Positions 1 to 53,849 of a stretch of 53,849 bases of DNA are shown piece after piece. Each line of letters opens with the position of its first letter. Position 1 is the first letter of the stretch. The position numbers and the translations under genes were made by a program. The notes beneath the pieces were generated by a model, which did not search any database, was not told where the DNA came from, and saw only the letters and a program-made list of their open reading frames with translations. Source of the stretch: Cyclobacteriaceae bacterium (lineage in GTDB: Bacteria > Bacteroidota > Bacteroidia > Cytophagales > Cyclobacteriaceae); NCBI GenBank assembly GCA_026989535.1, contig JALSJD010000185.1, positions 1-53,849 on the forward strand. The letters are read 5' to 3'.

Positions 1-1377
1 TACATCGTATCCCTTTTTAGTAGCGGATTGGATAAAGGCATGCTGCTTAGAAGCATCGTTAGTATATAAATATACTAGGTTTTTATCCTTATCTGTTTGC
101 CCATCTTTTACCTTGTCTTTGTACTCCTCAAGGGTAAAGTATTTGCCGTCAAGGTTTTTAAGTAAGCCGAAAGACTTCGCTTTTTCGTAAAACTTATCTT
201 CGCTTAGCATTCCGTATTTTACAAAAATGCCAATGTCATCCCATTTGGCTTCGTAGCTGGCTCTATCTGATTTAAAGAGGCCCGCTAATTTATCTGCTAC
301 CTTTTTAGTAATATGTGAGTTGATTTTCTTCACATTGCCATCGGCTTGTAAGTAACTACGACTTACATTTAACGGAATATCGGGTGAGTCGAGTACTCCG
401 TGCAATAGCTGTAAAAATTCAGGTACAATGTCTTTCACCTCATCGGTAATAAACACTTGCTTAGAAAATAGTTGAATCTTATTTTTCTGGATTTCGAAAT
501 CCTTTTTAACCTTTGGAAAATATAGAACGCCCGTTAAATTAAACGGATAATCTACATTTAAGTGAATCCAGAAAAGAGGATCTTCGGAGAAAGGATAAAG
601 GCTCTTATAAAAAGCAATATAATCTTCATCTTTTAAATCAGAAGGGGCTTTAGTCCACAAAGGATTAGTTTCGTTGATAATATTATCAACGGTTACCGAC
701 TTATATTTAGGCTTATCATCTTTGTCTTTACCGTCTTCAACTTGCTCCTCTTTGGTGCCAAATTTAATTTCAACTGGCAAAAATTTACAGTATTTATCTA
801 GTATGCCTTGAATTCTGTTTTCTTCTAAAAACTCTTCAGAGTCTTTGGCTAGGTGCAAAATAATTTCTGTGCCAATGTCTTTCTTTTTACTTGGGGCAAT
901 TTCGTAAGAAGTAGAGCCATCGCACGTCCATTTGGCGGCTTTGGCTCCTTCTTGGTAAGATAAACTGTTTATTTCAACATTATCGGCCACCATAAAAGCA
1001 GAGTAAAATCCCATACCAAACATACCAATAATTTGTTCTTCGTCTCCTTTGCCTTTGTATTTTTCAACAAATTCTTCAGCACCCGAAAAAGCAATTTGAT
1101 TAATGTACTTTTTAATTTCATCGGCTGTCATGCCAATGCCATTATCGGTAATGGTAATCGTTTTTTTCTTTTTGTTTACTGCAACCTCAACCCTGGGATT
1201 AGGGTTTACTTCTGTTTTAACTTCGCCAAGAGCCGATAGTCTTTTTAATTTTTGGGTGGCATCTACTGCATTAGAAACTAGCTCACGTAAAAATATTTCG
1301 TGATCTGAGTAGAGAAATTTCTTAATAATTGGAAAAATGTTCTCGGTGTGAATGGATATACTTCCTTGTTCCTTCAT
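1..1377 (-). CDS. htpG: Molecular chaperone HtpG (Hsp90), C-terminal part cut by window edge
   Basis: Cytosolic Hsp90-family ATP-dependent chaperone. Translating the complement from the ATG at 1375-1377 gives an open frame of 459 codons that runs off the window edge, so the C-terminal dimerisation domain is missing only because of the window. The N-terminal GHKL ATPase domain is clear: RELVSNAVDA (about residues 31-40, with the catalytic Glu and the Mg-binding Asn), DNGIGM (about 77-82) and the GMFGMGFYSAFMV lid region (about 117-129). The middle domain follows, including LNVSRSYLQ. The plus-strand frames at 1033-1579 are its shadows or lie in repeats. The gene stands alone here, with a repeat-rich gap upstream. 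Identification is secure. Confidence 0.96.
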   Translation of the reverse strand, partial: MKEQGSISIHTENIFPIIKKFLYSDHEIFLRELVSNAVDATQKLKRLSALGEVKTEVNPNPRVEVAVNKKKKTITITDNGIGMTADEIKKYINQIAFSGAEEFVEKYKGKGDEEQIIGMFGMGFYSAFMVADNVEINSLSYQEGAKAAKWTCDGSTSYEIAPSKKKDIGTEIILHLAKDSEEFLEENRIQGILDKYCKFLPVEIKFGTKEEQVEDGKDKDDKPKYKSVTVDNIINETNPLWTKAPSDLKDEDYIAFYKSLYPFSEDPLFWIHLNVDYPFNLTGVLYFPKVKKDFEIQKNKIQLFSKQVFITDEVKDIVPEFLQLLHGVLDSPDIPLNVSRSYLQADGNVKKINSHITKKVADKLAGLFKSDRASYEAKWDDIGIFVKYGMLSEDKFYEKAKSFGLLKNLDGKYFTLEEYKDKVKDGQTDKDKNLVYLYTNDASKQHAFIQSATKKGYDV

Positions 1378-1513
1378 ACTTATTTAGTTGTTGAGCAAAA
1401 CGCTCTTTATTTTAAACTTTAGCCGCGGTAAAACAAATTCTATTCCAAGGAGTAAAATTAGATTTCTTGTGACATTCTGTCACTTTCTACTAGCAAAAGG
1501 GCATAAAATTGCA

Positions 1514-1579
1514 CGTCATTGCGAAGGAGGTACGACTCGAAGCAATCCGTACATTAAAACAGCCATGCAAATTACTTAA
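1514..1579 (+). repeat. Short dispersed repeat, CGTCATTGC type, copy 1
   Basis: Begins CGTCATTGCGAAGGAGG and ends with CAGCCATGCAAAT. A related copy with the same start and the same CAGCCATGCAAA end lies at 1808-1873. Repeats opening with CGTCATTGCGA are common between genes in Bacteroidota; that is general knowledge and was not searched here. Confidence 0.6.
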
Positions 1580-1614
1580 CCAGCGCAGTGGTTAACAATA
1601 AACGGATTGCTGCG

Positions 1615-1789
1615 CTACCATTGACAGAGTAAAGAATTTCAAAGAGAGGATGCCGGATCAGCCAGCTGGCTGACCGGCAAAGTGTATAAAAAGCACGTTT
1701 CCCCGCATCCGTTGTGGGGTCTCCATTTTAAAGGCATTTTCTGTCATTTACCTCCGCTGATCCGCCAACTGGTCGGATTCCGCCCTTGC
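1615..1789 (+). repeat. Hairpin-rich dispersed repeat R1, copy A (175 bp)
   Basis: Nearly the same sequence occurs at 49143-49306, from CTACCATTGACAGAG to the CGCCCTYGC end. It contains a GCCGG...CCGGC hairpin with a long self-complementary interior (about 1652-1678) and a CCCCGCA/TGTGGGG hairpin (about 1700-1719). In copy B the second stem reads CCCCGCA/TGCGGGG, so pairing is kept by a G-U change, and the interior of the first hairpin differs while its stem is kept. Confidence 0.75.
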
Positions 1790-1807
1790 AATGATGGGGC
1801 TATTTAC

Positions 1808-1873
1808 CGTCATTGCAAGGAACAGCATAGCGAAGAAATCTGTACAAAAGCACAGCCATGCAAAATGCCTAAA
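1808..1873 (+). repeat. Short dispersed repeat, CGTCATTGC type, copy 2
   Basis: Starts CGTCATTGCAAGGAACAG and ends CAGCCATGCAAAATGCC. It is the second, diverged copy of the element at 1514-1579. Together the two copies flank repeat R1 copy A. Confidence 0.55.
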
Positions 1874-1973
1874 CTTACGAAGTGGCAAACAAAATAATTA
1901 TTATTTTTCTCCAACTCAATAAAGCAGAAATAGGTGATGATTCTATACATTTACTTCTTTATCCGTGCAACTT

Positions 1974-3110
1974 ATGGAAAACCAATCTGCATTATTTCAA
2001 TTAGATAAAGACATTACCTATTTAAACGGAGCCTATATGTCTCCGTTATTAACAGCAGTATCTAAAATTGGACAGCAACAGGTGGCGGCAAAACTGGAGC
2101 CCTACCTAATAAGTGGCGATGATTTTTTTACCAATGTGCAAGCCGTTAAGCAAGAATTTTCAACCTTAATAAATGCACAAAACCCCGACCGTATTGCTAT
2201 TATCCCATCTGTATCGTATGGGTTGGCCAATGTAGTTAAAAATGTTGATGTAGCAGGCAAAGAAATACTAGTGGCGGCAGAGCAATTTCCTAGCAATGTA
2301 TATCCATGGATGGAACTGGAAACGACACAAAATGCAAAAGTAATAACGGTTGATCCTCCAAAAGCAGTAGAAAACAGGGGCGAAAAATGGAATATAAAAT
2401 TACTTAAAGCCATTAATTCGCGTACAGGTATCGTTGCCATTTCGCACACCCACTGGGCAGACGGCACATTATTTGACCTTGTAGCCATTCGAAAACGCAC
2501 CAAAGAAATTGGAGCTTTGTTAATTATTGATGGAACCCAATCGGTTGGTGCTTTACCTTTTGATGTGCAAGAGATACAGCCCGATGCCTTAATTTGTGCC
2601 AGCTATAAATGGCTAATGGGGCCTTATGGTATTGGAGTGGCTTATTATGGTGCTGCTTTTGACGATGGAAACCCCATTGAGCAAAATTGGATTAATCGAA
2701 AAGGTAGCGAAAATTTTGCAGGGTTGGTAAATTACGAAGACCAATACCAACCCGGAGCTATGCGCTATTCAGTAGGGGAACAAAGTAATTTTATATTAGT
2801 ACCAATGTTGTTAGAGGCACTTAAACAACTAAACCAGTGGGGGATAAAAAATATTCAAACTTATTGTGAAATTATCACAAAAAAACCGGTAGAGTTATTA
2901 AAATCGAAAGGGTATTGGATGGAAGATATTGAGTTTAGGGGCGCACATCTATTTGGCATTAGAAAAAAAGGGTTAGAGGTGGATAAAATAAAAGCAACAC
3001 TTGAAAAAGAGCATATTTTTGTATCCATTCGTGGGAGTTCAATCAGGGTATCTCCTAACGTATATAATACCGAGGATGACTTAATGAAACTTGTAGCTGC
3101 ATTAACCTGA
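1974..3110 (+). CDS. PLP-dependent aminotransferase class V-fold enzyme (cysteine desulfurase-like)
   Basis: Fold-type I PLP enzyme of the class V aminotransferase/cysteine desulfurase/isopenicillin-N-epimerase superfamily, 378 residues. The PLP lysine is in SYKWLMGPYG (about K212). The Asp that contacts the pyridine nitrogen is in IIDGTQSVGALP (about D186), and the SHTHWADG segment precedes it. A GTG at 1965 in the same frame would add three residues; I chose the ATG at 1974 as the first strong start. No Fe-S or Suf genes are nearby, so the substrate cannot be named: cysteine desulfurase, selenocysteine lyase and epimerase activities all remain possible. The next gene follows after 55 bp. 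Confidence 0.85.
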   Translation: MENQSALFQLDKDITYLNGAYMSPLLTAVSKIGQQQVAAKLEPYLISGDDFFTNVQAVKQEFSTLINAQNPDRIAIIPSVSYGLANVVKNVDVAGKEILVAAEQFPSNVYPWMELETTQNAKVITVDPPKAVENRGEKWNIKLLKAINSRTGIVAISHTHWADGTLFDLVAIRKRTKEIGALLIIDGTQSVGALPFDVQEIQPDALICASYKWLMGPYGIGVAYYGAAFDDGNPIEQNWINRKGSENFAGLVNYEDQYQPGAMRYSVGEQSNFILVPMLLEALKQLNQWGIKNIQTYCEIITKKPVELLKSKGYWMEDIEFRGAHLFGIRKKGLEVDKIKATLEKEHIFVSIRGSSIRVSPNVYNTEDDLMKLVAALT

Positions 3111-3165
3111 CAGCATTCTTTATCCCGAGCTCAGGTTATTATAAGGAACTAAATTAAGAGAACCA

Positions 3166-3825
3166 ATGAAAAAAGCTTTAATCGTACTAATTTCAATCCT
3201 TTCGATTGGGCAATTATCGGCTCAAGAGTTTGATCTTGTGTTTGTGTTTTTAAATAAAAACCCCAATAAACCTGTTATTTCAACAGATTCTGTAGATGTT
3301 TTAATGGAGCTGCATTTTAAAAATATGGGTGAGCTGGGTACGCAAGGCAAGCTGATTAATGCGGGCCCTTTTGAAGGTGGAGGTGGATTGTTTGTTATGA
3401 ACTCACCTTCGGTAGATACCGTACAGCAATGGCTACAAACCGACCCTGCGATAAAGGCCAATCGGTGGAATATTGAGATGTACCCATTTATCACCACCGT
3501 AGGCGGTTCTTGTGTGGTAGGGGCAAACTATGAAATGGGGATGTATCAATTTGTGAGATATACTGCTAGCAATGAAATTGCCAATTATAAATCAAATGCG
3601 AATGAAGCCAAACAGGCGTCAATCAAGGGGCTAATCTCTGAATTAAAAACAGGAGGAAACCTATTAATGGCTGGTTATTTTGCCAGTAACGAAGGAGGAA
3701 TATTGGTGCTAAAAGATGACTCTTCTACAGAAATGATAAAATCAAGCGAAGTGGCCAATTCAGGAGTCATCTCCTTTGAATTTAAAGAATTATGGATAGC
3801 TAAAGGCTCTTTTTGTGAAGAATAA
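3166..3825 (+). CDS. Secreted protein with two tandem YCII-like domains
   Basis: 219 residues with a signal peptide ending near LSAQ (residue 20). Two similar halves follow: about 22-108, with HFKNMGELGTQGKLINAGPF and a terminal NIEMYPF, and about 125-215, with ASIKGLISELKTGGNLLMAGYF and FKELWIAKG. Both resemble the small dimeric YciI/YCII ferredoxin-like fold, here apparently fused as an internal dimer and exported. The function of exported YCII proteins is not known. The stop is 3 bp before the next ATG, so it is co-transcribed with the phosphoesterase at 3829. Confidence 0.7.
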   Translation: MKKALIVLISILSIGQLSAQEFDLVFVFLNKNPNKPVISTDSVDVLMELHFKNMGELGTQGKLINAGPFEGGGGLFVMNSPSVDTVQQWLQTDPAIKANRWNIEMYPFITTVGGSCVVGANYEMGMYQFVRYTASNEIANYKSNANEAKQASIKGLISELKTGGNLLMAGYFASNEGGILVLKDDSSTEMIKSSEVANSGVISFEFKELWIAKGSFCEE

Positions 3826-3828
3826 AAA

Positions 3829-4710
3829 ATGAAAATAGTTTACCAAATATTTCTGCTCCTATTAGTTGGTGGTGCTAGCGCCCAATCTTTAAAAATTGGC
3901 ATTATAGCCGACTGCCAATATTGCGATTGCGATTATAGCAACCAGTGGAATAACGACTACCGCCAAGCGATTCCCAGGTTGGAAGAAGCCGTTGACAAAC
4001 TCAATGCCAATGGTGTTGAAATAGTTTTTCATTTAGGCGATTTTATCGACCGTGATTTTAAAAGTTTTGCTACGGTTAAGCCGATTATGAACCAACTTAA
4101 AATGCCTCATTATTATGTGTTGGGCAATCATGATTTTTCGGTGGCCGATAGCTTAAAATCTAGTGTGCTAAGCACCCTAAATTTAGCTCATCCTTATTAT
4201 GTTGTGCAGCAAGGCAAGTGGCTTTTTGTTGTGCTTGATGGCACAGATGTTAGTCTTTACAGCACAACAGATAAGGATAGGCTTACTTTTGCAGCACAAG
4301 AAATGAATCGATACGAACAAATGGGGCGACCACAAGCAAAACCATGGAATGGAGCACTTGGCACAAAGCAATTAAGTTGGTTAGAAACGAGCCTAAAAGA
4401 GGCAGATAAAAAGAAATTAAACGTAATTGTGCTTGCCCATTTTCCAGTTTTACCCTTAGCCGCCCTCAACCTTTGGAACGATGTAGAAGTGGTTAAAATA
4501 CTAGAAAACCATTCAAGTGTAAAGGCTTATTTTAATGGGCATCATCACCCGGGTAATTATGTAGAAAAAGAGGGCATTCATTATGTTACCTTTCAAGGAA
4601 TGGTGCGTAGCAAAGAAGAAACGGCCTTTGCCATGATAACTTTGGGTAAAAAAGAGATTAAAATTGATGGAGCTGGCCGAGAGCCTTTTAGAACTTTGAG
4701 CATAGAATAA
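3829..4710 (+). CDS. Exported metallophosphoesterase, ADPRibase-Mn (ADPRM)-like
   Basis: Calcineurin-like metallophosphoesterase, 293 residues with a signal peptide (cleavage near GASAQ, residue 19). Metal-binding motifs are visible: D28-x-Q30 in IIADCQY, GDFID near residue 70, GNHD (99-102), LAHFP and NGHHH. The Gln in place of the usual His in the first motif, the LGTKQLSWL segment and the C-terminal FQGM...GAGREPF run recall the Mn-dependent ADP-ribose/CDP-alcohol diphosphatase family. The substrate is therefore probably a nucleotide-diphosphate conjugate, acting in the periplasm; this is inference. It follows the double-YCII gene directly and precedes the serine racemase-like gene by 17 bp, consistent with one transcript. 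Confidence 0.8.
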   Translation: MKIVYQIFLLLLVGGASAQSLKIGIIADCQYCDCDYSNQWNNDYRQAIPRLEEAVDKLNANGVEIVFHLGDFIDRDFKSFATVKPIMNQLKMPHYYVLGNHDFSVADSLKSSVLSTLNLAHPYYVVQQGKWLFVVLDGTDVSLYSTTDKDRLTFAAQEMNRYEQMGRPQAKPWNGALGTKQLSWLETSLKEADKKKLNVIVLAHFPVLPLAALNLWNDVEVVKILENHSSVKAYFNGHHHPGNYVEKEGIHYVTFQGMVRSKEETAFAMITLGKKEIKIDGAGREPFRTLSIE

Positions 4711-4727
4711 ATTAAGGTTAGTAAAAG

Positions 4728-5669
4728 ATGAAACCAACCGAACAAGACATTAAAAATAGTTACCAAAGAATTCAGCCCTTTGTTCATCAAACACCTGTAT
4801 TAACTTCTCAGTATTTTAATGAGATTACAGAAGCCTCCCTCTTTTTTAAATGCGAAAATTTTCAAAGAGTGGGGGCTTTTAAATACCGTGGAGCCACCAA
4901 TGCCGTACTTCAATTATCAGAAGCACAAAAGGCCAAAGGGGTAATTGCACATTCTTCGGGCAATCACGCCCAAGCACTTGCCTTAGCGGCAAAAAGGCAA
5001 GGCGTAAAAGCCCATATTATAATGCCCAATAATGCACCCAAGGTTAAATCAGAGGCGGTTGCAGGGTATGGTGCTAAAATTACTTATTGTAAACCTACTT
5101 TGGCAGCTCGAGAAAGTGCGGTGGCCAGCTTAATTGAGCAGTTTGGTTATACTGAAATTCATCCATTTGATAACGAACATATAATTGCCGGGCAAGCCAC
5201 TGTTGCGCTTGAATTAATGGAAGAGTTACAGGATTTAGACATAATTATTGCACCCATAGGCGGTGGTGGGTTACTTAGTGGCACTACATTAGCGGCTCAT
5301 TATTTTGGCAAGGGTATTAAGGTGTATGGAGCCGAGCCTCAAGGGGCTGATGATGCCAAACGTTCATTGGATTTAGGTAAACTTATTCCGATGATTGACC
5401 CAAGCACCATTGCCGATGGTTTATTAACTTCGTTGAGTCCACGTACATTTAGTATTATTAAAAACCACGTAACTGATATTTTTACCGTATCCGAAGATGA
5501 AATTATAACAGCTATGAAGCTCGTTTGGGAACGAATGAAAATAATTATTGAACCTTCCAGTGCAGTGCCAGTAGCAGCAGCACTAAAAAATAAGGAGGTT
5601 TTTAAAGGTAAGCGAGTGGGCATAATTATAAGCGGAGGCAACGTAGATTTGAGCAAGTTGCCTTTTTAG
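4728..5669 (+). CDS. PLP-dependent serine racemase / threonine dehydratase-like enzyme
   Basis: Fold-type II PLP enzyme, 313 residues, cytosolic. The PLP lysine is K52 in GAFKYRGA. The asparagine loop reads HSSGNHAQA (75-83), the phosphate loop GGGGLLSG, and SGGNVD lies near the C terminus. The second Ser of HSSGNH (S77) lines up with the catalytic re-face serine of eukaryotic serine racemase, whereas biosynthetic threonine deaminases normally have ASAGNH. There is no C-terminal ACT regulatory domain, so this is not feedback-regulated IlvA. Serine racemase, serine/threonine dehydratase or beta-hydroxyaspartate dehydratase activity are all possible. It is the last gene of the 3166-5669 group. 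Confidence 0.85.
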   Translation: MKPTEQDIKNSYQRIQPFVHQTPVLTSQYFNEITEASLFFKCENFQRVGAFKYRGATNAVLQLSEAQKAKGVIAHSSGNHAQALALAAKRQGVKAHIIMPNNAPKVKSEAVAGYGAKITYCKPTLAARESAVASLIEQFGYTEIHPFDNEHIIAGQATVALELMEELQDLDIIIAPIGGGGLLSGTTLAAHYFGKGIKVYGAEPQGADDAKRSLDLGKLIPMIDPSTIADGLLTSLSPRTFSIIKNHVTDIFTVSEDEIITAMKLVWERMKIIIEPSSAVPVAAALKNKEVFKGKRVGIIISGGNVDLSKLPF

Positions 5670-5690
5670 TTTAAAAGAGTATTATCTTTG
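5657..5690 (+). promoter_or_regulatory. Bacteroidota-type promoter for the DUF4160/DUF2442 pair
   Basis: An exact TAnnTTTG -7 box (TATCTTTG, 5683-5690) ends 4 nt before the ATG at 5695. A GTTG at 5657-5660 is a possible -33 element with a 22-nt gap, slightly longer than the usual 19-21. The box overlaps the short gap after the racemase-like gene, so the pair probably has its own, nearly leaderless, transcript. Confidence 0.5.
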
Positions 5691-5694
5691 ATAT

Positions 5695-5928
5695 ATGCCT
5701 ACTGTTTTGCGTATTGGTAAGTTTCGATTCTTTTTTTATAGTAATGAGCATTTGCCAAAACATATTCACGTTGAATGTGATGATGGAGTTGCTAAATTTT
5801 CACTTATTTCTTGTGAATTGGTAAAAGCAAAAAGGTTGAATGCAACTGAAATTAATGGAATTCGTAAATTAGTGGTAGAAAATAAAGGACAATTAATCAA
5901 TAAATGGGATGAATACTTTAATAACTAG
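5695..5928 (+). CDS. DUF4160 family protein
   Basis: 77 residues beginning MPTVLRIGKFRFFFYSNEH, with the family hallmark of a short N-terminal beta segment followed by HLPKHIHVE. DUF4160 proteins are very often encoded next to a DUF2442 partner, as here, and such pairs are widely suspected to be toxin-antitoxin-like modules, but the biochemical role is not settled. The gene overlaps the next one by 20 bp and has its own -7 box. No catalytic residues can be assigned with confidence. Confidence 0.8.
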   Translation: MPTVLRIGKFRFFFYSNEHLPKHIHVECDDGVAKFSLISCELVKAKRLNATEINGIRKLVVENKGQLINKWDEYFNN

Positions 5929-6151
5929 TACACCAAACGCTGTTGATTTATGGTTTAGTAATGATAAACTATTTTTGCTCTTAGAGGATGGGAGAGAATT
6001 AGGCGTACCCATTGATTGGTTTCCAAAATTGAGGGATGCTTCAAAAAATCAATTAAAAAACTGGCGATTAATTGGAGGGGGAGATGGTGTTCATTGGGAG
6101 GATTTAGATGAAGATATTTCCATAGAAGGACTACTCATTAGCAATCAATAA
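5909..6151 (+). CDS. DUF2442 family protein
   Basis: 80 residues. The DUF2442 pattern is seen in LFLLLEDGRELGVPIDWFPKL, with the conserved VPxxWFPxL core, and in the C-terminal IHWEDLDEDISIEGLL-like segment (here VHWEDLDEDISIEGLL). The start lies inside the DUF4160 gene (20-bp overlap), indicating translational coupling. It may form a complex with the DUF4160 protein; this is inferred from pairing and is not visible in the sequence. Confidence 0.85.
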   Translation: MNTLITSTPNAVDLWFSNDKLFLLLEDGRELGVPIDWFPKLRDASKNQLKNWRLIGGGDGVHWEDLDEDISIEGLLISNQ

Positions 6152-6237
6152 AGCAAAAAAATCCATTATTCTCTGAGTACCTTTGAGCTTCTTTGCGAAA
6201 CTCTGTGCAATAGCTATACCCAAAAATTACTGATTAA

Positions 6238-8025
6238 ATGACACCTACTCAATTTTATCAACAGCAGCTAGAAGAACACCTTGCTGCTAAAAAATCATTA
6301 GCTAAAAGAAATAATTTCTTCTCAACTGTGCGATTTATCGTTTTTTTGATACTGCTGGTTGCTATTGTGTATAAAGTAAACGAACGTGAGTTGCAGGCGG
6401 CACTGCTACTTTCCTTGGTTCTGATTGGCGTGTTAGTGGTGCTTATCAAAATGCATAACCGAGTAAAGCAGCAACTACAAATTACTAAAAATTTGGCGCA
6501 ATTATCTTCGCAAGAACTAGCTAAGCTCGAGGGAGATTTTAGTGCCATTGACGGTGGAGTTGAGTTTGCCGATGACCACCACCCCTACAGTGCCGACCTT
6601 GATTTATTTGGCGAAAAATCTATTTTTCAATTGCTAAATCAAACCACTTCTTTTTTAGGCAAGCAACAACTAGCCCAATGGCTAACGGTTATGCCCTCAA
6701 AAAAAGAAATAGGTAAACGCCAAGAGGCTGCCAAAGAATTGAGTAAAAATCAATCCTGGTGCTTGGAGTACCGTGCCGCAGGAATGACCGAACATATTAG
6801 TCAAAAGGAGTTTGACTCCTTTATGAAATGGCTTACTCAACCGCCACAACTTTTAGGCAAAAAGTACTTGCAGTGGGCCATTACTGCTATTCCTGTGCTG
6901 GTTTTACTCACCTCAGCAGGTGCATTTATCTTCGACTACACCTTATGGACCAATTTGCCCTGGCTCCTTATTTCAGGGGTGCTATTAGGGAAACAGTTTA
7001 AATATGCAGCTCAAACAGTAAACTCAACTTATAAAGCCTTAACCACCTTACGGGTTTTAGGAAATCAATTAGAATTATTGGAGCAGTCTTCTTTTACATC
7101 TGATTATATGGTTGAGCTACAAGAAGCTATTGGAGCCAATCATCCTGCTGGCAAAGAAATTAGCAAACTGCATATACTACTCGATAATTTGCTTGCCCGA
7201 AATGGAATGATGCATATTTTTATAAACATTCCTTTTGTACTAGACCTGCGGTGGCTGTATAAATTAGAAGAATGGAGGCAGCAAAATGCCACATATATCA
7301 AACAATGGTTTGCGAGCCTAGCCACTACAGAAAGTTTAATTAGCCTCTCTGGGCTATATTTTAACCACCCCAATTGGGTAACACCTTCTTTTTCTGAAGA
7401 GGACTATTATTTTAAAGCGCAAGAACTTACCCATCCAATGCTTGGCAACGAAGGAATTTCTAATAATTTTAAATTTAACGGCTTGGGCAACACCAACTTG
7501 ATTACTGGCCCCAATATGGCAGGCAAAAGTACTTTTTTAAGAACGGTTGCCGTCAGCTATGTGTTAGCACAGTTGGGTGCTCCGGTAAGAGCCGCCAAGT
7601 TTATTATTAACCCATCCATCCAAGTATTTACAGCGATGCGTGTAAAAGATAATTTATCAGAAAGCGTGTCGTCTTTTTATGCAGAACTTGCCCGCATTAA
7701 ACAATTAATAGATAAGGTAAAGTTAGGCGAACAATGCCTTTATTTTTTAGATGAAATATTAAAAGGAACCAACTCAGCCGATCGGCACAAAGGAGCTGAA
7801 GCATTGATTAGGCAATTACATAAGCTTCAAGCCACAGGTTTTATTTCTACCCACGATTTAGAGCTTGGGGAGCTAGCGGCTAAAGAAAATTTTGTGCATA
7901 ACTTTAGCTTCGAAAGCGATATCCGAGAAGGGAAAATTACCTTTGATTACACCATTAAAGAAGGCATTTGCTCCAGTTTTAATGCGTGCGAATTGATGCG
8001 CCAAATGGGTATTGAGGTAGATTAG
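6238..8025 (+). CDS. MutS-like ATPase with predicted transmembrane segments
   Basis: 595 residues. The C-terminal half is a MutS family ABC-type ATPase (domain V): Walker A GPNMAGKST (424-432), Walker B LYFLDEILKGTN (501-512) and the STHD His loop (538-541). The mismatch-recognition domain I of true MutS is absent. The N terminus has two hydrophobic segments (about 31-47 and 53-70), and two more lie near 213-232 and 238-252, so the protein is probably membrane-anchored with cytosolic ATPase domains. It resembles a family often annotated in Bacteroidota as DNA mismatch repair protein, but canonical repair is doubtful with this architecture. It stands alone, 86 bp after the DUF2442 gene. Confidence 0.85.
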   Translation: MTPTQFYQQQLEEHLAAKKSLAKRNNFFSTVRFIVFLILLVAIVYKVNERELQAALLLSLVLIGVLVVLIKMHNRVKQQLQITKNLAQLSSQELAKLEGDFSAIDGGVEFADDHHPYSADLDLFGEKSIFQLLNQTTSFLGKQQLAQWLTVMPSKKEIGKRQEAAKELSKNQSWCLEYRAAGMTEHISQKEFDSFMKWLTQPPQLLGKKYLQWAITAIPVLVLLTSAGAFIFDYTLWTNLPWLLISGVLLGKQFKYAAQTVNSTYKALTTLRVLGNQLELLEQSSFTSDYMVELQEAIGANHPAGKEISKLHILLDNLLARNGMMHIFINIPFVLDLRWLYKLEEWRQQNATYIKQWFASLATTESLISLSGLYFNHPNWVTPSFSEEDYYFKAQELTHPMLGNEGISNNFKFNGLGNTNLITGPNMAGKSTFLRTVAVSYVLAQLGAPVRAAKFIINPSIQVFTAMRVKDNLSESVSSFYAELARIKQLIDKVKLGEQCLYFLDEILKGTNSADRHKGAEALIRQLHKLQATGFISTHDLELGELAAKENFVHNFSFESDIREGKITFDYTIKEGICSSFNACELMRQMGIEVD

Positions 8026-8415
8026 TCTGCGCACTCTAGCCCTAAACGTTATTCAGGGTTTCGCCCGAAGCCTTCTTTGCTGGCAAGGAAGGAATTGCTG
8101 CTTGTATAAGGGGCAATACTAATTTGGGATTGGATGAGCCCATAGATTACTGAGCCTTATCTGCCTAGCCAGTTAGGCTGGCGCTCGATAATAACGACAA
8201 TCCCGATATTTCGGAGTGCTTTTCGAACATAAGATTCTGATCTACTGTAGTTTGTGTTCTCATAACGACCTATTGCATAAAGCGAGTTAAAGATAGCTTT
8301 TAGAACGTATAAGATTCCTCGTACCTCAAAATTGAAAAACAATGCTTATTATATTGGCATCGTCACCAAATATCAATTTCAGATTATTAACTTTGCGGTC
8401 GCTAAAAAGAGGACT
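8026..8415. other. Intergenic region before aspS
   Basis: 390 bp. I see a hairpin with a 10-bp stem at 8071-8092 just after the MutS-like gene and a -7 box near the right end. The 61-codon minus-strand frame at 8157-8342 has no recognisable family and no clear start signal, so I do not call it a gene. Confidence 0.5.
8388..8395 (+). promoter_or_regulatory. -7 promoter box of aspS
   Basis: TAACTTTG is an exact match to TAnnTTTG, 20 nt before the ATG at 8416. No convincing -33 TTG is seen at the right distance. It lies inside an upstream TTG-started extension of the aspS frame, which argues that the extension is not translated. Confidence 0.45.
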
Positions 8416-10161
8416 ATGTTTAGATCACATAACTGTGGAGAATTAAGAATATCAAATGCAGGAACTAATGCCACCCTATGTGGATGGGTACAACGTGTGC
8501 GCAATAAAGGGGGTATGGTTTGGATTGATTTACGTGATAGGTACGGCATTACCCAGTTGGTATTTGAAGAAGGTAAAACAACCCCCGAGCTACTGGAGGC
8601 AGCCAAAAAACTAGGCCGTGAATTTGTGATTCAAACAGCAGGGCCTGTGGCAGAGCGCTACGCCAAAAACGATAAGCTGCAAACAGGCGATATTGAAATA
8701 TTGGTTGATAGCTTAGAAATATTGAATGCCTCTAAAGTGCCTCCCTTTTTAATTGAAGATGAAACCGATGGGGGAGACGACCTTCGCATGAAATACCGAT
8801 ATTTAGATTTGCGAAGAACACCAGTAAGAAATGCCTTAAAACTGCGTCATAAAATGATGCAGAAAACAAGGCTGTATATGGATCAGCAAGATTTTTTAGA
8901 GGTAGAAACTCCTGTACTTATAAAATCTACTCCTGAAGGAGCTCGGGACTTTGTGGTGCCTTCTCGTATGAACCCAGGAGAGTTTTATGCCCTGCCACAA
9001 TCACCACAAACGTTTAAACAATTGTTAATGGTAAGTGGGTTTGATAAGTATTTTCAAATTGTTAAATGCTTTAGAGACGAAGATTTAAGAGCCGACCGCC
9101 AGCCAGAGTTTACACAAATTGATTGCGAAATGTCTTTTGTTGACCAAAAAGACATTTTAAACACTTTTGAAGGATTAATTAGATACTTATTTAAAGAAGT
9201 AAAAGGTATTGAAATTGGTGATATTGCTCAAATGGAGTATGCCGATGCTATGCGTTTATATGGCAATGATAAGCCCGACATAAGATTTGATATGCAGTTT
9301 GTTGAACTTAATGAGGTGGCCAAAGGCAAAGGGTTTTCCATTTTTAATGAGGCCGAACTCATCGTTGGCATAAATGCCAAAGGTGCTGCCAATTATACCC
9401 GTAAACAATTAGATGCGTTAACTGATTTTGTGCGTAAACCACAAGTGGGAGCTAAAGGATTGGTGTATGTAAAATGTAACGAAGACGGGAGCTTTAAGTC
9501 ATCAGTAGATAAATTCTATTCGCAAGAAGACCTTAAAGCCTGGGCTGATAAAATGGATGCCAAACCCGGAGACCTCTTATTAATTTTAAGTGGAGATACC
9601 AACCCTACACGTTCGGCTTTAAGTGTATTGCGCTTATATATGGGCGATGAATTAGGGCTTAAAAATTCAGATGAATTTAAACTACTTTGGGTCGTTGATT
9701 TTCCTTTACTCGAATGGGACGAAGACACACAACGGTTTCATGCGATGCACCACCCGTTTACATCGCCTCAAAAAGCCGATATGGCATTGCTAGATACTAA
9801 CCCTGGGGCAGTAAGAGCCAATGCGTACGATTTAGTAATTAACGGAGTTGAAGTAGGTGGCGGTTCCATCCGTATCCATGATAAAGAAACACAGGCACTA
9901 ATGTTTAAGCATTTAGGCTTTACCAAAGAAGAAGCCCAAGCCCAGTTTGGCTTTTTAATGGAGGCTTTTGAGTATGGCGCACCCCCTCATGGCGGCATTG
10001 CCTTTGGTTTTGATAGGCTTTGTAGCCTATTTGGCGGTTCCGATTCAATAAGAGATTATATCGCTTTTCCTAAAAATAACTCGGGTAGAGATGTAATGAT
10101 TGATTCGCCTTCCCCTATTTCGAATGAGCAGTTAGATGAGCTGGAGATAAAGTTGATTTAA
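8416..10161 (+). CDS. aspS: Aspartyl-tRNA synthetase
   Basis: Class II aminoacyl-tRNA synthetase, 581 residues, charging tRNA-Asp in the cytosol. The N-terminal OB-fold anticodon-binding domain starts [11 protein letters not shown] and includes [11 protein letters not shown]. Class II motif 2 is [16 protein letters not shown] and motif 3 is [10 protein letters not shown] near the C terminus, with the bacterial GAD insertion between them. The open frame extends upstream to a TTG at 8332, but the ATG at 8416 matches the usual N terminus of the family and lies just downstream of a -7 box. The stop overlaps the convergent STAS-like gene by 4 bp. Confidence 0.96.
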
Positions 10162-10586
10162 GTAGACTTATAGCGTGTATTAAGTTGGGTTTTTATCCAA
10201 AATTCTGCCTCTTCTCTGCTTTTTAGCACATTCACTTCAATATTATGAGACGATACTGCAAATTTTAACCTATTTGTTAAATTCTCCATAATTAAATCAT
10301 CTTTTACAACATAGCACAAACAACACAAACCACTCTTTTTAGCTATTGGAAATGCCTCCTTGCCTAAATAATCTAGCACCTTAGCAAAAGACCCAAAAAC
10401 TTTACTTAAATCCACAATCGAACCCCTTACCTCATTAGCAGAATAAAACTCAGACACCTCTTTTAGATGTATAAGAGCTAATTCAATATTAACTCTCCCC
10501 GCATATTCAGAAACAAGGGTTTTTTCCTTCACATGAAAAACAGTAGTTGCCATCTTACTTTGAGTAACCGTAATAATCATAGCCAT
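10158..10586 (-). CDS. STAS/SpoIIAA-like small protein, paralog 1
   Basis: 142 residues, no signal peptide or membrane segment. It looks like an alpha/beta protein of the STAS/SpoIIAA-like type, ending in the characteristic [13 protein letters not shown] helix. It is clearly paralogous to the upstream gene at 10613-11008, sharing GSxVDxxxxxGSFAK, PxAxKSGLxC and the EEAE/DEAE-x-WI end. The paralog begins at the residue matching Met3 here, so the ATG at 10578-10580 may be the true start. Function unknown; small STAS proteins often bind partner proteins or lipids. Its 3' end overlaps aspS by 4 bp on the opposite strand. Confidence 0.6.
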
Positions 10587-10612
10587 AAATTAAATACGTT
10601 GAAAAAACCATG

Positions 10613-11008
10613 TTAAAGCCTTAATTTAATCCATGCTTCGGCTTCATCTCTTTCGGAAAACACTTTTGACTTTAAATTAAACAATGTGGCCATTTCTTTT
10701 AGTTTTGAGCTAAGGTTATTAACAATCAAGTCTTCCGAAACAACAAACCCCTGACATTTTAAGCCACTTTTAATTGCAACGGGATAGTAAGTCTCTTTCA
10801 TGTACTCAAATATTTTAGCAAAGGATCCATACATTTCCTTTATATCAACTACAGAGCCAAGTACTTCATTATTCTTATAGAATTCAACTATGCTTGCCAA
10901 ATGCTCAAGGGCTAACCCGATTGTAATGCGACCTTTATATACAGAAACAAGCATTTTGTTGTTTTTGTTATAAACAGTAGTCCCAAGCTTATTTTGAGCA
11001 ATAATCAT
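10613..11008 (-). CDS. STAS/SpoIIAA-like small protein, paralog 2
   Basis: 131 residues. It aligns along its whole length with the downstream gene: TTVYxKNxKMLVSVYxGRITIGLALEHL against [28 protein letters not shown], then GSVVDIKEMYGSFAKI and PVAIKSGLKC. The C-terminal DEAEAWIKLRL resembles the end of STAS/SEC14-type domains. The two genes are 26 bp apart on the same strand, so they arose by tandem duplication and are probably co-transcribed. The conserved Cys of the KSGLxC segment is kept in both. I cannot name a partner or process. Confidence 0.6.
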   Translation of the reverse strand: MIIAQNKLGTTVYNKNNKMLVSVYKGRITIGLALEHLASIVEFYKNNEVLGSVVDIKEMYGSFAKIFEYMKETYYPVAIKSGLKCQGFVVSEDLIVNNLSSKLKEMATLFNLKSKVFSERDEAEAWIKLRL

Positions 11009-11124
11009 AATGCAAATATCTAAACTATTATTAATTAAAGTTAAAACTTCAATTATAATCTACTAATATACATTAAAACAATTTGTAAGACAGGGATGCA
11101 TTTCAAATTGTCGCAATTGTTTAA

Positions 11125-11637
11125 CTTTATAAAAAAGAGTCCACTCCGAAAACACCCAAAACCAAAAAAGTCTCTTTTGGCGACCTTTTCACGTCTATTG
11201 GGTTTAAAGTGAAAAACCAAACTCCTTACCTTTTTACAATTGGCAATTTTGGTATTGGCCTTATGGGAGGGTTTCAAAAGTTCTCTATAGTTAATGATAA
11301 ATTCAAAGAATTTAAGCTAGCCTTTTCGTTTGGACTATTTGGAATTTTGTGGACTGTAGGATATTCTAATCAATTGAGAAAACTAACAAATGCCGAAAAA
11401 ACAAGAGCTGGTGGTGCTTTCTTAGGGATCACTAAGTTTTTTTGCTTTGCAATTAGCTTGTCTGTCGAGGGTTAATATCTGCAAAATTTATGGCAGCTTG
11501 ACATTGATTTTTCCAAGCATTTTTATCGACCTAATTTGACAGTTGGAATAGGCTATGAACGTCTTTATATGTTCGCTGTGTTTGAACCACTTTATCATAC
11601 CGAATTGAATATTAAAACGGTTGGCAACAAGCGCTAA
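11125..11637 (+). pseudogene. Broken gene, beta-strand-rich fragment, with an in-frame stop
   Basis: A single frame stays coding-like from about 11125 to the TAA at 11635-11637 and is interrupted only by a TAA at 11473-11475. Before the stop it reads VSFGDLFTSIGF, YLFTIGNFGIGLMGG and similar; after it, WQLDIDFSKHFYRPNLTVGI and GYERLYMFAVFEPLYHTEL. The alternating hydrophobic/polar segments and the aromatic-rich end look like beta-barrel strands. There is no ATG at the start; a GTG at 11209 opens an 88-codon piece. It is most likely the decayed remnant of a membrane or exported protein gene. The family is not recognised. Confidence 0.35.
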
Positions 11638-11731
11638 AACAGCATAGGGTGATAGAGCCAAATCAAAAATTTGTCTCGGTAGGCCATGGAAATTTTTATA
11701 CCTTTAACCCCCTCGCTGTTTAGTGTGGGCG

Positions 11732-12286
11732 TTAATTTAGCTCAAATTTCTTGTACACATCCCATTTTTTGCCGTTATGCTTAAGCAATGCAATAGCGTT
11801 TGCCTTAAAAATTGCTTCAAAGGGTTTAGTTTTAAAATGCGCCCATAATTGGTAAAATTGTGGTTTTTTTAAATCTCTAAAAGCAATGGTAATATGAGGG
11901 TGAAACCCCCTAATGTCTTTTAAAAAATGGAGCTTTAACTCTTGCCGAGCCATTTTTAGCACTTGGTTTTTTGCCTCTGTAAGCGCATCCGTGTTTTCTA
12001 CATTTACATAAATTACACGAGGCTCAAAGCAATTAAAATTAGGCAGTAACACATCGAACTTAGCCATTGAAGAGGTCAATTTGCGAAGACTCGCAAAGAG
12101 CTGTGCTTCCTTTGCTGTTTTCCATTTAAAAGGCATTAGCAGGGTTATATGGGCAGGCGAACGCAGTGCACCTTTGGAGCCTACTTTGCTAAAAACCCAT
12201 TGTTTTAGCTTCATTAACTCCGTTTGTAATGGCTCATCGGGTATAATGGCAATAAAATAAAGCGAATGGATGTCTTTTTTCTTCAC
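11732..12286 (-). CDS. 2H phosphoesterase, 2'-5' RNA ligase-like (ThpR/LigT family)
   Basis: 184 residues with the two HxT motifs of the 2H phosphoesterase superfamily: HIT at 46-48 (SPAHITLLMPF) and HIT at 131-133 (GFHPHITIAF). These enzymes act on 2',3'-cyclic or 2'-5' phosphodiester RNA ends. The true substrate in bacteria is usually unknown, and ligase activity is only measured in vitro for relatives. The start is a GTG at 12284-12286, with no ATG nearby that keeps the first strand. Cytosolic. It stands apart from its neighbours by about 120 bp. Confidence 0.85.
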   Translation of the reverse strand: MKKKDIHSLYFIAIIPDEPLQTELMKLKQWVFSKVGSKGALRSPAHITLLMPFKWKTAKEAQLFASLRKLTSSMAKFDVLLPNFNCFEPRVIYVNVENTDALTEAKNQVLKMARQELKLHFLKDIRGFHPHITIAFRDLKKPQFYQLWAHFKTKPFEAIFKANAIALLKHNGKKWDVYKKFELN

Positions 12287-12407
12287 TGTGTAAAAGTAGA
12301 AAGAAGGATTGGGTATCGAATTATTCTGATACAGAATAAAAAGCCAACATCAATTGAGTGCATTTTGATAATAAGAGACACCGAGAATTTGCAAAAGCCA
12401 GAGGCGA

Positions 12408-12785
12408 TTAGTTTTTTATTTTAATATCCATGCCAAAAGGCACTAAAGCAAGGTAGGCTAATTTTAAATGTTGTTGAGCAAACGGAATACCAATAATAGT
12501 AATTCCGAACAATAAGGCTAAAACCAAATGGATTATTGCAAGCTCTATACCAGCAAATAATAGCCAAATCACATTCATAATAAGGTATAAACACCCACCG
12601 GAACGTTGCCCTTGCACCGCCTCCTTGCCAAAGGGCAATAGTGCCAAGCCCGCCATTTTAAGGGTTTGAATGCCAAACGGAATACCAATGATGGTTATTA
12701 TTAATAGTAAGCTGCCGAAGAGGTAGATAATAAATACAAAAAAGCCTCCGAGTACTATCCAAAGCACGTTTCCAATAGTGTTCAT
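12408..12785 (-). CDS. yccF: YccF family inner-membrane protein
   Basis: 125 residues made of two similar halves, each with a long hydrophobic stretch followed by a GIPFxxQxLKxAxLALxPFG signature (about 35-53 and 97-115). This internal duplication is the YccF domain hallmark. Four hydrophobic segments are visible. The molecular function of YccF is not established. It is separated from the barrel-protein gene by 28 bp on the same strand, so co-transcription is likely. Confidence 0.88.
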   Translation of the reverse strand: MNTIGNVLWIVLGGFFVFIIYLFGSLLLIITIIGIPFGIQTLKMAGLALLPFGKEAVQGQRSGGCLYLIMNVIWLLFAGIELAIIHLVLALLFGITIIGIPFAQQHLKLAYLALVPFGMDIKIKN

Positions 12786-12813
12786 GTTGTTGTTTTTGAG
12801 TGACCGAGGGCTT

Positions 12814-13389
12814 TTATTCGTTGAGTTGCCCTAAAGTAAATCCAACGTAAAGTTGCAAGAAAATGTTTCTAAAAACTACTGCATTACCTACCGAGCCACC
12901 CGAAGTATTGGTAAATCCAACTCCTGCTCTAACTCCGTAATTACCAAAATCAGTGTCTTTGCCTCCACCAATTAAGCCTGTAAAATCAAACCGTTTAACC
13001 TGCGATGTTATGCTTTGGGTAAAACCATCATCATGTAAATTGGCAAAAAGTAAATAGCCAAGCTGAGGACCAATTTCAAAATACACATCATTTTGATTAT
13101 AAAATTTAATAAGCAGGGGGAGGTTTAAATAATTATAAGCCAAATACCTTCTGCTAATATTGGCGGCCCTAGCTCCTTGCATAGAATAATGCAATTCAGC
13201 AACAAGCCCAAAACGTTGTTCAACTCTTTGCTGGTAATAAAACCCAGCGTGCATTCTTAATTGGGGCGTATTGCCCGAGCCAAATTTACCCAAGGTTGTA
13301 ATATTTGCGCCTCCTTTTGCACCCCAAGTTATTTGACCAAAGCTGTACAAAGGAGCCAAAAGGATTAAAGCAAGTAGAATATTTTTCAT
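12814..13389 (-). CDS. Outer membrane beta-barrel protein (PorT-like family)
   Basis: 191 residues with a signal peptide (MKNILLALILLAPLYSFGQ). The mature protein begins ITWGAKGGANITTLG, the usual opening of the Bacteroidota small outer-membrane barrel family, and alternates aromatic-rich strands (FYYQQRVEQRFGLVAELHY, YNYLNLPLLIKFY, YFEIGPQLGYLL) to the end strand FLQLYVGFTLGQL. The GAKGG start and the length fit an eight-strand barrel. No specific ligand or role can be given. Probably the first gene of a two-gene unit with yccF. Confidence 0.85.
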   Translation of the reverse strand: MKNILLALILLAPLYSFGQITWGAKGGANITTLGKFGSGNTPQLRMHAGFYYQQRVEQRFGLVAELHYSMQGARAANISRRYLAYNYLNLPLLIKFYNQNDVYFEIGPQLGYLLFANLHDDGFTQSITSQVKRFDFTGLIGGGKDTDFGNYGVRAGVGFTNTSGGSVGNAVVFRNIFLQLYVGFTLGQLNE

Positions 13390-13501
13390 AATAATTATTG
13401 AATATTTTTTAAAGATAGATAATAAGACTTAGACCGCAAATTGCTCACGTAAAGTTGGCGCAGCAAGTAATCCAAATCACATAAATATTGAGATTCTAGT
13501 G

Positions 13502-13509
13502 TACATTTG
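13502..13509 (+). promoter_or_regulatory. -7 promoter box that fixes the start of the next gene
   Basis: TACATTTG, an exact TAnnTTTG match, 25 nt before the ATG at 13535. The open frame extends upstream to a GTG at 13499, which lies before this box, so translation from the GTG is unlikely. Confidence 0.45.
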
Positions 13510-13534
13510 TAATTCAGTTCAGCCCTTACTTATT

Positions 13535-15013
13535 ATGCTTGAAGAACATTTTGAAAAGTACAGAAAGAATATAATTGGAGAGAATAAAAAATTTGAAAGT
13601 CCTTACGGAGAAAAGCAAATAATCTATTCTGATTGGACTGCCAGCGGAAGAATATATGGTCCAGTAGAAGACAAGTTAAGCGAGAAGTTTTACCCGATGG
13701 TAGGCAATACCCATACCGAAACGAATGTTACGGGGTCGTCTATGACAGTGGCGTATCATAAAGCAATGGATATTGTAAAAAAACATGTGAATGCTTCTGC
13801 TGAAGATGTAATGATTTCTTCCAACTCTGGCATGACGGGCGTGGTTAATAAGTTTCAGCGCATTTTAGGACTTAAGGTATATGAAAAGCACCGCAAGTTT
13901 ATAAAAGTGGCAGAAGAAGATAGGCCAATCGTATTTATTACCCATATGGAGCACCACTCCAATCAAACCTCTTGGTTAGAAACCCTAGCGGATGTAGAGA
14001 TTATTAGCCCTAATTCGGAGGGTTATGTTGATTTAAACAGTTTTGCACAGTTATTAGAAAAGTACAAAAATCGTAAAACAAAATATGCCGCCATTACTTC
14101 TTGTTCAAATGTTACAGGCATTATAACGCCTTATTTCGAAATTGCCGAAATGATTCATAAGGTTGGAGGGTATTGCTTTGTTGATTTTGCTTGCTCTGCT
14201 CCCTACATCGATATTAATATGCACCCCAAAAAAGAAGCACAATATTTAGATGCGATTTTCTTTTCGCCTCATAAATTTTTGGGTGGCCCTGGCACAGCAG
14301 GCGTGCTTATTTTTAATAAAGATTTATATAATAATGAAGTGCCCGACAACCCTGGTGGAGGCACCGTGGATTGGACTAACCCTTGGGGTTTGCACAAATA
14401 CCTTGACGACATTGAAATGCGTGAGGATGGAGGTACACCTGCCTTTTTGCAAACCATAAAAACGGCACTTTGTGTAAAGGTAAAAGAGGAGATGGGCACC
14501 GATAAAATTAAAGCAAGGGAGGAAGAGCAAATTGACCTTATTTGGGATCGAATGAAAGCCATAGCCGGCTTACATATTTTGGCTGATAATTTTAAAGATA
14601 GGTTAGGCGTGCTTTCTTTTTACATTGATAAGCTTCATTATAATTTAGGTGTTCGGTTATTAAACGATCGTTTTGGCATACAAATGCGAGGTGGTTGCTC
14701 TTGTGCGGGTACTTATGGCCACTATTTATTGCACGTAGATGAAGAAACGTCTAATGCCATAACATCGGCTGTTACCCATGGCGACATGACCAATAAACCG
14801 GGTTGGATTCGCATGTCAATCCACCCAACGATGCCCAATGCGGAGCTTGAATTTATAGTGGATGCGATTGAGCAATTAGCCGCTAATTTTGAAGCATGGG
14901 GCAAAGAATATGCGTACGATTTACACACCAATGAGTTTAACTATAAGGGAGGCAATTTTGACACCAAGCAAAAAGCGAAAATAGAAGACTGGTTTGAAGG
15001 AAATATGGCATAA
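13535..15013 (+). CDS. Large PLP-dependent class V aminotransferase-fold enzyme
   Basis: 492 residues from the ATG at 13535, longer than typical cysteine desulfurases (about 400). Recognisable pieces are YSDWTASGR at the N terminus, THMEHHSNQTSW, the cofactor Asp in CFVDFACSAPY, and the PLP lysine in FFSPHKFLGGPGTAG. A cysteine-containing segment, MRGGCSCAGTYGHYL, lies at the position where cysteine desulfurases carry their catalytic loop. A desulfurase-like or C-S lyase activity is therefore plausible, but the substrate is unknown. It is only distantly related to the class V protein at 1974-3110. A hairpin directly after the stop probably ends its transcript. Confidence 0.85.
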   Translation: MLEEHFEKYRKNIIGENKKFESPYGEKQIIYSDWTASGRIYGPVEDKLSEKFYPMVGNTHTETNVTGSSMTVAYHKAMDIVKKHVNASAEDVMISSNSGMTGVVNKFQRILGLKVYEKHRKFIKVAEEDRPIVFITHMEHHSNQTSWLETLADVEIISPNSEGYVDLNSFAQLLEKYKNRKTKYAAITSCSNVTGIITPYFEIAEMIHKVGGYCFVDFACSAPYIDINMHPKKEAQYLDAIFFSPHKFLGGPGTAGVLIFNKDLYNNEVPDNPGGGTVDWTNPWGLHKYLDDIEMREDGGTPAFLQTIKTALCVKVKEEMGTDKIKAREEEQIDLIWDRMKAIAGLHILADNFKDRLGVLSFYIDKLHYNLGVRLLNDRFGIQMRGGCSCAGTYGHYLLHVDEETSNAITSAVTHGDMTNKPGWIRMSIHPTMPNAELEFIVDAIEQLAANFEAWGKEYAYDLHTNEFNYKGGNFDTKQKAKIEDWFEGNMA

Positions 15014-15035
15014 GTGTTTGTTTATGAACAAACAC
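15014..15035 (+). terminator. Hairpin directly after the stop codon
   Basis: A perfect 9-bp stem, GTGTTTGTT (15014-15022) pairing with AACAAACAC (15027-15035), with a 4-nt loop, starts at the base after the TAA. There is no U-run, so it may be a processing or attenuating hairpin rather than a classical terminator. Confidence 0.45.
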
Positions 15036-15187
15036 TAAGGAATTGTAAAGAAATAAGTCGTTGAAATTGACGCATTTATTTTTTTCTTTATCGAGGCAAA
15101 ATTTTCCAGCGTAGCCGTAGCTACGGTTTAAAAATTTAACGATGAGAAAAAGTCAAAACGATGAGTTATTTCTTTACAATTCCTTAG
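15035..15187. repeat. 153-bp imperfect palindrome with perfect 22-bp ends
   Basis: The left end (15035-15056, CTAAGGAATTGTAAAGAAAT plus two bases) is the exact reverse complement of the right end (15166-15187). The interior continues as a weaker inverted repeat (TTTCTTTATCG against CGATGAGAAA) around a CCGTAGCTACGG core. The layout resembles a small non-autonomous element or a very long hairpin. No other copy is seen in the window. Confidence 0.7.
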
Positions 15188-15247
15188 CTTAGCTACGAAA
15201 TAGATTTTCTAATGTATAATTGAGGATTAATCAAACTATTTTATAAG

Positions 15248-15766
15248 ATGAAAATTAAATTATTACTATTTTTAGGAATCACAGCAGCATTTTTCTCTTG
15301 TGGATCGTCCTCTTCTGAAAACAAAGAGGCTGTGACAGAGGTAGGTGAAAAGGTTGTTGCATCTGAAGTAATTGCAGCCATTGATACAGTATCAGCAAGC
15401 TATATATTACTTAAATCACAATGCCTTATTTGCCATGGTGGTGGGGCCTCTCACGATGCTATTATAGCACCTCCAATGCAAGCGGTTAAATGGTTTTATA
15501 GTCAGCGTTTTTCTACCAAAGAAGAATTTGTTGAAAGGATGGTAACTTGGGGAGCAAACCCTACCGAAGAAAAATCATTGATGAAAGGAGCTGTTAAACG
15601 TTTTAAGATAATGCCAAAACCTGCAACAAGCGAAGCTGATTTAAAAACCATTGCTGAATTTATTTACGATAATGAGTTGCAGTCACCCGATTGGTTTGCG
15701 GAGCGTTTTGAAAAAATGCACAGAGGAGGTAAAAAAGGAATGGGAATGAAAAAAAACGCTAATTAG
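15248..15766 (+). CDS. Cytochrome c-type haem lipoprotein
   Basis: 172 residues. The signal peptide ends in a lipobox (AAFFSC, C18), so the protein is a lipoprotein. A single haem-binding motif CLICH (C59, C62, H63) is followed by a possible Met ligand in FKIMPKP, and the helix DLKTIAEFIYDNE matches the C-terminal helix of small c-type cytochromes. A Lys/Gly/Met-rich tail (GGKKGMGMKK) ends it. It probably serves periplasmic electron transfer, partner unknown. No oxidase or cytochrome-maturation genes are close. Confidence 0.82.
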   Translation: MKIKLLLFLGITAAFFSCGSSSSENKEAVTEVGEKVVASEVIAAIDTVSASYILLKSQCLICHGGGASHDAIIAPPMQAVKWFYSQRFSTKEEFVERMVTWGANPTEEKSLMKGAVKRFKIMPKPATSEADLKTIAEFIYDNELQSPDWFAERFEKMHRGGKKGMGMKKNAN

Positions 15767-15767
15767 A

Positions 15768-15941
15768 GTCCGTCCACAAAGTCGGTGTCTAGTTCAGAAA
15801 GTTTGCTATCAAGCATCGCCTCCCTTAGTTACAAAGTACGGTGGGCAAGGGCTTGTGAAATTTAAAAAAACGAAGCCCTGATGCTCGGGATGAGCATTTT
15901 TTAAATGAGCATAACGAAGATAGCGGACTTTATGAACAGAC
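15768..15941. repeat. 174-bp element with inverted ends
   Basis: GTCCGTCCACAAAGTC (15768-15783) and the reverse complement of 15926-15941 (GTCTGTTCATAAAGTC) differ by three transitions over 16 bp. The interior carries a smaller inverted pair, GATGCTC/GAGCATT. It could be a miniature transposon-like element or a decayed repeat, and fills the gap between convergent genes. Confidence 0.5.
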
Positions 15942-15942
15942 A

Positions 15943-16185
15943 CTATTTAGTTAAAAATACTATTGTATAATGTGCCAAAACCAACTTATAAAGAAAGAAG
16001 AGTACGAGTATAACCATAATTAAAGCCCCAACTCCGGCAATTGTGTTCAACATTACAACTATGCCCACAACACCATAATCCCCTCCATACTTAGCATCTC
16101 TTTCTTTTTTTGCACCGCTTTGGCTTCTGTGCTTAATTATTAAAAACAGCCAGCCAAATAGTGGAGCAATAATGAGCCTAAACAT
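15943..16185 (-). CDS. Small membrane protein of unknown function
   Basis: 80 residues with two strongly hydrophobic stretches (about 4-17 and 42-70) separated by a charged KHRSQSGAKKERDAKYGGDYG loop. It starts 9 bp after the polA stop on the same strand, which supports translation as part of the polA transcript. I do not recognise the family. The codons and spacing look genuine, but the 3' end touches the element at 15768-15941. Confidence 0.5.
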   Translation of the reverse strand: MFRLIIAPLFGWLFLIIKHRSQSGAKKERDAKYGGDYGVVGIVVMLNTIAGVGALIMVILVLFFLYKLVLAHYTIVFLTK

Positions 16186-16194
16186 ATTTATAGT

Positions 16195-18996
16195 TTAATG
16201 AGCCTCTAACCAATTAGCTCCAACACCCATACCAACTTCCATTGGCACTTCAATCGGCAAGGCTTCTTTCATTAACTTTTCAATAGTTGATTTCATTAAT
16301 TCTACTTCGGGTTTAGGCACGTCAAATACGAGTTCATCATGTACCTGCATAATCATTTTTGACTTAACTTTTTCTTTTTGCATCCAGGCATCAATATTAA
16401 TCATGGCCACTTTAATTATATCGGCTGCGGTTCCTTGGATGGGGGCATTTATTGCATTGCGTTCAGCAAACCCTCGCATTACGGCATTTCTCGAATTAAT
16501 ATCTCTTAAATATCTTTTCCTGCCCAATATGGTAGCCACATATCCGTTATCTCGAGCTTCGTTTACTACCTTATCCATATAACTTTTAATGGCCGGAAAC
16601 TCCGTAAAATAACTTTCAATTATTTCGGCAGCTTCTTTGCGAGGGATGTTCATATTTTGCGATAACCCAAAGGCCGAAATGCCATAAATAATGCCAAAAT
16701 TGGCCGATTTAGCCTTGCTTCTCATTTCAGCAGTAACGTCTTCTAAGGCAACTTTAAATATTTTACTCGCTGTGGTTGCATGAATATCTCTGCCATTTTT
16801 AAAAGCCTCAATCATATGGGTATCACCCGCAAAGGCGGCCATTATACGTAGTTCTATTTGGCTGTAATCGGCCGATAATATCAGCCTGTCATCAGCAATA
16901 GGCACAAAAGCTTTCCGTATTTCTCTTCCTTTGGGTGTTCTAATAGGTATGTTTTGTAGGTTAGGATTAAGCGAACTTAACCGCCCTGTGGCAGCCACTG
17001 TTTGGCTGTAATTAGTGTGGATAAGGCCATCGTAGCTACTCACCATTTGGGGCAAGGCATCTACATACGTAGATTTAAGTTTTTGCAATTCCCTAAATTC
17101 AAGAATCTTGCGTGCAATTTCGTGCTGGTTTTCTAACCGAGATAGAATTTCTTCCCCAGTAGCGTATTGCCCTGTTTTGGTCTTTTTTGGTTTATCAACA
17201 AGTTGTAGTTTGTCGAATAAAATAACGCCTAGTTGTTTGGGCGAAGCAATATTAAATTCTTCTCCGGCCAATTCATAAATACGGTCTCGCACGTTAATAG
17301 ATTCTTCCTCTAACTCTCCCGACATCGTTTTTAAAACACCCTCATCTATTTTAACACCGTTAAACTCTACATTGGCCAAAACCCGCACCAAGGGTAATTC
17401 TACTTCGTTGAGTAGTTTTTTAATGTTGGGGTCGGTAATGAGGGGTTCTATTTTTTCTTTTAACTGCAGGGTGATGTCTGCATCTTCGGCTGCATATTCT
17501 ACTATTTTATCAAGCGGTACATCGCGCATGGTTTTGGGTAAACTACGCCCTCCAATTAAGGTTTTGATGGAGATTGGGGTGTAGTTTAAAAAGTTTTCGG
17601 CCAGCACGTCCATTCCATGCTTAGAGTCCGGATCGATTAAGTAATGGGCTAACATCGTATCGAATAAAGGGCCCTTAACTTTAACACCATATTTTTTGAG
17701 CACCAAAATATCGTATTTTAAATTTTGGCCTATTTTACGAATCGATTCGTTACCAAAGGCAGGTTCAAAAATGGCTAAGAGCGCTTTAACTTCCTCAAAA
17801 TCTTCGCTCACAGGCACATAATAAGCTTCTCCGGTTACATAGCTAAAGGATAGACCTACCAACTCAGCTTCCACCGCACTTATGTTAGTGGTTTCGGTAT
17901 CGAAGCAAAATTCTTTTTGAAGTAAAAGATAATCGACCAAATATTTGGCTTCGTCTTTTGTTTGAATGAGGTGATAATTATGCTCCTTGGTTTCAATAGT
18001 CTCTTTGGGCTTAATTACACTGGCTACTTCTTCTCCACTGGGTTCTGAGGTGCTGCCAAACATAGATAGCTGAGGTGCGTTGTCAGGTTTGGAAGAGCCT
18101 GTTTTTACCTCAGCTTCTCCCCCAAATAATCGTTTGGCTAAAGTCCTAAATTCGAGTTCTTCAAAAAGGGCTTTTACTTTTTCTTCATCAGGGCCTGTGT
18201 ATTCCATCTCATCCAAAGAATAGGCAACAGGTACATCAATTTTAATGGTGGCTAAATCCTTGGAGAGCAACCCTTGTTCTCCAAATTTTTCTACATTTTC
18301 TTTGGCTTTCCCTTTTAGCTCATGCACATGTTTTATAAGGCCCTCGATGGAGCCATAAGCCTTTAAATATTTTACAGCCGTTTTAGCCCCAACACCCGGA
18401 ATTCCAGGGATATTATCAGAAGCATCACCATGCAAACCAAGTATATCTCTTACCTGATCTATGCGTTCAATATCCCATTTTTCAAGCACTTCGGGTACGC
18501 CCATAATGGCCACCCCATTGCCCATAAAAGCAGGTTTGTATAAATAAATATGCTCTTCCACCAGTTGTGCAAAATCTTTATCCGGGGTCATCATAAAAAC
18601 TTCAAACCCATCTTTGGCAGCTTGTTTTGCAATAGTCCCTACCACATCATCTGCTTCAAACCCTTCTTTTTCTACAATAGGGATATTAAAAGCTTCAATA
18701 ATTTGTTTTACATAAGGCACACCAGTTTTAATATCTTCGGGAGTGGCATCTCTATGTGCCTTATAAGCCGGATACTGAATATGCCTAAAAGTGGGTTTAG
18801 GCGTATCAAAAGCTACCGCTATATGCGTGGGCTTTTGTTTGTTGATAATTTCTAGCAATGAGTTGGTAAAACCCATCATTACACCAGTATTAAGCCCCTT
18901 AGAGCTTATGCGTGGGTTTTTGCTAAAGGCAAAATGGGCTCTGTAAATTAATGCATACGCATCTAACAAAAATAGTTTTTTAGTTGGCTTGCTCAT
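16195..18996 (-). CDS. polA: DNA polymerase I
   Basis: 933 residues with all three activities apparently intact. The 5'-3' exonuclease domain covers about 1-295 (LLDAYALIYRAHFAF, EGFEADDVVGT, GDASDNIPGIPGVGAKTA). The 3'-5' proofreading domain keeps FDTETTN (D366, E368), NLKYD (D429) and the YAAEDAD motif near 501-507. The polymerase palm has ADYSQIELR (D710) and QVHDELVF (H886, D887), with the finger motif AKSANFGIIYG. Roles are Okazaki fragment maturation and excision repair gap filling. The gene lies downstream of recN but is separated by a repeat region of about 790 bp, so it probably has its own promoter; a near-consensus TACCTTTA lies just before the ATG. Confidence 0.97.
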   Translation of the reverse strand: MSKPTKKLFLLDAYALIYRAHFAFSKNPRISSKGLNTGVMMGFTNSLLEIINKQKPTHIAVAFDTPKPTFRHIQYPAYKAHRDATPEDIKTGVPYVKQIIEAFNIPIVEKEGFEADDVVGTIAKQAAKDGFEVFMMTPDKDFAQLVEEHIYLYKPAFMGNGVAIMGVPEVLEKWDIERIDQVRDILGLHGDASDNIPGIPGVGAKTAVKYLKAYGSIEGLIKHVHELKGKAKENVEKFGEQGLLSKDLATIKIDVPVAYSLDEMEYTGPDEEKVKALFEELEFRTLAKRLFGGEAEVKTGSSKPDNAPQLSMFGSTSEPSGEEVASVIKPKETIETKEHNYHLIQTKDEAKYLVDYLLLQKEFCFDTETTNISAVEAELVGLSFSYVTGEAYYVPVSEDFEEVKALLAIFEPAFGNESIRKIGQNLKYDILVLKKYGVKVKGPLFDTMLAHYLIDPDSKHGMDVLAENFLNYTPISIKTLIGGRSLPKTMRDVPLDKIVEYAAEDADITLQLKEKIEPLITDPNIKKLLNEVELPLVRVLANVEFNGVKIDEGVLKTMSGELEEESINVRDRIYELAGEEFNIASPKQLGVILFDKLQLVDKPKKTKTGQYATGEEILSRLENQHEIARKILEFRELQKLKSTYVDALPQMVSSYDGLIHTNYSQTVAATGRLSSLNPNLQNIPIRTPKGREIRKAFVPIADDRLILSADYSQIELRIMAAFAGDTHMIEAFKNGRDIHATTASKIFKVALEDVTAEMRSKAKSANFGIIYGISAFGLSQNMNIPRKEAAEIIESYFTEFPAIKSYMDKVVNEARDNGYVATILGRKRYLRDINSRNAVMRGFAERNAINAPIQGTAADIIKVAMINIDAWMQKEKVKSKMIMQVHDELVFDVPKPEVELMKSTIEKLMKEALPIEVPMEVGMGVGANWLEAH

Positions 18997-19117
18997 AGAA
19001 GTTAAAGGTAAGGAGAATTAACATGTTGGCTAGAACTCCTAACCCTTTTTTCTTTCCTAAACATTGAAAGTTGTTTTTGAAGACGCTCTATTAGAATAAA
19101 CTCATCATCCCATAGTT

Positions 19118-19262
19118 GCAGTTCACCTCTAAAAACCGCAGCTCATCGATTTTCACCTTGCAAATTGATTTAAAGGGCGTTCTTTTGAATCAACAAGCCA
19201 ACTAATAGAAGTAAAATCCTTCGAGCGATAGACTTAATAGCTATCAGTTCGGAGGATTTTTA
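19118..19262 (+). repeat. Dispersed repeat R2, copy 1, with a large hairpin
   Basis: Almost identical to 19608-19752. The last third folds into a hairpin, AAAATCCTTCGAGCGATAG (19213-19231) pairing with CTATCAGTTCGGAGGATTTT (19241-19260), followed by a short T-run. A third, inverted and more diverged copy is at 44783-44905. Confidence 0.8.
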
Positions 19263-19607
19263 CGTTATAACCTTTTGTATAACTCTAGTGTCTTCGTCAT
19301 TATCGGGTGTCAGACCCGGTAATCTCTGGGACTCAACCGAGTCCAAATTAGTATGCCTCTTATAAGAGATTCCTGCCTAGCCCCCCAAAGGCGGACAGGC
19401 GGCAAGGCAGGCTTCGGGCGGAGCCCTCTGAATGACGCTCCATCGGATGTGATTTCCTTAAACAAAAGGTGTCAAAACAGATAATTGGGGGTTGCCCATT
19501 GATTGACAGAGTTCGACCTAAAGCTATCAGGTTTATAACATCTTCAATTTTTTTGGAGAAAACCACTCTTTGAATCATCAGCAATTATCAATTGAACAAG
19601 GTTATGT

Positions 19608-19752
19608 GCAGCTCACCTCTAAAAACCGCAGTTCACCGATTTTCGCCTTGCAAGTTGATTTAAAGGCTGTTCTTTTGAATCAACAAGCCAACTAATAGAA
19701 GTAAAATCCTTCGAACGATAGACTTAATAGCTATCAGTTCGGAGGATTTTTA
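19608..19752 (+). repeat. Dispersed repeat R2, copy 2, with a large hairpin
   Basis: The second direct copy, starting 33 bp beyond the recN stop. Being palindromic, its hairpin (about 19703-19750) could end transcription of recN from the minus strand. The one difference in the left arm relative to copy 1 (CGAACG for CGAGCG) does not break the stem. Confidence 0.8.
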
Positions 19753-19784
19753 ATGTTAGGAAGTATTGAAAATATGACTTTCGT

Positions 19785-21437
19785 TTAGTTTTGCATCAGT
19801 TCGCGAGCACTTTTGTAGGCGTTTTCAGAAGCGCTGTCCCCACCAATCATTTGGGCAATGGCTTCGATGCTTTCATCAGTAGAGAGTTTTTTTATGCTAC
19901 TAATAGCACGAGTGCTTGAGTTATCTTTATACACAAAATAATGGGTGTCGCCTTTGGCTGCAATTTGCGGCAGGTGGCTAATGGCAATAACTTGATGGTT
20001 ATTGGCCATTTTCTGCATCATAGCTCCCATCTTTAAGGCAATTTCTCCTGAAATACCCGTGTCAATTTCATCAAAAACAATGGTGGGCAAAGCAGTTTTG
20101 TCTGCTAATAAATATTTAATGCAAAACATTAGCCTCGAAAATTCGCCCCCAGAGGCCACCTGTTTTAACGATTGAGGCGCAACCCCTTTATTGGCACTAA
20201 ATAAAATATTGAGGTCGTTAATGCCTCGTGACCCAAAGGGTTTTAGTGCTGAGTTTACCGTGATGCTTGCATTTGGTATGCCTAAGGGTGCAAGTAGCGC
20301 TTTAATAGAACTAGTAAATGAGGGTATGCTCTCCAGGCGTTTTTTACTCAATTTTTGGGCTATTGAATCTGCCTTTTGTGCGGATTCATCAAGTAAAGTT
20401 TTTGCTCTTTCTTTTGCTTCGTCTAAATTGCTTGCGGCAAATGTTTTTTCCTCCAGATTTTGTTGAATAGCCAGCAACCCTTTAATGGTAGTTACCTGAT
20501 GTTTTTTTTGTAGTTGATAGATGGTACTCAGTCGCTGTTGAACTTCTTCAGTTCGTGCAAAATCCACAGAAACACCCTCTTCCTCATTCTCAAGTTCGCG
20601 TGTGAGTTCTTTAAGTTCGATAAATGCTTGTTCAAAATGCTGGTCTAATTTTTCGAATTGAGTCCCATAACTGGTTAGTTGGGTTAATAAAAGCTTTACC
20701 GATTGTAATCGTTCGAGGGCTCCAAACTGCGTATCGTTTAAACTTTGGAGTGCTTCATTTAATCGTTGTTTAATCTCCTCTGCGTTTTCAAGCACCCTCA
20801 ATTCGCCCTCTAACGGTTCTTGTTCTTCTTCTTTTAAATTGAGATTAACCAATTCGTTTAACAAAAACGCATTATAATCAGCTTCTTTTTTTAACTCCGC
20901 CCCATCGTTTAATAGCTGATTATAGGCCGCTTCTTTCTCTTTAAAATCGGCATAAAGCGTTTGATACTCTTTTACTAGCGGCTGACTTCCAGAAAAAGCA
21001 TCGATTATATCAAGTTGAAAATCAGCAGCACCCAATTGGAGTGTTTCATTTTGAGAGTGCACATCCATTAAATAATTGCCCAGCTTTTTGAGTGTATCAA
21101 GGTTTACGGGCGTGTCGTTTACAAATGCCCGAGACTTGCCTGCCGGAGTTATTTCTCTTCGAATGGAGGTTTCATTTTCGTAATCTAATTCTTGTTCTTT
21201 AAAAAAAACACCCAAATCGTAGGCTTCAATATTAAAAAGCCCTTCAATAATACATTTTTGACCTTCATTTAAAAGCACCTTGGTGTCTGCCCGCTTACCT
21301 AAAAGCAGTCCAATCGCACCCAGCATTATTGATTTGCCAGCCCCTGTTTCACCTGTAATTATGTTAAGCTTGCTCGAAGGGCTCATTTCGAGCGATTCGA
21401 TAAGGGCATAATTTTGTATGGTAAGGTGGGCGAGCAT
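19785..21437 (-). CDS. recN: DNA repair protein RecN
   Basis: 550 residues, an SMC-like ATPase of double-strand break repair. Walker A is GETGAGKS near residue 28. A long coiled-coil centre (about 150-370, rich in Glu, Leu and Gln) follows. The ABC signature VASGGEFSRLM and Walker B PTIVFDEIDTGISGE lie near the C terminus, then the AISHLPQIAA switch. Length and order match the family. It is the last gene of the bamD-rpoZ-coaBC-porD-recN block on the minus strand, about 125 bp beyond porD. Confidence 0.96.
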   Translation of the reverse strand: MLAHLTIQNYALIESLEMSPSSKLNIITGETGAGKSIMLGAIGLLLGKRADTKVLLNEGQKCIIEGLFNIEAYDLGVFFKEQELDYENETSIRREITPAGKSRAFVNDTPVNLDTLKKLGNYLMDVHSQNETLQLGAADFQLDIIDAFSGSQPLVKEYQTLYADFKEKEAAYNQLLNDGAELKKEADYNAFLLNELVNLNLKEEEQEPLEGELRVLENAEEIKQRLNEALQSLNDTQFGALERLQSVKLLLTQLTSYGTQFEKLDQHFEQAFIELKELTRELENEEEGVSVDFARTEEVQQRLSTIYQLQKKHQVTTIKGLLAIQQNLEEKTFAASNLDEAKERAKTLLDESAQKADSIAQKLSKKRLESIPSFTSSIKALLAPLGIPNASITVNSALKPFGSRGINDLNILFSANKGVAPQSLKQVASGGEFSRLMFCIKYLLADKTALPTIVFDEIDTGISGEIALKMGAMMQKMANNHQVIAISHLPQIAAKGDTHYFVYKDNSSTRAISSIKKLSTDESIEAIAQMIGGDSASENAYKSARELMQN

Positions 21438-21562
21438 TTATATAAAAATGGGGTTAAATTTTTAGAACAATCCCTAAGATCAATAATGTTTTACAAATGC
21501 AAAATAATCGAATATTCTTACAAAGAAAATATTTAAAGCAATTGTAATTGCCAATTCTTACC

Positions 21563-22474
21563 CTACTCCAATATTTCTTTAAAAATATCTTCTTTAATCG
21601 GGTTTAGCTCAATAAGTAAATTATAGGCTTGCCGTTTTTCCTGAATGGTGGCATCTGCAAAAATATTTACGAGTTCTTCTGATTTGGCATCAAAAAAGCT
21701 AATAACAAAAATAGAGGTTGGGTACCTATTTTTTATTTTTCTAATACTTTCGAGTACTACTAATATTTGCTTTCTGCACTCTTCTGGGTTAGTTTCAAAC
21801 ACATCAAGCCCCAACCGGTGGTATTTATAATAACCAATTCTAAGGTCTTCTATTTGCAGATTGGTAATATCGTTAACAAGTGCATACCTATTTCGAGTAC
21901 TTTGGAGGGCTCCCCAACCGGGCCTTCCTCCTTGTGAGGCATTGGTTACAATATTGAGTGCTTTGGTAAAATATGGAGACCCCGCAAGTTCACCAAATGA
22001 ATCGTAGTCTAGCCCAATTATAATATAGGCATAATACGCCAACATAGAGGTTAAATTGGTTAAGTAGTCGTTCTCATTAAAATTCATTGGTAACGATTCA
22101 ACGTATTCAAAAGACCAATCTCTATCGGCAAAATTAAAAATGATGGATTCATAGGTGGTATTATAGATGGGTCTGGCTGATCGTATTTGAACGGTTGCTT
22201 TAAAAGTGCCAATACTTGGCATTTCATTTAATGTAATAGTTATGCTACATTTTATACGTTCTTGGGGTTCAATTTGATTGGTAGTCCACTCACGGGTGTT
22301 TAAAAAATTCTCGAAGGCAAGTTCCATATCTTCAAAAACTCTGGTTTCAGAAGTTTCAATTCGTTGGGCATCAATAACTACATCACAATTTAAGTCTTGT
22401 GCATAACCCTTAAGGGTGTGTACGCCTAAAAGGAGTAAAATTATGATATGCTTAGAGGCGAATTTCGATTTCAT
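21563..22474 (-). CDS. porD: PorD/DUF4835 family protein, T9SS-associated
   Basis: 303 residues from the ATG at 22472-22474; a TTG further upstream would add six residues but lies deeper inside coaBC. An N-terminal signal peptide (IIILLLLGVHTLKGYAQ) is followed by LNCDVVIDAQRIETSETRVFEDMELAFENFLNTREWT, a strong DUF4835 match, then YYAYIIIGLDYDSFGELAGSPYF and NRYALVNDI. The family is annotated as type IX secretion protein PorD in Bacteroidota; its exact job is unclear. The start overlaps the end of coaBC by 23 bp, so translation is probably coupled. Location is predicted to be periplasmic. Confidence 0.9.
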   Translation of the reverse strand: MKSKFASKHIIILLLLGVHTLKGYAQDLNCDVVIDAQRIETSETRVFEDMELAFENFLNTREWTTNQIEPQERIKCSITITLNEMPSIGTFKATVQIRSARPIYNTTYESIIFNFADRDWSFEYVESLPMNFNENDYLTNLTSMLAYYAYIIIGLDYDSFGELAGSPYFTKALNIVTNASQGGRPGWGALQSTRNRYALVNDITNLQIEDLRIGYYKYHRLGLDVFETNPEECRKQILVVLESIRKIKNRYPTSIFVISFFDAKSEELVNIFADATIQEKRQAYNLLIELNPIKEDIFKEILE

Positions 22475-23645
22475 GCAGAATGTCTTTAGCAACTTGTGTT
22501 TTAGTCTTTAACTCAAATTTTCGACTATTATTTGGTTTGTCAATGATTGTTATTTGGTTTGTGTCTCCTTTGAATCCCGCACCTGTATCATTTAATGAAT
22601 TTAGCACCACCAAATCAAATTTTTTCTTTGCCAACTTATCTTGGGCGTTTACAAGCTCATTTTCGGTTTCTAAAGCAAACCCTACATTAAACTGGCCTTT
22701 CTTTTTTAACTTTCCGAGGGTTTGGGCAATATCTATTGTTTTAGAAAGCGCTAGCGAAATGTTTTCTGATTGTTTTTTTATTTTCTGATTGGAAATTTTG
22801 CTTGGAGAATAATCAGCTACGGCTGCTGCAAAAATAGCAATATCGGTGCCTCCATAAACCTTGCTGCAAGCCTCATACATTTCATTAGAGCTGGTTACTT
22901 TAATTACATTTTTAATAACACTTGTATCTAAGCTATTGGGCCCAATTATTAATGTAACATTAGCGCCTTGGTTTTGCGCCTCTTTTGCCAAGGCTAACCC
23001 CATTTTACCAGAAGAGTGGTTGCCAATAAATCGTACGGGGTCTATGGCTTCGTAAGTAGGGCCGGCAGTTATAAGCACTTTTTTTTCGGCTAGTTTACTG
23101 CCCGTTTTAAATTGAGCATTAATTTGAGCCAATATATTTTCCGGCTCAGCCATTCTTCCCTTGCCCTCTAATCCGCTCGCTAATTCGCCCTCTTCAGCAT
23201 CTATTATTAAAACACCATGTTTTTTTAAGATATGTAAGTTAGTAGTAGTAGTAGGATGGGTGTGCATATCAAGATCCATGGCAGGGGCAATAATTACTGG
23301 GCACCTAGCAGAAAGGTAGGTGGTAACTAATAAATTATCACTTTGGCCATTGGCCATTTTGGCAAGCGTATTAGCTGTGGCAGGGGCTATAATTAGTAAA
23401 TCAGCCCAAAGACCCAACTCAACATGATTGTTCCAAGTGCCTTGCTTCTCTTTTTGAAAATGAGTTAGCACAGGTTTGTTGCTTAAGGTAGAAAGCGTAA
23501 GTGGGGTAATAAAAGCATGAGCAGAAGGGGTCATGATAACCTGCACTTCTGCTCCTAGTTTTTTAAGTAACCTTACCAATAAGGCCGATTTGTATGCAGC
23601 AATTCCACCACATACTCCTAAAATAATTTTTTTCCCTTGGAGCAT
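22452..23645 (-). CDS. coaBC: Bifunctional phosphopantothenoylcysteine decarboxylase/synthetase
   Basis: 397 residues catalysing two steps of coenzyme A synthesis. The N-terminal FMN-dependent CoaC decarboxylase (about 1-180) shows GVCGGIAAYKS, the catalytic His in NHVELGLWAD, PATANT and PAMDLDMHTHP. The C-terminal CoaB synthetase shows ITAGPTYEAIDPVRFIGNHSSGKMG and LVVLNSLNDTGAGF. The length is typical of the fusion protein. It lies between rpoZ and porD in a minus-strand operon; the spacing to rpoZ is 24 bp. Confidence 0.97.
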   Translation of the reverse strand: MLQGKKIILGVCGGIAAYKSALLVRLLKKLGAEVQVIMTPSAHAFITPLTLSTLSNKPVLTHFQKEKQGTWNNHVELGLWADLLIIAPATANTLAKMANGQSDNLLVTTYLSARCPVIIAPAMDLDMHTHPTTTTNLHILKKHGVLIIDAEEGELASGLEGKGRMAEPENILAQINAQFKTGSKLAEKKVLITAGPTYEAIDPVRFIGNHSSGKMGLALAKEAQNQGANVTLIIGPNSLDTSVIKNVIKVTSSNEMYEACSKVYGGTDIAIFAAAVADYSPSKISNQKIKKQSENISLALSKTIDIAQTLGKLKKKGQFNVGFALETENELVNAQDKLAKKKFDLVVLNSLNDTGAGFKGDTNQITIIDKPNNSRKFELKTKTQVAKDILHEIEIRL

Positions 23646-23669
23646 ATGGTAAAAATAAAGTAAACTGCT

Positions 23670-23990
23670 TTAAAGTTCCGATTCTTCGGTTTCTTCTTTT
23701 AATCGATGCGTGAGCTCTCCTTCCAAAAATTCGTCAGTTGCTAAATTAGTTGGCTTAGGCATTCTTTCGTAGAACCTCGAAATCTCGATTTGCTCTCTAT
23801 TTTCAAATATTTCTTCGAGGTTATCAACTGTAGAAGCAAATTCTGCTAATTTAGAACTTAGCTCATCCTTTACAGTAGCCGAAATTTGGCGAGCTCTTTT
23901 AGAAATAATGGTAACAGACTCATATATATTATCTGTTTCTTCGGTAAATCCTTGAATGTCTCTTGTTTTTAAAGATGCTTGTGATGACAT
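23670..23990 (-). CDS. rpoZ: RNA polymerase omega subunit, Bacteroidota type
   Basis: 106 residues. The omega signature is seen in NIYESVTIISKRARQISATVKDEL (about 21-44), the helix that wraps the beta-prime C terminus. The remaining tail is acidic and variable, as usual in this phylum. It starts 5 bp after the bamD stop, so the two are co-transcribed. The position between bamD and coaBC supports the identification. Confidence 0.85.
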   Translation of the reverse strand: MSSQASLKTRDIQGFTEETDNIYESVTIISKRARQISATVKDELSSKLAEFASTVDNLEEIFENREQIEISRFYERMPKPTNLATDEFLEGELTHRLKEETEESEL

Positions 23991-23995
23991 AATTT

Positions 23996-24805
23996 TTATG
24001 ATATTTTTTTTTCTAAATGATGTAGGGCAGAATTATAATATTTATCTGCATGATTTTGAAATTCACTTTGAGGGTAGCGGTCAACAAATTCTTCATATAA
24101 CTCGATAACCTCTTTGAATCTTTGCTTTTGTTTAGATGGAATACTCTTTTGTGCAACCTTAAAGATAGCCTCTATTTTTAAATATTTCAACTCTTCGTTG
24201 TATTTTGAATCAGGGTAATCTTTGGCAAAATTCTCAAAAGCAACCTTGGCGCTCTTTAAAAGCCCAATTTTGTAATATTCCTTGGCATTTTGATAGGCCT
24301 TTGTTTCAAGCTTAATTTGCAATTCTTGAATTATTGCATTGGCTTGTTCCATAAATTCACTTTCCGGGTTTCTATTTATATAGGCTTGAAGCGCATCAAT
24401 GGCGTCTCTTGTACTGGTTTGATCTAACGAATAAATAGGCGAATCCATGTATAATGAATAGGCATACATAAATTGTGCTTCAGCGGCAAACTCACTTCTT
24501 GCGTAAGTTTCGTAAAATGTTTTAAAATAATGTGCACTTAAAATATACTGTTGATCCTTAAAATGTGCATAAGCATAATAAAACTGTACTTTTTCGCCTT
24601 CGGATTTCCCTCTGGTAACAGGCAAAACTTCTTCAAAAAGTGATATGGATCTGAAATAGTCTCCTTTTTCATAATACTCCATCGCTTTAGTGTATTTCAG
24701 CTTCCAATCGTCACTTTTTTGAATCTTTCGAAATTCGCTACAAGACGCTGTTAAATACAATAAAACTAAGGAAAATACAGTTTTAAAAAGTGCAGATTTT
24801 CGCAT
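23996..24805 (-). CDS. bamD: Outer membrane assembly lipoprotein BamD
   Basis: 269 residues. A lipobox-type signal (LYLTASC, Cys at about 22) is followed by TPR-like repeats: YTKAMEYYEKGDYFRSISLFEEVLP, YYAYAHFKDQQYILSAHYFKTFYETY, AYQNAKEYYKIGLLKSAKVAFENFAKDYPDSKY and EVIELYEEFVDRYPQSEF. These match BamD/YfiO, the essential periplasmic partner of BamA in barrel insertion. It is the first gene of the block, with a TATATTTG box only 7 nt before its ATG. Confidence 0.93.
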   Translation of the reverse strand: MRKSALFKTVFSLVLLYLTASCSEFRKIQKSDDWKLKYTKAMEYYEKGDYFRSISLFEEVLPVTRGKSEGEKVQFYYAYAHFKDQQYILSAHYFKTFYETYARSEFAAEAQFMYAYSLYMDSPIYSLDQTSTRDAIDALQAYINRNPESEFMEQANAIIQELQIKLETKAYQNAKEYYKIGLLKSAKVAFENFAKDYPDSKYNEELKYLKIEAIFKVAQKSIPSKQKQRFKEVIELYEEFVDRYPQSEFQNHADKYYNSALHHLEKKIS

Positions 24806-24812
24806 AAGGGTG

Positions 24813-24820
24813 CAAATATA
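24813..24820 (-). promoter_or_regulatory. -7 promoter box of the bamD operon
   Basis: On the minus strand the sequence is TATATTTG, an exact TAnnTTTG match, ending 7 nt before the bamD ATG. This implies a very short or absent 5' leader. No TTG is seen at the expected -33 distance. Confidence 0.5.
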
Positions 24821-24840
24821 GCAGACTACTGATTAAAATG

Positions 24841-24900
24841 AATACAGGCATCTCTAATTAATTAATTTTGCCCTCTGGTAATTAATAGAGGAGCCCGTAT
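24841..24900. repeat. Inverted pair of an AATTAATAGAG motif
   Basis: AATTAATAGAGGAGCCCGTA at 24880-24899 and the reverse complement of 24841-24861 (AATTAGAGATGCCTGTATT) form imperfect hairpin arms. The same motif appears singly at 27631-27651 and 32292-32312. It sits between the T9SS cargo gene and the bamD promoter. Confidence 0.6.
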
Positions 24901-24945
24901 GATTAACAAAGATGATAACGGAATTTTTGGAAGAATATTAGAAGA

Positions 24946-25656
24946 TTACTTTCTAACCACCATTTTTTTTGTGGCAACACCTTCATTTTCGATGTAAAGC
25001 GTATAAAAATACACCCCTGGGTTATATGAAATTACAGGTATGCTTAAGCGCGTTTCATAGGGGGATAGTTTGAATTCACTAATAACTGACCCCAATACAT
25101 TGTGGATGACCAATTTTGCTTCTCTTGCTGGGTCTAAGTAATTATAATTAAAAATGGCTTTTTCCGTAGCAGGGTTTGGAAACACATCACTTAATTCAAC
25201 CACATCAGAAGCATAAAGAAGCCCTTCTTTTGCTTTCTCTTTAATGGAGTAATTAATTTCTACTTCTACACTTTCATTGGTGTTTGATAAATTATAAATT
25301 AAAAAAGTAACGGAGCTATTGCCTGGCACAAGACCTGTTTCTAATGTGGTGGAAAACCCCTCAAAAATTTGCCCTGGAAAAAGTTTAATAATTGTATTTG
25401 AAGACACAATATTTTTTTTACTGCAATCGTTATTAATACAAAATGCAGATACTTGGCTCGATCTTATGCTTTCTTCGATTTTTTCAATGCCTAGCATAAT
25501 AGTATGATTCGAAGTATTTTGAACTTTAATAGTTGTGGACGTGGAAGTTCCTACCTCTGAATCTACATGTAAGTTTGAGTCCACAATCTTAAGGCTTTGG
25601 CTCCAACACAACGAGGATGCCAATGTAAATAAAGATATGTAGAAGAAGGTTTTCAT
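24946..25656 (-). CDS. Exported protein with T9SS type A sorting domain
   Basis: 236 residues from the ATG at 25654-25656 (an upstream start would add eight residues ahead of the signal peptide MKTFFYISLFTLASSLCWSQ). The middle part (about 20-150) looks like an Ig-like domain: STSTTIKVQNTSNHTIML and NSSVTFLIYNLSNTNESVEVE. The C-terminal 80 residues are a type A sorting signal: DVFPNPATEKAIFNYNY, AKLVIHNVLGSVISEF and NPGVYFYTLYIENEGVATKKMVV. The protein should cross the outer membrane through the type IX system and be released or surface-attached. The specific role is unknown. Confidence 0.85.
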   Translation of the reverse strand: MKTFFYISLFTLASSLCWSQSLKIVDSNLHVDSEVGTSTSTTIKVQNTSNHTIMLGIEKIEESIRSSQVSAFCINNDCSKKNIVSSNTIIKLFPGQIFEGFSTTLETGLVPGNSSVTFLIYNLSNTNESVEVEINYSIKEKAKEGLLYASDVVELSDVFPNPATEKAIFNYNYLDPAREAKLVIHNVLGSVISEFKLSPYETRLSIPVISYNPGVYFYTLYIENEGVATKKMVVRK

Positions 25657-25743
25657 ATTTACTAGTATGCAATCTTGCAACTAGTAAATATACAAAACAT
25701 TTGGTATTAACCCTAAAGGATATCTCTATTAGCAAAGAATATT

Positions 25744-27366
25744 TTATTTTGGGTTAAATTCTTTTATAGAGGGTCTTTTCTCTCGCAAAAACTCAGGTCT
25801 TTTTTCGATATTGGCAGGAATCTCCTTGATTGCCTCTTGATATTCAATTTTTGTTTTTTGATCAATATCATTCTCTAACAAATCAGATTTTTCAGGCTTT
25901 TCTTCTCCCCTCCATTTAAAGCCGTTTAGTTTTATATCATCAGGTTTTAACTCTTGTGGAGGAATAAACTTGCCTTCTGGTTTTACCAAAAAAGAGGCGT
26001 CTATTAACTTGCGGTCTTTAAATCTTAACGTAATATCACTGCATATAATATTATTCATTCCAACTAGTGCAAGGGTTTTTTCATCTCGCATAAAAAAAAT
26101 ACTCTCCCCATTGCCATACACATTTACTAAGCTTAACTCCTCCTCTTTAAACCAAGCCACCATGCTTCTGCCTTTAATTTGATTATAATATTGGGCAGAA
26201 TCTGCAGAAGCAACAAAGGCCTTTGGGTAGAGTTCCATTTTATGAAGTGAGTTGTTCTCCAAAAAAATATCAATGGTATCGCCAGACATTTGATTTTCGC
26301 CAGACCATAGCACAGGATCCCCAAATAAAGTCATTATTGAGTCGGCTACAAAATAGGCTATTGAGTCGCTTACGCCACGCAAATCCTTTTTAAATATTTT
26401 TACATTGGAGTAGGCGAGTAGCCGTTTACTCGCATTATCATCGCCATCTATCGAAACCAATGTATCGGCAGTCATATAGAGCGTATCGGCCTTATCAATC
26501 ATCTTTAATAAAGGCTTATCAAAAATCTTTGTTGTTTTTGTGACCTTGTTCATAATGGCTTTTTGCCCAGTAATTATGATGTTTTGATTTTTAGAAAGCA
26601 TATACACATTGCCAATAGCTGTGTATTCTTTGCGTATATCATCCAGCATCATTTTGTTGCCTTTCATATAATACGATTCCGTTTCGGCAATACCTTTATA
26701 TAGGTTAGAGCTTTTTCTTTTGGTTTCGTAAATACCTTCGGTATAATTAAACACATTGCCATCAACATCGGTTATTATGGTAGGCGCCACAAAATATACG
26801 ATGCCCGTTTTGGTGTTATACACTAGGGTATCTGATTGTAAGGTTTTTTCTTTATTAGTGCCAACCACATTAGTTTTAAAAGAAGAAAAGTTAGAATTTG
26901 TATTGAAGTATCCTTTTTCACTGGTAAGTATGTTGGTGGAGTCAACCACTTTGCCTTTATTAAAATAAGTAGCTATTTTGGTATTTCTATCATAATCTAA
27001 AAAATCGGTAAATAGCTGCATTTGGTCTAGCTTGGTAAGAACTACATTGCTCCTAAGCTTTGCAATTTTTGTATTGCCATCGTAGTGTAAAGTTTGGGCT
27101 GTTACAATTATCGAATCGCCATCTATTATTTTTACATGCCCATAGGCATCTAAATAATTAGTTTTTTTAACAAGTACAGCAGAATCGCAGTAAAAGATGG
27201 TGCCTTTGTGCGTAAATTTAACATTATCAGTGACTATGGTATAATTAACCCCGTCCTTTCGTTTCCCTGTTAAATTCCCAGCTTTCTCAAGCTTAATTTT
27301 TTTTTGAGCACTCACATTAGTACTCATAATAAAGAAGGCAAAAAGCGTGATAATTAGAAAGCGCAT
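25744..27366 (-). CDS. OstA-like protein (LptA/LptD N-terminal type, LPS transport)
   Basis: 540 residues with a signal peptide (FAFFIMSTNVSAQ). The mature protein is a series of OstA/LptA-like beta-jellyroll repeats: NVKFTHKGTIFYCDSAVLVKK, AYGHVKIIDGDSIIVTAQTL, DYDRNTKIATYFNKGKVVDS and KGNKMMLDDI...AIGNVYMLSKNQ. The C-terminal 70 residues are charged and Pro/Glu/Lys-rich (ELKPDDIKLNGFKW...). It probably forms part of the periplasmic bridge carrying lipopolysaccharide to LptD. A TAGCTTTG box (27398-27405, minus) lies 31 nt before the ATG. The divergent neighbour is tilS. Confidence 0.85.
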   Translation of the reverse strand: MRFLIITLFAFFIMSTNVSAQKKIKLEKAGNLTGKRKDGVNYTIVTDNVKFTHKGTIFYCDSAVLVKKTNYLDAYGHVKIIDGDSIIVTAQTLHYDGNTKIAKLRSNVVLTKLDQMQLFTDFLDYDRNTKIATYFNKGKVVDSTNILTSEKGYFNTNSNFSSFKTNVVGTNKEKTLQSDTLVYNTKTGIVYFVAPTIITDVDGNVFNYTEGIYETKRKSSNLYKGIAETESYYMKGNKMMLDDIRKEYTAIGNVYMLSKNQNIIITGQKAIMNKVTKTTKIFDKPLLKMIDKADTLYMTADTLVSIDGDDNASKRLLAYSNVKIFKKDLRGVSDSIAYFVADSIMTLFGDPVLWSGENQMSGDTIDIFLENNSLHKMELYPKAFVASADSAQYYNQIKGRSMVAWFKEEELSLVNVYGNGESIFFMRDEKTLALVGMNNIICSDITLRFKDRKLIDASFLVKPEGKFIPPQELKPDDIKLNGFKWRGEEKPEKSDLLENDIDQKTKIEYQEAIKEIPANIEKRPEFLREKRPSIKEFNPK

Positions 27367-27397
27367 CTATTAATAAAGAGTTATTTTAATAAAGTTT

Positions 27398-27405
27398 CAA
27401 AGCTA
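27398..27405 (-). promoter_or_regulatory. -7 promoter box of the OstA-like gene
   Basis: Minus-strand TAGCTTTG matches TAnnTTTG, 31 nt before the start codon. A minus-strand TTTG (27420-27423) is 14 nt upstream, too close for a regular -33 element. Confidence 0.4.
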
Positions 27406-27450
27406 ATACATAGTACACTCAAATAACGGAAGAAATTGATTAGGCTATAT

Positions 27451-27617
27451 CGACAAAGAAGGCTGGTTGCCTTTTTGTCGATTATAACGAAGCAGATAAG
27501 TGCTTTAACCTAACCCAAGGGGCTTTTTCTGAGGATCGTGCGCTTCGTTGTGCTTTCTAGCCAGGCAACCAGCCTGCCTTTGAAACCACGCCTCGATCAC
27601 AAACCTCAGAAAAAGCC
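27451..27617. repeat. Interlocked inverted repeats between divergent genes
   Basis: A strong hairpin, CGACAAAGAAGGC-TGGTT-GCCTTTTTGTCG, spans 27451-27480. The 12-mer AGGCTGGTTGCC (27460-27471) is also the exact complement of GGCAACCAGCCT (27564-27575), and GGCTTTTTCTGAGG (27521-27534) is the exact complement of 27604-27617. The order A-B-A'-B' gives pseudoknot topology. No gene is present in the 297-bp gap. Confidence 0.65.
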
Positions 27618-27630
27618 AGAGGGGACAAGC

Positions 27631-27651
27631 AATTAATAGAGGTGTCCTGTA
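27631..27651 (+). repeat. AATTAATAGAG motif upstream of tilS
   Basis: AATTAATAGAGGTGTCCTGT, related to the copies at 24841-24900 and 32292-32312. It ends directly before the tilS -7 box. Confidence 0.5.
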
Positions 27652-27659
27652 TATTTTTG
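27652..27659 (+). promoter_or_regulatory. -7 promoter box of tilS
   Basis: TATTTTTG fits TAnnTTTG exactly and ends 4 nt before the tilS ATG, so the mRNA is likely leaderless. Confidence 0.45.
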
Positions 27660-27663
27660 AGTT

Positions 27664-28980
27664 ATGGTTGAAAAACTTTTTTCATTTTTTAAAAGCAATA
27701 ATATTGCCAATAAAGCAAATTTTTTGGTAGCCATAAGCGGTGGAGTAGATTCGGTTGTTTTAAGCTACTTGCTAAAAGAAGCTGCTATTGATTTTGCCCT
27801 TGCACATTGTAATTTTAATTTGCGTGGTAAAGAGGCTAACGCAGATCAAGCATTTGTAGAAAAGCTGGCGTATGAATTTGGCGTTAAAATTTATACAACC
27901 TCTTTTGATACAGAACAAATAGCTAAATCACGGGGTGTTTCAATCCAAATGGCTGCTAGAGCACTTAGGTATTCGTGGTTTGAAAAAATTAGAAAAGAGT
28001 TTTCGTATGATTATATTTTTACGGGGCATCATAAAGGAGATGTAGCAGAAACTATTTTGTTTAACTTAACAAAAGGCACAGGTATTGAGGGGTTGCATGG
28101 CATAAAACCAGTAGTTGGCCACTTGGTAAGGCCGCTGCTTTTTGCTACACGAACACAAATTATTAAATATGCTACCAGCCGAAAGCTTGCTTGGAGAGAG
28201 GACAGCTCCAATGAGGCAGTAAAATATAGTAGAAATAAAATTAGGCATCTGGTACTACCGGTTTTGGAAGAAATAAACCCCAAAGCACAAGAATCTATCT
28301 ATAATGCCAGCCAACGAGTGTTAGAAGCAGAGGTGTTTTTAAAGCACGCATTAGAGTTGGTTTTACCCTTGCTCGTAAAAAAAAGACAAGAAGATGTGCT
28401 GGTTGACCTAAAAACTTTAGAGGCAATACCTGGCAATACTTATGTGCTCTATAAAATTTTAAAGCCGTTTGGGTTTACTTATTTGCAAACGCAAGCTATT
28501 ATATCATCTATACATGGCTTGCCTGGTAAATTATTTTATTCAGCCAGCTATGTGGCTAATTTAGATAGGTCTCATCTTATTGTATCTCCTCTAAGCCAAG
28601 AAAATGTAATTTATACACTTAATGAATCTCAAAATAGTTTAAAAACCAATACCCTCGAAATAAGTTGTAAAACCATTGCTAATAAGCAATATACCATTGT
28701 ACCATCTCCTAAAATAGTAGCTTTAGATAAAGATAAACTCAAGTTTCCGTTAGTGTTACGGCACTGGAAACAAGGCGATGTGTTTTATCCTTTAGGTATG
28801 AAAGGCAAAAAAAAGTTAAGCGACTTTATGATTGATGCTAAAATTCCTGTAAACTTGAAAGGCAAGCTTTGGGTTTTAGTTTCACAAAATGAAATTGTAG
28901 CCCTATTAAATTACAGAATTAGCGACCGTTTTAAAATTACAGAAGCAACAAAACGTATTTATGAGCTAACCCTTAAGTAA
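27664..28980 (+). CDS. tilS: tRNA(Ile)-lysidine synthase
   Basis: 438 residues. The N-terminal PP-loop ATP pyrophosphatase motif is SGGVDS (about 25-30), followed by the family signatures HCNFNLRG and FTGHHKGDVAET. The C-terminal substrate-binding domain is present (LRHWKQGDVFYPLGMKGKKKLSDFMIDAKIP). The enzyme changes C34 of the tRNA-Ile CAU anticodon to lysidine, so that it reads AUA, and is essential in most bacteria. The next gene starts 2 bp after its stop. Confidence 0.96.
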   Translation: MVEKLFSFFKSNNIANKANFLVAISGGVDSVVLSYLLKEAAIDFALAHCNFNLRGKEANADQAFVEKLAYEFGVKIYTTSFDTEQIAKSRGVSIQMAARALRYSWFEKIRKEFSYDYIFTGHHKGDVAETILFNLTKGTGIEGLHGIKPVVGHLVRPLLFATRTQIIKYATSRKLAWREDSSNEAVKYSRNKIRHLVLPVLEEINPKAQESIYNASQRVLEAEVFLKHALELVLPLLVKKRQEDVLVDLKTLEAIPGNTYVLYKILKPFGFTYLQTQAIISSIHGLPGKLFYSASYVANLDRSHLIVSPLSQENVIYTLNESQNSLKTNTLEISCKTIANKQYTIVPSPKIVALDKDKLKFPLVLRHWKQGDVFYPLGMKGKKKLSDFMIDAKIPVNLKGKLWVLVSQNEIVALLNYRISDRFKITEATKRIYELTLK

Positions 28981-28982
28981 TA

Positions 28983-29507
28983 ATGTTTAACCCTTTTAAA
29001 AAAACATACGAAGTTGATGAGCTCAAAATGTTGTCTTTCTTAGGCAACCTTATTTTGTTTTCCTCCTTAACCAAAGACGAACGCGCCCTTTTTTTACCTC
29101 ATTTGCACAAACGCACGTATGCTAAAGACGAAATTGTATTTTTAAGAAACGATCCGGCCCATGCACTTTATATTTTAACAGATGGGGAGGTAGCACTTAC
29201 CTTAGACAACGAAAAAAGTGTAGAGGTAATCACTCATTTAGATAGTGGTAGTATTTTTGGAGAAACATGTATTCTTAAAGAAAAAAAGCGTTTGGCAAAT
29301 GCAGTTTCATTAAGCGATAATTCTACTATGTATGTTTTGCCCCAAGTGAGCATTTATGATATTTTTGCCTCAAATATTAAAATAAAGGTAAAAATGCTGG
29401 AGGCTGCAGCTAATTTATACCACGATGTAAATGGCGATATTTTAAAAACATATCGAGAGGCAGAAGGCTTTTTTTATATGTCAAACGTGTATCATCACAA
29501 ACCATAA
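28983..29507 (+). CDS. Cyclic nucleotide-binding domain protein without DNA-binding domain
   Basis: 174 residues. A single cNMP-binding beta-roll runs from about 24 to 125: VFLRNDPAHALYILTDGEVALTL and the GSIFGETCILKEKKRLANAVS segment, which corresponds to the phosphate-binding cassette. The remaining 45 residues form helices (KVKMLEAAANLYHDVNGDILKTYREAEG) with no helix-turn-helix, so this is not a normal Crp/Fnr transcription factor. It may be a ligand-sensing adaptor. It directly follows tilS (2-bp gap), so it is expressed with it. Confidence 0.82.
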   Translation: MFNPFKKTYEVDELKMLSFLGNLILFSSLTKDERALFLPHLHKRTYAKDEIVFLRNDPAHALYILTDGEVALTLDNEKSVEVITHLDSGSIFGETCILKEKKRLANAVSLSDNSTMYVLPQVSIYDIFASNIKIKVKMLEAAANLYHDVNGDILKTYREAEGFFYMSNVYHHKP

Positions 29508-29596
29508 ATCGGCTATCTTTTTTTGTTATGTTAACACCCCCTCTTCTTTCCTTATTTTATTCGTTTTGAAGCCAATAAAATGTGGGTTTCATTTTG

Positions 29597-29604
29597 TATT
29601 TTTG
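29597..29604 (+). promoter_or_regulatory. -7 promoter box of mdh
   Basis: TATTTTTG fits TAnnTTTG, 61 nt before the mdh ATG. A TTTTG lies at 29564-29568, 28 nt upstream, farther than the usual -33 spacing. Confidence 0.35.
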
Positions 29605-29665
29605 TTATAGTATTTTTTGTTGCTATTGGGGCAATATTTACAAACAAAATTAAATTTTAAAACAC

Positions 29666-30595
29666 ATGAAAGTAACTGTAGTAGGAGCAGGCAATGTAGG
29701 AGCAACCTGTGCCGATGTTTTGGCTTATCGCGAAATTGCTAATGAAGTAGTTTTGGTTGATATTAAAGAAGGCGTAGCCGAAGGAAAAGCGTTAGATATT
29801 TTTCAAAAGGCACCAATCAATTTATATGATACTCGTACTATCGGCACTACCGGTGATTACAGCAAAACTGCTGGTTCTGATGTAGTTGTGATAACATCTG
29901 GGTTGCCTCGTAAGCCAGGTATGACACGCGATGACCTAATTCAGACCAATGCAGGCATTGTAAAGTCGGTAACTGAAAGTGTGATTCAACATTCTCCAGA
30001 CGCTATTTTAATCATTGTTTCTAACCCTTTAGATGTAATGACATACCAAGCGCATTTATCGTCTAAATTACCAAAAACAAAGGTAATTGGTATGGCTGGC
30101 ATTTTAGACACTGCTCGTTATAGAGCCTTTTTGGCAGAAGCGTTGGATGTGTCTCCAAAAGATATTCAGGCAGTATTAATGGGTGGGCATGGCGATACCA
30201 TGGTGCCATTGCCACGTTATACAACCGTAGGCGGCATTCCTGTTACGGAGTTAATTGGTAAAGAAGAATTAGAGGCCATTATTGAGCGCACCAAATTTGG
30301 CGGAGGCGAGCTTGTTAAACTAATGGGCACTTCTGCTTGGTACGCACCAGGTGCAGCTGCGGCTCAAATGGTAGAAGCTATTATTAGAGATCAGCGCAGG
30401 GTATTCCCAGTTTGCATTAAACTAGATGGAGAGTACGGCATTGACGATTGTTATTTAGGCGTTCCTGTTATTTTAGGTAAAAATGGTGTTGAAAAAGTAC
30501 TGGAGCTTGAGCTAAATGCCGATGAAAAAGAAATGTTAGAAGTATCGAGGGGTCATGTAAAAGAAGTAATGGCTGTTTTAGATAATTTAAACTAA
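29666..30595 (+). CDS. mdh: Malate dehydrogenase
   Basis: 309 residues, of the lactate dehydrogenase-like malate dehydrogenase subgroup. The Rossmann motif is GAGNVGAT (7-14), with Asp32 selecting NAD. The substrate residues are R82 and R88 in GLPRKPGMTRDD, R151, and the catalytic H175 in GGHGDTMVPL. Arg at 82 with PRKPGM is the malate-type loop; lactate dehydrogenases carry Gln there. It interconverts malate and oxaloacetate in the TCA cycle. It is monocistronic: it has a -7 box upstream and a clear terminator downstream. Confidence 0.97.
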   Translation: MKVTVVGAGNVGATCADVLAYREIANEVVLVDIKEGVAEGKALDIFQKAPINLYDTRTIGTTGDYSKTAGSDVVVITSGLPRKPGMTRDDLIQTNAGIVKSVTESVIQHSPDAILIIVSNPLDVMTYQAHLSSKLPKTKVIGMAGILDTARYRAFLAEALDVSPKDIQAVLMGGHGDTMVPLPRYTTVGGIPVTELIGKEELEAIIERTKFGGGELVKLMGTSAWYAPGAAAAQMVEAIIRDQRRVFPVCIKLDGEYGIDDCYLGVPVILGKNGVEKVLELELNADEKEMLEVSRGHVKEVMAVLDNLN

Positions 30596-30620
30596 GAGAT
30601 TGTTATAAAATAAAAGTTAA

Positions 30621-30651
30621 GCCCTGTATTTAAGTATGCAGGGCTTTTTTT
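30621..30651 (+). terminator. Rho-independent terminator after mdh
   Basis: GCCCTG (30621-30626) pairs with CAGGGC (30639-30644), with extra pairing towards the loop, and is followed by seven Ts. It lies 25 bp beyond the mdh stop. Confidence 0.85.
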
Positions 30652-30676
30652 ATCTTCACAAAAAAATAACTAAAGT

Positions 30677-31999
30677 TTGTATTTTAAAGATATAATTATT
30701 GGGTTTATAGTTGCACTCATCTTACTAATGGTTGCATTAGGAGTTAGAAATTTTGTGACCAATGAGTTTAATAGAAAATACTTTCTACCTGCTTTACTTT
30801 TTAAGATGGTGGGAGCATTATTACTAGGTCTTTTATACCATTTTTATTATGGAGGTGGCGATACATTTACATACTTTACTCGTGGTGCTATTCATATTTA
30901 CGATGCCTTTTGGGATAAACCTATGCTTGCATGGCATTTGCTTTTTGGAGAAACAGATTATGGGCATGGGGTATATAACTATGCTTCCAAAATTTGGATG
31001 TATAATGACCCTTCTTCTTATATAATTGTAAGAATTGCCGCTTTTATAAGTCTTTTTGTTGGGGGCTCTTATGTGGCTACATCTTTGGTGTTTGCTGTTT
31101 TGTCATTTACAGGTATTTGGGCAATGTACGTTTCTTTTGTAAAATTATTTCCTGGTAAAGAATGGCACCTGGCGTTGGCCATTCTATTTATTCCATCCAC
31201 CGTTTTTTGGGGCTCGGGTATTTTAAAAGATACCGTAACTTTTGGGTTTTTAGGGTGGGCAACTACCGCTTTTATATATTTAATATATGGCAAAACAAAA
31301 AGAGTAGTTTGGTTAGTGGTTCTTGGTTTTTCTCTTTTTGTTATTTATAAAATTAAAATATACATAGTTATGAGCCTGCTGCCTGCCATGATTTTGTGGG
31401 CATATTTTGTTTATATTAAAAAAGTTAGCAACCCCGTAGCACGTTTTATGATTGCACCCTTTGTAATTGCCATTACAGTTATTTTATCGGGGTATGCCGT
31501 ATATACCGTAGGGGTAGATAATAAAAAATATGCGGTAGAGAATTTAGCTAAAACAGTACGTGTTACCGCCTATGATGTAGGAAGGTTTACTGGAAAAAAT
31601 GCTGGGAGCAGGTATGATTTAGGAGATTTGGACGATTCGTTAGTGGGCATGCTTAAGCTAGGGCCTGCTGCTATAAACGTAGCCCTGTTTAGGCCTTATT
31701 TATGGGAAGTTAGTAACCCACTTATGTTATTGGCTTCATTAGAAGGCCTCGTATTTTTTATAGTATTAATGATGATTATTGTGCGAAGCAGGTATAATTT
31801 ATGGGGAGTGCTTAGCAACCCTGCCATCATCTTTAGTTTAATCTTCTCCTTAACATTTGCTTTTGCCGTAGGCATATCAACCTATAATTTTGGTACTCTT
31901 TTTAGATATAAAGTACCTCTAATGCCATTTTTTGGTATTTTTTTGGCCATCGCATGGGTATCAACAACAACTGCTAGTAAAGAAGAAAAAAATGTTTAA
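30677..31999 (+). CDS. Polytopic membrane protein of unknown function
   Basis: 440 residues with about ten hydrophobic segments spread along the whole length and a soluble patch at about 280-325 (KKYAVENLAKTVRVTAYDVGRFTGKNAGSRYDLGDLDDS). A loop YYGGGDTFTYFTRG follows the second membrane segment, and WGSGILKDTVTFGF lies mid-protein. The architecture recalls membrane glycosyltransferases or polysaccharide polymerases, and two glycosyltransferases lie downstream, but no family motif is certain. The frame opens at a TTG (30677); an ATG at 30728 is an alternative that would cut into the first membrane segment. Hairpins follow the stop. Confidence 0.7.
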   Translation: MYFKDIIIGFIVALILLMVALGVRNFVTNEFNRKYFLPALLFKMVGALLLGLLYHFYYGGGDTFTYFTRGAIHIYDAFWDKPMLAWHLLFGETDYGHGVYNYASKIWMYNDPSSYIIVRIAAFISLFVGGSYVATSLVFAVLSFTGIWAMYVSFVKLFPGKEWHLALAILFIPSTVFWGSGILKDTVTFGFLGWATTAFIYLIYGKTKRVVWLVVLGFSLFVIYKIKIYIVMSLLPAMILWAYFVYIKKVSNPVARFMIAPFVIAITVILSGYAVYTVGVDNKKYAVENLAKTVRVTAYDVGRFTGKNAGSRYDLGDLDDSLVGMLKLGPAAINVALFRPYLWEVSNPLMLLASLEGLVFFIVLMMIIVRSRYNLWGVLSNPAIIFSLIFSLTFAFAVGISTYNFGTLFRYKVPLMPFFGIFLAIAWVSTTTASKEEKNV

Positions 32000-32031
32000 T
32001 CGCAGGGCGATAGCCTTTCTGGTTTAATTCC

Positions 32032-32109
32032 CCGACCCTTGTGGGGTCGGAAATAAATTTGTTTGCGTAGCAAACTCCTATAATACCCCGATGGCTCTGC
32101 CTCGGGGTA
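32032..32109 (+). terminator. Cluster of three hairpins after the membrane-protein gene
   Basis: CCGACCC/GGGTCGG (32032-32038 with 32044-32050), GTTTG/CAAAC (32061-32075) and TACCCCGA/TCGGGGTA (32084-32091 with 32102-32109). The first lies 33 bp after the stop and could end transcription. U-runs are weak. Confidence 0.45.
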
Positions 32110-32120
32110 GTTTATTAAAA

Positions 32121-32389
32121 ATGGCTCTGATATAAATGTGGGTACTACCTACGGTACTTTAAAAATCAACGCTTCTTTGCTAGTGCAAACAGTTTAGCCC
32201 AAAACCATCGAAACTAACTGTTTTTTATTTTTTACTTCATTTTTCTAAAATCGATGTTCTGTATTCGATATTATTTCTAACCTGATAAATCAATTAATAG
32301 AGATGCCCTTATGTAAATATCGAATATCAAACACCGATTAACGATTTTAGAAGTAAACAAAACACCACATTAATTTATATCAGAGCCAT
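32121..32389. repeat. Large imperfect inverted repeat (about 270 bp)
   Basis: ATGGCTCTGATATAAAT (32121-32137) is the exact complement of 32373-32389. Inside, the arms continue with gaps: TTTACTTC...CTAAAATCG...TATTCGATATT on the left matches ATATCGAATA...CGATTTTAG-AAGTAAA on the right. The centre carries AATTAATAGAGATGCCCTTA (32292-32311). It may be a miniature mobile element; only one copy is in the window. Confidence 0.65.
32292..32312 (+). repeat. AATTAATAGAG motif inside the large inverted repeat
   Basis: AATTAATAGAGATGCCCTTA, same family as 24841-24900 and 27631-27651. Confidence 0.5.
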
Positions 32390-32460
32390 AAAAATTTATG
32401 CAACATAAATAATATGCCAAAGAATCGGGTTCAGGTTAGTATGTTTTATTTTCATTAGTA

Positions 32461-32468
32461 TAGTTTTG
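32461..32468 (+). promoter_or_regulatory. -7 promoter box of the BatA-like operon
   Basis: TAGTTTTG, an exact TAnnTTTG match, ends 4 nt before the ATG at 32473. It should drive the gene cluster 32473-37777. Confidence 0.5.
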
Positions 32469-32472
32469 GTTT

Positions 32473-34455
32473 ATGGTATTTTTACATCCTGAATTTTTAT
32501 GGGGGCTTTGGGCTATAATTATACCAATCATTATTCATTTGTTCGATTTTAGAAAGAACAAAAAAGTCTATTTTCCTGATATTTCATTTTTAAAACAGGT
32601 ACAACATTCCTCAAAAAAACCGTTGAGGCTCAAGCAAATCTTAATCCTGTTTAGCAGAATAGGCTTTATTAGCTTTTTGGTATTTGTTTTTGCTCAACCC
32701 ATACTATCAACCAATGCAACTAATAAATTGCATAATGGAGTAAAGCTAATTTATGTAGATAATTCTCAAAGCATGAGTGCGCTTTTAGCTTCTAATGAGG
32801 CTGGGTTGGTAGCGGCTAAATCTATTGCACAAGAAATTAGTAATAAATTACCCAAAGGGCAGGAGGTTGTGGTAGTTGATAACACCAGTTTTGGCAAGCA
32901 TCTTATGCCTGGTTCAACCAAAAAAAGTTTAGAGAAAATAGCTAACATCGTTTACACGCAGCAACCTTTCTCCATGGGGCAGTTAACTCTGGCTATTACT
33001 AATTTAGCGCAACAGTCAACCCTCATTTCAGATGCGTTTATTATAAGCGATTTTCAAAAATCGACAACGGCTAGCTATGGGTCAAAAGGCGATACGCTGC
33101 AATCGTTTTGGGTAGCAAACTTGCAGCCAAAATCTAATCTCAATTGTGTTGTTGATAGCGTTTATGTAATTAGCGAAGACATAAGCGCAGGAGAGCCCCG
33201 AAAAATTGAAGTGATTATTAAAAATTATGGAGACCAAAAGCAAGAAGCCTTACCCATAAAAATATTTTTAGAAGACAGGCAGGTATCTGCGGCTACACTA
33301 GATATTCCTGCGTACCAAACTAAACGAATTTCGTTTTCTTTAGGAACCGTTTCCCAATCTCAATCGGGCTATATTCAGCTCGAAGATTACCCCAATACGT
33401 TCGATAATGTATTCTATTTTTCACTCCCCAAACAAAAAAGGATACGTGTTTTCGAGATACAAGGTGATGCCCCCTCCACTTTTATTAAATCTGTATTTGG
33501 CAATAAAAAACTCTTTGCCTTTTATGCCAATAACCACCAAAACATTGATGCTAATGTGTTGAGTAATGCTGATTTTATCATACTGAACCAAATTGAAAAC
33601 CCCTCGAAAGAATTGCTGGCACAGGTTAAAAAATATGCCCAAAATGGAGGAACTGTTTTGGTTATTCCGAGTACTGTTTTTTCGGCCCAAAGCTATCATA
33701 TACTTTATGGTAAATTGGTTAAAACCACAAGCCAAAAACAGCAAAAATTAGGTACTCCAGTAGTAAACACACCGTTTTTTAAAGGGGTATTAGAAAAAAT
33801 GACTGGTAATTTTGAAATGCCAACAGCAACCCCGGTGTGGGATTGGGGGCAAGATCGCTCGGCCATTTTGGCTTTTGAAGATGGTTCTCCTTATTTATCT
33901 GAATTAACTAAAAACATATATTTTCTTCGAAGCCCTTTGATAGACTCAATGTCGAGCTTTCAAACACATGCTTTATTTGTGCCTGTTATGTACAAACTGG
34001 CTGCCAACTTTAGGTCACCTTCGCCTCAGCTATTTTACAGAATTAATAATGATGCCTTTTTTGTTGAGTTGGATTCGGTTGCATTAAAGGACATTATAAA
34101 ACTTGTTAAAGATGATATGGAGATAATTCCTAGCAAGGTTAAAGTTGGCAATAAATGGAAGTTGAGTGTACCCAATGAAATATTAACGGTGGGCAATTAC
34201 CAATTGATGGTTGGTCAAAAAATTATTGGCTGGTTGGCAATCAATTCAATAAAAGCGGAGTCTGATCTTAAAAGTTTTAATAAAGCAGAGATTGAGAAGC
34301 TTTTTGAACCCAACACGGTACATTTTATTGATAGTTTTAGTGCTAATCCAACTAATTTAATCTCTTTTGATGGAGGAATTACGCTTTGGAAGTACGCACT
34401 TATAATCTGTTTGTTATTTTTGTTGAGTGAAACTCTTCTCATTAGATTTCTATAA
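32473..34455 (+). CDS. BatA-domain membrane protein with periplasmic von Willebrand-like region
   Basis: 660 residues. The N terminus is the BatA double-transmembrane signature: FLHPEFLWGLWAIIIPIIIHLFDFRKNKKVYFPDISFLKQV, then KPLRLKQILILFSRIGFISFLVFVFAQPIL. A von Willebrand A-like region (IYVDNSQSMSAL, near 95) follows, with a long extracytoplasmic part that includes a ThuA/glutamine amidotransferase-like stretch (FIILNQIENPSKELLAQVKKYAQNGGTVLVIPS). A C-terminal membrane helix ends the protein. Such proteins are widespread in Bacteroidota and their role is unclear. It is the first gene of a tight cluster: the next ATG is 2 bp after its stop. Confidence 0.85.
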   Translation: MVFLHPEFLWGLWAIIIPIIIHLFDFRKNKKVYFPDISFLKQVQHSSKKPLRLKQILILFSRIGFISFLVFVFAQPILSTNATNKLHNGVKLIYVDNSQSMSALLASNEAGLVAAKSIAQEISNKLPKGQEVVVVDNTSFGKHLMPGSTKKSLEKIANIVYTQQPFSMGQLTLAITNLAQQSTLISDAFIISDFQKSTTASYGSKGDTLQSFWVANLQPKSNLNCVVDSVYVISEDISAGEPRKIEVIIKNYGDQKQEALPIKIFLEDRQVSAATLDIPAYQTKRISFSLGTVSQSQSGYIQLEDYPNTFDNVFYFSLPKQKRIRVFEIQGDAPSTFIKSVFGNKKLFAFYANNHQNIDANVLSNADFIILNQIENPSKELLAQVKKYAQNGGTVLVIPSTVFSAQSYHILYGKLVKTTSQKQQKLGTPVVNTPFFKGVLEKMTGNFEMPTATPVWDWGQDRSAILAFEDGSPYLSELTKNIYFLRSPLIDSMSSFQTHALFVPVMYKLAANFRSPSPQLFYRINNDAFFVELDSVALKDIIKLVKDDMEIIPSKVKVGNKWKLSVPNEILTVGNYQLMVGQKIIGWLAINSIKAESDLKSFNKAEIEKLFEPNTVHFIDSFSANPTNLISFDGGITLWKYALIICLLFLLSETLLIRFL

Positions 34456-34457
34456 TT

Positions 34458-35717
34458 ATGTCCACCCTCATTAGCTCTGTTAAAATAATCGACAAAAAAT
34501 CGAAGCACCATTTAAAGGTGCGTAATGTTTTAATTGCGAAAGGAAAAATTGAGTACATAGGAACAGATAGCCCCAAAGCATCTAACCTGATTAATGGCAA
34601 AGGGTGTATTCTTTCGCAAGGGCTTTGCGATTTGCAAGCCACCTATGCCGACCCCGGACTTGAACATAAAGAAGATTTAATTTCTGGTTCCGAGGCTGCC
34701 ATGGCTGGCGGATTTACCGATGTTGTGTTATTGCCAAATACGCAGCCGGTCATTCAAAAGAAAAATGATATTAAATACCTAACCAAAGGAAACGCTGGTT
34801 CCTTGGTGCAAATACATCCTTTAGGAGCCATTTCGGTAGATATAAAAGGAGAGGCCTTAACAGATATGTTGGATTTATCCGAAGCCGGAGCCATTGCTTT
34901 TTCAGATGGCCTTACGCCATTATGGAACGCTGACTTATTGCTCAAAAGCCTTCAGTATATAAAAAAAATAGACGGCCTCATTATCAATCGCCCCGAAGAC
35001 AAATGGTTGGCACTGTTTGGTGTTATCAACGAAGGGGAGAATAGCGCCCTACTGGGTATGAAAGGCATTCCTGCCTTGGCCGAAGAGCTGGCTGTGGCCA
35101 GAGATATTGACATTTTGGCTTATACCAATGGGCGGTTACACTTATCAAATATATCTACCGAAGGTGCTGTTAAATTGATTAAACAGGCAAAGAAAAAAGG
35201 CTTAAATATTAGTTGTGATGTAGCCGCACACCAATTGGTTTTTGATGATTCTTCGGTGCTTTCTTTCGATGCCAATTATAAAGTAAGCCCTCCGTTTAGA
35301 ACCGAATCAGATCGGAAAGCATTAATTAAGGGATTGCAAGATGGCACCATTGATGCCATTGTATCTTCGCATCAACCGCACGACCAAGAATGTAAGCAGC
35401 TTGAGTTCGATTTAGCCGATTTTGGCATTATTGGGCAACAAACGGTGCTTTCTTTGTTACATAATGTGGCTGAAGTAATTGGGTGGGAGCAAATAATAGA
35501 TAAGCTAACCTATGATGCCAGAGAAATTATAGGCCTGCCTAGTATTGCAATTAAAGAAGGAGAAATAGCCAATCTTATGCTATTTAACCCAAAAGAGGAG
35601 TGGGAATATAATTTGGGTTCTAACAAATCAAAATCTCAAAACTCACCATTAATGGGGCAAACCCTAGTGGGCAAAGTAAAAGCTGTTTTTAATAATAACA
35701 AGCAGTTAATTTTTTAA
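34458..35717 (+). CDS. Dihydroorotase homolog with a degenerate active site
   Basis: 419 residues with the overall fold of type I dihydroorotase (amidohydrolase family): ADPGLEHKEDLISGSEAAMAGGFTDVVLLPNTQPV is unmistakable. Key catalytic positions have changed, however. The metal-binding HxH just before the DPG segment is Q60-A-T62. The HCED-type His is replaced in INRPED (175-180). The His before VST is an Asn (LSNIST). The catalytic Asp of the TDHAPH motif is Ser (SSHQPH, 303-308). Asp150 in AFSDG is kept. The protein is therefore probably not a working dihydroorotase; it may be structural, like the inactive dihydroorotases that support aspartate transcarbamylase in some bacteria, or have a new role. 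Gene neighbours are envelope proteins, not pyrimidine genes. Confidence 0.85.
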   Translation: MSTLISSVKIIDKKSKHHLKVRNVLIAKGKIEYIGTDSPKASNLINGKGCILSQGLCDLQATYADPGLEHKEDLISGSEAAMAGGFTDVVLLPNTQPVIQKKNDIKYLTKGNAGSLVQIHPLGAISVDIKGEALTDMLDLSEAGAIAFSDGLTPLWNADLLLKSLQYIKKIDGLIINRPEDKWLALFGVINEGENSALLGMKGIPALAEELAVARDIDILAYTNGRLHLSNISTEGAVKLIKQAKKKGLNISCDVAAHQLVFDDSSVLSFDANYKVSPPFRTESDRKALIKGLQDGTIDAIVSSHQPHDQECKQLEFDLADFGIIGQQTVLSLLHNVAEVIGWEQIIDKLTYDAREIIGLPSIAIKEGEIANLMLFNPKEEWEYNLGSNKSKSQNSPLMGQTLVGKVKAVFNNNKQLIF

Positions 35718-35734
35718 TTGGAGGAACTTATACT

Positions 35735-36268
35735 ATGAAATTGAAAAACAACCTTTTACAAGCGGCAATAAAATTTGGGTTGATTGGGGCGGTTATGAAT
35801 ATAATAGCTTTACTGGTGTTGTTTTATATTGGCAAACATCCGCTATTATTAAACCCGTTGCTCGATGCACGGTGGCCATTATATGGCGTATTTATTTTTT
35901 TTGCTGCCAAATTTTTAAAAGAGGGCAACAGGGGTTTTCTCCATTTTTGGGAAGGCCTAGCCGTAGGTTTTTTGGTATATTTAATTATGGCGCAAATGGT
36001 GGCTGCTTTTATAGCCGTGTTTGGCTCTATAGAAAGCACTCATTTTTTAGCAGATTATATTCGAATAGCAATGGAGCAGATTTCAACTAATAGAGAAGCG
36101 CTTATAGCCCATAATATAAATGAAAAAACCTTAACCGATGCGCTGGAAATACTGCCAACTACCACGGCAAATAACCTTGCATTCGATTATTTTTTGAAAA
36201 GTATGCCAATTGGACTAATTTTAACATTATTAATATCCACCCTTATGAGGCGGAGAGAAGAAACTTAA
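35735..36268 (+). CDS. DUF4199 family membrane protein, paralog 1
   Basis: 177 residues with four predicted membrane segments: near 12-30, 45-60, 75-97 and 152-170. The KFGLIGAVMNIIALLVLFYIG opening and the GFLHFWEGLAVGFLVYLIMA centre (GF..(F/Y)xxGLxxG) are typical of DUF4199. An amphipathic region with ISTNREALIAHNINEKTLTDALEILP separates the last two segments. Function unknown. It lies 17 bp after the dihydroorotase-like gene and 12 bp before its paralog. Confidence 0.85.
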   Translation: MKLKNNLLQAAIKFGLIGAVMNIIALLVLFYIGKHPLLLNPLLDARWPLYGVFIFFAAKFLKEGNRGFLHFWEGLAVGFLVYLIMAQMVAAFIAVFGSIESTHFLADYIRIAMEQISTNREALIAHNINEKTLTDALEILPTTTANNLAFDYFLKSMPIGLILTLLISTLMRRREET

Positions 36269-36280
36269 CCAAACAAAAAC

Positions 36281-36808
36281 ATGGAAGACCAAAACGAACA
36301 AGTAACGGTTATGCAAGTAGCCATTAAATGGGGACTCATTTTAGGAATAGTATCAATAGTGCTTTTTTTAGCATTCTATTTTGGAGGCCTGATGGGCGAT
36401 TCGTGGACAGGGTGGCTTGGGCCAGTATTTAGCATAATAATTATGTTTTTAGCTCATAAGGAATTTAAAGATCAAGGCAATGGCTTTATGAGCTACGGGC
36501 AAGGTCTTGGTCTAGGAACCCTGATGTCTGCTGTTTCAGGAGCAGTATCTAGTGTATTTACATACATCTACATTAAGTTCATAAATGCAGATTATCTAGT
36601 TGAACTGCTTGATATGACTCGTGAAAAAATGGAAGAACAAGGGCAAGGAGAAGATCAAATAGACGCAGCCATGGGAATGATGGAAAAATTTATGTCGGCA
36701 GAGATAACGGCAGGGATGAGCTTGCTAGGTGCAATTTTTATCGGTTTTCTAATTGCTTTAGTTGTTTCCGCTATTACAAAAAATAACGATCCTTCATTAG
36801 AAGTTTAA
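36281..36808 (+). CDS. DUF4199 family membrane protein, paralog 2
   Basis: 175 residues, with the same plan as the upstream gene: KWGLILGIVSIVLFLAFYFGG, then FKDQGNGFMSYGQGLGLGTLMSAVSGAVSSVFTYIY, an acidic helical loop (TREKMEEQGQGEDQIDAAMGMMEKFMS) and a last membrane helix (GAIFIGFLIALVVSAIT). The second DUF4199 copy may pair with the first as a heteromer. Its stop codon is immediately followed by the ATG of the glycosyltransferase gene, which implies tight co-translation. Function unknown. Confidence 0.85.
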   Translation: MEDQNEQVTVMQVAIKWGLILGIVSIVLFLAFYFGGLMGDSWTGWLGPVFSIIIMFLAHKEFKDQGNGFMSYGQGLGLGTLMSAVSGAVSSVFTYIYIKFINADYLVELLDMTREKMEEQGQGEDQIDAAMGMMEKFMSAEITAGMSLLGAIFIGFLIALVVSAITKNNDPSLEV

Positions 36809-37777
36809 ATGATAAACCTTTCGGTAGTAATACCTTTATACAACGAGGAGGAATCCTTGCCAGAACTTTGTAACTGGATAAGCCGTGTGATGGATTCGCA
36901 CGGCTTTAGTTATGAGGTACTTTTAATAAATGATGGCAGCACCGATAATTCGTGGCAGGTAATTGGCAAGCTTAGCAAAACCAACTCCAACATTAAAGGA
37001 GTTAAGTTTAACCGTAATTATGGTAAATCTGCTGCGCTGGATACCGGGTTTAAGTTGGCCACCGGCCAAGTGGTAATTACCATGGATGCCGATTTGCAAG
37101 ACAGCCCCGATGAAATACCAGCGCTCTACCGAATGATTACCGAAGATGGGCATGATATGGTGTCGGGCTGGAAAAAGAAACGCCACGACCCCCTTTCTAA
37201 AACCATTCCCTCGCGCTTTTTTAATGCCACCACCCGCATGATTTCGGGCATTAAACTACACGATTTTAATTGTGGCTTAAAAGCGTACGACAGCAAGGTG
37301 GTTAAAAACATTAAAGTGTATGGCGAAATGCACCGCTATATACCTGTAATTGCCAAATGGCATGGGTTTACCAATATTGCCGAAAAAGTGGTGGAACACC
37401 GAAAACGTAAGTTTGGCATCACTAAATTTGGCATTGAGCGCTTTGTATTTGGGTTCTTAGATTTACTTTCCATCACCTTTGTATCTAAGTTTAAAAAGAG
37501 CCCTATGCACTTTTTTGGTTTGTTAGGCACACTTTCCTTTGTATTTGGCTTTTTATCAACCGCTTGGCTTATTTGGAAAAAAATGCAGGCTGTTTACATT
37601 TTTAAAACACCGATAGCACGTGAGGTGGTCGATCAACCCTTATTTTTTCTAGCACTTGTCGCCATTATCGTAGGGGTGCAGTTATTTTTAGCCGGCTTTT
37701 TAGGCGAGCTTTTGGTTATTAATAAGGCCGAAAAAGATGAATACTTGGTGATTGATACCATTGGAATTGAAAAGTGA
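36809..37777 (+). CDS. GT2 glycosyltransferase, polyprenyl-phosphate sugar transferase type
   Basis: 322 residues. The cytosolic GT2 domain starts LSVVIPLYNEEESLPEL and carries the metal-binding DAD motif (D93-A-D95-LQD). The acceptor-side features CGLKAY and HRYIPVIAKWHGF resemble the DPM1/GtrB/ArnC subgroup. Two membrane helices follow (about 229-253 and 270-293), as in GtrB-type enzymes that charge undecaprenyl phosphate with a sugar at the inner membrane. The sugar cannot be told from sequence. Last gene of the gapless run beginning at 32473. Confidence 0.88.
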   Translation: MINLSVVIPLYNEEESLPELCNWISRVMDSHGFSYEVLLINDGSTDNSWQVIGKLSKTNSNIKGVKFNRNYGKSAALDTGFKLATGQVVITMDADLQDSPDEIPALYRMITEDGHDMVSGWKKKRHDPLSKTIPSRFFNATTRMISGIKLHDFNCGLKAYDSKVVKNIKVYGEMHRYIPVIAKWHGFTNIAEKVVEHRKRKFGITKFGIERFVFGFLDLLSITFVSKFKKSPMHFFGLLGTLSFVFGFLSTAWLIWKKMQAVYIFKTPIAREVVDQPLFFLALVAIIVGVQLFLAGFLGELLVINKAEKDEYLVIDTIGIEK

Positions 37778-37784
37778 TTTCATC

Positions 37785-37850
37785 CTTTAACCACAGAGTT
37801 TCACAAAGCAGACCTGCCTGACAGGCGCAGAGAACCACAAAGAGAATTGA
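37785..37850. repeat. ACCACAGAG/CACAAAG-type intergenic repeat
   Basis: AACCACAGAGTTTCACAAAG, then GACCTGCCTGACAGGC, then AGAACCACAAAGAGAA. The sequence matches the wording of the 49072-50027 array (ACCACAAAGAG, CTCTTTGTG) and a remnant near 6160-6210. Confidence 0.5.
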
Positions 37851-37857
37851 GAAATTT

Positions 37858-38844
37858 ATGTGCTTATATTCCATCATAATACCCGTTTATAACCGACCTG
37901 CTGAGGTGGACGAGCTTTTAGCCACGCTTACGGCTCAAACACTTACCAATTTTGAGGTGATAATTGTGGAGGATGGCTCAACGGAAACTTGTAAGGGCGT
38001 TGTTGAAAAATACACATCACAGCTTACTATTCATTATTTTTTTAAAGAAAATGAAGGCCAAGGCTTTGCCCGTAATTATGGCTTTAAAAAAGCCAAAGGT
38101 GATTATTTTATCGTGTTTGATTCGGATTGCCTAATTCCTGCTAATTATTTAGAAATTGTAGATAAATCTATTGAAAAGGAAGGTTGGGATGCCTTTGGAG
38201 GGCCCGATAAGGAGCATGAAAGTTTTACGATTACTCAAAAAGCCATTAGCTACTCCATGACCTCGCCTTTTACCACGGGCGGCATACGAGGTAATAAAAA
38301 GCACACGGGCACTTTTCATCCGCGTAGCTTTAATATGGGCATTTCCAAAGAGGTGTTTGCTAAAACCAAAGGGTTTAAAATCACCCGGATGGGTGAAGAT
38401 ATTGAGTTTAGCATTCGCATTATCGAAAATGGATTTAAGGTGGGTTTAATTCCGGAGGCGTATGTGTATCATAAACGAAGAACCAATTTAGTACAGTTTT
38501 ATAAGCAACTTCATTTTTTTGGCAGGGCACGCATCAATATTAGCCGTTTTTATCCTCAAGAATTAAAGCTGGTTCATACATTTCCTGCCTTGTTTTTACT
38601 AGGATGCTTGGCAATTTTGGCATTCTATTTTATTTGCCCACCACTTTTTAAAGTAGCCGTTGGATTGCTCGCTGCTTTTTACACACTCATTTTTGTGCAT
38701 AGTACTGTTTTACAAAAAAACCTTTGGGTTGGGTTTGTTTCTATGTTTACCTCTACCATTCAACTTTGGGCGTATGGTGTAGGGTTTATAAGTGAGGGGG
38801 CTAAAATTGTGGCACACAGGTACAACCTTGGCTTTTCAAGCTGA
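37858..38844 (+). CDS. GT2 family glycosyltransferase with C-terminal membrane helices
   Basis: 328 residues. The GT-A fold starts YSIIIPVYNRPAEVDELLATL, with metal-binding DSD (D88-S-D90) in FIVFDSDCLIPANYL. A likely catalytic-base region is GEDIEFSIRIIENGFKVG (ED motif). Three hydrophobic segments close the protein (about 240-262, 265-283 and 291-311). The acceptor and sugar are unknown. It is 80 bp downstream of the other GT2 gene, with a repeat between, so it may be in the same or a separate transcript. Confidence 0.87.
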   Translation: MCLYSIIIPVYNRPAEVDELLATLTAQTLTNFEVIIVEDGSTETCKGVVEKYTSQLTIHYFFKENEGQGFARNYGFKKAKGDYFIVFDSDCLIPANYLEIVDKSIEKEGWDAFGGPDKEHESFTITQKAISYSMTSPFTTGGIRGNKKHTGTFHPRSFNMGISKEVFAKTKGFKITRMGEDIEFSIRIIENGFKVGLIPEAYVYHKRRTNLVQFYKQLHFFGRARINISRFYPQELKLVHTFPALFLLGCLAILAFYFICPPLFKVAVGLLAAFYTLIFVHSTVLQKNLWVGFVSMFTSTIQLWAYGVGFISEGAKIVAHRYNLGFSS

Positions 38845-38918
38845 CGTGAAATAACTTTTTAGAGGTAGGCATTTACGTGCATATTTAATTTTTAAGAAAA
38901 AAACACCCAAAGAAAAGC

Positions 38919-39137
38919 TTATTCCACCTCTTCGTAATCAACGTAATCGCCTCCTTTAAAATCCTTTTTTTGCTTTGGCTGATTAGGCCTTGAATCTACA
39001 TGCAAACCATCACGTGTACGTGTTGTTCTTTGTTGTGCACGAGAAGCCCCTCCTCCCAAAACGGCTTTTAATACATGTCCAATTGAGCGAAAAAAGAAAT
39101 AGAGTAGAGCCAATATGGCAAAAAGCTTTAATAACAT
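38919..39137 (-). CDS. DUF4834 family small membrane protein
   Basis: 72 residues: one hydrophobic helix at the N terminus (LLKLFAILALLYFFFRSIGHVLKAVLGG), then a basic linker (RAQQRTTRTRDG) and an acidic tail (GGDYVDYEEVE). The pattern fits DUF4834. The ATG is 1 bp away from the carB stop codon, so it is translated from the carB transcript. Function unknown. Confidence 0.75.
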   Translation of the reverse strand: MLLKLFAILALLYFFFRSIGHVLKAVLGGGASRAQQRTTRTRDGLHVDSRPNQPKQKKDFKGGDYVDYEEVE

Positions 39138-39138
39138 A

Positions 39139-41952
39139 TTATTTACTCAAGTAAAGGTTTCGTTCCGAATAAATATTTAAGAAATAGTCGTCCATTAAAT
39201 CATCTATAAAGTAAATGGATTCGCCTGTTGATTTCATTTCGGGTCCTAAGGTTTTATTTACATTAGCAAATTTATTAAACGAAAACACAGGTTCTTTTAT
39301 GGCGTACCCTTTTTTGGTGGGGTTAAACTTAATGTCTTTCACTTTTAATTCACCCAACATAACTTTGGTTGCATAATTTACATAAGGCTCATCGTAGGCT
39401 TTGCATATAAATGGTACGGTTCGCGAAGCCCTAGGGTTGGCTTCTATAATGTAAACTTTATCATTTTTAATGGCAAACTGAATATTGATGAGGCCAACTG
39501 TTTTTAAGGAAAGCGCTATTTTTTTGGTATAGGCTTCAATTTTTCGAATCACAAAATCGCCTAAATTATAGGGTGGTAATACAGCGTAGGAGTCACCAGA
39601 GTGTATCCCAGCAGGCTCTATATGCTGCATTATACCAATAATATACACGTCTTCACCATCGCAAATGGCATCTGCCTCTGCTTCAATGGCTCCATCTAAA
39701 TAATGGTCGAGCAACACCTTATTATTGGGCATCTTTTTCATAATATCCACAATATGCTCCTCCAGCTCTTTTTCGTTGATTACGATTTTCATGCCTTGGC
39801 CACCCAATACATACGAAGGCCTTACCAATAATGGAAAATTTAATTTTTTAGCCAACTCTAAGGCTTCTTCGGCATCTTCTACCACTCCAAACTCAGGATA
39901 AGGAATGTTGTTTTCTTTTAAAAGTTTAGAAAAGCTCCCTCTGTCTTCGGCTAAATCTAAGGCCTCAAAAGAAGTTCCTATTATTGGGATACCATACTTA
40001 CTTAATTTTTCTGCTAACTTAAGTGCCGTTTGCCCTCCAAGCTGTACAATTACTCCTAATGGTTTTTCCTGCTCAATAATTTCATAAATATGCTCCCAAA
40101 ATACAGGCTCAAAATATAATTTATCGGCTACATCAAAATCTGTAGAAACCGTTTCAGGGTTGCAGTTAATCATAATGGTTTCATAGCCACATTCTTTGGC
40201 GGCCAATACGCCATGCACACAGGAGTAGTCAAACTCTATGCCTTGCCCAATTCGATTAGGGCCGGAGCCCAGCACTACAATTTTCTTTTTATCGCTTATA
40301 ACAACTTCGTTTTCATGGTCGAAGGTGGAGTAGTAGTAAGGAGTACTTGCAGCAAATTCTGCGGCACAAGTATCCACCATTTTAAATACTCGATTTATGC
40401 CTAGCTCCTTCCGTTTTTTATACACTTCTGACTCTAAACAGCCAAGTAAATGCCCTAATTGCCTATCGGCATAGCCTTTTTCTTTGGCAGTTTTAAATAA
40501 GTCTTTAGGTATGGTATCTAAGGTATATTGCTCTATGTTTCTTTCCACATGAAGCAATCCTTCAATTTGAGTTAAAAACCATTTGTCGATTTTGCTAAGC
40601 TTATAAATGGTAGAAAGTGAAATGCCTAATTTAAACGCATCATATACATGAAAAAGCCGATTCCAACTAGGATGCTCTAAGCTTTCCAATATCTCTTGCT
40701 GGTTTTTTAGTTCTCTTCCATCTGCTCCTAGTCCATTACGGTTAATTTCTAACGATTGGGTCGCTTTTTGAAGTGCTTCTTGAAAATTTCTACCAATGCC
40801 CATTACTTCACCTACCGATTTCATTTGTAATCCTAAGTGGCGGTCAGCACCTTCAAATTTATCAAAATTCCAACGAGGTATTTTTACAATTACATAGTCT
40901 ATGGCAGGCTCAAAAAAGGCCGAGGTTGTTTTTGTAATTTGATTACTTAGCTCATCTAAACTATAGCCTATGGCTAGTTTTGCTGCCACCTTAGCAATAG
41001 GGTAACCGGTAGCTTTAGAGGCTAATGCCGAAGAGCGCGAAACTCTTGGGTTAATTTCAATTCCAATAATCTTTTTATCATCTGGGCTTACCGAAAATTG
41101 CACATTACACCCCCCGGCAAATTGGCCAATGCCATCCATCATCTTTTTTGCTAAATCCCGAAGTTGTTGATATACGGTATCGGGCAAAGTCATCGCAGGA
41201 GCCACTGTAACAGAGTCTCCTGTATGCACTCCCATTGGGTCAAAGTTTTCGATGGAGCAAATAATAATGATATTACCGAGGCAGTCTCTAAGTAGTTCTA
41301 GTTCATATTCTTTCCAACCTAAAATACTTTGCTCAATAAGCACCTCATGAATAGGCGAGGCATGAAGGCCATTGGAAAGGGCTTGTTCAAATTCTTCAGG
41401 GGTATTTACAAAACCACCTCCTGTACCGCCCAGTGTGTAGGACGGTCGAATTACGAGTGGGAAACCAATTTCTTGGGCTATTTCTTTTCCTTGCAAAAAA
41501 GAAGTTGCGGTGTTGCCTTTGCAAACGCCCACATTTAATTCAATCATTTTTTGCCTAAACTTTTCCCTATTTTCAGTAGTTTCTATGGCTTCAAAATCAA
41601 CACCTATCACTTTTACGTCAAAGATTTCCCAAATGCCTGCTTTTTCGCAATCAATGGCAAGGTTTAAAGCCGTTTGCCCTCCCATGGTAGGAAGCACAGC
41701 ATCAATCTTGTGCTTTTTTAAAATTTCAATAATCGACTTTTTGGTTAAGGGCAACAAATAAATGTTATCGGCCGTAACCTTGTCGGTCATAATAGTAGCA
41801 GGGTTGGAGTTAATAAGGGTAACCTCTATGCCTTCTTCTCGTAACGAGCGTGAAGCTTGCGAGCCGGCATAATCGAACTCACATGCTTGGCCAATAACAA
41901 TGGGGCCACTACCGATAATCAATACAGATTTGATGTTATTGTCTTTAGGCAT
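39139..41952 (-). CDS. carB: Carbamoyl-phosphate synthase large chain lacking the MGS-like domain
   Basis: 937 residues. Two homologous ATP-grasp halves are seen: SVLIIGSGPIVIGQACEFDYAGSQA with RPSYTLGGTGGGF, and KKIVVLGSGPNRIGQGIEFDYSCVH with RPSYVLGGQGM. Both metal-site segments (INPRVSRSSALASKATGYP; EANPRASRTVPF) are present. The C-terminal allosteric domain of about 130 residues found in E. coli CarB (1073 residues) is missing; the protein ends DYFLNIYSERNLYLSK just after the second half. It makes carbamoyl phosphate for arginine and pyrimidines together with CarA, which is not in the window. Confidence 0.96.
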   Translation of the reverse strand: MPKDNNIKSVLIIGSGPIVIGQACEFDYAGSQASRSLREEGIEVTLINSNPATIMTDKVTADNIYLLPLTKKSIIEILKKHKIDAVLPTMGGQTALNLAIDCEKAGIWEIFDVKVIGVDFEAIETTENREKFRQKMIELNVGVCKGNTATSFLQGKEIAQEIGFPLVIRPSYTLGGTGGGFVNTPEEFEQALSNGLHASPIHEVLIEQSILGWKEYELELLRDCLGNIIIICSIENFDPMGVHTGDSVTVAPAMTLPDTVYQQLRDLAKKMMDGIGQFAGGCNVQFSVSPDDKKIIGIEINPRVSRSSALASKATGYPIAKVAAKLAIGYSLDELSNQITKTTSAFFEPAIDYVIVKIPRWNFDKFEGADRHLGLQMKSVGEVMGIGRNFQEALQKATQSLEINRNGLGADGRELKNQQEILESLEHPSWNRLFHVYDAFKLGISLSTIYKLSKIDKWFLTQIEGLLHVERNIEQYTLDTIPKDLFKTAKEKGYADRQLGHLLGCLESEVYKKRKELGINRVFKMVDTCAAEFAASTPYYYSTFDHENEVVISDKKKIVVLGSGPNRIGQGIEFDYSCVHGVLAAKECGYETIMINCNPETVSTDFDVADKLYFEPVFWEHIYEIIEQEKPLGVIVQLGGQTALKLAEKLSKYGIPIIGTSFEALDLAEDRGSFSKLLKENNIPYPEFGVVEDAEEALELAKKLNFPLLVRPSYVLGGQGMKIVINEKELEEHIVDIMKKMPNNKVLLDHYLDGAIEAEADAICDGEDVYIIGIMQHIEPAGIHSGDSYAVLPPYNLGDFVIRKIEAYTKKIALSLKTVGLINIQFAIKNDKVYIIEANPRASRTVPFICKAYDEPYVNYATKVMLGELKVKDIKFNPTKKGYAIKEPVFSFNKFANVNKTLGPEMKSTGESIYFIDDLMDDYFLNIYSERNLYLSK

Positions 41953-42347
41953 ATTCTTTAAAGAAGGGTTAGGGTTACTTTTGCATAAATTAGCGCAAAT
42001 TTAGCGTAATAAAAGAGAAGTTTAGAGCGGGAAGGGAAATAAATTTAAGTTAGGCGTTTCAATCCGTTGATACCCCAGCATCACCGAATCTCAAAAAATG
42101 AAAATCTACGTTAAATTTAGAACACTTACCTTTTGCGCTATGGGAAATAACTCAATAAATAAGACATGCCTGTAGAAATTTTCCATGTGGCTTTAGCCTC
42201 CTGATAGCTATTCTTTCGGGATACCTCAACTTTCTTTGAATTAACTCGTTAGTCCTACAAAAATTTGCGTTATTTATGAATCCCGAAAGCTTTTGGGATT
42301 CGCTTAAAGTTGACAGCATTTCTTATCCCGAACACGGGTTTAACCTT
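41953..42347. other. Intergenic region between divergent carB and the penicillin-binding protein gene
   Basis: 395 bp. It contains the carB -7 box (41996-42003, minus), an AATCCCGAAAG/CTTTTGGGATT hairpin at about 42280-42301, and a GACAGCATTTCTTATCCCGA segment (about 42311-42330) that also occurs before the YCII gene (about 3110-3130). No further gene is seen. Confidence 0.5.
41996..42003 (-). promoter_or_regulatory. -7 promoter box of carB
   Basis: Minus-strand TAAATTTG, an exact TAnnTTTG match, 43 nt before the carB ATG. Confidence 0.4.
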
Positions 42348-44603
42348 ATGATGAAGAAATTTCTTTTTAAGATTATTAGTTTTCTTGTATTGATAGCCGT
42401 AATTGGTCCTATTGTGTTCTTTTTTATGGTGCTTAAAGGATTTTTTGGGCCTTTACCAACCAATGAAGAATTGCAAAACATTGAGCACTTAGAAGCGAGC
42501 ATTGTATTTGATGCCAACAATAAACAAATAGGTAAATTTTATGTGCAAGACCGCTCGCCCGTAAGTTATATAAATATTAGCCCAAAGCTTATTAATGCCC
42601 TTATTGCTACCGAAGATCAGCGCTTTTTTGAGCATCAAGGTATTGATTTGCGCAGCTTGGGTCGAGTGATGGTTAAAACCATTCTTTTACAAAAAGGAAG
42701 TTCTGGTGGAGGAAGTACACTTACCCAACAATTAGTAAAAAATCTCTTCCCTCGAAAAAATTACAAAGCGTTTTACTACCCCATCAATAAAACACGGGAA
42801 CTCATTACTGCCTATAATTTAGAGCAAATTTATTCCAAAGAAAAACTACTTGAACTTTATCTAAATACAGTTTCGTTTGGCGAAGATGTATATGGTATTG
42901 AGTCGGCTGCAAAACGATATTTTAATGCCTCGGCCAAGCAACTAAACCAGCAACAGGCAGCCGTTTTGGTGGGTATGCTAAAGGCTACTACTTCGTATAA
43001 TCCAGCACGGCACCCTGAGGCTTCGTTAAAGCGTAGAAATTTGGTTTTAAGCCAAATGATGAAAGCAGAAAAGATAACACAGGCAGAGGCAGACTCGCTC
43101 CAAAAACTACCATTAGAGGTAAATTATCAAAAACCAAGAGGTAAGATTGCTCCTTATTTTTTAGCTACTATCCGCAAAAAGGTGTCAGCTTTTTTAGAAG
43201 AATATAACGAAGAACACAGCACGGGTTTGTCGCTTCGTAAAAGTGGCATAAAAATTTATACTACGCTGGATGCTACTATGCAGCAATATGCAGCCCAAGC
43301 CTTGCAAACACATATGCAAAAACTGCAGGGGCTGTTTGATAAACATTGGAACGGTACACTTTGGACAGCCAACGCATCGCTCCTCAAAAAAGAGATTGGC
43401 AAGATTAAAAACGGCAGAAGCAAAACGGAGCTAGCCCAAACAAAAGAAATAAGGGTTTTTGGCTTACCTAAAGCAAAAATGCTAGAAATGAGTCCTATCG
43501 ATTCGTTAAAATACCATTTAGCTCAGCTACAAGCTGGTTTTTTGGCCATGAACCCTCAAAACGGAGCCATTAAAGCATGGGTGGGAGGCATAGATTACAC
43601 CTATTATCCTTACGACCACGTGGCTGAAAATGCCAAACGACAAGTAGGCTCTACGTTTAAGCCTTTGGTGTATGCCACTGCTTTGGAGCATAATATTTCG
43701 CCTTGCACTTATTTTAAAGCAGCTCAAAAAAGTTTTGAAACTAACCAAGGCGAATGGAAAACCGCTAACGACCACGGTAATTACGAGGGTAAATATTCGA
43801 TGGAGGGGGCTTTGGAGGAATCGGTAAACACAGTGGCTGTTAACCTATTAAATAAAGTGGGCATATCTACCACCATTGCACAGGCACGAAAAATGGGCAT
43901 TCGTTCTACTTTGCCCGAAGTGCCCTCGTTGGCTTTGGGGGTCGCTAGTATCTCAATTCAGGAAATGGTAGCGGCCTATTGCAGCTTTGTAAATGGGGGA
44001 TATCAGGTACAACCTCATGCTATTTTACGCATTGAAGATAAGGAGGGGAATGTTTTATACGAATACAAAGAAGCCAATCGAAGGCGAGCTTTAAGTGCTA
44101 AAACGGCTGCCCAAATGACCTCATTATTGGAGGGTGTGGTTGCCAATGGCACAGGCAAATCAATTAGAACTCGGTATAAATTAACCAACCCCATGGGAGG
44201 CAAAACAGGCACCACCCAAGGCAATGCCGATGGGTGGTTTATGGCCATTACCCCGCATTTGGTATCGGGTACTTGGGTGGGAGGTATTTATCCTGCCATA
44301 AGGTTTAGAGATACGAGCCTTGGACAAGGTGCTACTATGGCACTACCCATTTGGGCAGGCTTTTACCAAAAACTTAATGCGGATAGAGCCTTTAATTATT
44401 ATACCCAACCAAGCTTTAAACCAATGCCTTCGGCTTGGGCTGATGAAATGGACTGCGATCCATTTAAAGAAGAATTTATTCTAAGAAAATGGTTGTTTCC
44501 TAACAAGGAAGAAAGACAAAAAAAAGCTCAAAAGAGGAAGGAGAACAAAGATTCTAAAGAGGGCGTGTTAAAGAAGATAGGTAAGTGGTTTAAAAAAGAG
44601 TAG
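42348..44603 (+). CDS. Class A penicillin-binding protein (PBP1a type)
   Basis: Bifunctional peptidoglycan synthase, 751 residues from the ATG at 42348. One N-terminal membrane anchor is followed by the GT51 glycosyltransferase (ATEDQRFFEHQGID, catalytic E89; GGGSTLTQQLVKN near 120-132). The transpeptidase has the SxxK motif S435-TFK, SVN (492-494) and KTG (619-621). A 45-residue Lys/Glu-rich tail follows. The open frame continues upstream to 42276, but those 24 residues come from a repeat-like segment and precede the membrane anchor, so I prefer the Met-Met start. It acts at the inner membrane, facing the periplasm. Confidence 0.94.
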   Translation: MMKKFLFKIISFLVLIAVIGPIVFFFMVLKGFFGPLPTNEELQNIEHLEASIVFDANNKQIGKFYVQDRSPVSYINISPKLINALIATEDQRFFEHQGIDLRSLGRVMVKTILLQKGSSGGGSTLTQQLVKNLFPRKNYKAFYYPINKTRELITAYNLEQIYSKEKLLELYLNTVSFGEDVYGIESAAKRYFNASAKQLNQQQAAVLVGMLKATTSYNPARHPEASLKRRNLVLSQMMKAEKITQAEADSLQKLPLEVNYQKPRGKIAPYFLATIRKKVSAFLEEYNEEHSTGLSLRKSGIKIYTTLDATMQQYAAQALQTHMQKLQGLFDKHWNGTLWTANASLLKKEIGKIKNGRSKTELAQTKEIRVFGLPKAKMLEMSPIDSLKYHLAQLQAGFLAMNPQNGAIKAWVGGIDYTYYPYDHVAENAKRQVGSTFKPLVYATALEHNISPCTYFKAAQKSFETNQGEWKTANDHGNYEGKYSMEGALEESVNTVAVNLLNKVGISTTIAQARKMGIRSTLPEVPSLALGVASISIQEMVAAYCSFVNGGYQVQPHAILRIEDKEGNVLYEYKEANRRRALSAKTAAQMTSLLEGVVANGTGKSIRTRYKLTNPMGGKTGTTQGNADGWFMAITPHLVSGTWVGGIYPAIRFRDTSLGQGATMALPIWAGFYQKLNADRAFNYYTQPSFKPMPSAWADEMDCDPFKEEFILRKWLFPNKEERQKKAQKRKENKDSKEGVLKKIGKWFKKE

Positions 44604-44626
44604 GAAATTTGTTTAAGTTGCAGGTG

Positions 44627-44677
44627 TTTTCGTTTTTGAGATTTATTATTTGATTTTTGTTTATTGGAGTTTATAGA
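44627..44677 (+). repeat. Dispersed repeat R3, copy 1
   Basis: About 50 bp, from TTTTCGTTTTTGAGATTTAT to GGAGTTTATAGA. It matches the reverse complement of 52715-52764 with small gaps. Confidence 0.7.
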
Positions 44678-44779
44678 CATAGGGGCTAGCTATAACTAGT
44701 ACCTAGATTGAGCGATTCAGTACATTAGTGCTTATCGCTTTAGTGAATCGCTCAATCTAGGTAGTACCCATCTATAAAC
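44669..44779. repeat. 111-bp palindromic element with 19-bp perfect inner arms
   Basis: The outer ends GTTTATAGA (44669-44677) and TCTATAAAC (44771-44779) are complementary. The inner arms ACCTAGATTGAGCGATTCA (44701-44719) and 44744-44762 are a perfect 19-bp inverted repeat with a 24-nt loop. It would form a long stable hairpin in DNA or RNA and could serve as a two-way terminator between the convergent genes. Confidence 0.7.
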
Positions 44780-44782
44780 AAC

Positions 44783-44905
44783 AAAATCCTCCGAACTGAT
44801 AGCAATTAAGTCTATCGCCCGAAGGATTTTTCTTCTATTAGTTGGCTTGTTAACTCTAAAGTAGTGCGTTCCTTGTTTGTTACAATGGGCGAATCGGTGA
44901 GTTGC
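44783..44905 (-). repeat. Dispersed repeat R2, copy 3 (inverted, diverged)
   Basis: The reverse complement of the 19118-19262 repeat. The AAAATCCTCCGAACTGATAG arm, its partner arm and TTCTATTAGTTGGCTTGTT are well kept; the far third is diverged. Confidence 0.7.
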
Positions 44906-44949
44906 TATTTTTGCCGATAAGTGCGAGATTATGATAGTTCAGTGTATTA

Positions 44950-46176
44950 TCAATTTTTCTCAAATTGTTTTTCAAGGTTGCCGTGTTCTTCCAAATCACG
45001 CACAATTTGTTTGTTTAAAGGAGTCTCTTTTATTACATTATAATTTTCCCAAAACTCTTTATTATAATTTTTGTGTTGGTATTGTAAGCCATAACGCTTC
45101 ATTTTTCTTGCACTGGAAATCCAATCAGGGTCTTGGTCATTAATATTATTAATTAACAACTCTTGAAATAATTGAGTGGTTTGGTCAGGTTTACCGGTCT
45201 CGGTGTTTATCCACACATTTTTATATTGTGTTTTTATGTATTTTAAATAGAGTTTCCCGTTATGAGGCTCAAATTCAATTAACTTATCTAATCGCATAAC
45301 ATTATTAAGCAATTTTCTATTGCGCTTATAATTATAAATGGGTTCTACTCCGTTGCCATAACCAAACTCGAGTCTCAAAATGCCATAAGTTGTAGGGTCG
45401 ATAAATATTTTTAAATCATACCCTGGTTGATCTATAAATATTAAATACAGGGGTTTATTATCGGAGCCAACGACTGTTTTGCGTTGCAGTAGTTGGTAAA
45501 AAAGTGCTTCGTCATTAAACGATCTGTACTTAATTATGTTGTCTAGCAATAAATCCTCCAGTAAATTGTATTCTTCAAAATACTTGGCATAGGCAAAGCC
45601 ATAATCGTAGCTCTTCCTTATTTCTTTAATGGCTACACGTTCTCTTACTTTTGTATAATCTTTGGGTGCTTCATAATCTTTATCATAAATGGTAATGGCG
45701 GCTTCTAAAAGCGACACATATTTACCTCCAACCATTTTAACATCTCTGTAAAAGCCCTCCATTTCTACAGGTTTCATTGGGTAGTTCTCGGTAATTCTGT
45801 TAATCGCAATTTTAAATATATCTCCAGCAGATAGGGAGTCGGTTACAATCACTTCACTTAAAACCGTTAAGCTTTTTTTTAGCTTAAACTCGGTAAAGGT
45901 TTCTGCTTTTGTAACAGGAGCCACAAAGCTCTCATAACCAATCATACTAATCTGAAAAGTTTCGGCAGCATATTCTATCGGAATGTAAAAATCAAACTCT
46001 CCTTTGGCGTTTGAGATTGTACCAATAGGCAGCCCTCTCAACCCAACCGTTGCATAAATTAGCAGCTCCCCCGTTTCCTTATCAGTAACTCTGCCCGAAA
46101 TGGTAATGGTTTTTTGCTGTGCAAAAAGGGGGGTACTGCAAAAAAACACGAAGGTAGCAAAAAATAGAAGACGCAT
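44950..46176 (-). CDS. Exported protein with carboxypeptidase-like regulatory domain
   Basis: 408 residues with a signal peptide (FFATFVFFCSTPLFAQ). Residues about 24-105 are a CarboxypepD_reg-like beta-sandwich: TISGRVTDKETGELLIYATVGLRGLPIGTISNAKGEFDFYIP, ending VLSEVIVTD, the usual junction before a TonB-dependent barrel. Here no barrel follows. The rest (about 110-408) is a soluble region with ITENYPMKPVEMEGFYRD and ESLIEFEP-like beta segments, typical of many Bacteroidota outer-membrane-associated proteins. Function unknown. The gene is divergent from the LytS-type kinase gene, only 85 bp away. Confidence 0.82.
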   Translation of the reverse strand: MRLLFFATFVFFCSTPLFAQQKTITISGRVTDKETGELLIYATVGLRGLPIGTISNAKGEFDFYIPIEYAAETFQISMIGYESFVAPVTKAETFTEFKLKKSLTVLSEVIVTDSLSAGDIFKIAINRITENYPMKPVEMEGFYRDVKMVGGKYVSLLEAAITIYDKDYEAPKDYTKVRERVAIKEIRKSYDYGFAYAKYFEEYNLLEDLLLDNIIKYRSFNDEALFYQLLQRKTVVGSDNKPLYLIFIDQPGYDLKIFIDPTTYGILRLEFGYGNGVEPIYNYKRNRKLLNNVMRLDKLIEFEPHNGKLYLKYIKTQYKNVWINTETGKPDQTTQLFQELLINNINDQDPDWISSARKMKRYGLQYQHKNYNKEFWENYNVIKETPLNKQIVRDLEEHGNLEKQFEKN

Positions 46177-46233
46177 TAATTAATTAATTTAAACGCTAAA
46201 TAACATAAACTATTACAGTTATCACAATAAGTT

Positions 46234-46241
46234 TACCTTTG
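46234..46241 (+). promoter_or_regulatory. -7 promoter box of the LytS/LytTR operon
   Basis: TACCTTTG, an exact TAnnTTTG match, 20 nt before the TTG start at 46262. It supports this non-ATG start, since the next in-frame ATG would remove the first membrane segment. Confidence 0.4.
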
Positions 46242-46261
46242 GTAACGAACATACATATATT

Positions 46262-47335
46262 TTGTTAAAACAAATTACCATATCAACCATTTGGGGCAAG
46301 TCGTTTTTAATACTTTGCCTTTGGTTTACCTTTATTTTTGGTATTGGAGTTACTTTTCAATACCTGATGTTTCGTCCGTTTCCATCCACCATTATTAATG
46401 GTATTTTGTTAAATATTTCGGTTTGTGCTATGGCTTGGGTGGCTTGGCAATGGTCTTCGTTATTATTTAAACGAAAAATTATAGTACAAATTGCTGGGCA
46501 CTCGTTTGGGCTGGCAACCTCTTTTATAATACTGGCTTCGGTTAGCTATTTTTTCGAATATTATTTAGACGACTTTACCTCGTTTGAAGAATGGCAAGAA
46601 TACTTATTAGAGCAACTTGGAGTAGCCTCAATGCAATATAATTTGCAATATGTTACAGCAATTACGGTGTATTATATTATCCGTTATATTGAAACCATTA
46701 AGCAAAACGAGCAGGATAAAACCGATTTAGCAATAGCGAATAACCACATGCAAATGGCGTTGCTCAAATCGCAAATAAACCCTCATTTTTTGTTTAACAC
46801 ACTAAATAGCATTAGCACCTTAATGGGTGTCGATAAAATTAAAGCCAGGCAAATGATGTCGATGCTATCAGAAGTAATTAGATATGCATTAGACTCTAAC
46901 GACCAAACTTCCATTTCGCTGGCAGAAGAAATTAGTTTTATTCGTAATTATATTAGCATTCAACAAGTTCGGTTTGGCGATCGATTAATTTATAAAGAAG
47001 AAATAGATGGGGGTTGTTTAGGCCTTGAGTTACCGCCAATGGTATTGCAACCCTTGGTTGAAAACTCCGTAAAGCATGGTGTTTCTCCTAAAGAAGAAGG
47101 AGGTACTATCACATTAAAGGTTTACTCAGAAAAGGATGTTGTTTATTTTGAGATTAATGATGACGGGGTTGGAATAAATAATAATTCGCAATACGAAACG
47201 AGTAGTTCGGGCGTTGGATTAAAAAACTCGAACGAGCGACTTATAAATATGTTTACTTATAAATCGAGGTTAAAAACTAACGCTTCTGAAGATGGCTATT
47301 CTGTAAAATTTGAAATACCATGGAAAAAACAATAA
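46262..47335 (+). CDS. LytS/YehU-type sensor histidine kinase
   Basis: 357 residues, starting at a TTG (46262-46264). Four hydrophobic segments occupy the first 145 residues (about 14-34, 44-66, 76-97 and 127-144), with no large sensor domain. The His_kinase (LytS type) phosphoacceptor is H175 in SQINPHFLFNTLNSIS. The GHKL ATPase has the N-box LVENSVKHG (N268) and the G-box DDGVGI (300-305), with a second GVGLKN. The stop overlaps the response-regulator start by 16 bp, so the two form a coupled two-component system. The signal is unknown. Confidence 0.93.
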   Translation: MLKQITISTIWGKSFLILCLWFTFIFGIGVTFQYLMFRPFPSTIINGILLNISVCAMAWVAWQWSSLLFKRKIIVQIAGHSFGLATSFIILASVSYFFEYYLDDFTSFEEWQEYLLEQLGVASMQYNLQYVTAITVYYIIRYIETIKQNEQDKTDLAIANNHMQMALLKSQINPHFLFNTLNSISTLMGVDKIKARQMMSMLSEVIRYALDSNDQTSISLAEEISFIRNYISIQQVRFGDRLIYKEEIDGGCLGLELPPMVLQPLVENSVKHGVSPKEEGGTITLKVYSEKDVVYFEINDDGVGINNNSQYETSSSGVGLKNSNERLINMFTYKSRLKTNASEDGYSVKFEIPWKKQ

Positions 47336-48069
47336 GCTGTATAGTAATTGATGATGAGCAGTTGGCACGCCAGTTTGTGATTGAATATTTAGACGATTTT
47401 GAGCAAATTGATATTATTGCGGAATCAGGTAAGGCCAGCGAAGCCATTAAATTAATTAATGAAAAAAAGCCTGATTTAATATTTTTAGATGTGCAAATGC
47501 CCGGTAAAGATGGGTTTGAAGTGCTCGAAAACATTCAGCATGAACCCTTTGTGATTTTTTGTACGGCCTATGATAAATATGCGATTAGAGCATTTGAAAA
47601 AAACACCATCGACTATTTATTAAAACCCTTGGATAAAACACGCTTTGATAATGCAGTTGGCAAGGCTATTGAGCGCATAAAAAATAACGATAAAAATTTT
47701 GAGCGGCTAATTGATGAAATTTCGCAACAACAAACGCAAAATTTTAGCCCGAATTTGTTTGTTCAAAAATCAGAAAAGTTAGTAAACTTACCTGTTTCCA
47801 ACATTATTTGCTTAGAGGCCTCTGGTGATTATACCATTATTTCATCAGCCACCGATCAGTTTGTGAGTTCCTCAGGTATTTCTAAACTGGCTAGTCGATT
47901 AGACCCTACGCTATTTATTAGAGTTCACCGAAGTACCATTATTAATATTAACCATTTGCAAGAGTTAGAAAAGCACGCCAATGGAGGATTATCCGTGGTG
48001 ATGAATAATAAAAAAGCCTATTCGGTAAGCCGTTCTTATGCGAAGGCGATACGAGAAATGATTGTATAA
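47320..48069 (+). CDS. LytTR-family response regulator
   Basis: 249 residues. The receiver domain spans about 5-120 and has the acidic pair D11-D12, the phosphorylation site D57 in LIFLDVQMPG, T82 and K102 (LLKPLD). A linker leads to a LytTR DNA-binding domain (about 145-249): LFVQKSEKLVNLPVSNIICLEASGDYTIISS, FIRVHRSTIININHLQEL and KAYSVSRSYAKAIREMI. It is partnered with the overlapping LytS-type kinase. Targets may include the divergent gene at 44950-46176, whose promoter is next to this operon; this is an inference from position only. Confidence 0.95.
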   Translation: MEKTISCIVIDDEQLARQFVIEYLDDFEQIDIIAESGKASEAIKLINEKKPDLIFLDVQMPGKDGFEVLENIQHEPFVIFCTAYDKYAIRAFEKNTIDYLLKPLDKTRFDNAVGKAIERIKNNDKNFERLIDEISQQQTQNFSPNLFVQKSEKLVNLPVSNIICLEASGDYTIISSATDQFVSSSGISKLASRLDPTLFIRVHRSTIININHLQELEKHANGGLSVVMNNKKAYSVSRSYAKAIREMIV

Positions 48070-48084
48070 AATTTTTCTTGGGGC

Positions 48085-49071
48085 TTATGCTTTCACCTTT
48101 AACACAACCTTCCCTTTGTTTTTATTGGCTTCCATATAGGTGTGGGCTTTTTTAATTTCTTGCCAACTAAACACGGAATCAATCACAGGCGCTATTTTAC
48201 TAGATGCTAAGTCAGCTTCAAAATCATTAAAAAAAGCAGTTATCAATTCTTTTTTGTAGCCAATTGTTCGAGCCCGCAAAGTAGTACCCTTTACAGTAAC
48301 TCTTTTAGATAGAATGGGGTATAAATTTAAGCGCTCTAGCTTTATGCCACCCATAACCGATATCATCATTAAGGTGCCATCTAAGGCAATACTCTTTAAA
48401 TTTTGTTCAAAATAAGGTGCTCCAATAAAATCGAGAATAATATTTACGCCTTTGCCATTGGTATAATCAATTACTTCTTTATCAAAATTTTGAGTGGTAT
48501 AATCAATGGCTAAATTAGCCCCTAGTTGCTTACAGGTAGCTAGTTTGGCAGTGGAGGAAGTAGTAATTACTGTACACTCTTTGGCTTTCGCCAATTGAAT
48601 GGCGGCAGTACCCACACCACTTGCGCCTGCATGAATGAGTACTGTAGCACTTGGTGGAGTTTTGCTTTCTAAAAACAATGCTTGGTAAGCCGTTAAAAAC
48701 ACTTCGGGAATGGCAGCAGCCTGCTCTAATGTAATATTTGGAGGGATGCTCATTGCCAAATTCTGGTGAACCGCCACATATTCTGCTTGCCCTCCACCTG
48801 CCAATAAGGCCATTACTTTATCGCCAATTTTATAACTTTTAACATTTTTTCCAACTTCTTTTATAATGCCAGAAGCCTCTAAGCCCAAAATGGTGGATTC
48901 TCCTTTTGGAGGAGGGTATTTGCCTTGGCGTTGCAATATATCGGCTCGGTTAAGTGCTGCGTAATGTACTTCAATCAGTATTTCATCAACACTAATTGTA
49001 GGCTGAGTAGTTTCACCAATGTAGAGGGTTTCCGTTCCACCAAATGTTGTTTGACGTATTGCTTTCATCAC
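48085..49071 (-). CDS. NAD(P)H quinone oxidoreductase, PIG3/zinc-less MDR family
   Basis: 328 residues, of the medium-chain dehydrogenase/reductase superfamily. The N-terminal GroES-like domain has NRADILQRQGKYPPPKGESTILGLEASG, a very close match to the TP53I3/PIG3 group. The Rossmann part has HAGASGVGTAAIQLAKA, and the NADPH region is TTSSTAKLATCKQLGA. The zinc-binding cysteines are absent, as in quinone reductases. It is cytosolic, probably reducing quinones or enones. The stop faces the response regulator stop with 15 bp between them. Confidence 0.9.
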   Translation of the reverse strand: MMKAIRQTTFGGTETLYIGETTQPTISVDEILIEVHYAALNRADILQRQGKYPPPKGESTILGLEASGIIKEVGKNVKSYKIGDKVMALLAGGGQAEYVAVHQNLAMSIPPNITLEQAAAIPEVFLTAYQALFLESKTPPSATVLIHAGASGVGTAAIQLAKAKECTVITTSSTAKLATCKQLGANLAIDYTTQNFDKEVIDYTNGKGVNIILDFIGAPYFEQNLKSIALDGTLMMISVMGGIKLERLNLYPILSKRVTVKGTTLRARTIGYKKELITAFFNDFEADLASSKIAPVIDSVFSWQEIKKAHTYMEANKNKGKVVLKVKA

Positions 49072-50027
49072 AATTTATATCCACTAAAAATAATCCTATT
49101 CATAAAATTTACTTACCTAGAGTCTCTTTCTGGTCTGATTGTCTACCATTGACAGAGTAAAGAATTTCAAAAGAGGGGATGCCGGAACATGTCCGGCAAA
49201 GTATAAAAAGCACGATTCCCCGCATCCGTTGCGGGGTCTCCATTTTAAAGGCCTTTTCTGTCATTTACCTCCGCTGATCCGCCAACTGGTCGGATTTCGC
49301 CCTCGCTAAGACTGGCTTAGTACTCTTTGTGTAAATCTCTGTGTTGTTTGTGGTTATATTACCAAAAATAAATTAACCACAAAGAGCGCTGAGTAGGCAC
49401 AAAGTTCTCAATGAAATACTTATAAAATAAGCTGTATTACTAATTCCATAGCTGCCCTTTTTTTAGTTGAATGATAGTTTAAACTTGCTTTCATAAGAAA
49501 AGCCCTGTTATATTAATGTTTATTCATAAAATTCACTTACCTCGTCTCTTTCTGGTCTAATCGTCTCGCTTAGTACTCTTTGTGTAAATCTCTGTGTTGT
49601 TTGTGGTTATATTACCAAAATAAATTAACCACAAAGAGCACTGAGTAGGCACAAAGTTCTCAATGAAATACTTATAAAATAAGCTGTATTACTAATTCCA
49701 TAGCTGCCCTTTGTTTAGTTGAATGATAGTTTAAACTTGCTTTCATAAGAAAAACCCTGTTATATTAATGTTTATTCATAAAATTTACTTACCTCGTCTC
49801 TTTCTGGCCTAATCGTCTCGCTTAGTGCTCTTTGTGTAAACCTCTGTGTTCTTTGTGGTTAATAATTACCAAAAATAAATTAACCACAAAGAGCACTGAG
49901 TAGGCACAAAGTTCTCAATGAAATACTTATAAAATAAACTGCATTACTAATTCCATAACTGCCCTTTGTTTAGTTGAACGATAGTTTTAAACTTGCTTTC
50001 ATAAGAAAAGCCCTGTTATATTAATGT
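49072..50027. other. Gene-free region holding a tandem repeat array
   Basis: 956 bp. Nearly all of it is a 252-bp tandem array (three copies plus a leading fragment), interrupted once by the R1 element at 49143-49306. No plausible gene is present. Confidence 0.75.
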
Positions 50028-50050
50028 TTATTCATAAAAATCGCTTACCT
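49096..50050. repeat. Tandem array with a 252-253-bp unit, about 3.2 copies
   Basis: CTTAGTACTC (or CTTAGTGCTC) starts units at 49316, 49569 and 49821. Each unit holds an inverted pair built from CTCTGTGTTGTTTGTGGTTA and TAACCACAAAGAG, and ends with TTATTCATAAAA...ACTTACCTC. That last piece is homologous to the final eight codons and stop of the nitroreductase gene at 50028-50711, so the array grew from that gene's 3' end. A first, partial unit (49096-49142) is split from the rest by R1. Confidence 0.85.
49143..49306 (+). repeat. Hairpin-rich dispersed repeat R1, copy B (164 bp), inserted in the tandem array
   Basis: Matches 1615-1789. Flanking array sequence (CTCTTTCTGGTCTGATTGTCT on the left, CTTAGTACTCTTTG on the right) is contiguous in the uninterrupted units, apart from a few bases, so R1 lies inside a unit. 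Hairpins: GCCGGA-ACATG-TCCGGC (about 49180-49197) and CCCCGCA-TCCGT-TGCGGGG (about 49218-49236). Confidence 0.75.
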
Positions 50051-50711
50051 CTTTTAATGGCTTACGTGTTAATTGAGGCACATAGGTTTCTTTGGCAGGA
50101 TAGCCTACGGGGATTAGCAAAAAGGGTCGCTCGTTGGCAGGCCTATTTAGTATTTTAGTTAAAAATGCCATTGGGCTAGGGGTATGGGTTAGCCCAACCA
50201 ACCCTGCATTATGAATGGCCGTTAGCAGAAAACCACTGGCTAAGCCAACTGATTCGTTTACGTAATAATTATTAGATTTATTTTCGCCATCATCAAAATC
50301 GTACACTTTTTTAAATACGATAATAAGGTAGGGGGCAATTTCTAAAAAAGGTTTCTCCCAATTGGTGCCAAGGTGTTCTAAATCTTCCAACCATTCATCG
50401 CTCATACGCCTGGCATAACTTTCTTTTTCTTCTTCTTCGGCCGCAATTCTAATTTCCTTTTTTAATGCTGGGTTAGATACCACACAAAATATCCACGGCT
50501 GCTTATGCGCCCCCGAGGGTGCTGTGGAAGCAGATTTTATAATGTTCTCTATCACCTCCTTGGGTACAGGCTTATCAGCGTAATCGCGAACGGTTCTTCG
50601 GGTGTTTAACCAGTGAAAATAGGTGGACGAGCGCTCAATCATTTCTTCAGGCTCATACGTATCTCGTGTATAAGCTACAAAGGGGTGTCCGTTGATTGTC
50701 TTTGTTTTCAT
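50028..50711 (-). CDS. Nitroreductase-family flavoprotein, iodotyrosine deiodinase-like
   Basis: 227 residues. FMN-binding features are RRTVRDY (38-44) and STAPSGAHKQPW (62-73), with GLTHTPSP and PVGYPAKE. The region EEEEKESYARRMSDEWLEDLEHLGTNWEKPFLE matches the substrate lid of vertebrate iodotyrosine deiodinase: E95, Y99 and K120 keep the spacing of the mouse E157/Y161/K182 triad that binds the tyrosine zwitterion. Halotyrosine reductive dehalogenation is therefore a good hypothesis; a role in other nitro or quinone reductions cannot be excluded. The membrane anchor of the animal enzyme is absent. It is 13 bp after the M1 aminopeptidase gene and is co-transcribed with it. Confidence 0.88.
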   Translation of the reverse strand: MKTKTINGHPFVAYTRDTYEPEEMIERSSTYFHWLNTRRTVRDYADKPVPKEVIENIIKSASTAPSGAHKQPWIFCVVSNPALKKEIRIAAEEEEKESYARRMSDEWLEDLEHLGTNWEKPFLEIAPYLIIVFKKVYDFDDGENKSNNYYVNESVGLASGFLLTAIHNAGLVGLTHTPSPMAFLTKILNRPANERPFLLIPVGYPAKETYVPQLTRKPLKEVSDFYE

Positions 50712-50724
50712 TATTTTGAGATTG

Positions 50725-52623
50725 CTATTCTTGCCAGTTTAACATCTTATCCATGGTACTTATAGCCACGTAATGATAATTGGGGCGTGCTTTTGTGTAA
50801 ATCTCTTTGGCCATTTTCAATCCTTCATCCGTTTTAGCCATTTCGGCATAAAGGGGTGATAGAAATTTTCTGCGGCCTGTGTGCACTAAAAAGTTTTCGA
50901 GGTTTTGATAGCCAGGTTCGTATTGATGCTTAATTACATGCACCATCCAAGCGGCTAATATTTCTGAATTACGGGAGTAGGTAAATTGAAAAACCTCGTC
51001 TAATTTTTGCATTTGAGCTAGGCTAAGGTCGTTTGGCAAACTTCTTAAAAAGTGAAGCCACTCGTGCGAACTCCATTTTTTGGTCATAATATCTTCTGGT
51101 GTAAATAGCTCTTCCATAGGAGTGCCATTAACCCATTGCTCTACTACTTTTTCAACATTTTCAAATCGGTCAGATTGTGGTTGAGGGCAATTAGCAGGTA
51201 AGCCTTCACCAAAAATCCAGTCGGCATAAAGGCTTTCGTCAATCGGTAAGCCATTCTTTTCAAAAAGCTTTGAGTTTATCTGTGTTATAAACTCATCGGT
51301 GGTCATAGAGTGAAATGCATTGGAGGTAAAATAATCTTTTAGAAATGCATCGAATTTATCTCTTCCTACACGTTCTTCTATGAGTCTAAGGAAATAATAC
51401 CCTTTATCATAAGCAATAGCAGTCATTCCATCGTCAGGGTTTCTTCCTTCCAAGTTGAGTTTTAATTGGGTGTCTTCAGGTTTTTTACCTGCTAAAATTG
51501 AAGCTACTTCTTTCTTTAAATCTTGCAAGCTTAATAAGGCCAACATTTCGGAATAATCTCTGCCGTAAACGGCCTCCATAATGCGCTGCTCAAAATACAC
51601 GGTAAAGCCTTCGTTGAGCCAAAAATCGTCCCAAGTGGCATTGGTTACTAAATTGCCCGACCACGAATGAGCTAACTCGTGCGCCACTAGCGACACCAAC
51701 GATCTATCTCCTGCCAAAATGGTAGGCGTGGCAAAAGTTAACATGGGGTTTTCCATACCGCCAAAGGGGAAACTCGGAGGCAGCACAATTAAATCATATA
51801 CCCCCCACTGGTACGGGCCGTATAGCTTTTCAGCCGCTTCTACCATTTGCTCCATATCTTCAAATTCATAAGCTGCGGCTTTAATAACGGATGGCTCGGC
51901 ATACACTCCTGTTCGTTCGCTCAACCTTTGGTAAGTAATATCGCCTACGGTAAGTGCTAATAAGTAGGCAGGTATGGGTTTATCCATTTTAAAATCATAC
52001 ACTCCGTTGTTCGATACTTCGGTTGGATTGGTGGCACTCATTAAAGCGAGCATACCTTTAGGTACTGTTACGTGGGCATTATACGTAAAACGAATGCCGG
52101 GTGAATCTTGCACTGGCACCCAACTACGGGCTAAAATGGCTTGCGACTGGGTAAATAAAAAGGGCGATTTCTCGTCAGCCGTTTGTTGAGGGCTTAGCCA
52201 TTGTAAAGCTTCGGCATCTACTCCTGTTTTATAATTGATGCTTATTGTTTTGGTATCATTATTTAGTTTTATAATTAACGGACTTCCTAAAAATGGCTTT
52301 TCATTGCCTATTTTAAATGCTAGGTCATTGCCTTTTTCATCTTTAACTCCTTTAATTGAAAGGCCATTGGTATCTAAAATAATTTCCTGAGCATTTTCTG
52401 TTTTAGAAATGGTAAAAGTAGCGTTGGCTGTTATGGTTTTGGTATTAAAATCAACGTTGGCCTCCCAATCTAAATGCGTAATAAGAGCTTCATCGGGTTG
52501 GGCATAGGTGTGGTGGTCAATAACTTTCATAGGCTCTTTATCAATCTTTTCAGTAGGTGTACAAGCTAAAACAAGCGCAGAGGCACTTAATGCCAGTGCA
52601 ATTTTTTTTATAGAGTTTAACAT
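50725..52623 (-). CDS. M1-family metallo-aminopeptidase, leukotriene A4 hydrolase-like, lipoprotein
   Basis: 632 residues. A lipobox (LVLAC, C21) predicts a lipoprotein. The beta-sheet N-terminal domain runs to about 220. The peptidase signatures are GGMEN (288-292), the zinc site HELAH (315-319) and the third ligand E338 in WLNEGFTVYFEQR. A C-terminal HEAT-like helical domain with WLHFLRSLP and QYEPGYQNLENFLVHTGRRKFL matches the LTA4H group. It probably trims peptides in the periplasm or at the outer membrane. The downstream nitroreductase gene follows at 13 bp; co-expression with a halotyrosine-acting enzyme may be meaningful. Confidence 0.92.
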   Translation of the reverse strand: MLNSIKKIALALSASALVLACTPTEKIDKEPMKVIDHHTYAQPDEALITHLDWEANVDFNTKTITANATFTISKTENAQEIILDTNGLSIKGVKDEKGNDLAFKIGNEKPFLGSPLIIKLNNDTKTISINYKTGVDAEALQWLSPQQTADEKSPFLFTQSQAILARSWVPVQDSPGIRFTYNAHVTVPKGMLALMSATNPTEVSNNGVYDFKMDKPIPAYLLALTVGDITYQRLSERTGVYAEPSVIKAAAYEFEDMEQMVEAAEKLYGPYQWGVYDLIVLPPSFPFGGMENPMLTFATPTILAGDRSLVSLVAHELAHSWSGNLVTNATWDDFWLNEGFTVYFEQRIMEAVYGRDYSEMLALLSLQDLKKEVASILAGKKPEDTQLKLNLEGRNPDDGMTAIAYDKGYYFLRLIEERVGRDKFDAFLKDYFTSNAFHSMTTDEFITQINSKLFEKNGLPIDESLYADWIFGEGLPANCPQPQSDRFENVEKVVEQWVNGTPMEELFTPEDIMTKKWSSHEWLHFLRSLPNDLSLAQMQKLDEVFQFTYSRNSEILAAWMVHVIKHQYEPGYQNLENFLVHTGRRKFLSPLYAEMAKTDEGLKMAKEIYTKARPNYHYVAISTMDKMLNWQE

Positions 52624-52714
52624 AAGGGTTTATTAAAATTAGATGCAGTAAAATTAAGGTGCTTGTAATAAGCAAAGGTGTGTTTACAAAAAAAATACTC
52701 CTATCTAGTATTTG

Positions 52715-52883
52715 TCTATAAACTCCAATAAAATCAAATAACAAATAAATCTCAAAAACGAAAATATCAAACCATGTAAGTGTTTGGTGTTTAGTTGATT
52801 GAAATTTGAACCCGAAAGCTTTCGGGTTTATTTGTTATTTGAATATTGTCATTTGTTATTTCTGAAAACATTGAGTTTATAGA
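52715..52883. repeat. 169-bp palindromic element with TCTATAAACTC ends (contains R3 copy 2)
   Basis: TCTATAAACTC (52715-52725) is complementary to 52873-52883. Inner arms CAAATAACAAATAAA (52735-52749) and 52827-52841 are perfectly complementary. The centre has the perfect palindrome AACCCGAAAGCTTTCGGGTT (52809-52828). The left 50 bp are an inverted copy of 44627-44677. Confidence 0.7.
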
Positions 52884-52916
52884 TAAGCACCCTCTAGTGT
52901 ACTCTAAATTCTAACA

Positions 52917-53849
52917 TTAAAAAATAAGAGGGAGCTTTACATAAAAACAAGCCCCTTTTCCTTCTTCGCTTTCAACCCAAACCTGACCTTGTAGTTCGTT
53001 TACATATTTTTTAACAATGTAAAGACCTAAGCCAGAAGAGCTTTCGTTCCCTGTTGGTATGGCACTAAGCTTTTTATTCTTTTCAAAAATAAGGCTTGCT
53101 TCCTCCTTATTTATTCCCAGCCCTTGGTCACGAACAAGAATAAGTACTTCCTCGTTTGTTGATGTTACTTCAATGGTAATTTCAGTACCAGAATGAGAAA
53201 ATTTAATGGCATTTGAAACTAAATTTGAAATGATTTTATACAGCCAAACCTCTTTGCCATTAATCGCCAAATTTCTTTTAGGGTTTTTAACATAGGTAAG
53301 CTTAATGCCTTTGGCTATGGCTTGAGCCAACAAACCATCTAAAACTGTTTCAACAATTTTTTTTACCACTACTCTTTCTAAAACAACTTCTTCAAAAGCA
53401 GTTTCAAAGTACTCAGCATCTAAAAAACCAGTAATTTGTTTGTGTTGATTATCCGTAACCCCTTTAATTTTATTAATGAGCTGTTTTTGTTCTTGGTTTA
53501 GCTGGTTATTACTTAGCTCTAAAATGGAAACTAATCCTTTTATTTGGGTGAGAGGGTTTTTTAAATCATGAGCAACAATTTTCATCAAATCATTTTTTTC
53601 AAGATTTAATTTCTCCAATCGTTTATTCTGAATTTTCAACCTTTCTTTAAATTGATTTTGAATTAGAATAAAAAATCGAACGGCCAAAATAGTAGCTAGA
53701 ATTACTACTAATGAAGTAACAAGGGAATAGTTTTGAGCGGGATATGGATGAAAAAATAGTTGTGGCGAAATGTAAAGAAAGGCATTAAGTGCAAGTAAAG
53801 AATAGACCCAAATAGGTTTTTCGATTAATATGAGTACTAAAATTATAAC
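52917..53849 (-). CDS. Membrane sensor histidine kinase, N-terminus cut by window edge
   Basis: The frame is open from the stop at 52917 to the window end (311 codons). The 5' end read from the right edge gives hydrophobic segments (VIILVLILIEKPIWVYSLLALNAFLYIS; SLVTSLVVILATILAVRFFILI), so the 256-residue version beginning at a TTG (53687) is not the true N terminus. A short coiled coil (QFKERLKIQNKRLEKLNLEKND) leads to the HisKA domain with the phospho-His in VAHDLKNPLTQIKGLV. The HATPase has the N-box NLVSNAIKFS, DQGLGI, SGLGLYIV and a final GACFYVKLPL. No receiver domain is fused. Partner and signal are unknown. Confidence 0.9.
   Translation of the reverse strand, partial: VIILVLILIEKPIWVYSLLALNAFLYISPQLFFHPYPAQNYSLVTSLVVILATILAVRFFILIQNQFKERLKIQNKRLEKLNLEKNDLMKIVAHDLKNPLTQIKGLVSILELSNNQLNQEQKQLINKIKGVTDNQHKQITGFLDAEYFETAFEEVVLERVVVKKIVETVLDGLLAQAIAKGIKLTYVKNPKRNLAINGKEVWLYKIISNLVSNAIKFSHSGTEITIEVTSTNEEVLILVRDQGLGINKEEASLIFEKNKKLSAIPTGNESSSGLGLYIVKKYVNELQGQVWVESEEGKGACFYVKLPLIF

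Follow-up and report, generated by a model that had tools for sequence, protein, structure and literature searches.

A pseudo-dihydroorotase of Bacteroidia as a probable non-catalytic subunit of aspartate transcarbamylase

A gene in the genome of a Cyclobacteriaceae bacterium codes for a full-length homolog of type I dihydroorotase (DHO) whose sequence lacks the metal site, a pseudo-dihydroorotase (pDHO). This ancient pseudoenzyme is present in about 90% of 197 sampled genomes of the class Bacteroidia, normally beside a separate PyrC. By analogy with characterised complexes, pDHO is likely to be a structural, perhaps regulatory, non-catalytic subunit of the Bacteroidia aspartate transcarbamylase (ATCase, PyrB) holoenzyme. 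ATCase catalyses the reaction that precedes that of DHO. This reading is based on the homology of the fold, the loss of the active site, the linkage of intact orthologs to pyrB, the co-inheritance of pDHO with one type of PyrB, the lack of PyrI in the genomes concerned and the absence of pDHO where PyrB has been exchanged or lost.

A dihydroorotase fold without its metal site

The pDHO gene was found in a stretch of 53,849 nucleotides, hereafter the window. Its reading frame of 419 codons is free of internal stops and starts 2 bp past the end (34455) of a BatA-like ORF, in agreement with a preliminary description of the locus. The features of the gene are the following (residue numbers of active DHO are those of Aquifex aeolicus):

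34458 to 35717, forward strand: pDHO, 419 amino acids, type I DHO fold without metal ligands (profile, alignment and structure model)
34635 to 34649, forward strand: degenerate HxH(x)R motif, Q60-A-T62-Y-A64 for H61xH63xR65 (alignment)
34905 to 34910, forward strand: D150-G151 for D152-D153, metal ligand D153 lost (alignment)
34989 to 34997, forward strand: R178-P179-E180 for H180-C181-E182, HCED changed to RPED (alignment)
35148 to 35150, forward strand: N231 for metal ligand H232 (alignment)
35367 to 35381, forward strand: SHQPH (residues 304 to 308) for DHAPH, D305 lost; H306 kept in 62 of 62 relatives (alignment)

The protein scored 310 bits against the DHO subfamily model TIGR00857 (cut-off 279) and passed neither of the equivalog models PRK09357 and PRK09236, the best score being 327 bits against a cut-off of 701. 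Pfam Amidohydro_1 did not match it, although it does match the separate PyrC of the same genome. The DHO of A. aeolicus is its best match in both sequence and fold, with an alignment of nearly full length (E 1.2e-75). AlphaFold2 predicted a confident full DHO fold (pLDDT 95.3, pTM 0.94), for which Foldseek returned 3d6n_A, the Aquifex DHO in its ATCase-bound state, as the best PDB match (TM 0.94). The type I scaffold is intact, as had been proposed from the sequence.

With the roles of the metal ligands taken from PMC3880350, alignment revealed that all six residues of the site are replaced (H61 by Q60, H63 by T62, D153 by G151, H180 by R178, H232 by N231 and D305 by S304), while Aquifex DHO and the intact orthologs keep them. 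The conserved R65 is also replaced, by A64; D152, H306 and H309 are retained as D150, H305 and H308. Four of these losses (HxH to QxT, the histidine of HCED, histidine to asparagine and the aspartate of TDHAPH to serine) had been correctly recognised in the preliminary description, which understated the damage, D153 and R65 being gone as well. The name dihydroorotase comes from the matching model, and the protein itself is very probably not a dihydroorotase.

Pyrimidine genes in the same genome

Both a second DHO and a PyrB are encoded elsewhere in the genome. The separate full-length PyrC (G000:C96; L002:1453-2778) is of the PRK09236 type (718 bits, cut-off 535) and is related to 2gwn of P. 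gingivalis. Because this second, presumed active enzyme is present, pDHO is probably dispensable for the dihydroorotase step. The first histidine of HxH in this PyrC is a glutamine (DDQVHFREPG), as it is in 2gwn, with the remaining motifs intact; the histidine is retained (DDHVHF) in the PyrC of several genomes of the class.

The pyrB gene lies directly behind pyrR and its product scored 320 bits (cut-off 237). No PyrI regulatory subunit was found in this genome. For PyrB, the Aquifex partner 3d6n_B was matched at 6e-55; this chain is among its closest solved relatives, together with the PyrB proteins of B. subtilis and S. aureus. To our knowledge, the latter two function without a DHO. Adjacency to pyrB, usual for PyrX and not defining, is absent, pDHO and pyrB being on different contigs (G000:C185 and G000:C72). 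The Pseudomonas-type N-terminal extension of PyrB, likewise usual and not defining, is also absent: the alignments of this 308-amino acid protein with solved PyrB chains start at its residue 7-9 and at residues 2-4 of those chains. The PyrB of Aquifex does not have the extension either.

A carB gene (39139-41952, reverse strand) is located 3.4 kb downstream of pDHO. The preliminary description had stated that no pyrimidine genes follow pDHO, which holds for the gene cluster itself but not for this gene on the other strand. As a link between pDHO and pyrimidine synthesis carB was discarded, since it stands beside pDHO in no other Bacteroidia locus examined. The CarB protein has only 937 amino acids and matches profile positions 1-920 of 1058, so that its C-terminal part seems to be missing. 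In E. coli CarB, the C-terminal part contains the allosteric effector domain. The shortened CarB might have a bearing on how this pathway is regulated.

Distribution and selective loss of active-site residues

A match to pDHO was obtained in all 60 genomes of the same family, 59 of which carry a close ortholog without stops. Of the 197 class genomes sampled, 173 contained a match with E <= 1e-30; copies that are divergent or fragmentary were picked up by a profile search in others, chiefly of families f83 and f72. The metal site is broken in every aligned Bacteroidia ortholog (62 relatives), with D153, H61 and H232 lost in all of them, and intact in the aligned orthologs from other classes of the phylum (L124-L129). 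The earlier suggestion that the losses go beyond noise is thus well supported. In a tree of 56 rows, a single branch (support 100/99) divided the pseudoenzymes from both the intact orthologs and the separate PyrC proteins; families f72 and f83 are joined by long branches and their exact place is unsure.

The selectivity of the loss was evaluated with 68 residues that are invariant in nine intact proteins and were scored in the 62 pseudoenzymes. The 14 least retained (H61, D153, H232, E255, A307, R65, G154, H63, V121, H180, M93, H309, H260 and D305) show a retention of 0-31%; the six metal ligands are all among them, as are several further residues from the same motifs. Retention of the other 54 ranges from 42 to 100%, with most above 85%. 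Position 61 is occupied by Q, R, G, S, N, F or K and position 63 by 15 different residues; among the aligned relatives no new shared constellation was found at the lost positions, which vary without converging on a motif. Drift of the active-site positions in a protein that is otherwise kept is expected if catalysis is no longer selected while the fold and surface are. Together with the conservation of orthologs across the class, this selective loss gives good support to the proposal, made from the single sequence, of selection for a non-catalytic or new function.

Two other interpretations were considered here. The protein might still be catalytic, as a DHO that can do without the classical zinc site or as an amidohydrolase that has acquired a new reaction. 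DHO activity has been reported for a Pseudomonas PyrC paralog without zinc residues, according to a citation in PMC2770081, and the substitutions H180A and H232A are tolerated by Aquifex DHO (PMC3880350). In pDHO, however, the losses extend to the alpha-site ligands H61, H63 and D153 and to the conserved R65 and D305, the lost positions share no new arrangement among relatives, and a separate PyrC is present, all of which makes retained catalysis very improbable. The opposite view, that of a decaying relic without function, could call upon the very divergent copies of families f72 and f83. We give it hardly any credence, less than to a surviving enzyme, given the open frames in almost all class genomes and the conservation of the protein: amino-acid identity to the nearest sampled relatives is 72% even with saturated synonymous sites, which make dN/dS uninformative, and 20 columns are invariant over 36 sequences.

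The pDHO proteins of family f83 (L180, L183, L186, L191 and L193) are extremely divergent, with Trp-rich former active sites, and the PyrB proteins of the same genomes are divergent too. In both f72 and f83, pDHO and PyrB are unusually divergent together, as would be expected of interacting partners, with other causes possible.

Co-inheritance with one type of PyrB and exclusion of PyrI

In the same family, 59 of the 60 genomes have pDHO and no PyrI. The only genome without pDHO (G021) is also the only one with PyrI, where pyrI overlaps a pyrB of foreign type (L130) whose product is 31% identical to the PyrB of the genome described here. G021 also has an unusual PyrC (L168), which suggests an exchange of several pathway genes.

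The same pattern extends to the class. PyrI was detected in nine of the 197 genomes, none of which has pDHO, and no genome among those checked for both proteins contains them together. None of the 11 class genomes with a non-native type of PyrB has pDHO. The native type occurs in 180 genomes, and all but one of these (G399) have pDHO or a related DHO, a count that includes the divergent or fragmentary copies of f83 and f72 and a metal-intact DHO in G129. The association of PyrB type with pDHO has a Fisher p value of 5e-17, overstated because the genomes are related. Exchanges of PyrB are seen in several lineages (f11/f93/f98/f102, G021, G423 and f6); the PyrI genomes of the class may be mostly one clade, so that the independent events are few.

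Loss of PyrB gives a similar picture: four of the six genomes without PyrB (G222, G381, G410 and G510) also lack pDHO; G222 and family f80 have neither protein. Exceptions are G367 and G463, which have pDHO-like genes and no PyrB found in assemblies of 230 and 360 contigs, G399, in which PyrB is present and no pDHO was found, and G466, which has both types of PyrB. Three further arrangements were observed. A PyrB of the type associated with PyrI occurs in G423, where neither PyrI nor pDHO was found. The six genomes of family f6 (L196-L202), in which neither pDHO nor PyrI was found, encode a PyrB that diverges strongly (stem length 2.9) and is a candidate partner-free ATCase. Finally, G129, a relative from the same order and a congener of G222, lacks the class-typical pDHO and has pyrB with an adjacent metal-intact DHO (L166/L206).

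Metal-intact orthologs linked to pyrB

In three loci of sister classes (L124, L126 and L129), the metal-intact ortholog is the third gene of a pyrR-pyrB-DHO operon, with no more than a few tens of bases between it and pyrB, or an overlap of the two, and the PyrB proteins of these operons are 61-65% identical to that of the present genome. A Nitrospira MAG (L009) has the same three genes followed by carA and carB. In three other sister-class loci (L125, L127 and L128), an intact DHO is found with no pyrB beside it. Linkage to pyrB was seen only for metal-intact orthologs; pDHO is beside pyrB neither in the present genome nor in any pDHO locus fetched with about 7 kb of flanks. On the basis of homology and gene order, with pyrB still behind pyrR in this genome, the window gene is most simply read as the displaced third gene of a pyrR-pyrB-DHO operon.

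The envelope-gene neighbourhood

The genes around pDHO in the window are the following:

32473 to 34455, forward strand: BatA-like membrane protein (PF07584, TIGR02226), 2 bp upstream of pDHO; conserved neighbour that persists without pDHO
35735 to 36268, forward strand: DUF4199 protein a; conserved neighbour
36281 to 36808, forward strand: DUF4199 protein b; conserved neighbour
36809 to 37777, forward strand: GT2 glycosyltransferase of polyprenyl-phosphate type (GT2a); conserved neighbour
37858 to 38844, forward strand: second GT2 glycosyltransferase; neighbour

The order BatA, pDHO, DUF4199, GT2 is old and widely kept: it is found in most relatives of the family, and at least BatA followed by pDHO in most Flavobacteriaceae loci. 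This conservation and the distance of 2 bp from BatA would suit an envelope function, in which the DHO scaffold was recruited to the BatA-like, DUF4199 and polyprenyl-phosphate glycosyltransferase proteins, for instance to act as a scaffold or to bind a ligand. The preliminary description had hinted at the envelope operon as a clue to function. The hint finds no support, since in three genomes (G129, G476 and G455) BatA is directly followed by DUF4199-type genes and GT2a with no pDHO between them, and in G222 BatA and GT2a are still near each other, in looser order and again without pDHO. The persistence of the cluster argues against an obligate role of pDHO with the envelope proteins, and an envelope function deduced from synteny was rejected. 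This comparison gains nothing from the six f6 genomes and several of the PyrI genomes, in which no match to BatA was obtained. In addition, pDHO is kept in some families where BLAST recognised neither a BatA nor a DUF4199 gene next to it, and pDHO instead follows the type of PyrB and the absence of PyrI. We consider an envelope function improbable, if less so than retained catalysis.

Proposed origin, known systems and significance

The history proposed for pDHO is the following. The ancestral protein would have been an active type I DHO encoded in a pyrR-pyrB-pyrC operon and a physical partner of PyrB, as in Aquifex. Once dihydroorotase catalysis had been taken over by a second PyrC of PRK09236 type, the old DHO would have lost its zinc and substrate ligands and kept its fold; at some stage, the order of the steps being conjectural, the gene would have come to lie behind BatA. 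Co-transcription with steadily expressed genes is one possible, speculative reason for its staying there. In Bacteroidota, pDHO would bind PyrB and complete the ATCase holoenzyme by analogy with P. aeruginosa, probably as a dodecamer of the Aquifex and Pseudomonas kind, and PyrB would depend on it to assemble or to be active. The interface would be expected to resemble that of 3d6n and might be lined by the conserved stretches 188-209, 275-285 and 305-323.

The principle of an ATCase subunit that is a DHO without catalytic function is already known. The ATCase of P. aeruginosa is monomeric and inactive without its pseudo-DHO, and assembly of the two proteins raises the melting temperature from 38-44 to 77 degrees C (PMC7053772). 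The pseudo-DHO of P. aeruginosa and P. putida (PyrC', or PyrX, of class A ATCase; PMC7053772; Schurr 1995) resembles the window protein as a type I-like DHO that lacks zinc ligands and accompanies a separate PyrC. Its role as an ATCase subunit, proposed here by analogy for pDHO, has been shown there. The present gene differs in being unlinked from pyrB and placed in an envelope-gene cluster, in the lack of an N-terminal extension on the corresponding PyrB and in belonging to a different phylum. The DHO-ATCase dodecamer of A. aeolicus (3d6n, 4bjh) contains the full-length best match of pDHO and a PyrB that is among the closest solved relatives of the present one, but its DHO is catalytically active and has the six ligands (H61, H63, D153, H180, H232 and D305) that pDHO lacks. 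In Sinorhizobium meliloti, smc01361, a proposed PyrX, is also a presumed inactive DHO beside a separate PyrC, and its disruption leads to pyrimidine auxotrophy (PMC5929573), a genetic argument for a role of this kind; it adjoins pyrB, unlike pDHO, and the complex is inferred there too. A pseudo-DHO retained together with ATCase is likewise known as the inactive DHO-like domain of a fungal CAD-like protein (5nnl), which is part of a fused polypeptide and only weakly similar (E 2.8e-4, residues 219-262). The Pseudomonas precedent, already cited in the preliminary description, remains the best explanation in view of the co-inheritance with one type of PyrB, the lack of PyrI and the pyrB-linked ancestor. 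Our confidence is tempered by the exceptional genomes (G367, G399, G463 and G466) and by the indirect basis of PyrB binding.

An extension of this role is conceivable, if rather unlikely, in which pDHO functionally replaces PyrI: the former pocket or conserved loops would bind an effector, such as a nucleotide or an intermediate of the pathway, and control ATCase, possibly linked to envelope synthesis by co-expression of pDHO with BatA and the glycosyltransferases. If so, a whole class of bacteria would have a regulatory ATCase holoenzyme of an additional kind.

No report of an inactive DHO in Bacteroidetes or Flavobacterium was found in the open-access literature, and an earlier mention in subscription papers is possible. 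Within that literature, the occurrence of pDHO throughout Bacteroidia, its move away from pyrB into a cluster of envelope genes and its mutual exclusion with PyrI are apparently unreported. The locus also serves as a warning that gene neighbourhood alone, here an envelope operon, can mislead on function. The intact DHO of the pyrRBC operon, the relocated pseudoenzyme and its complete loss on exchange of PyrB form a natural series that is useful for studying how pseudoenzymes turn into obligate subunits. If confirmed, our findings would show the make-up, in a large bacterial class, of the enzyme for the first committed step of pyrimidine synthesis, and would provide a case of a dead enzyme that is retained because of its partner, not its reaction, and is dropped once that partner has been replaced.
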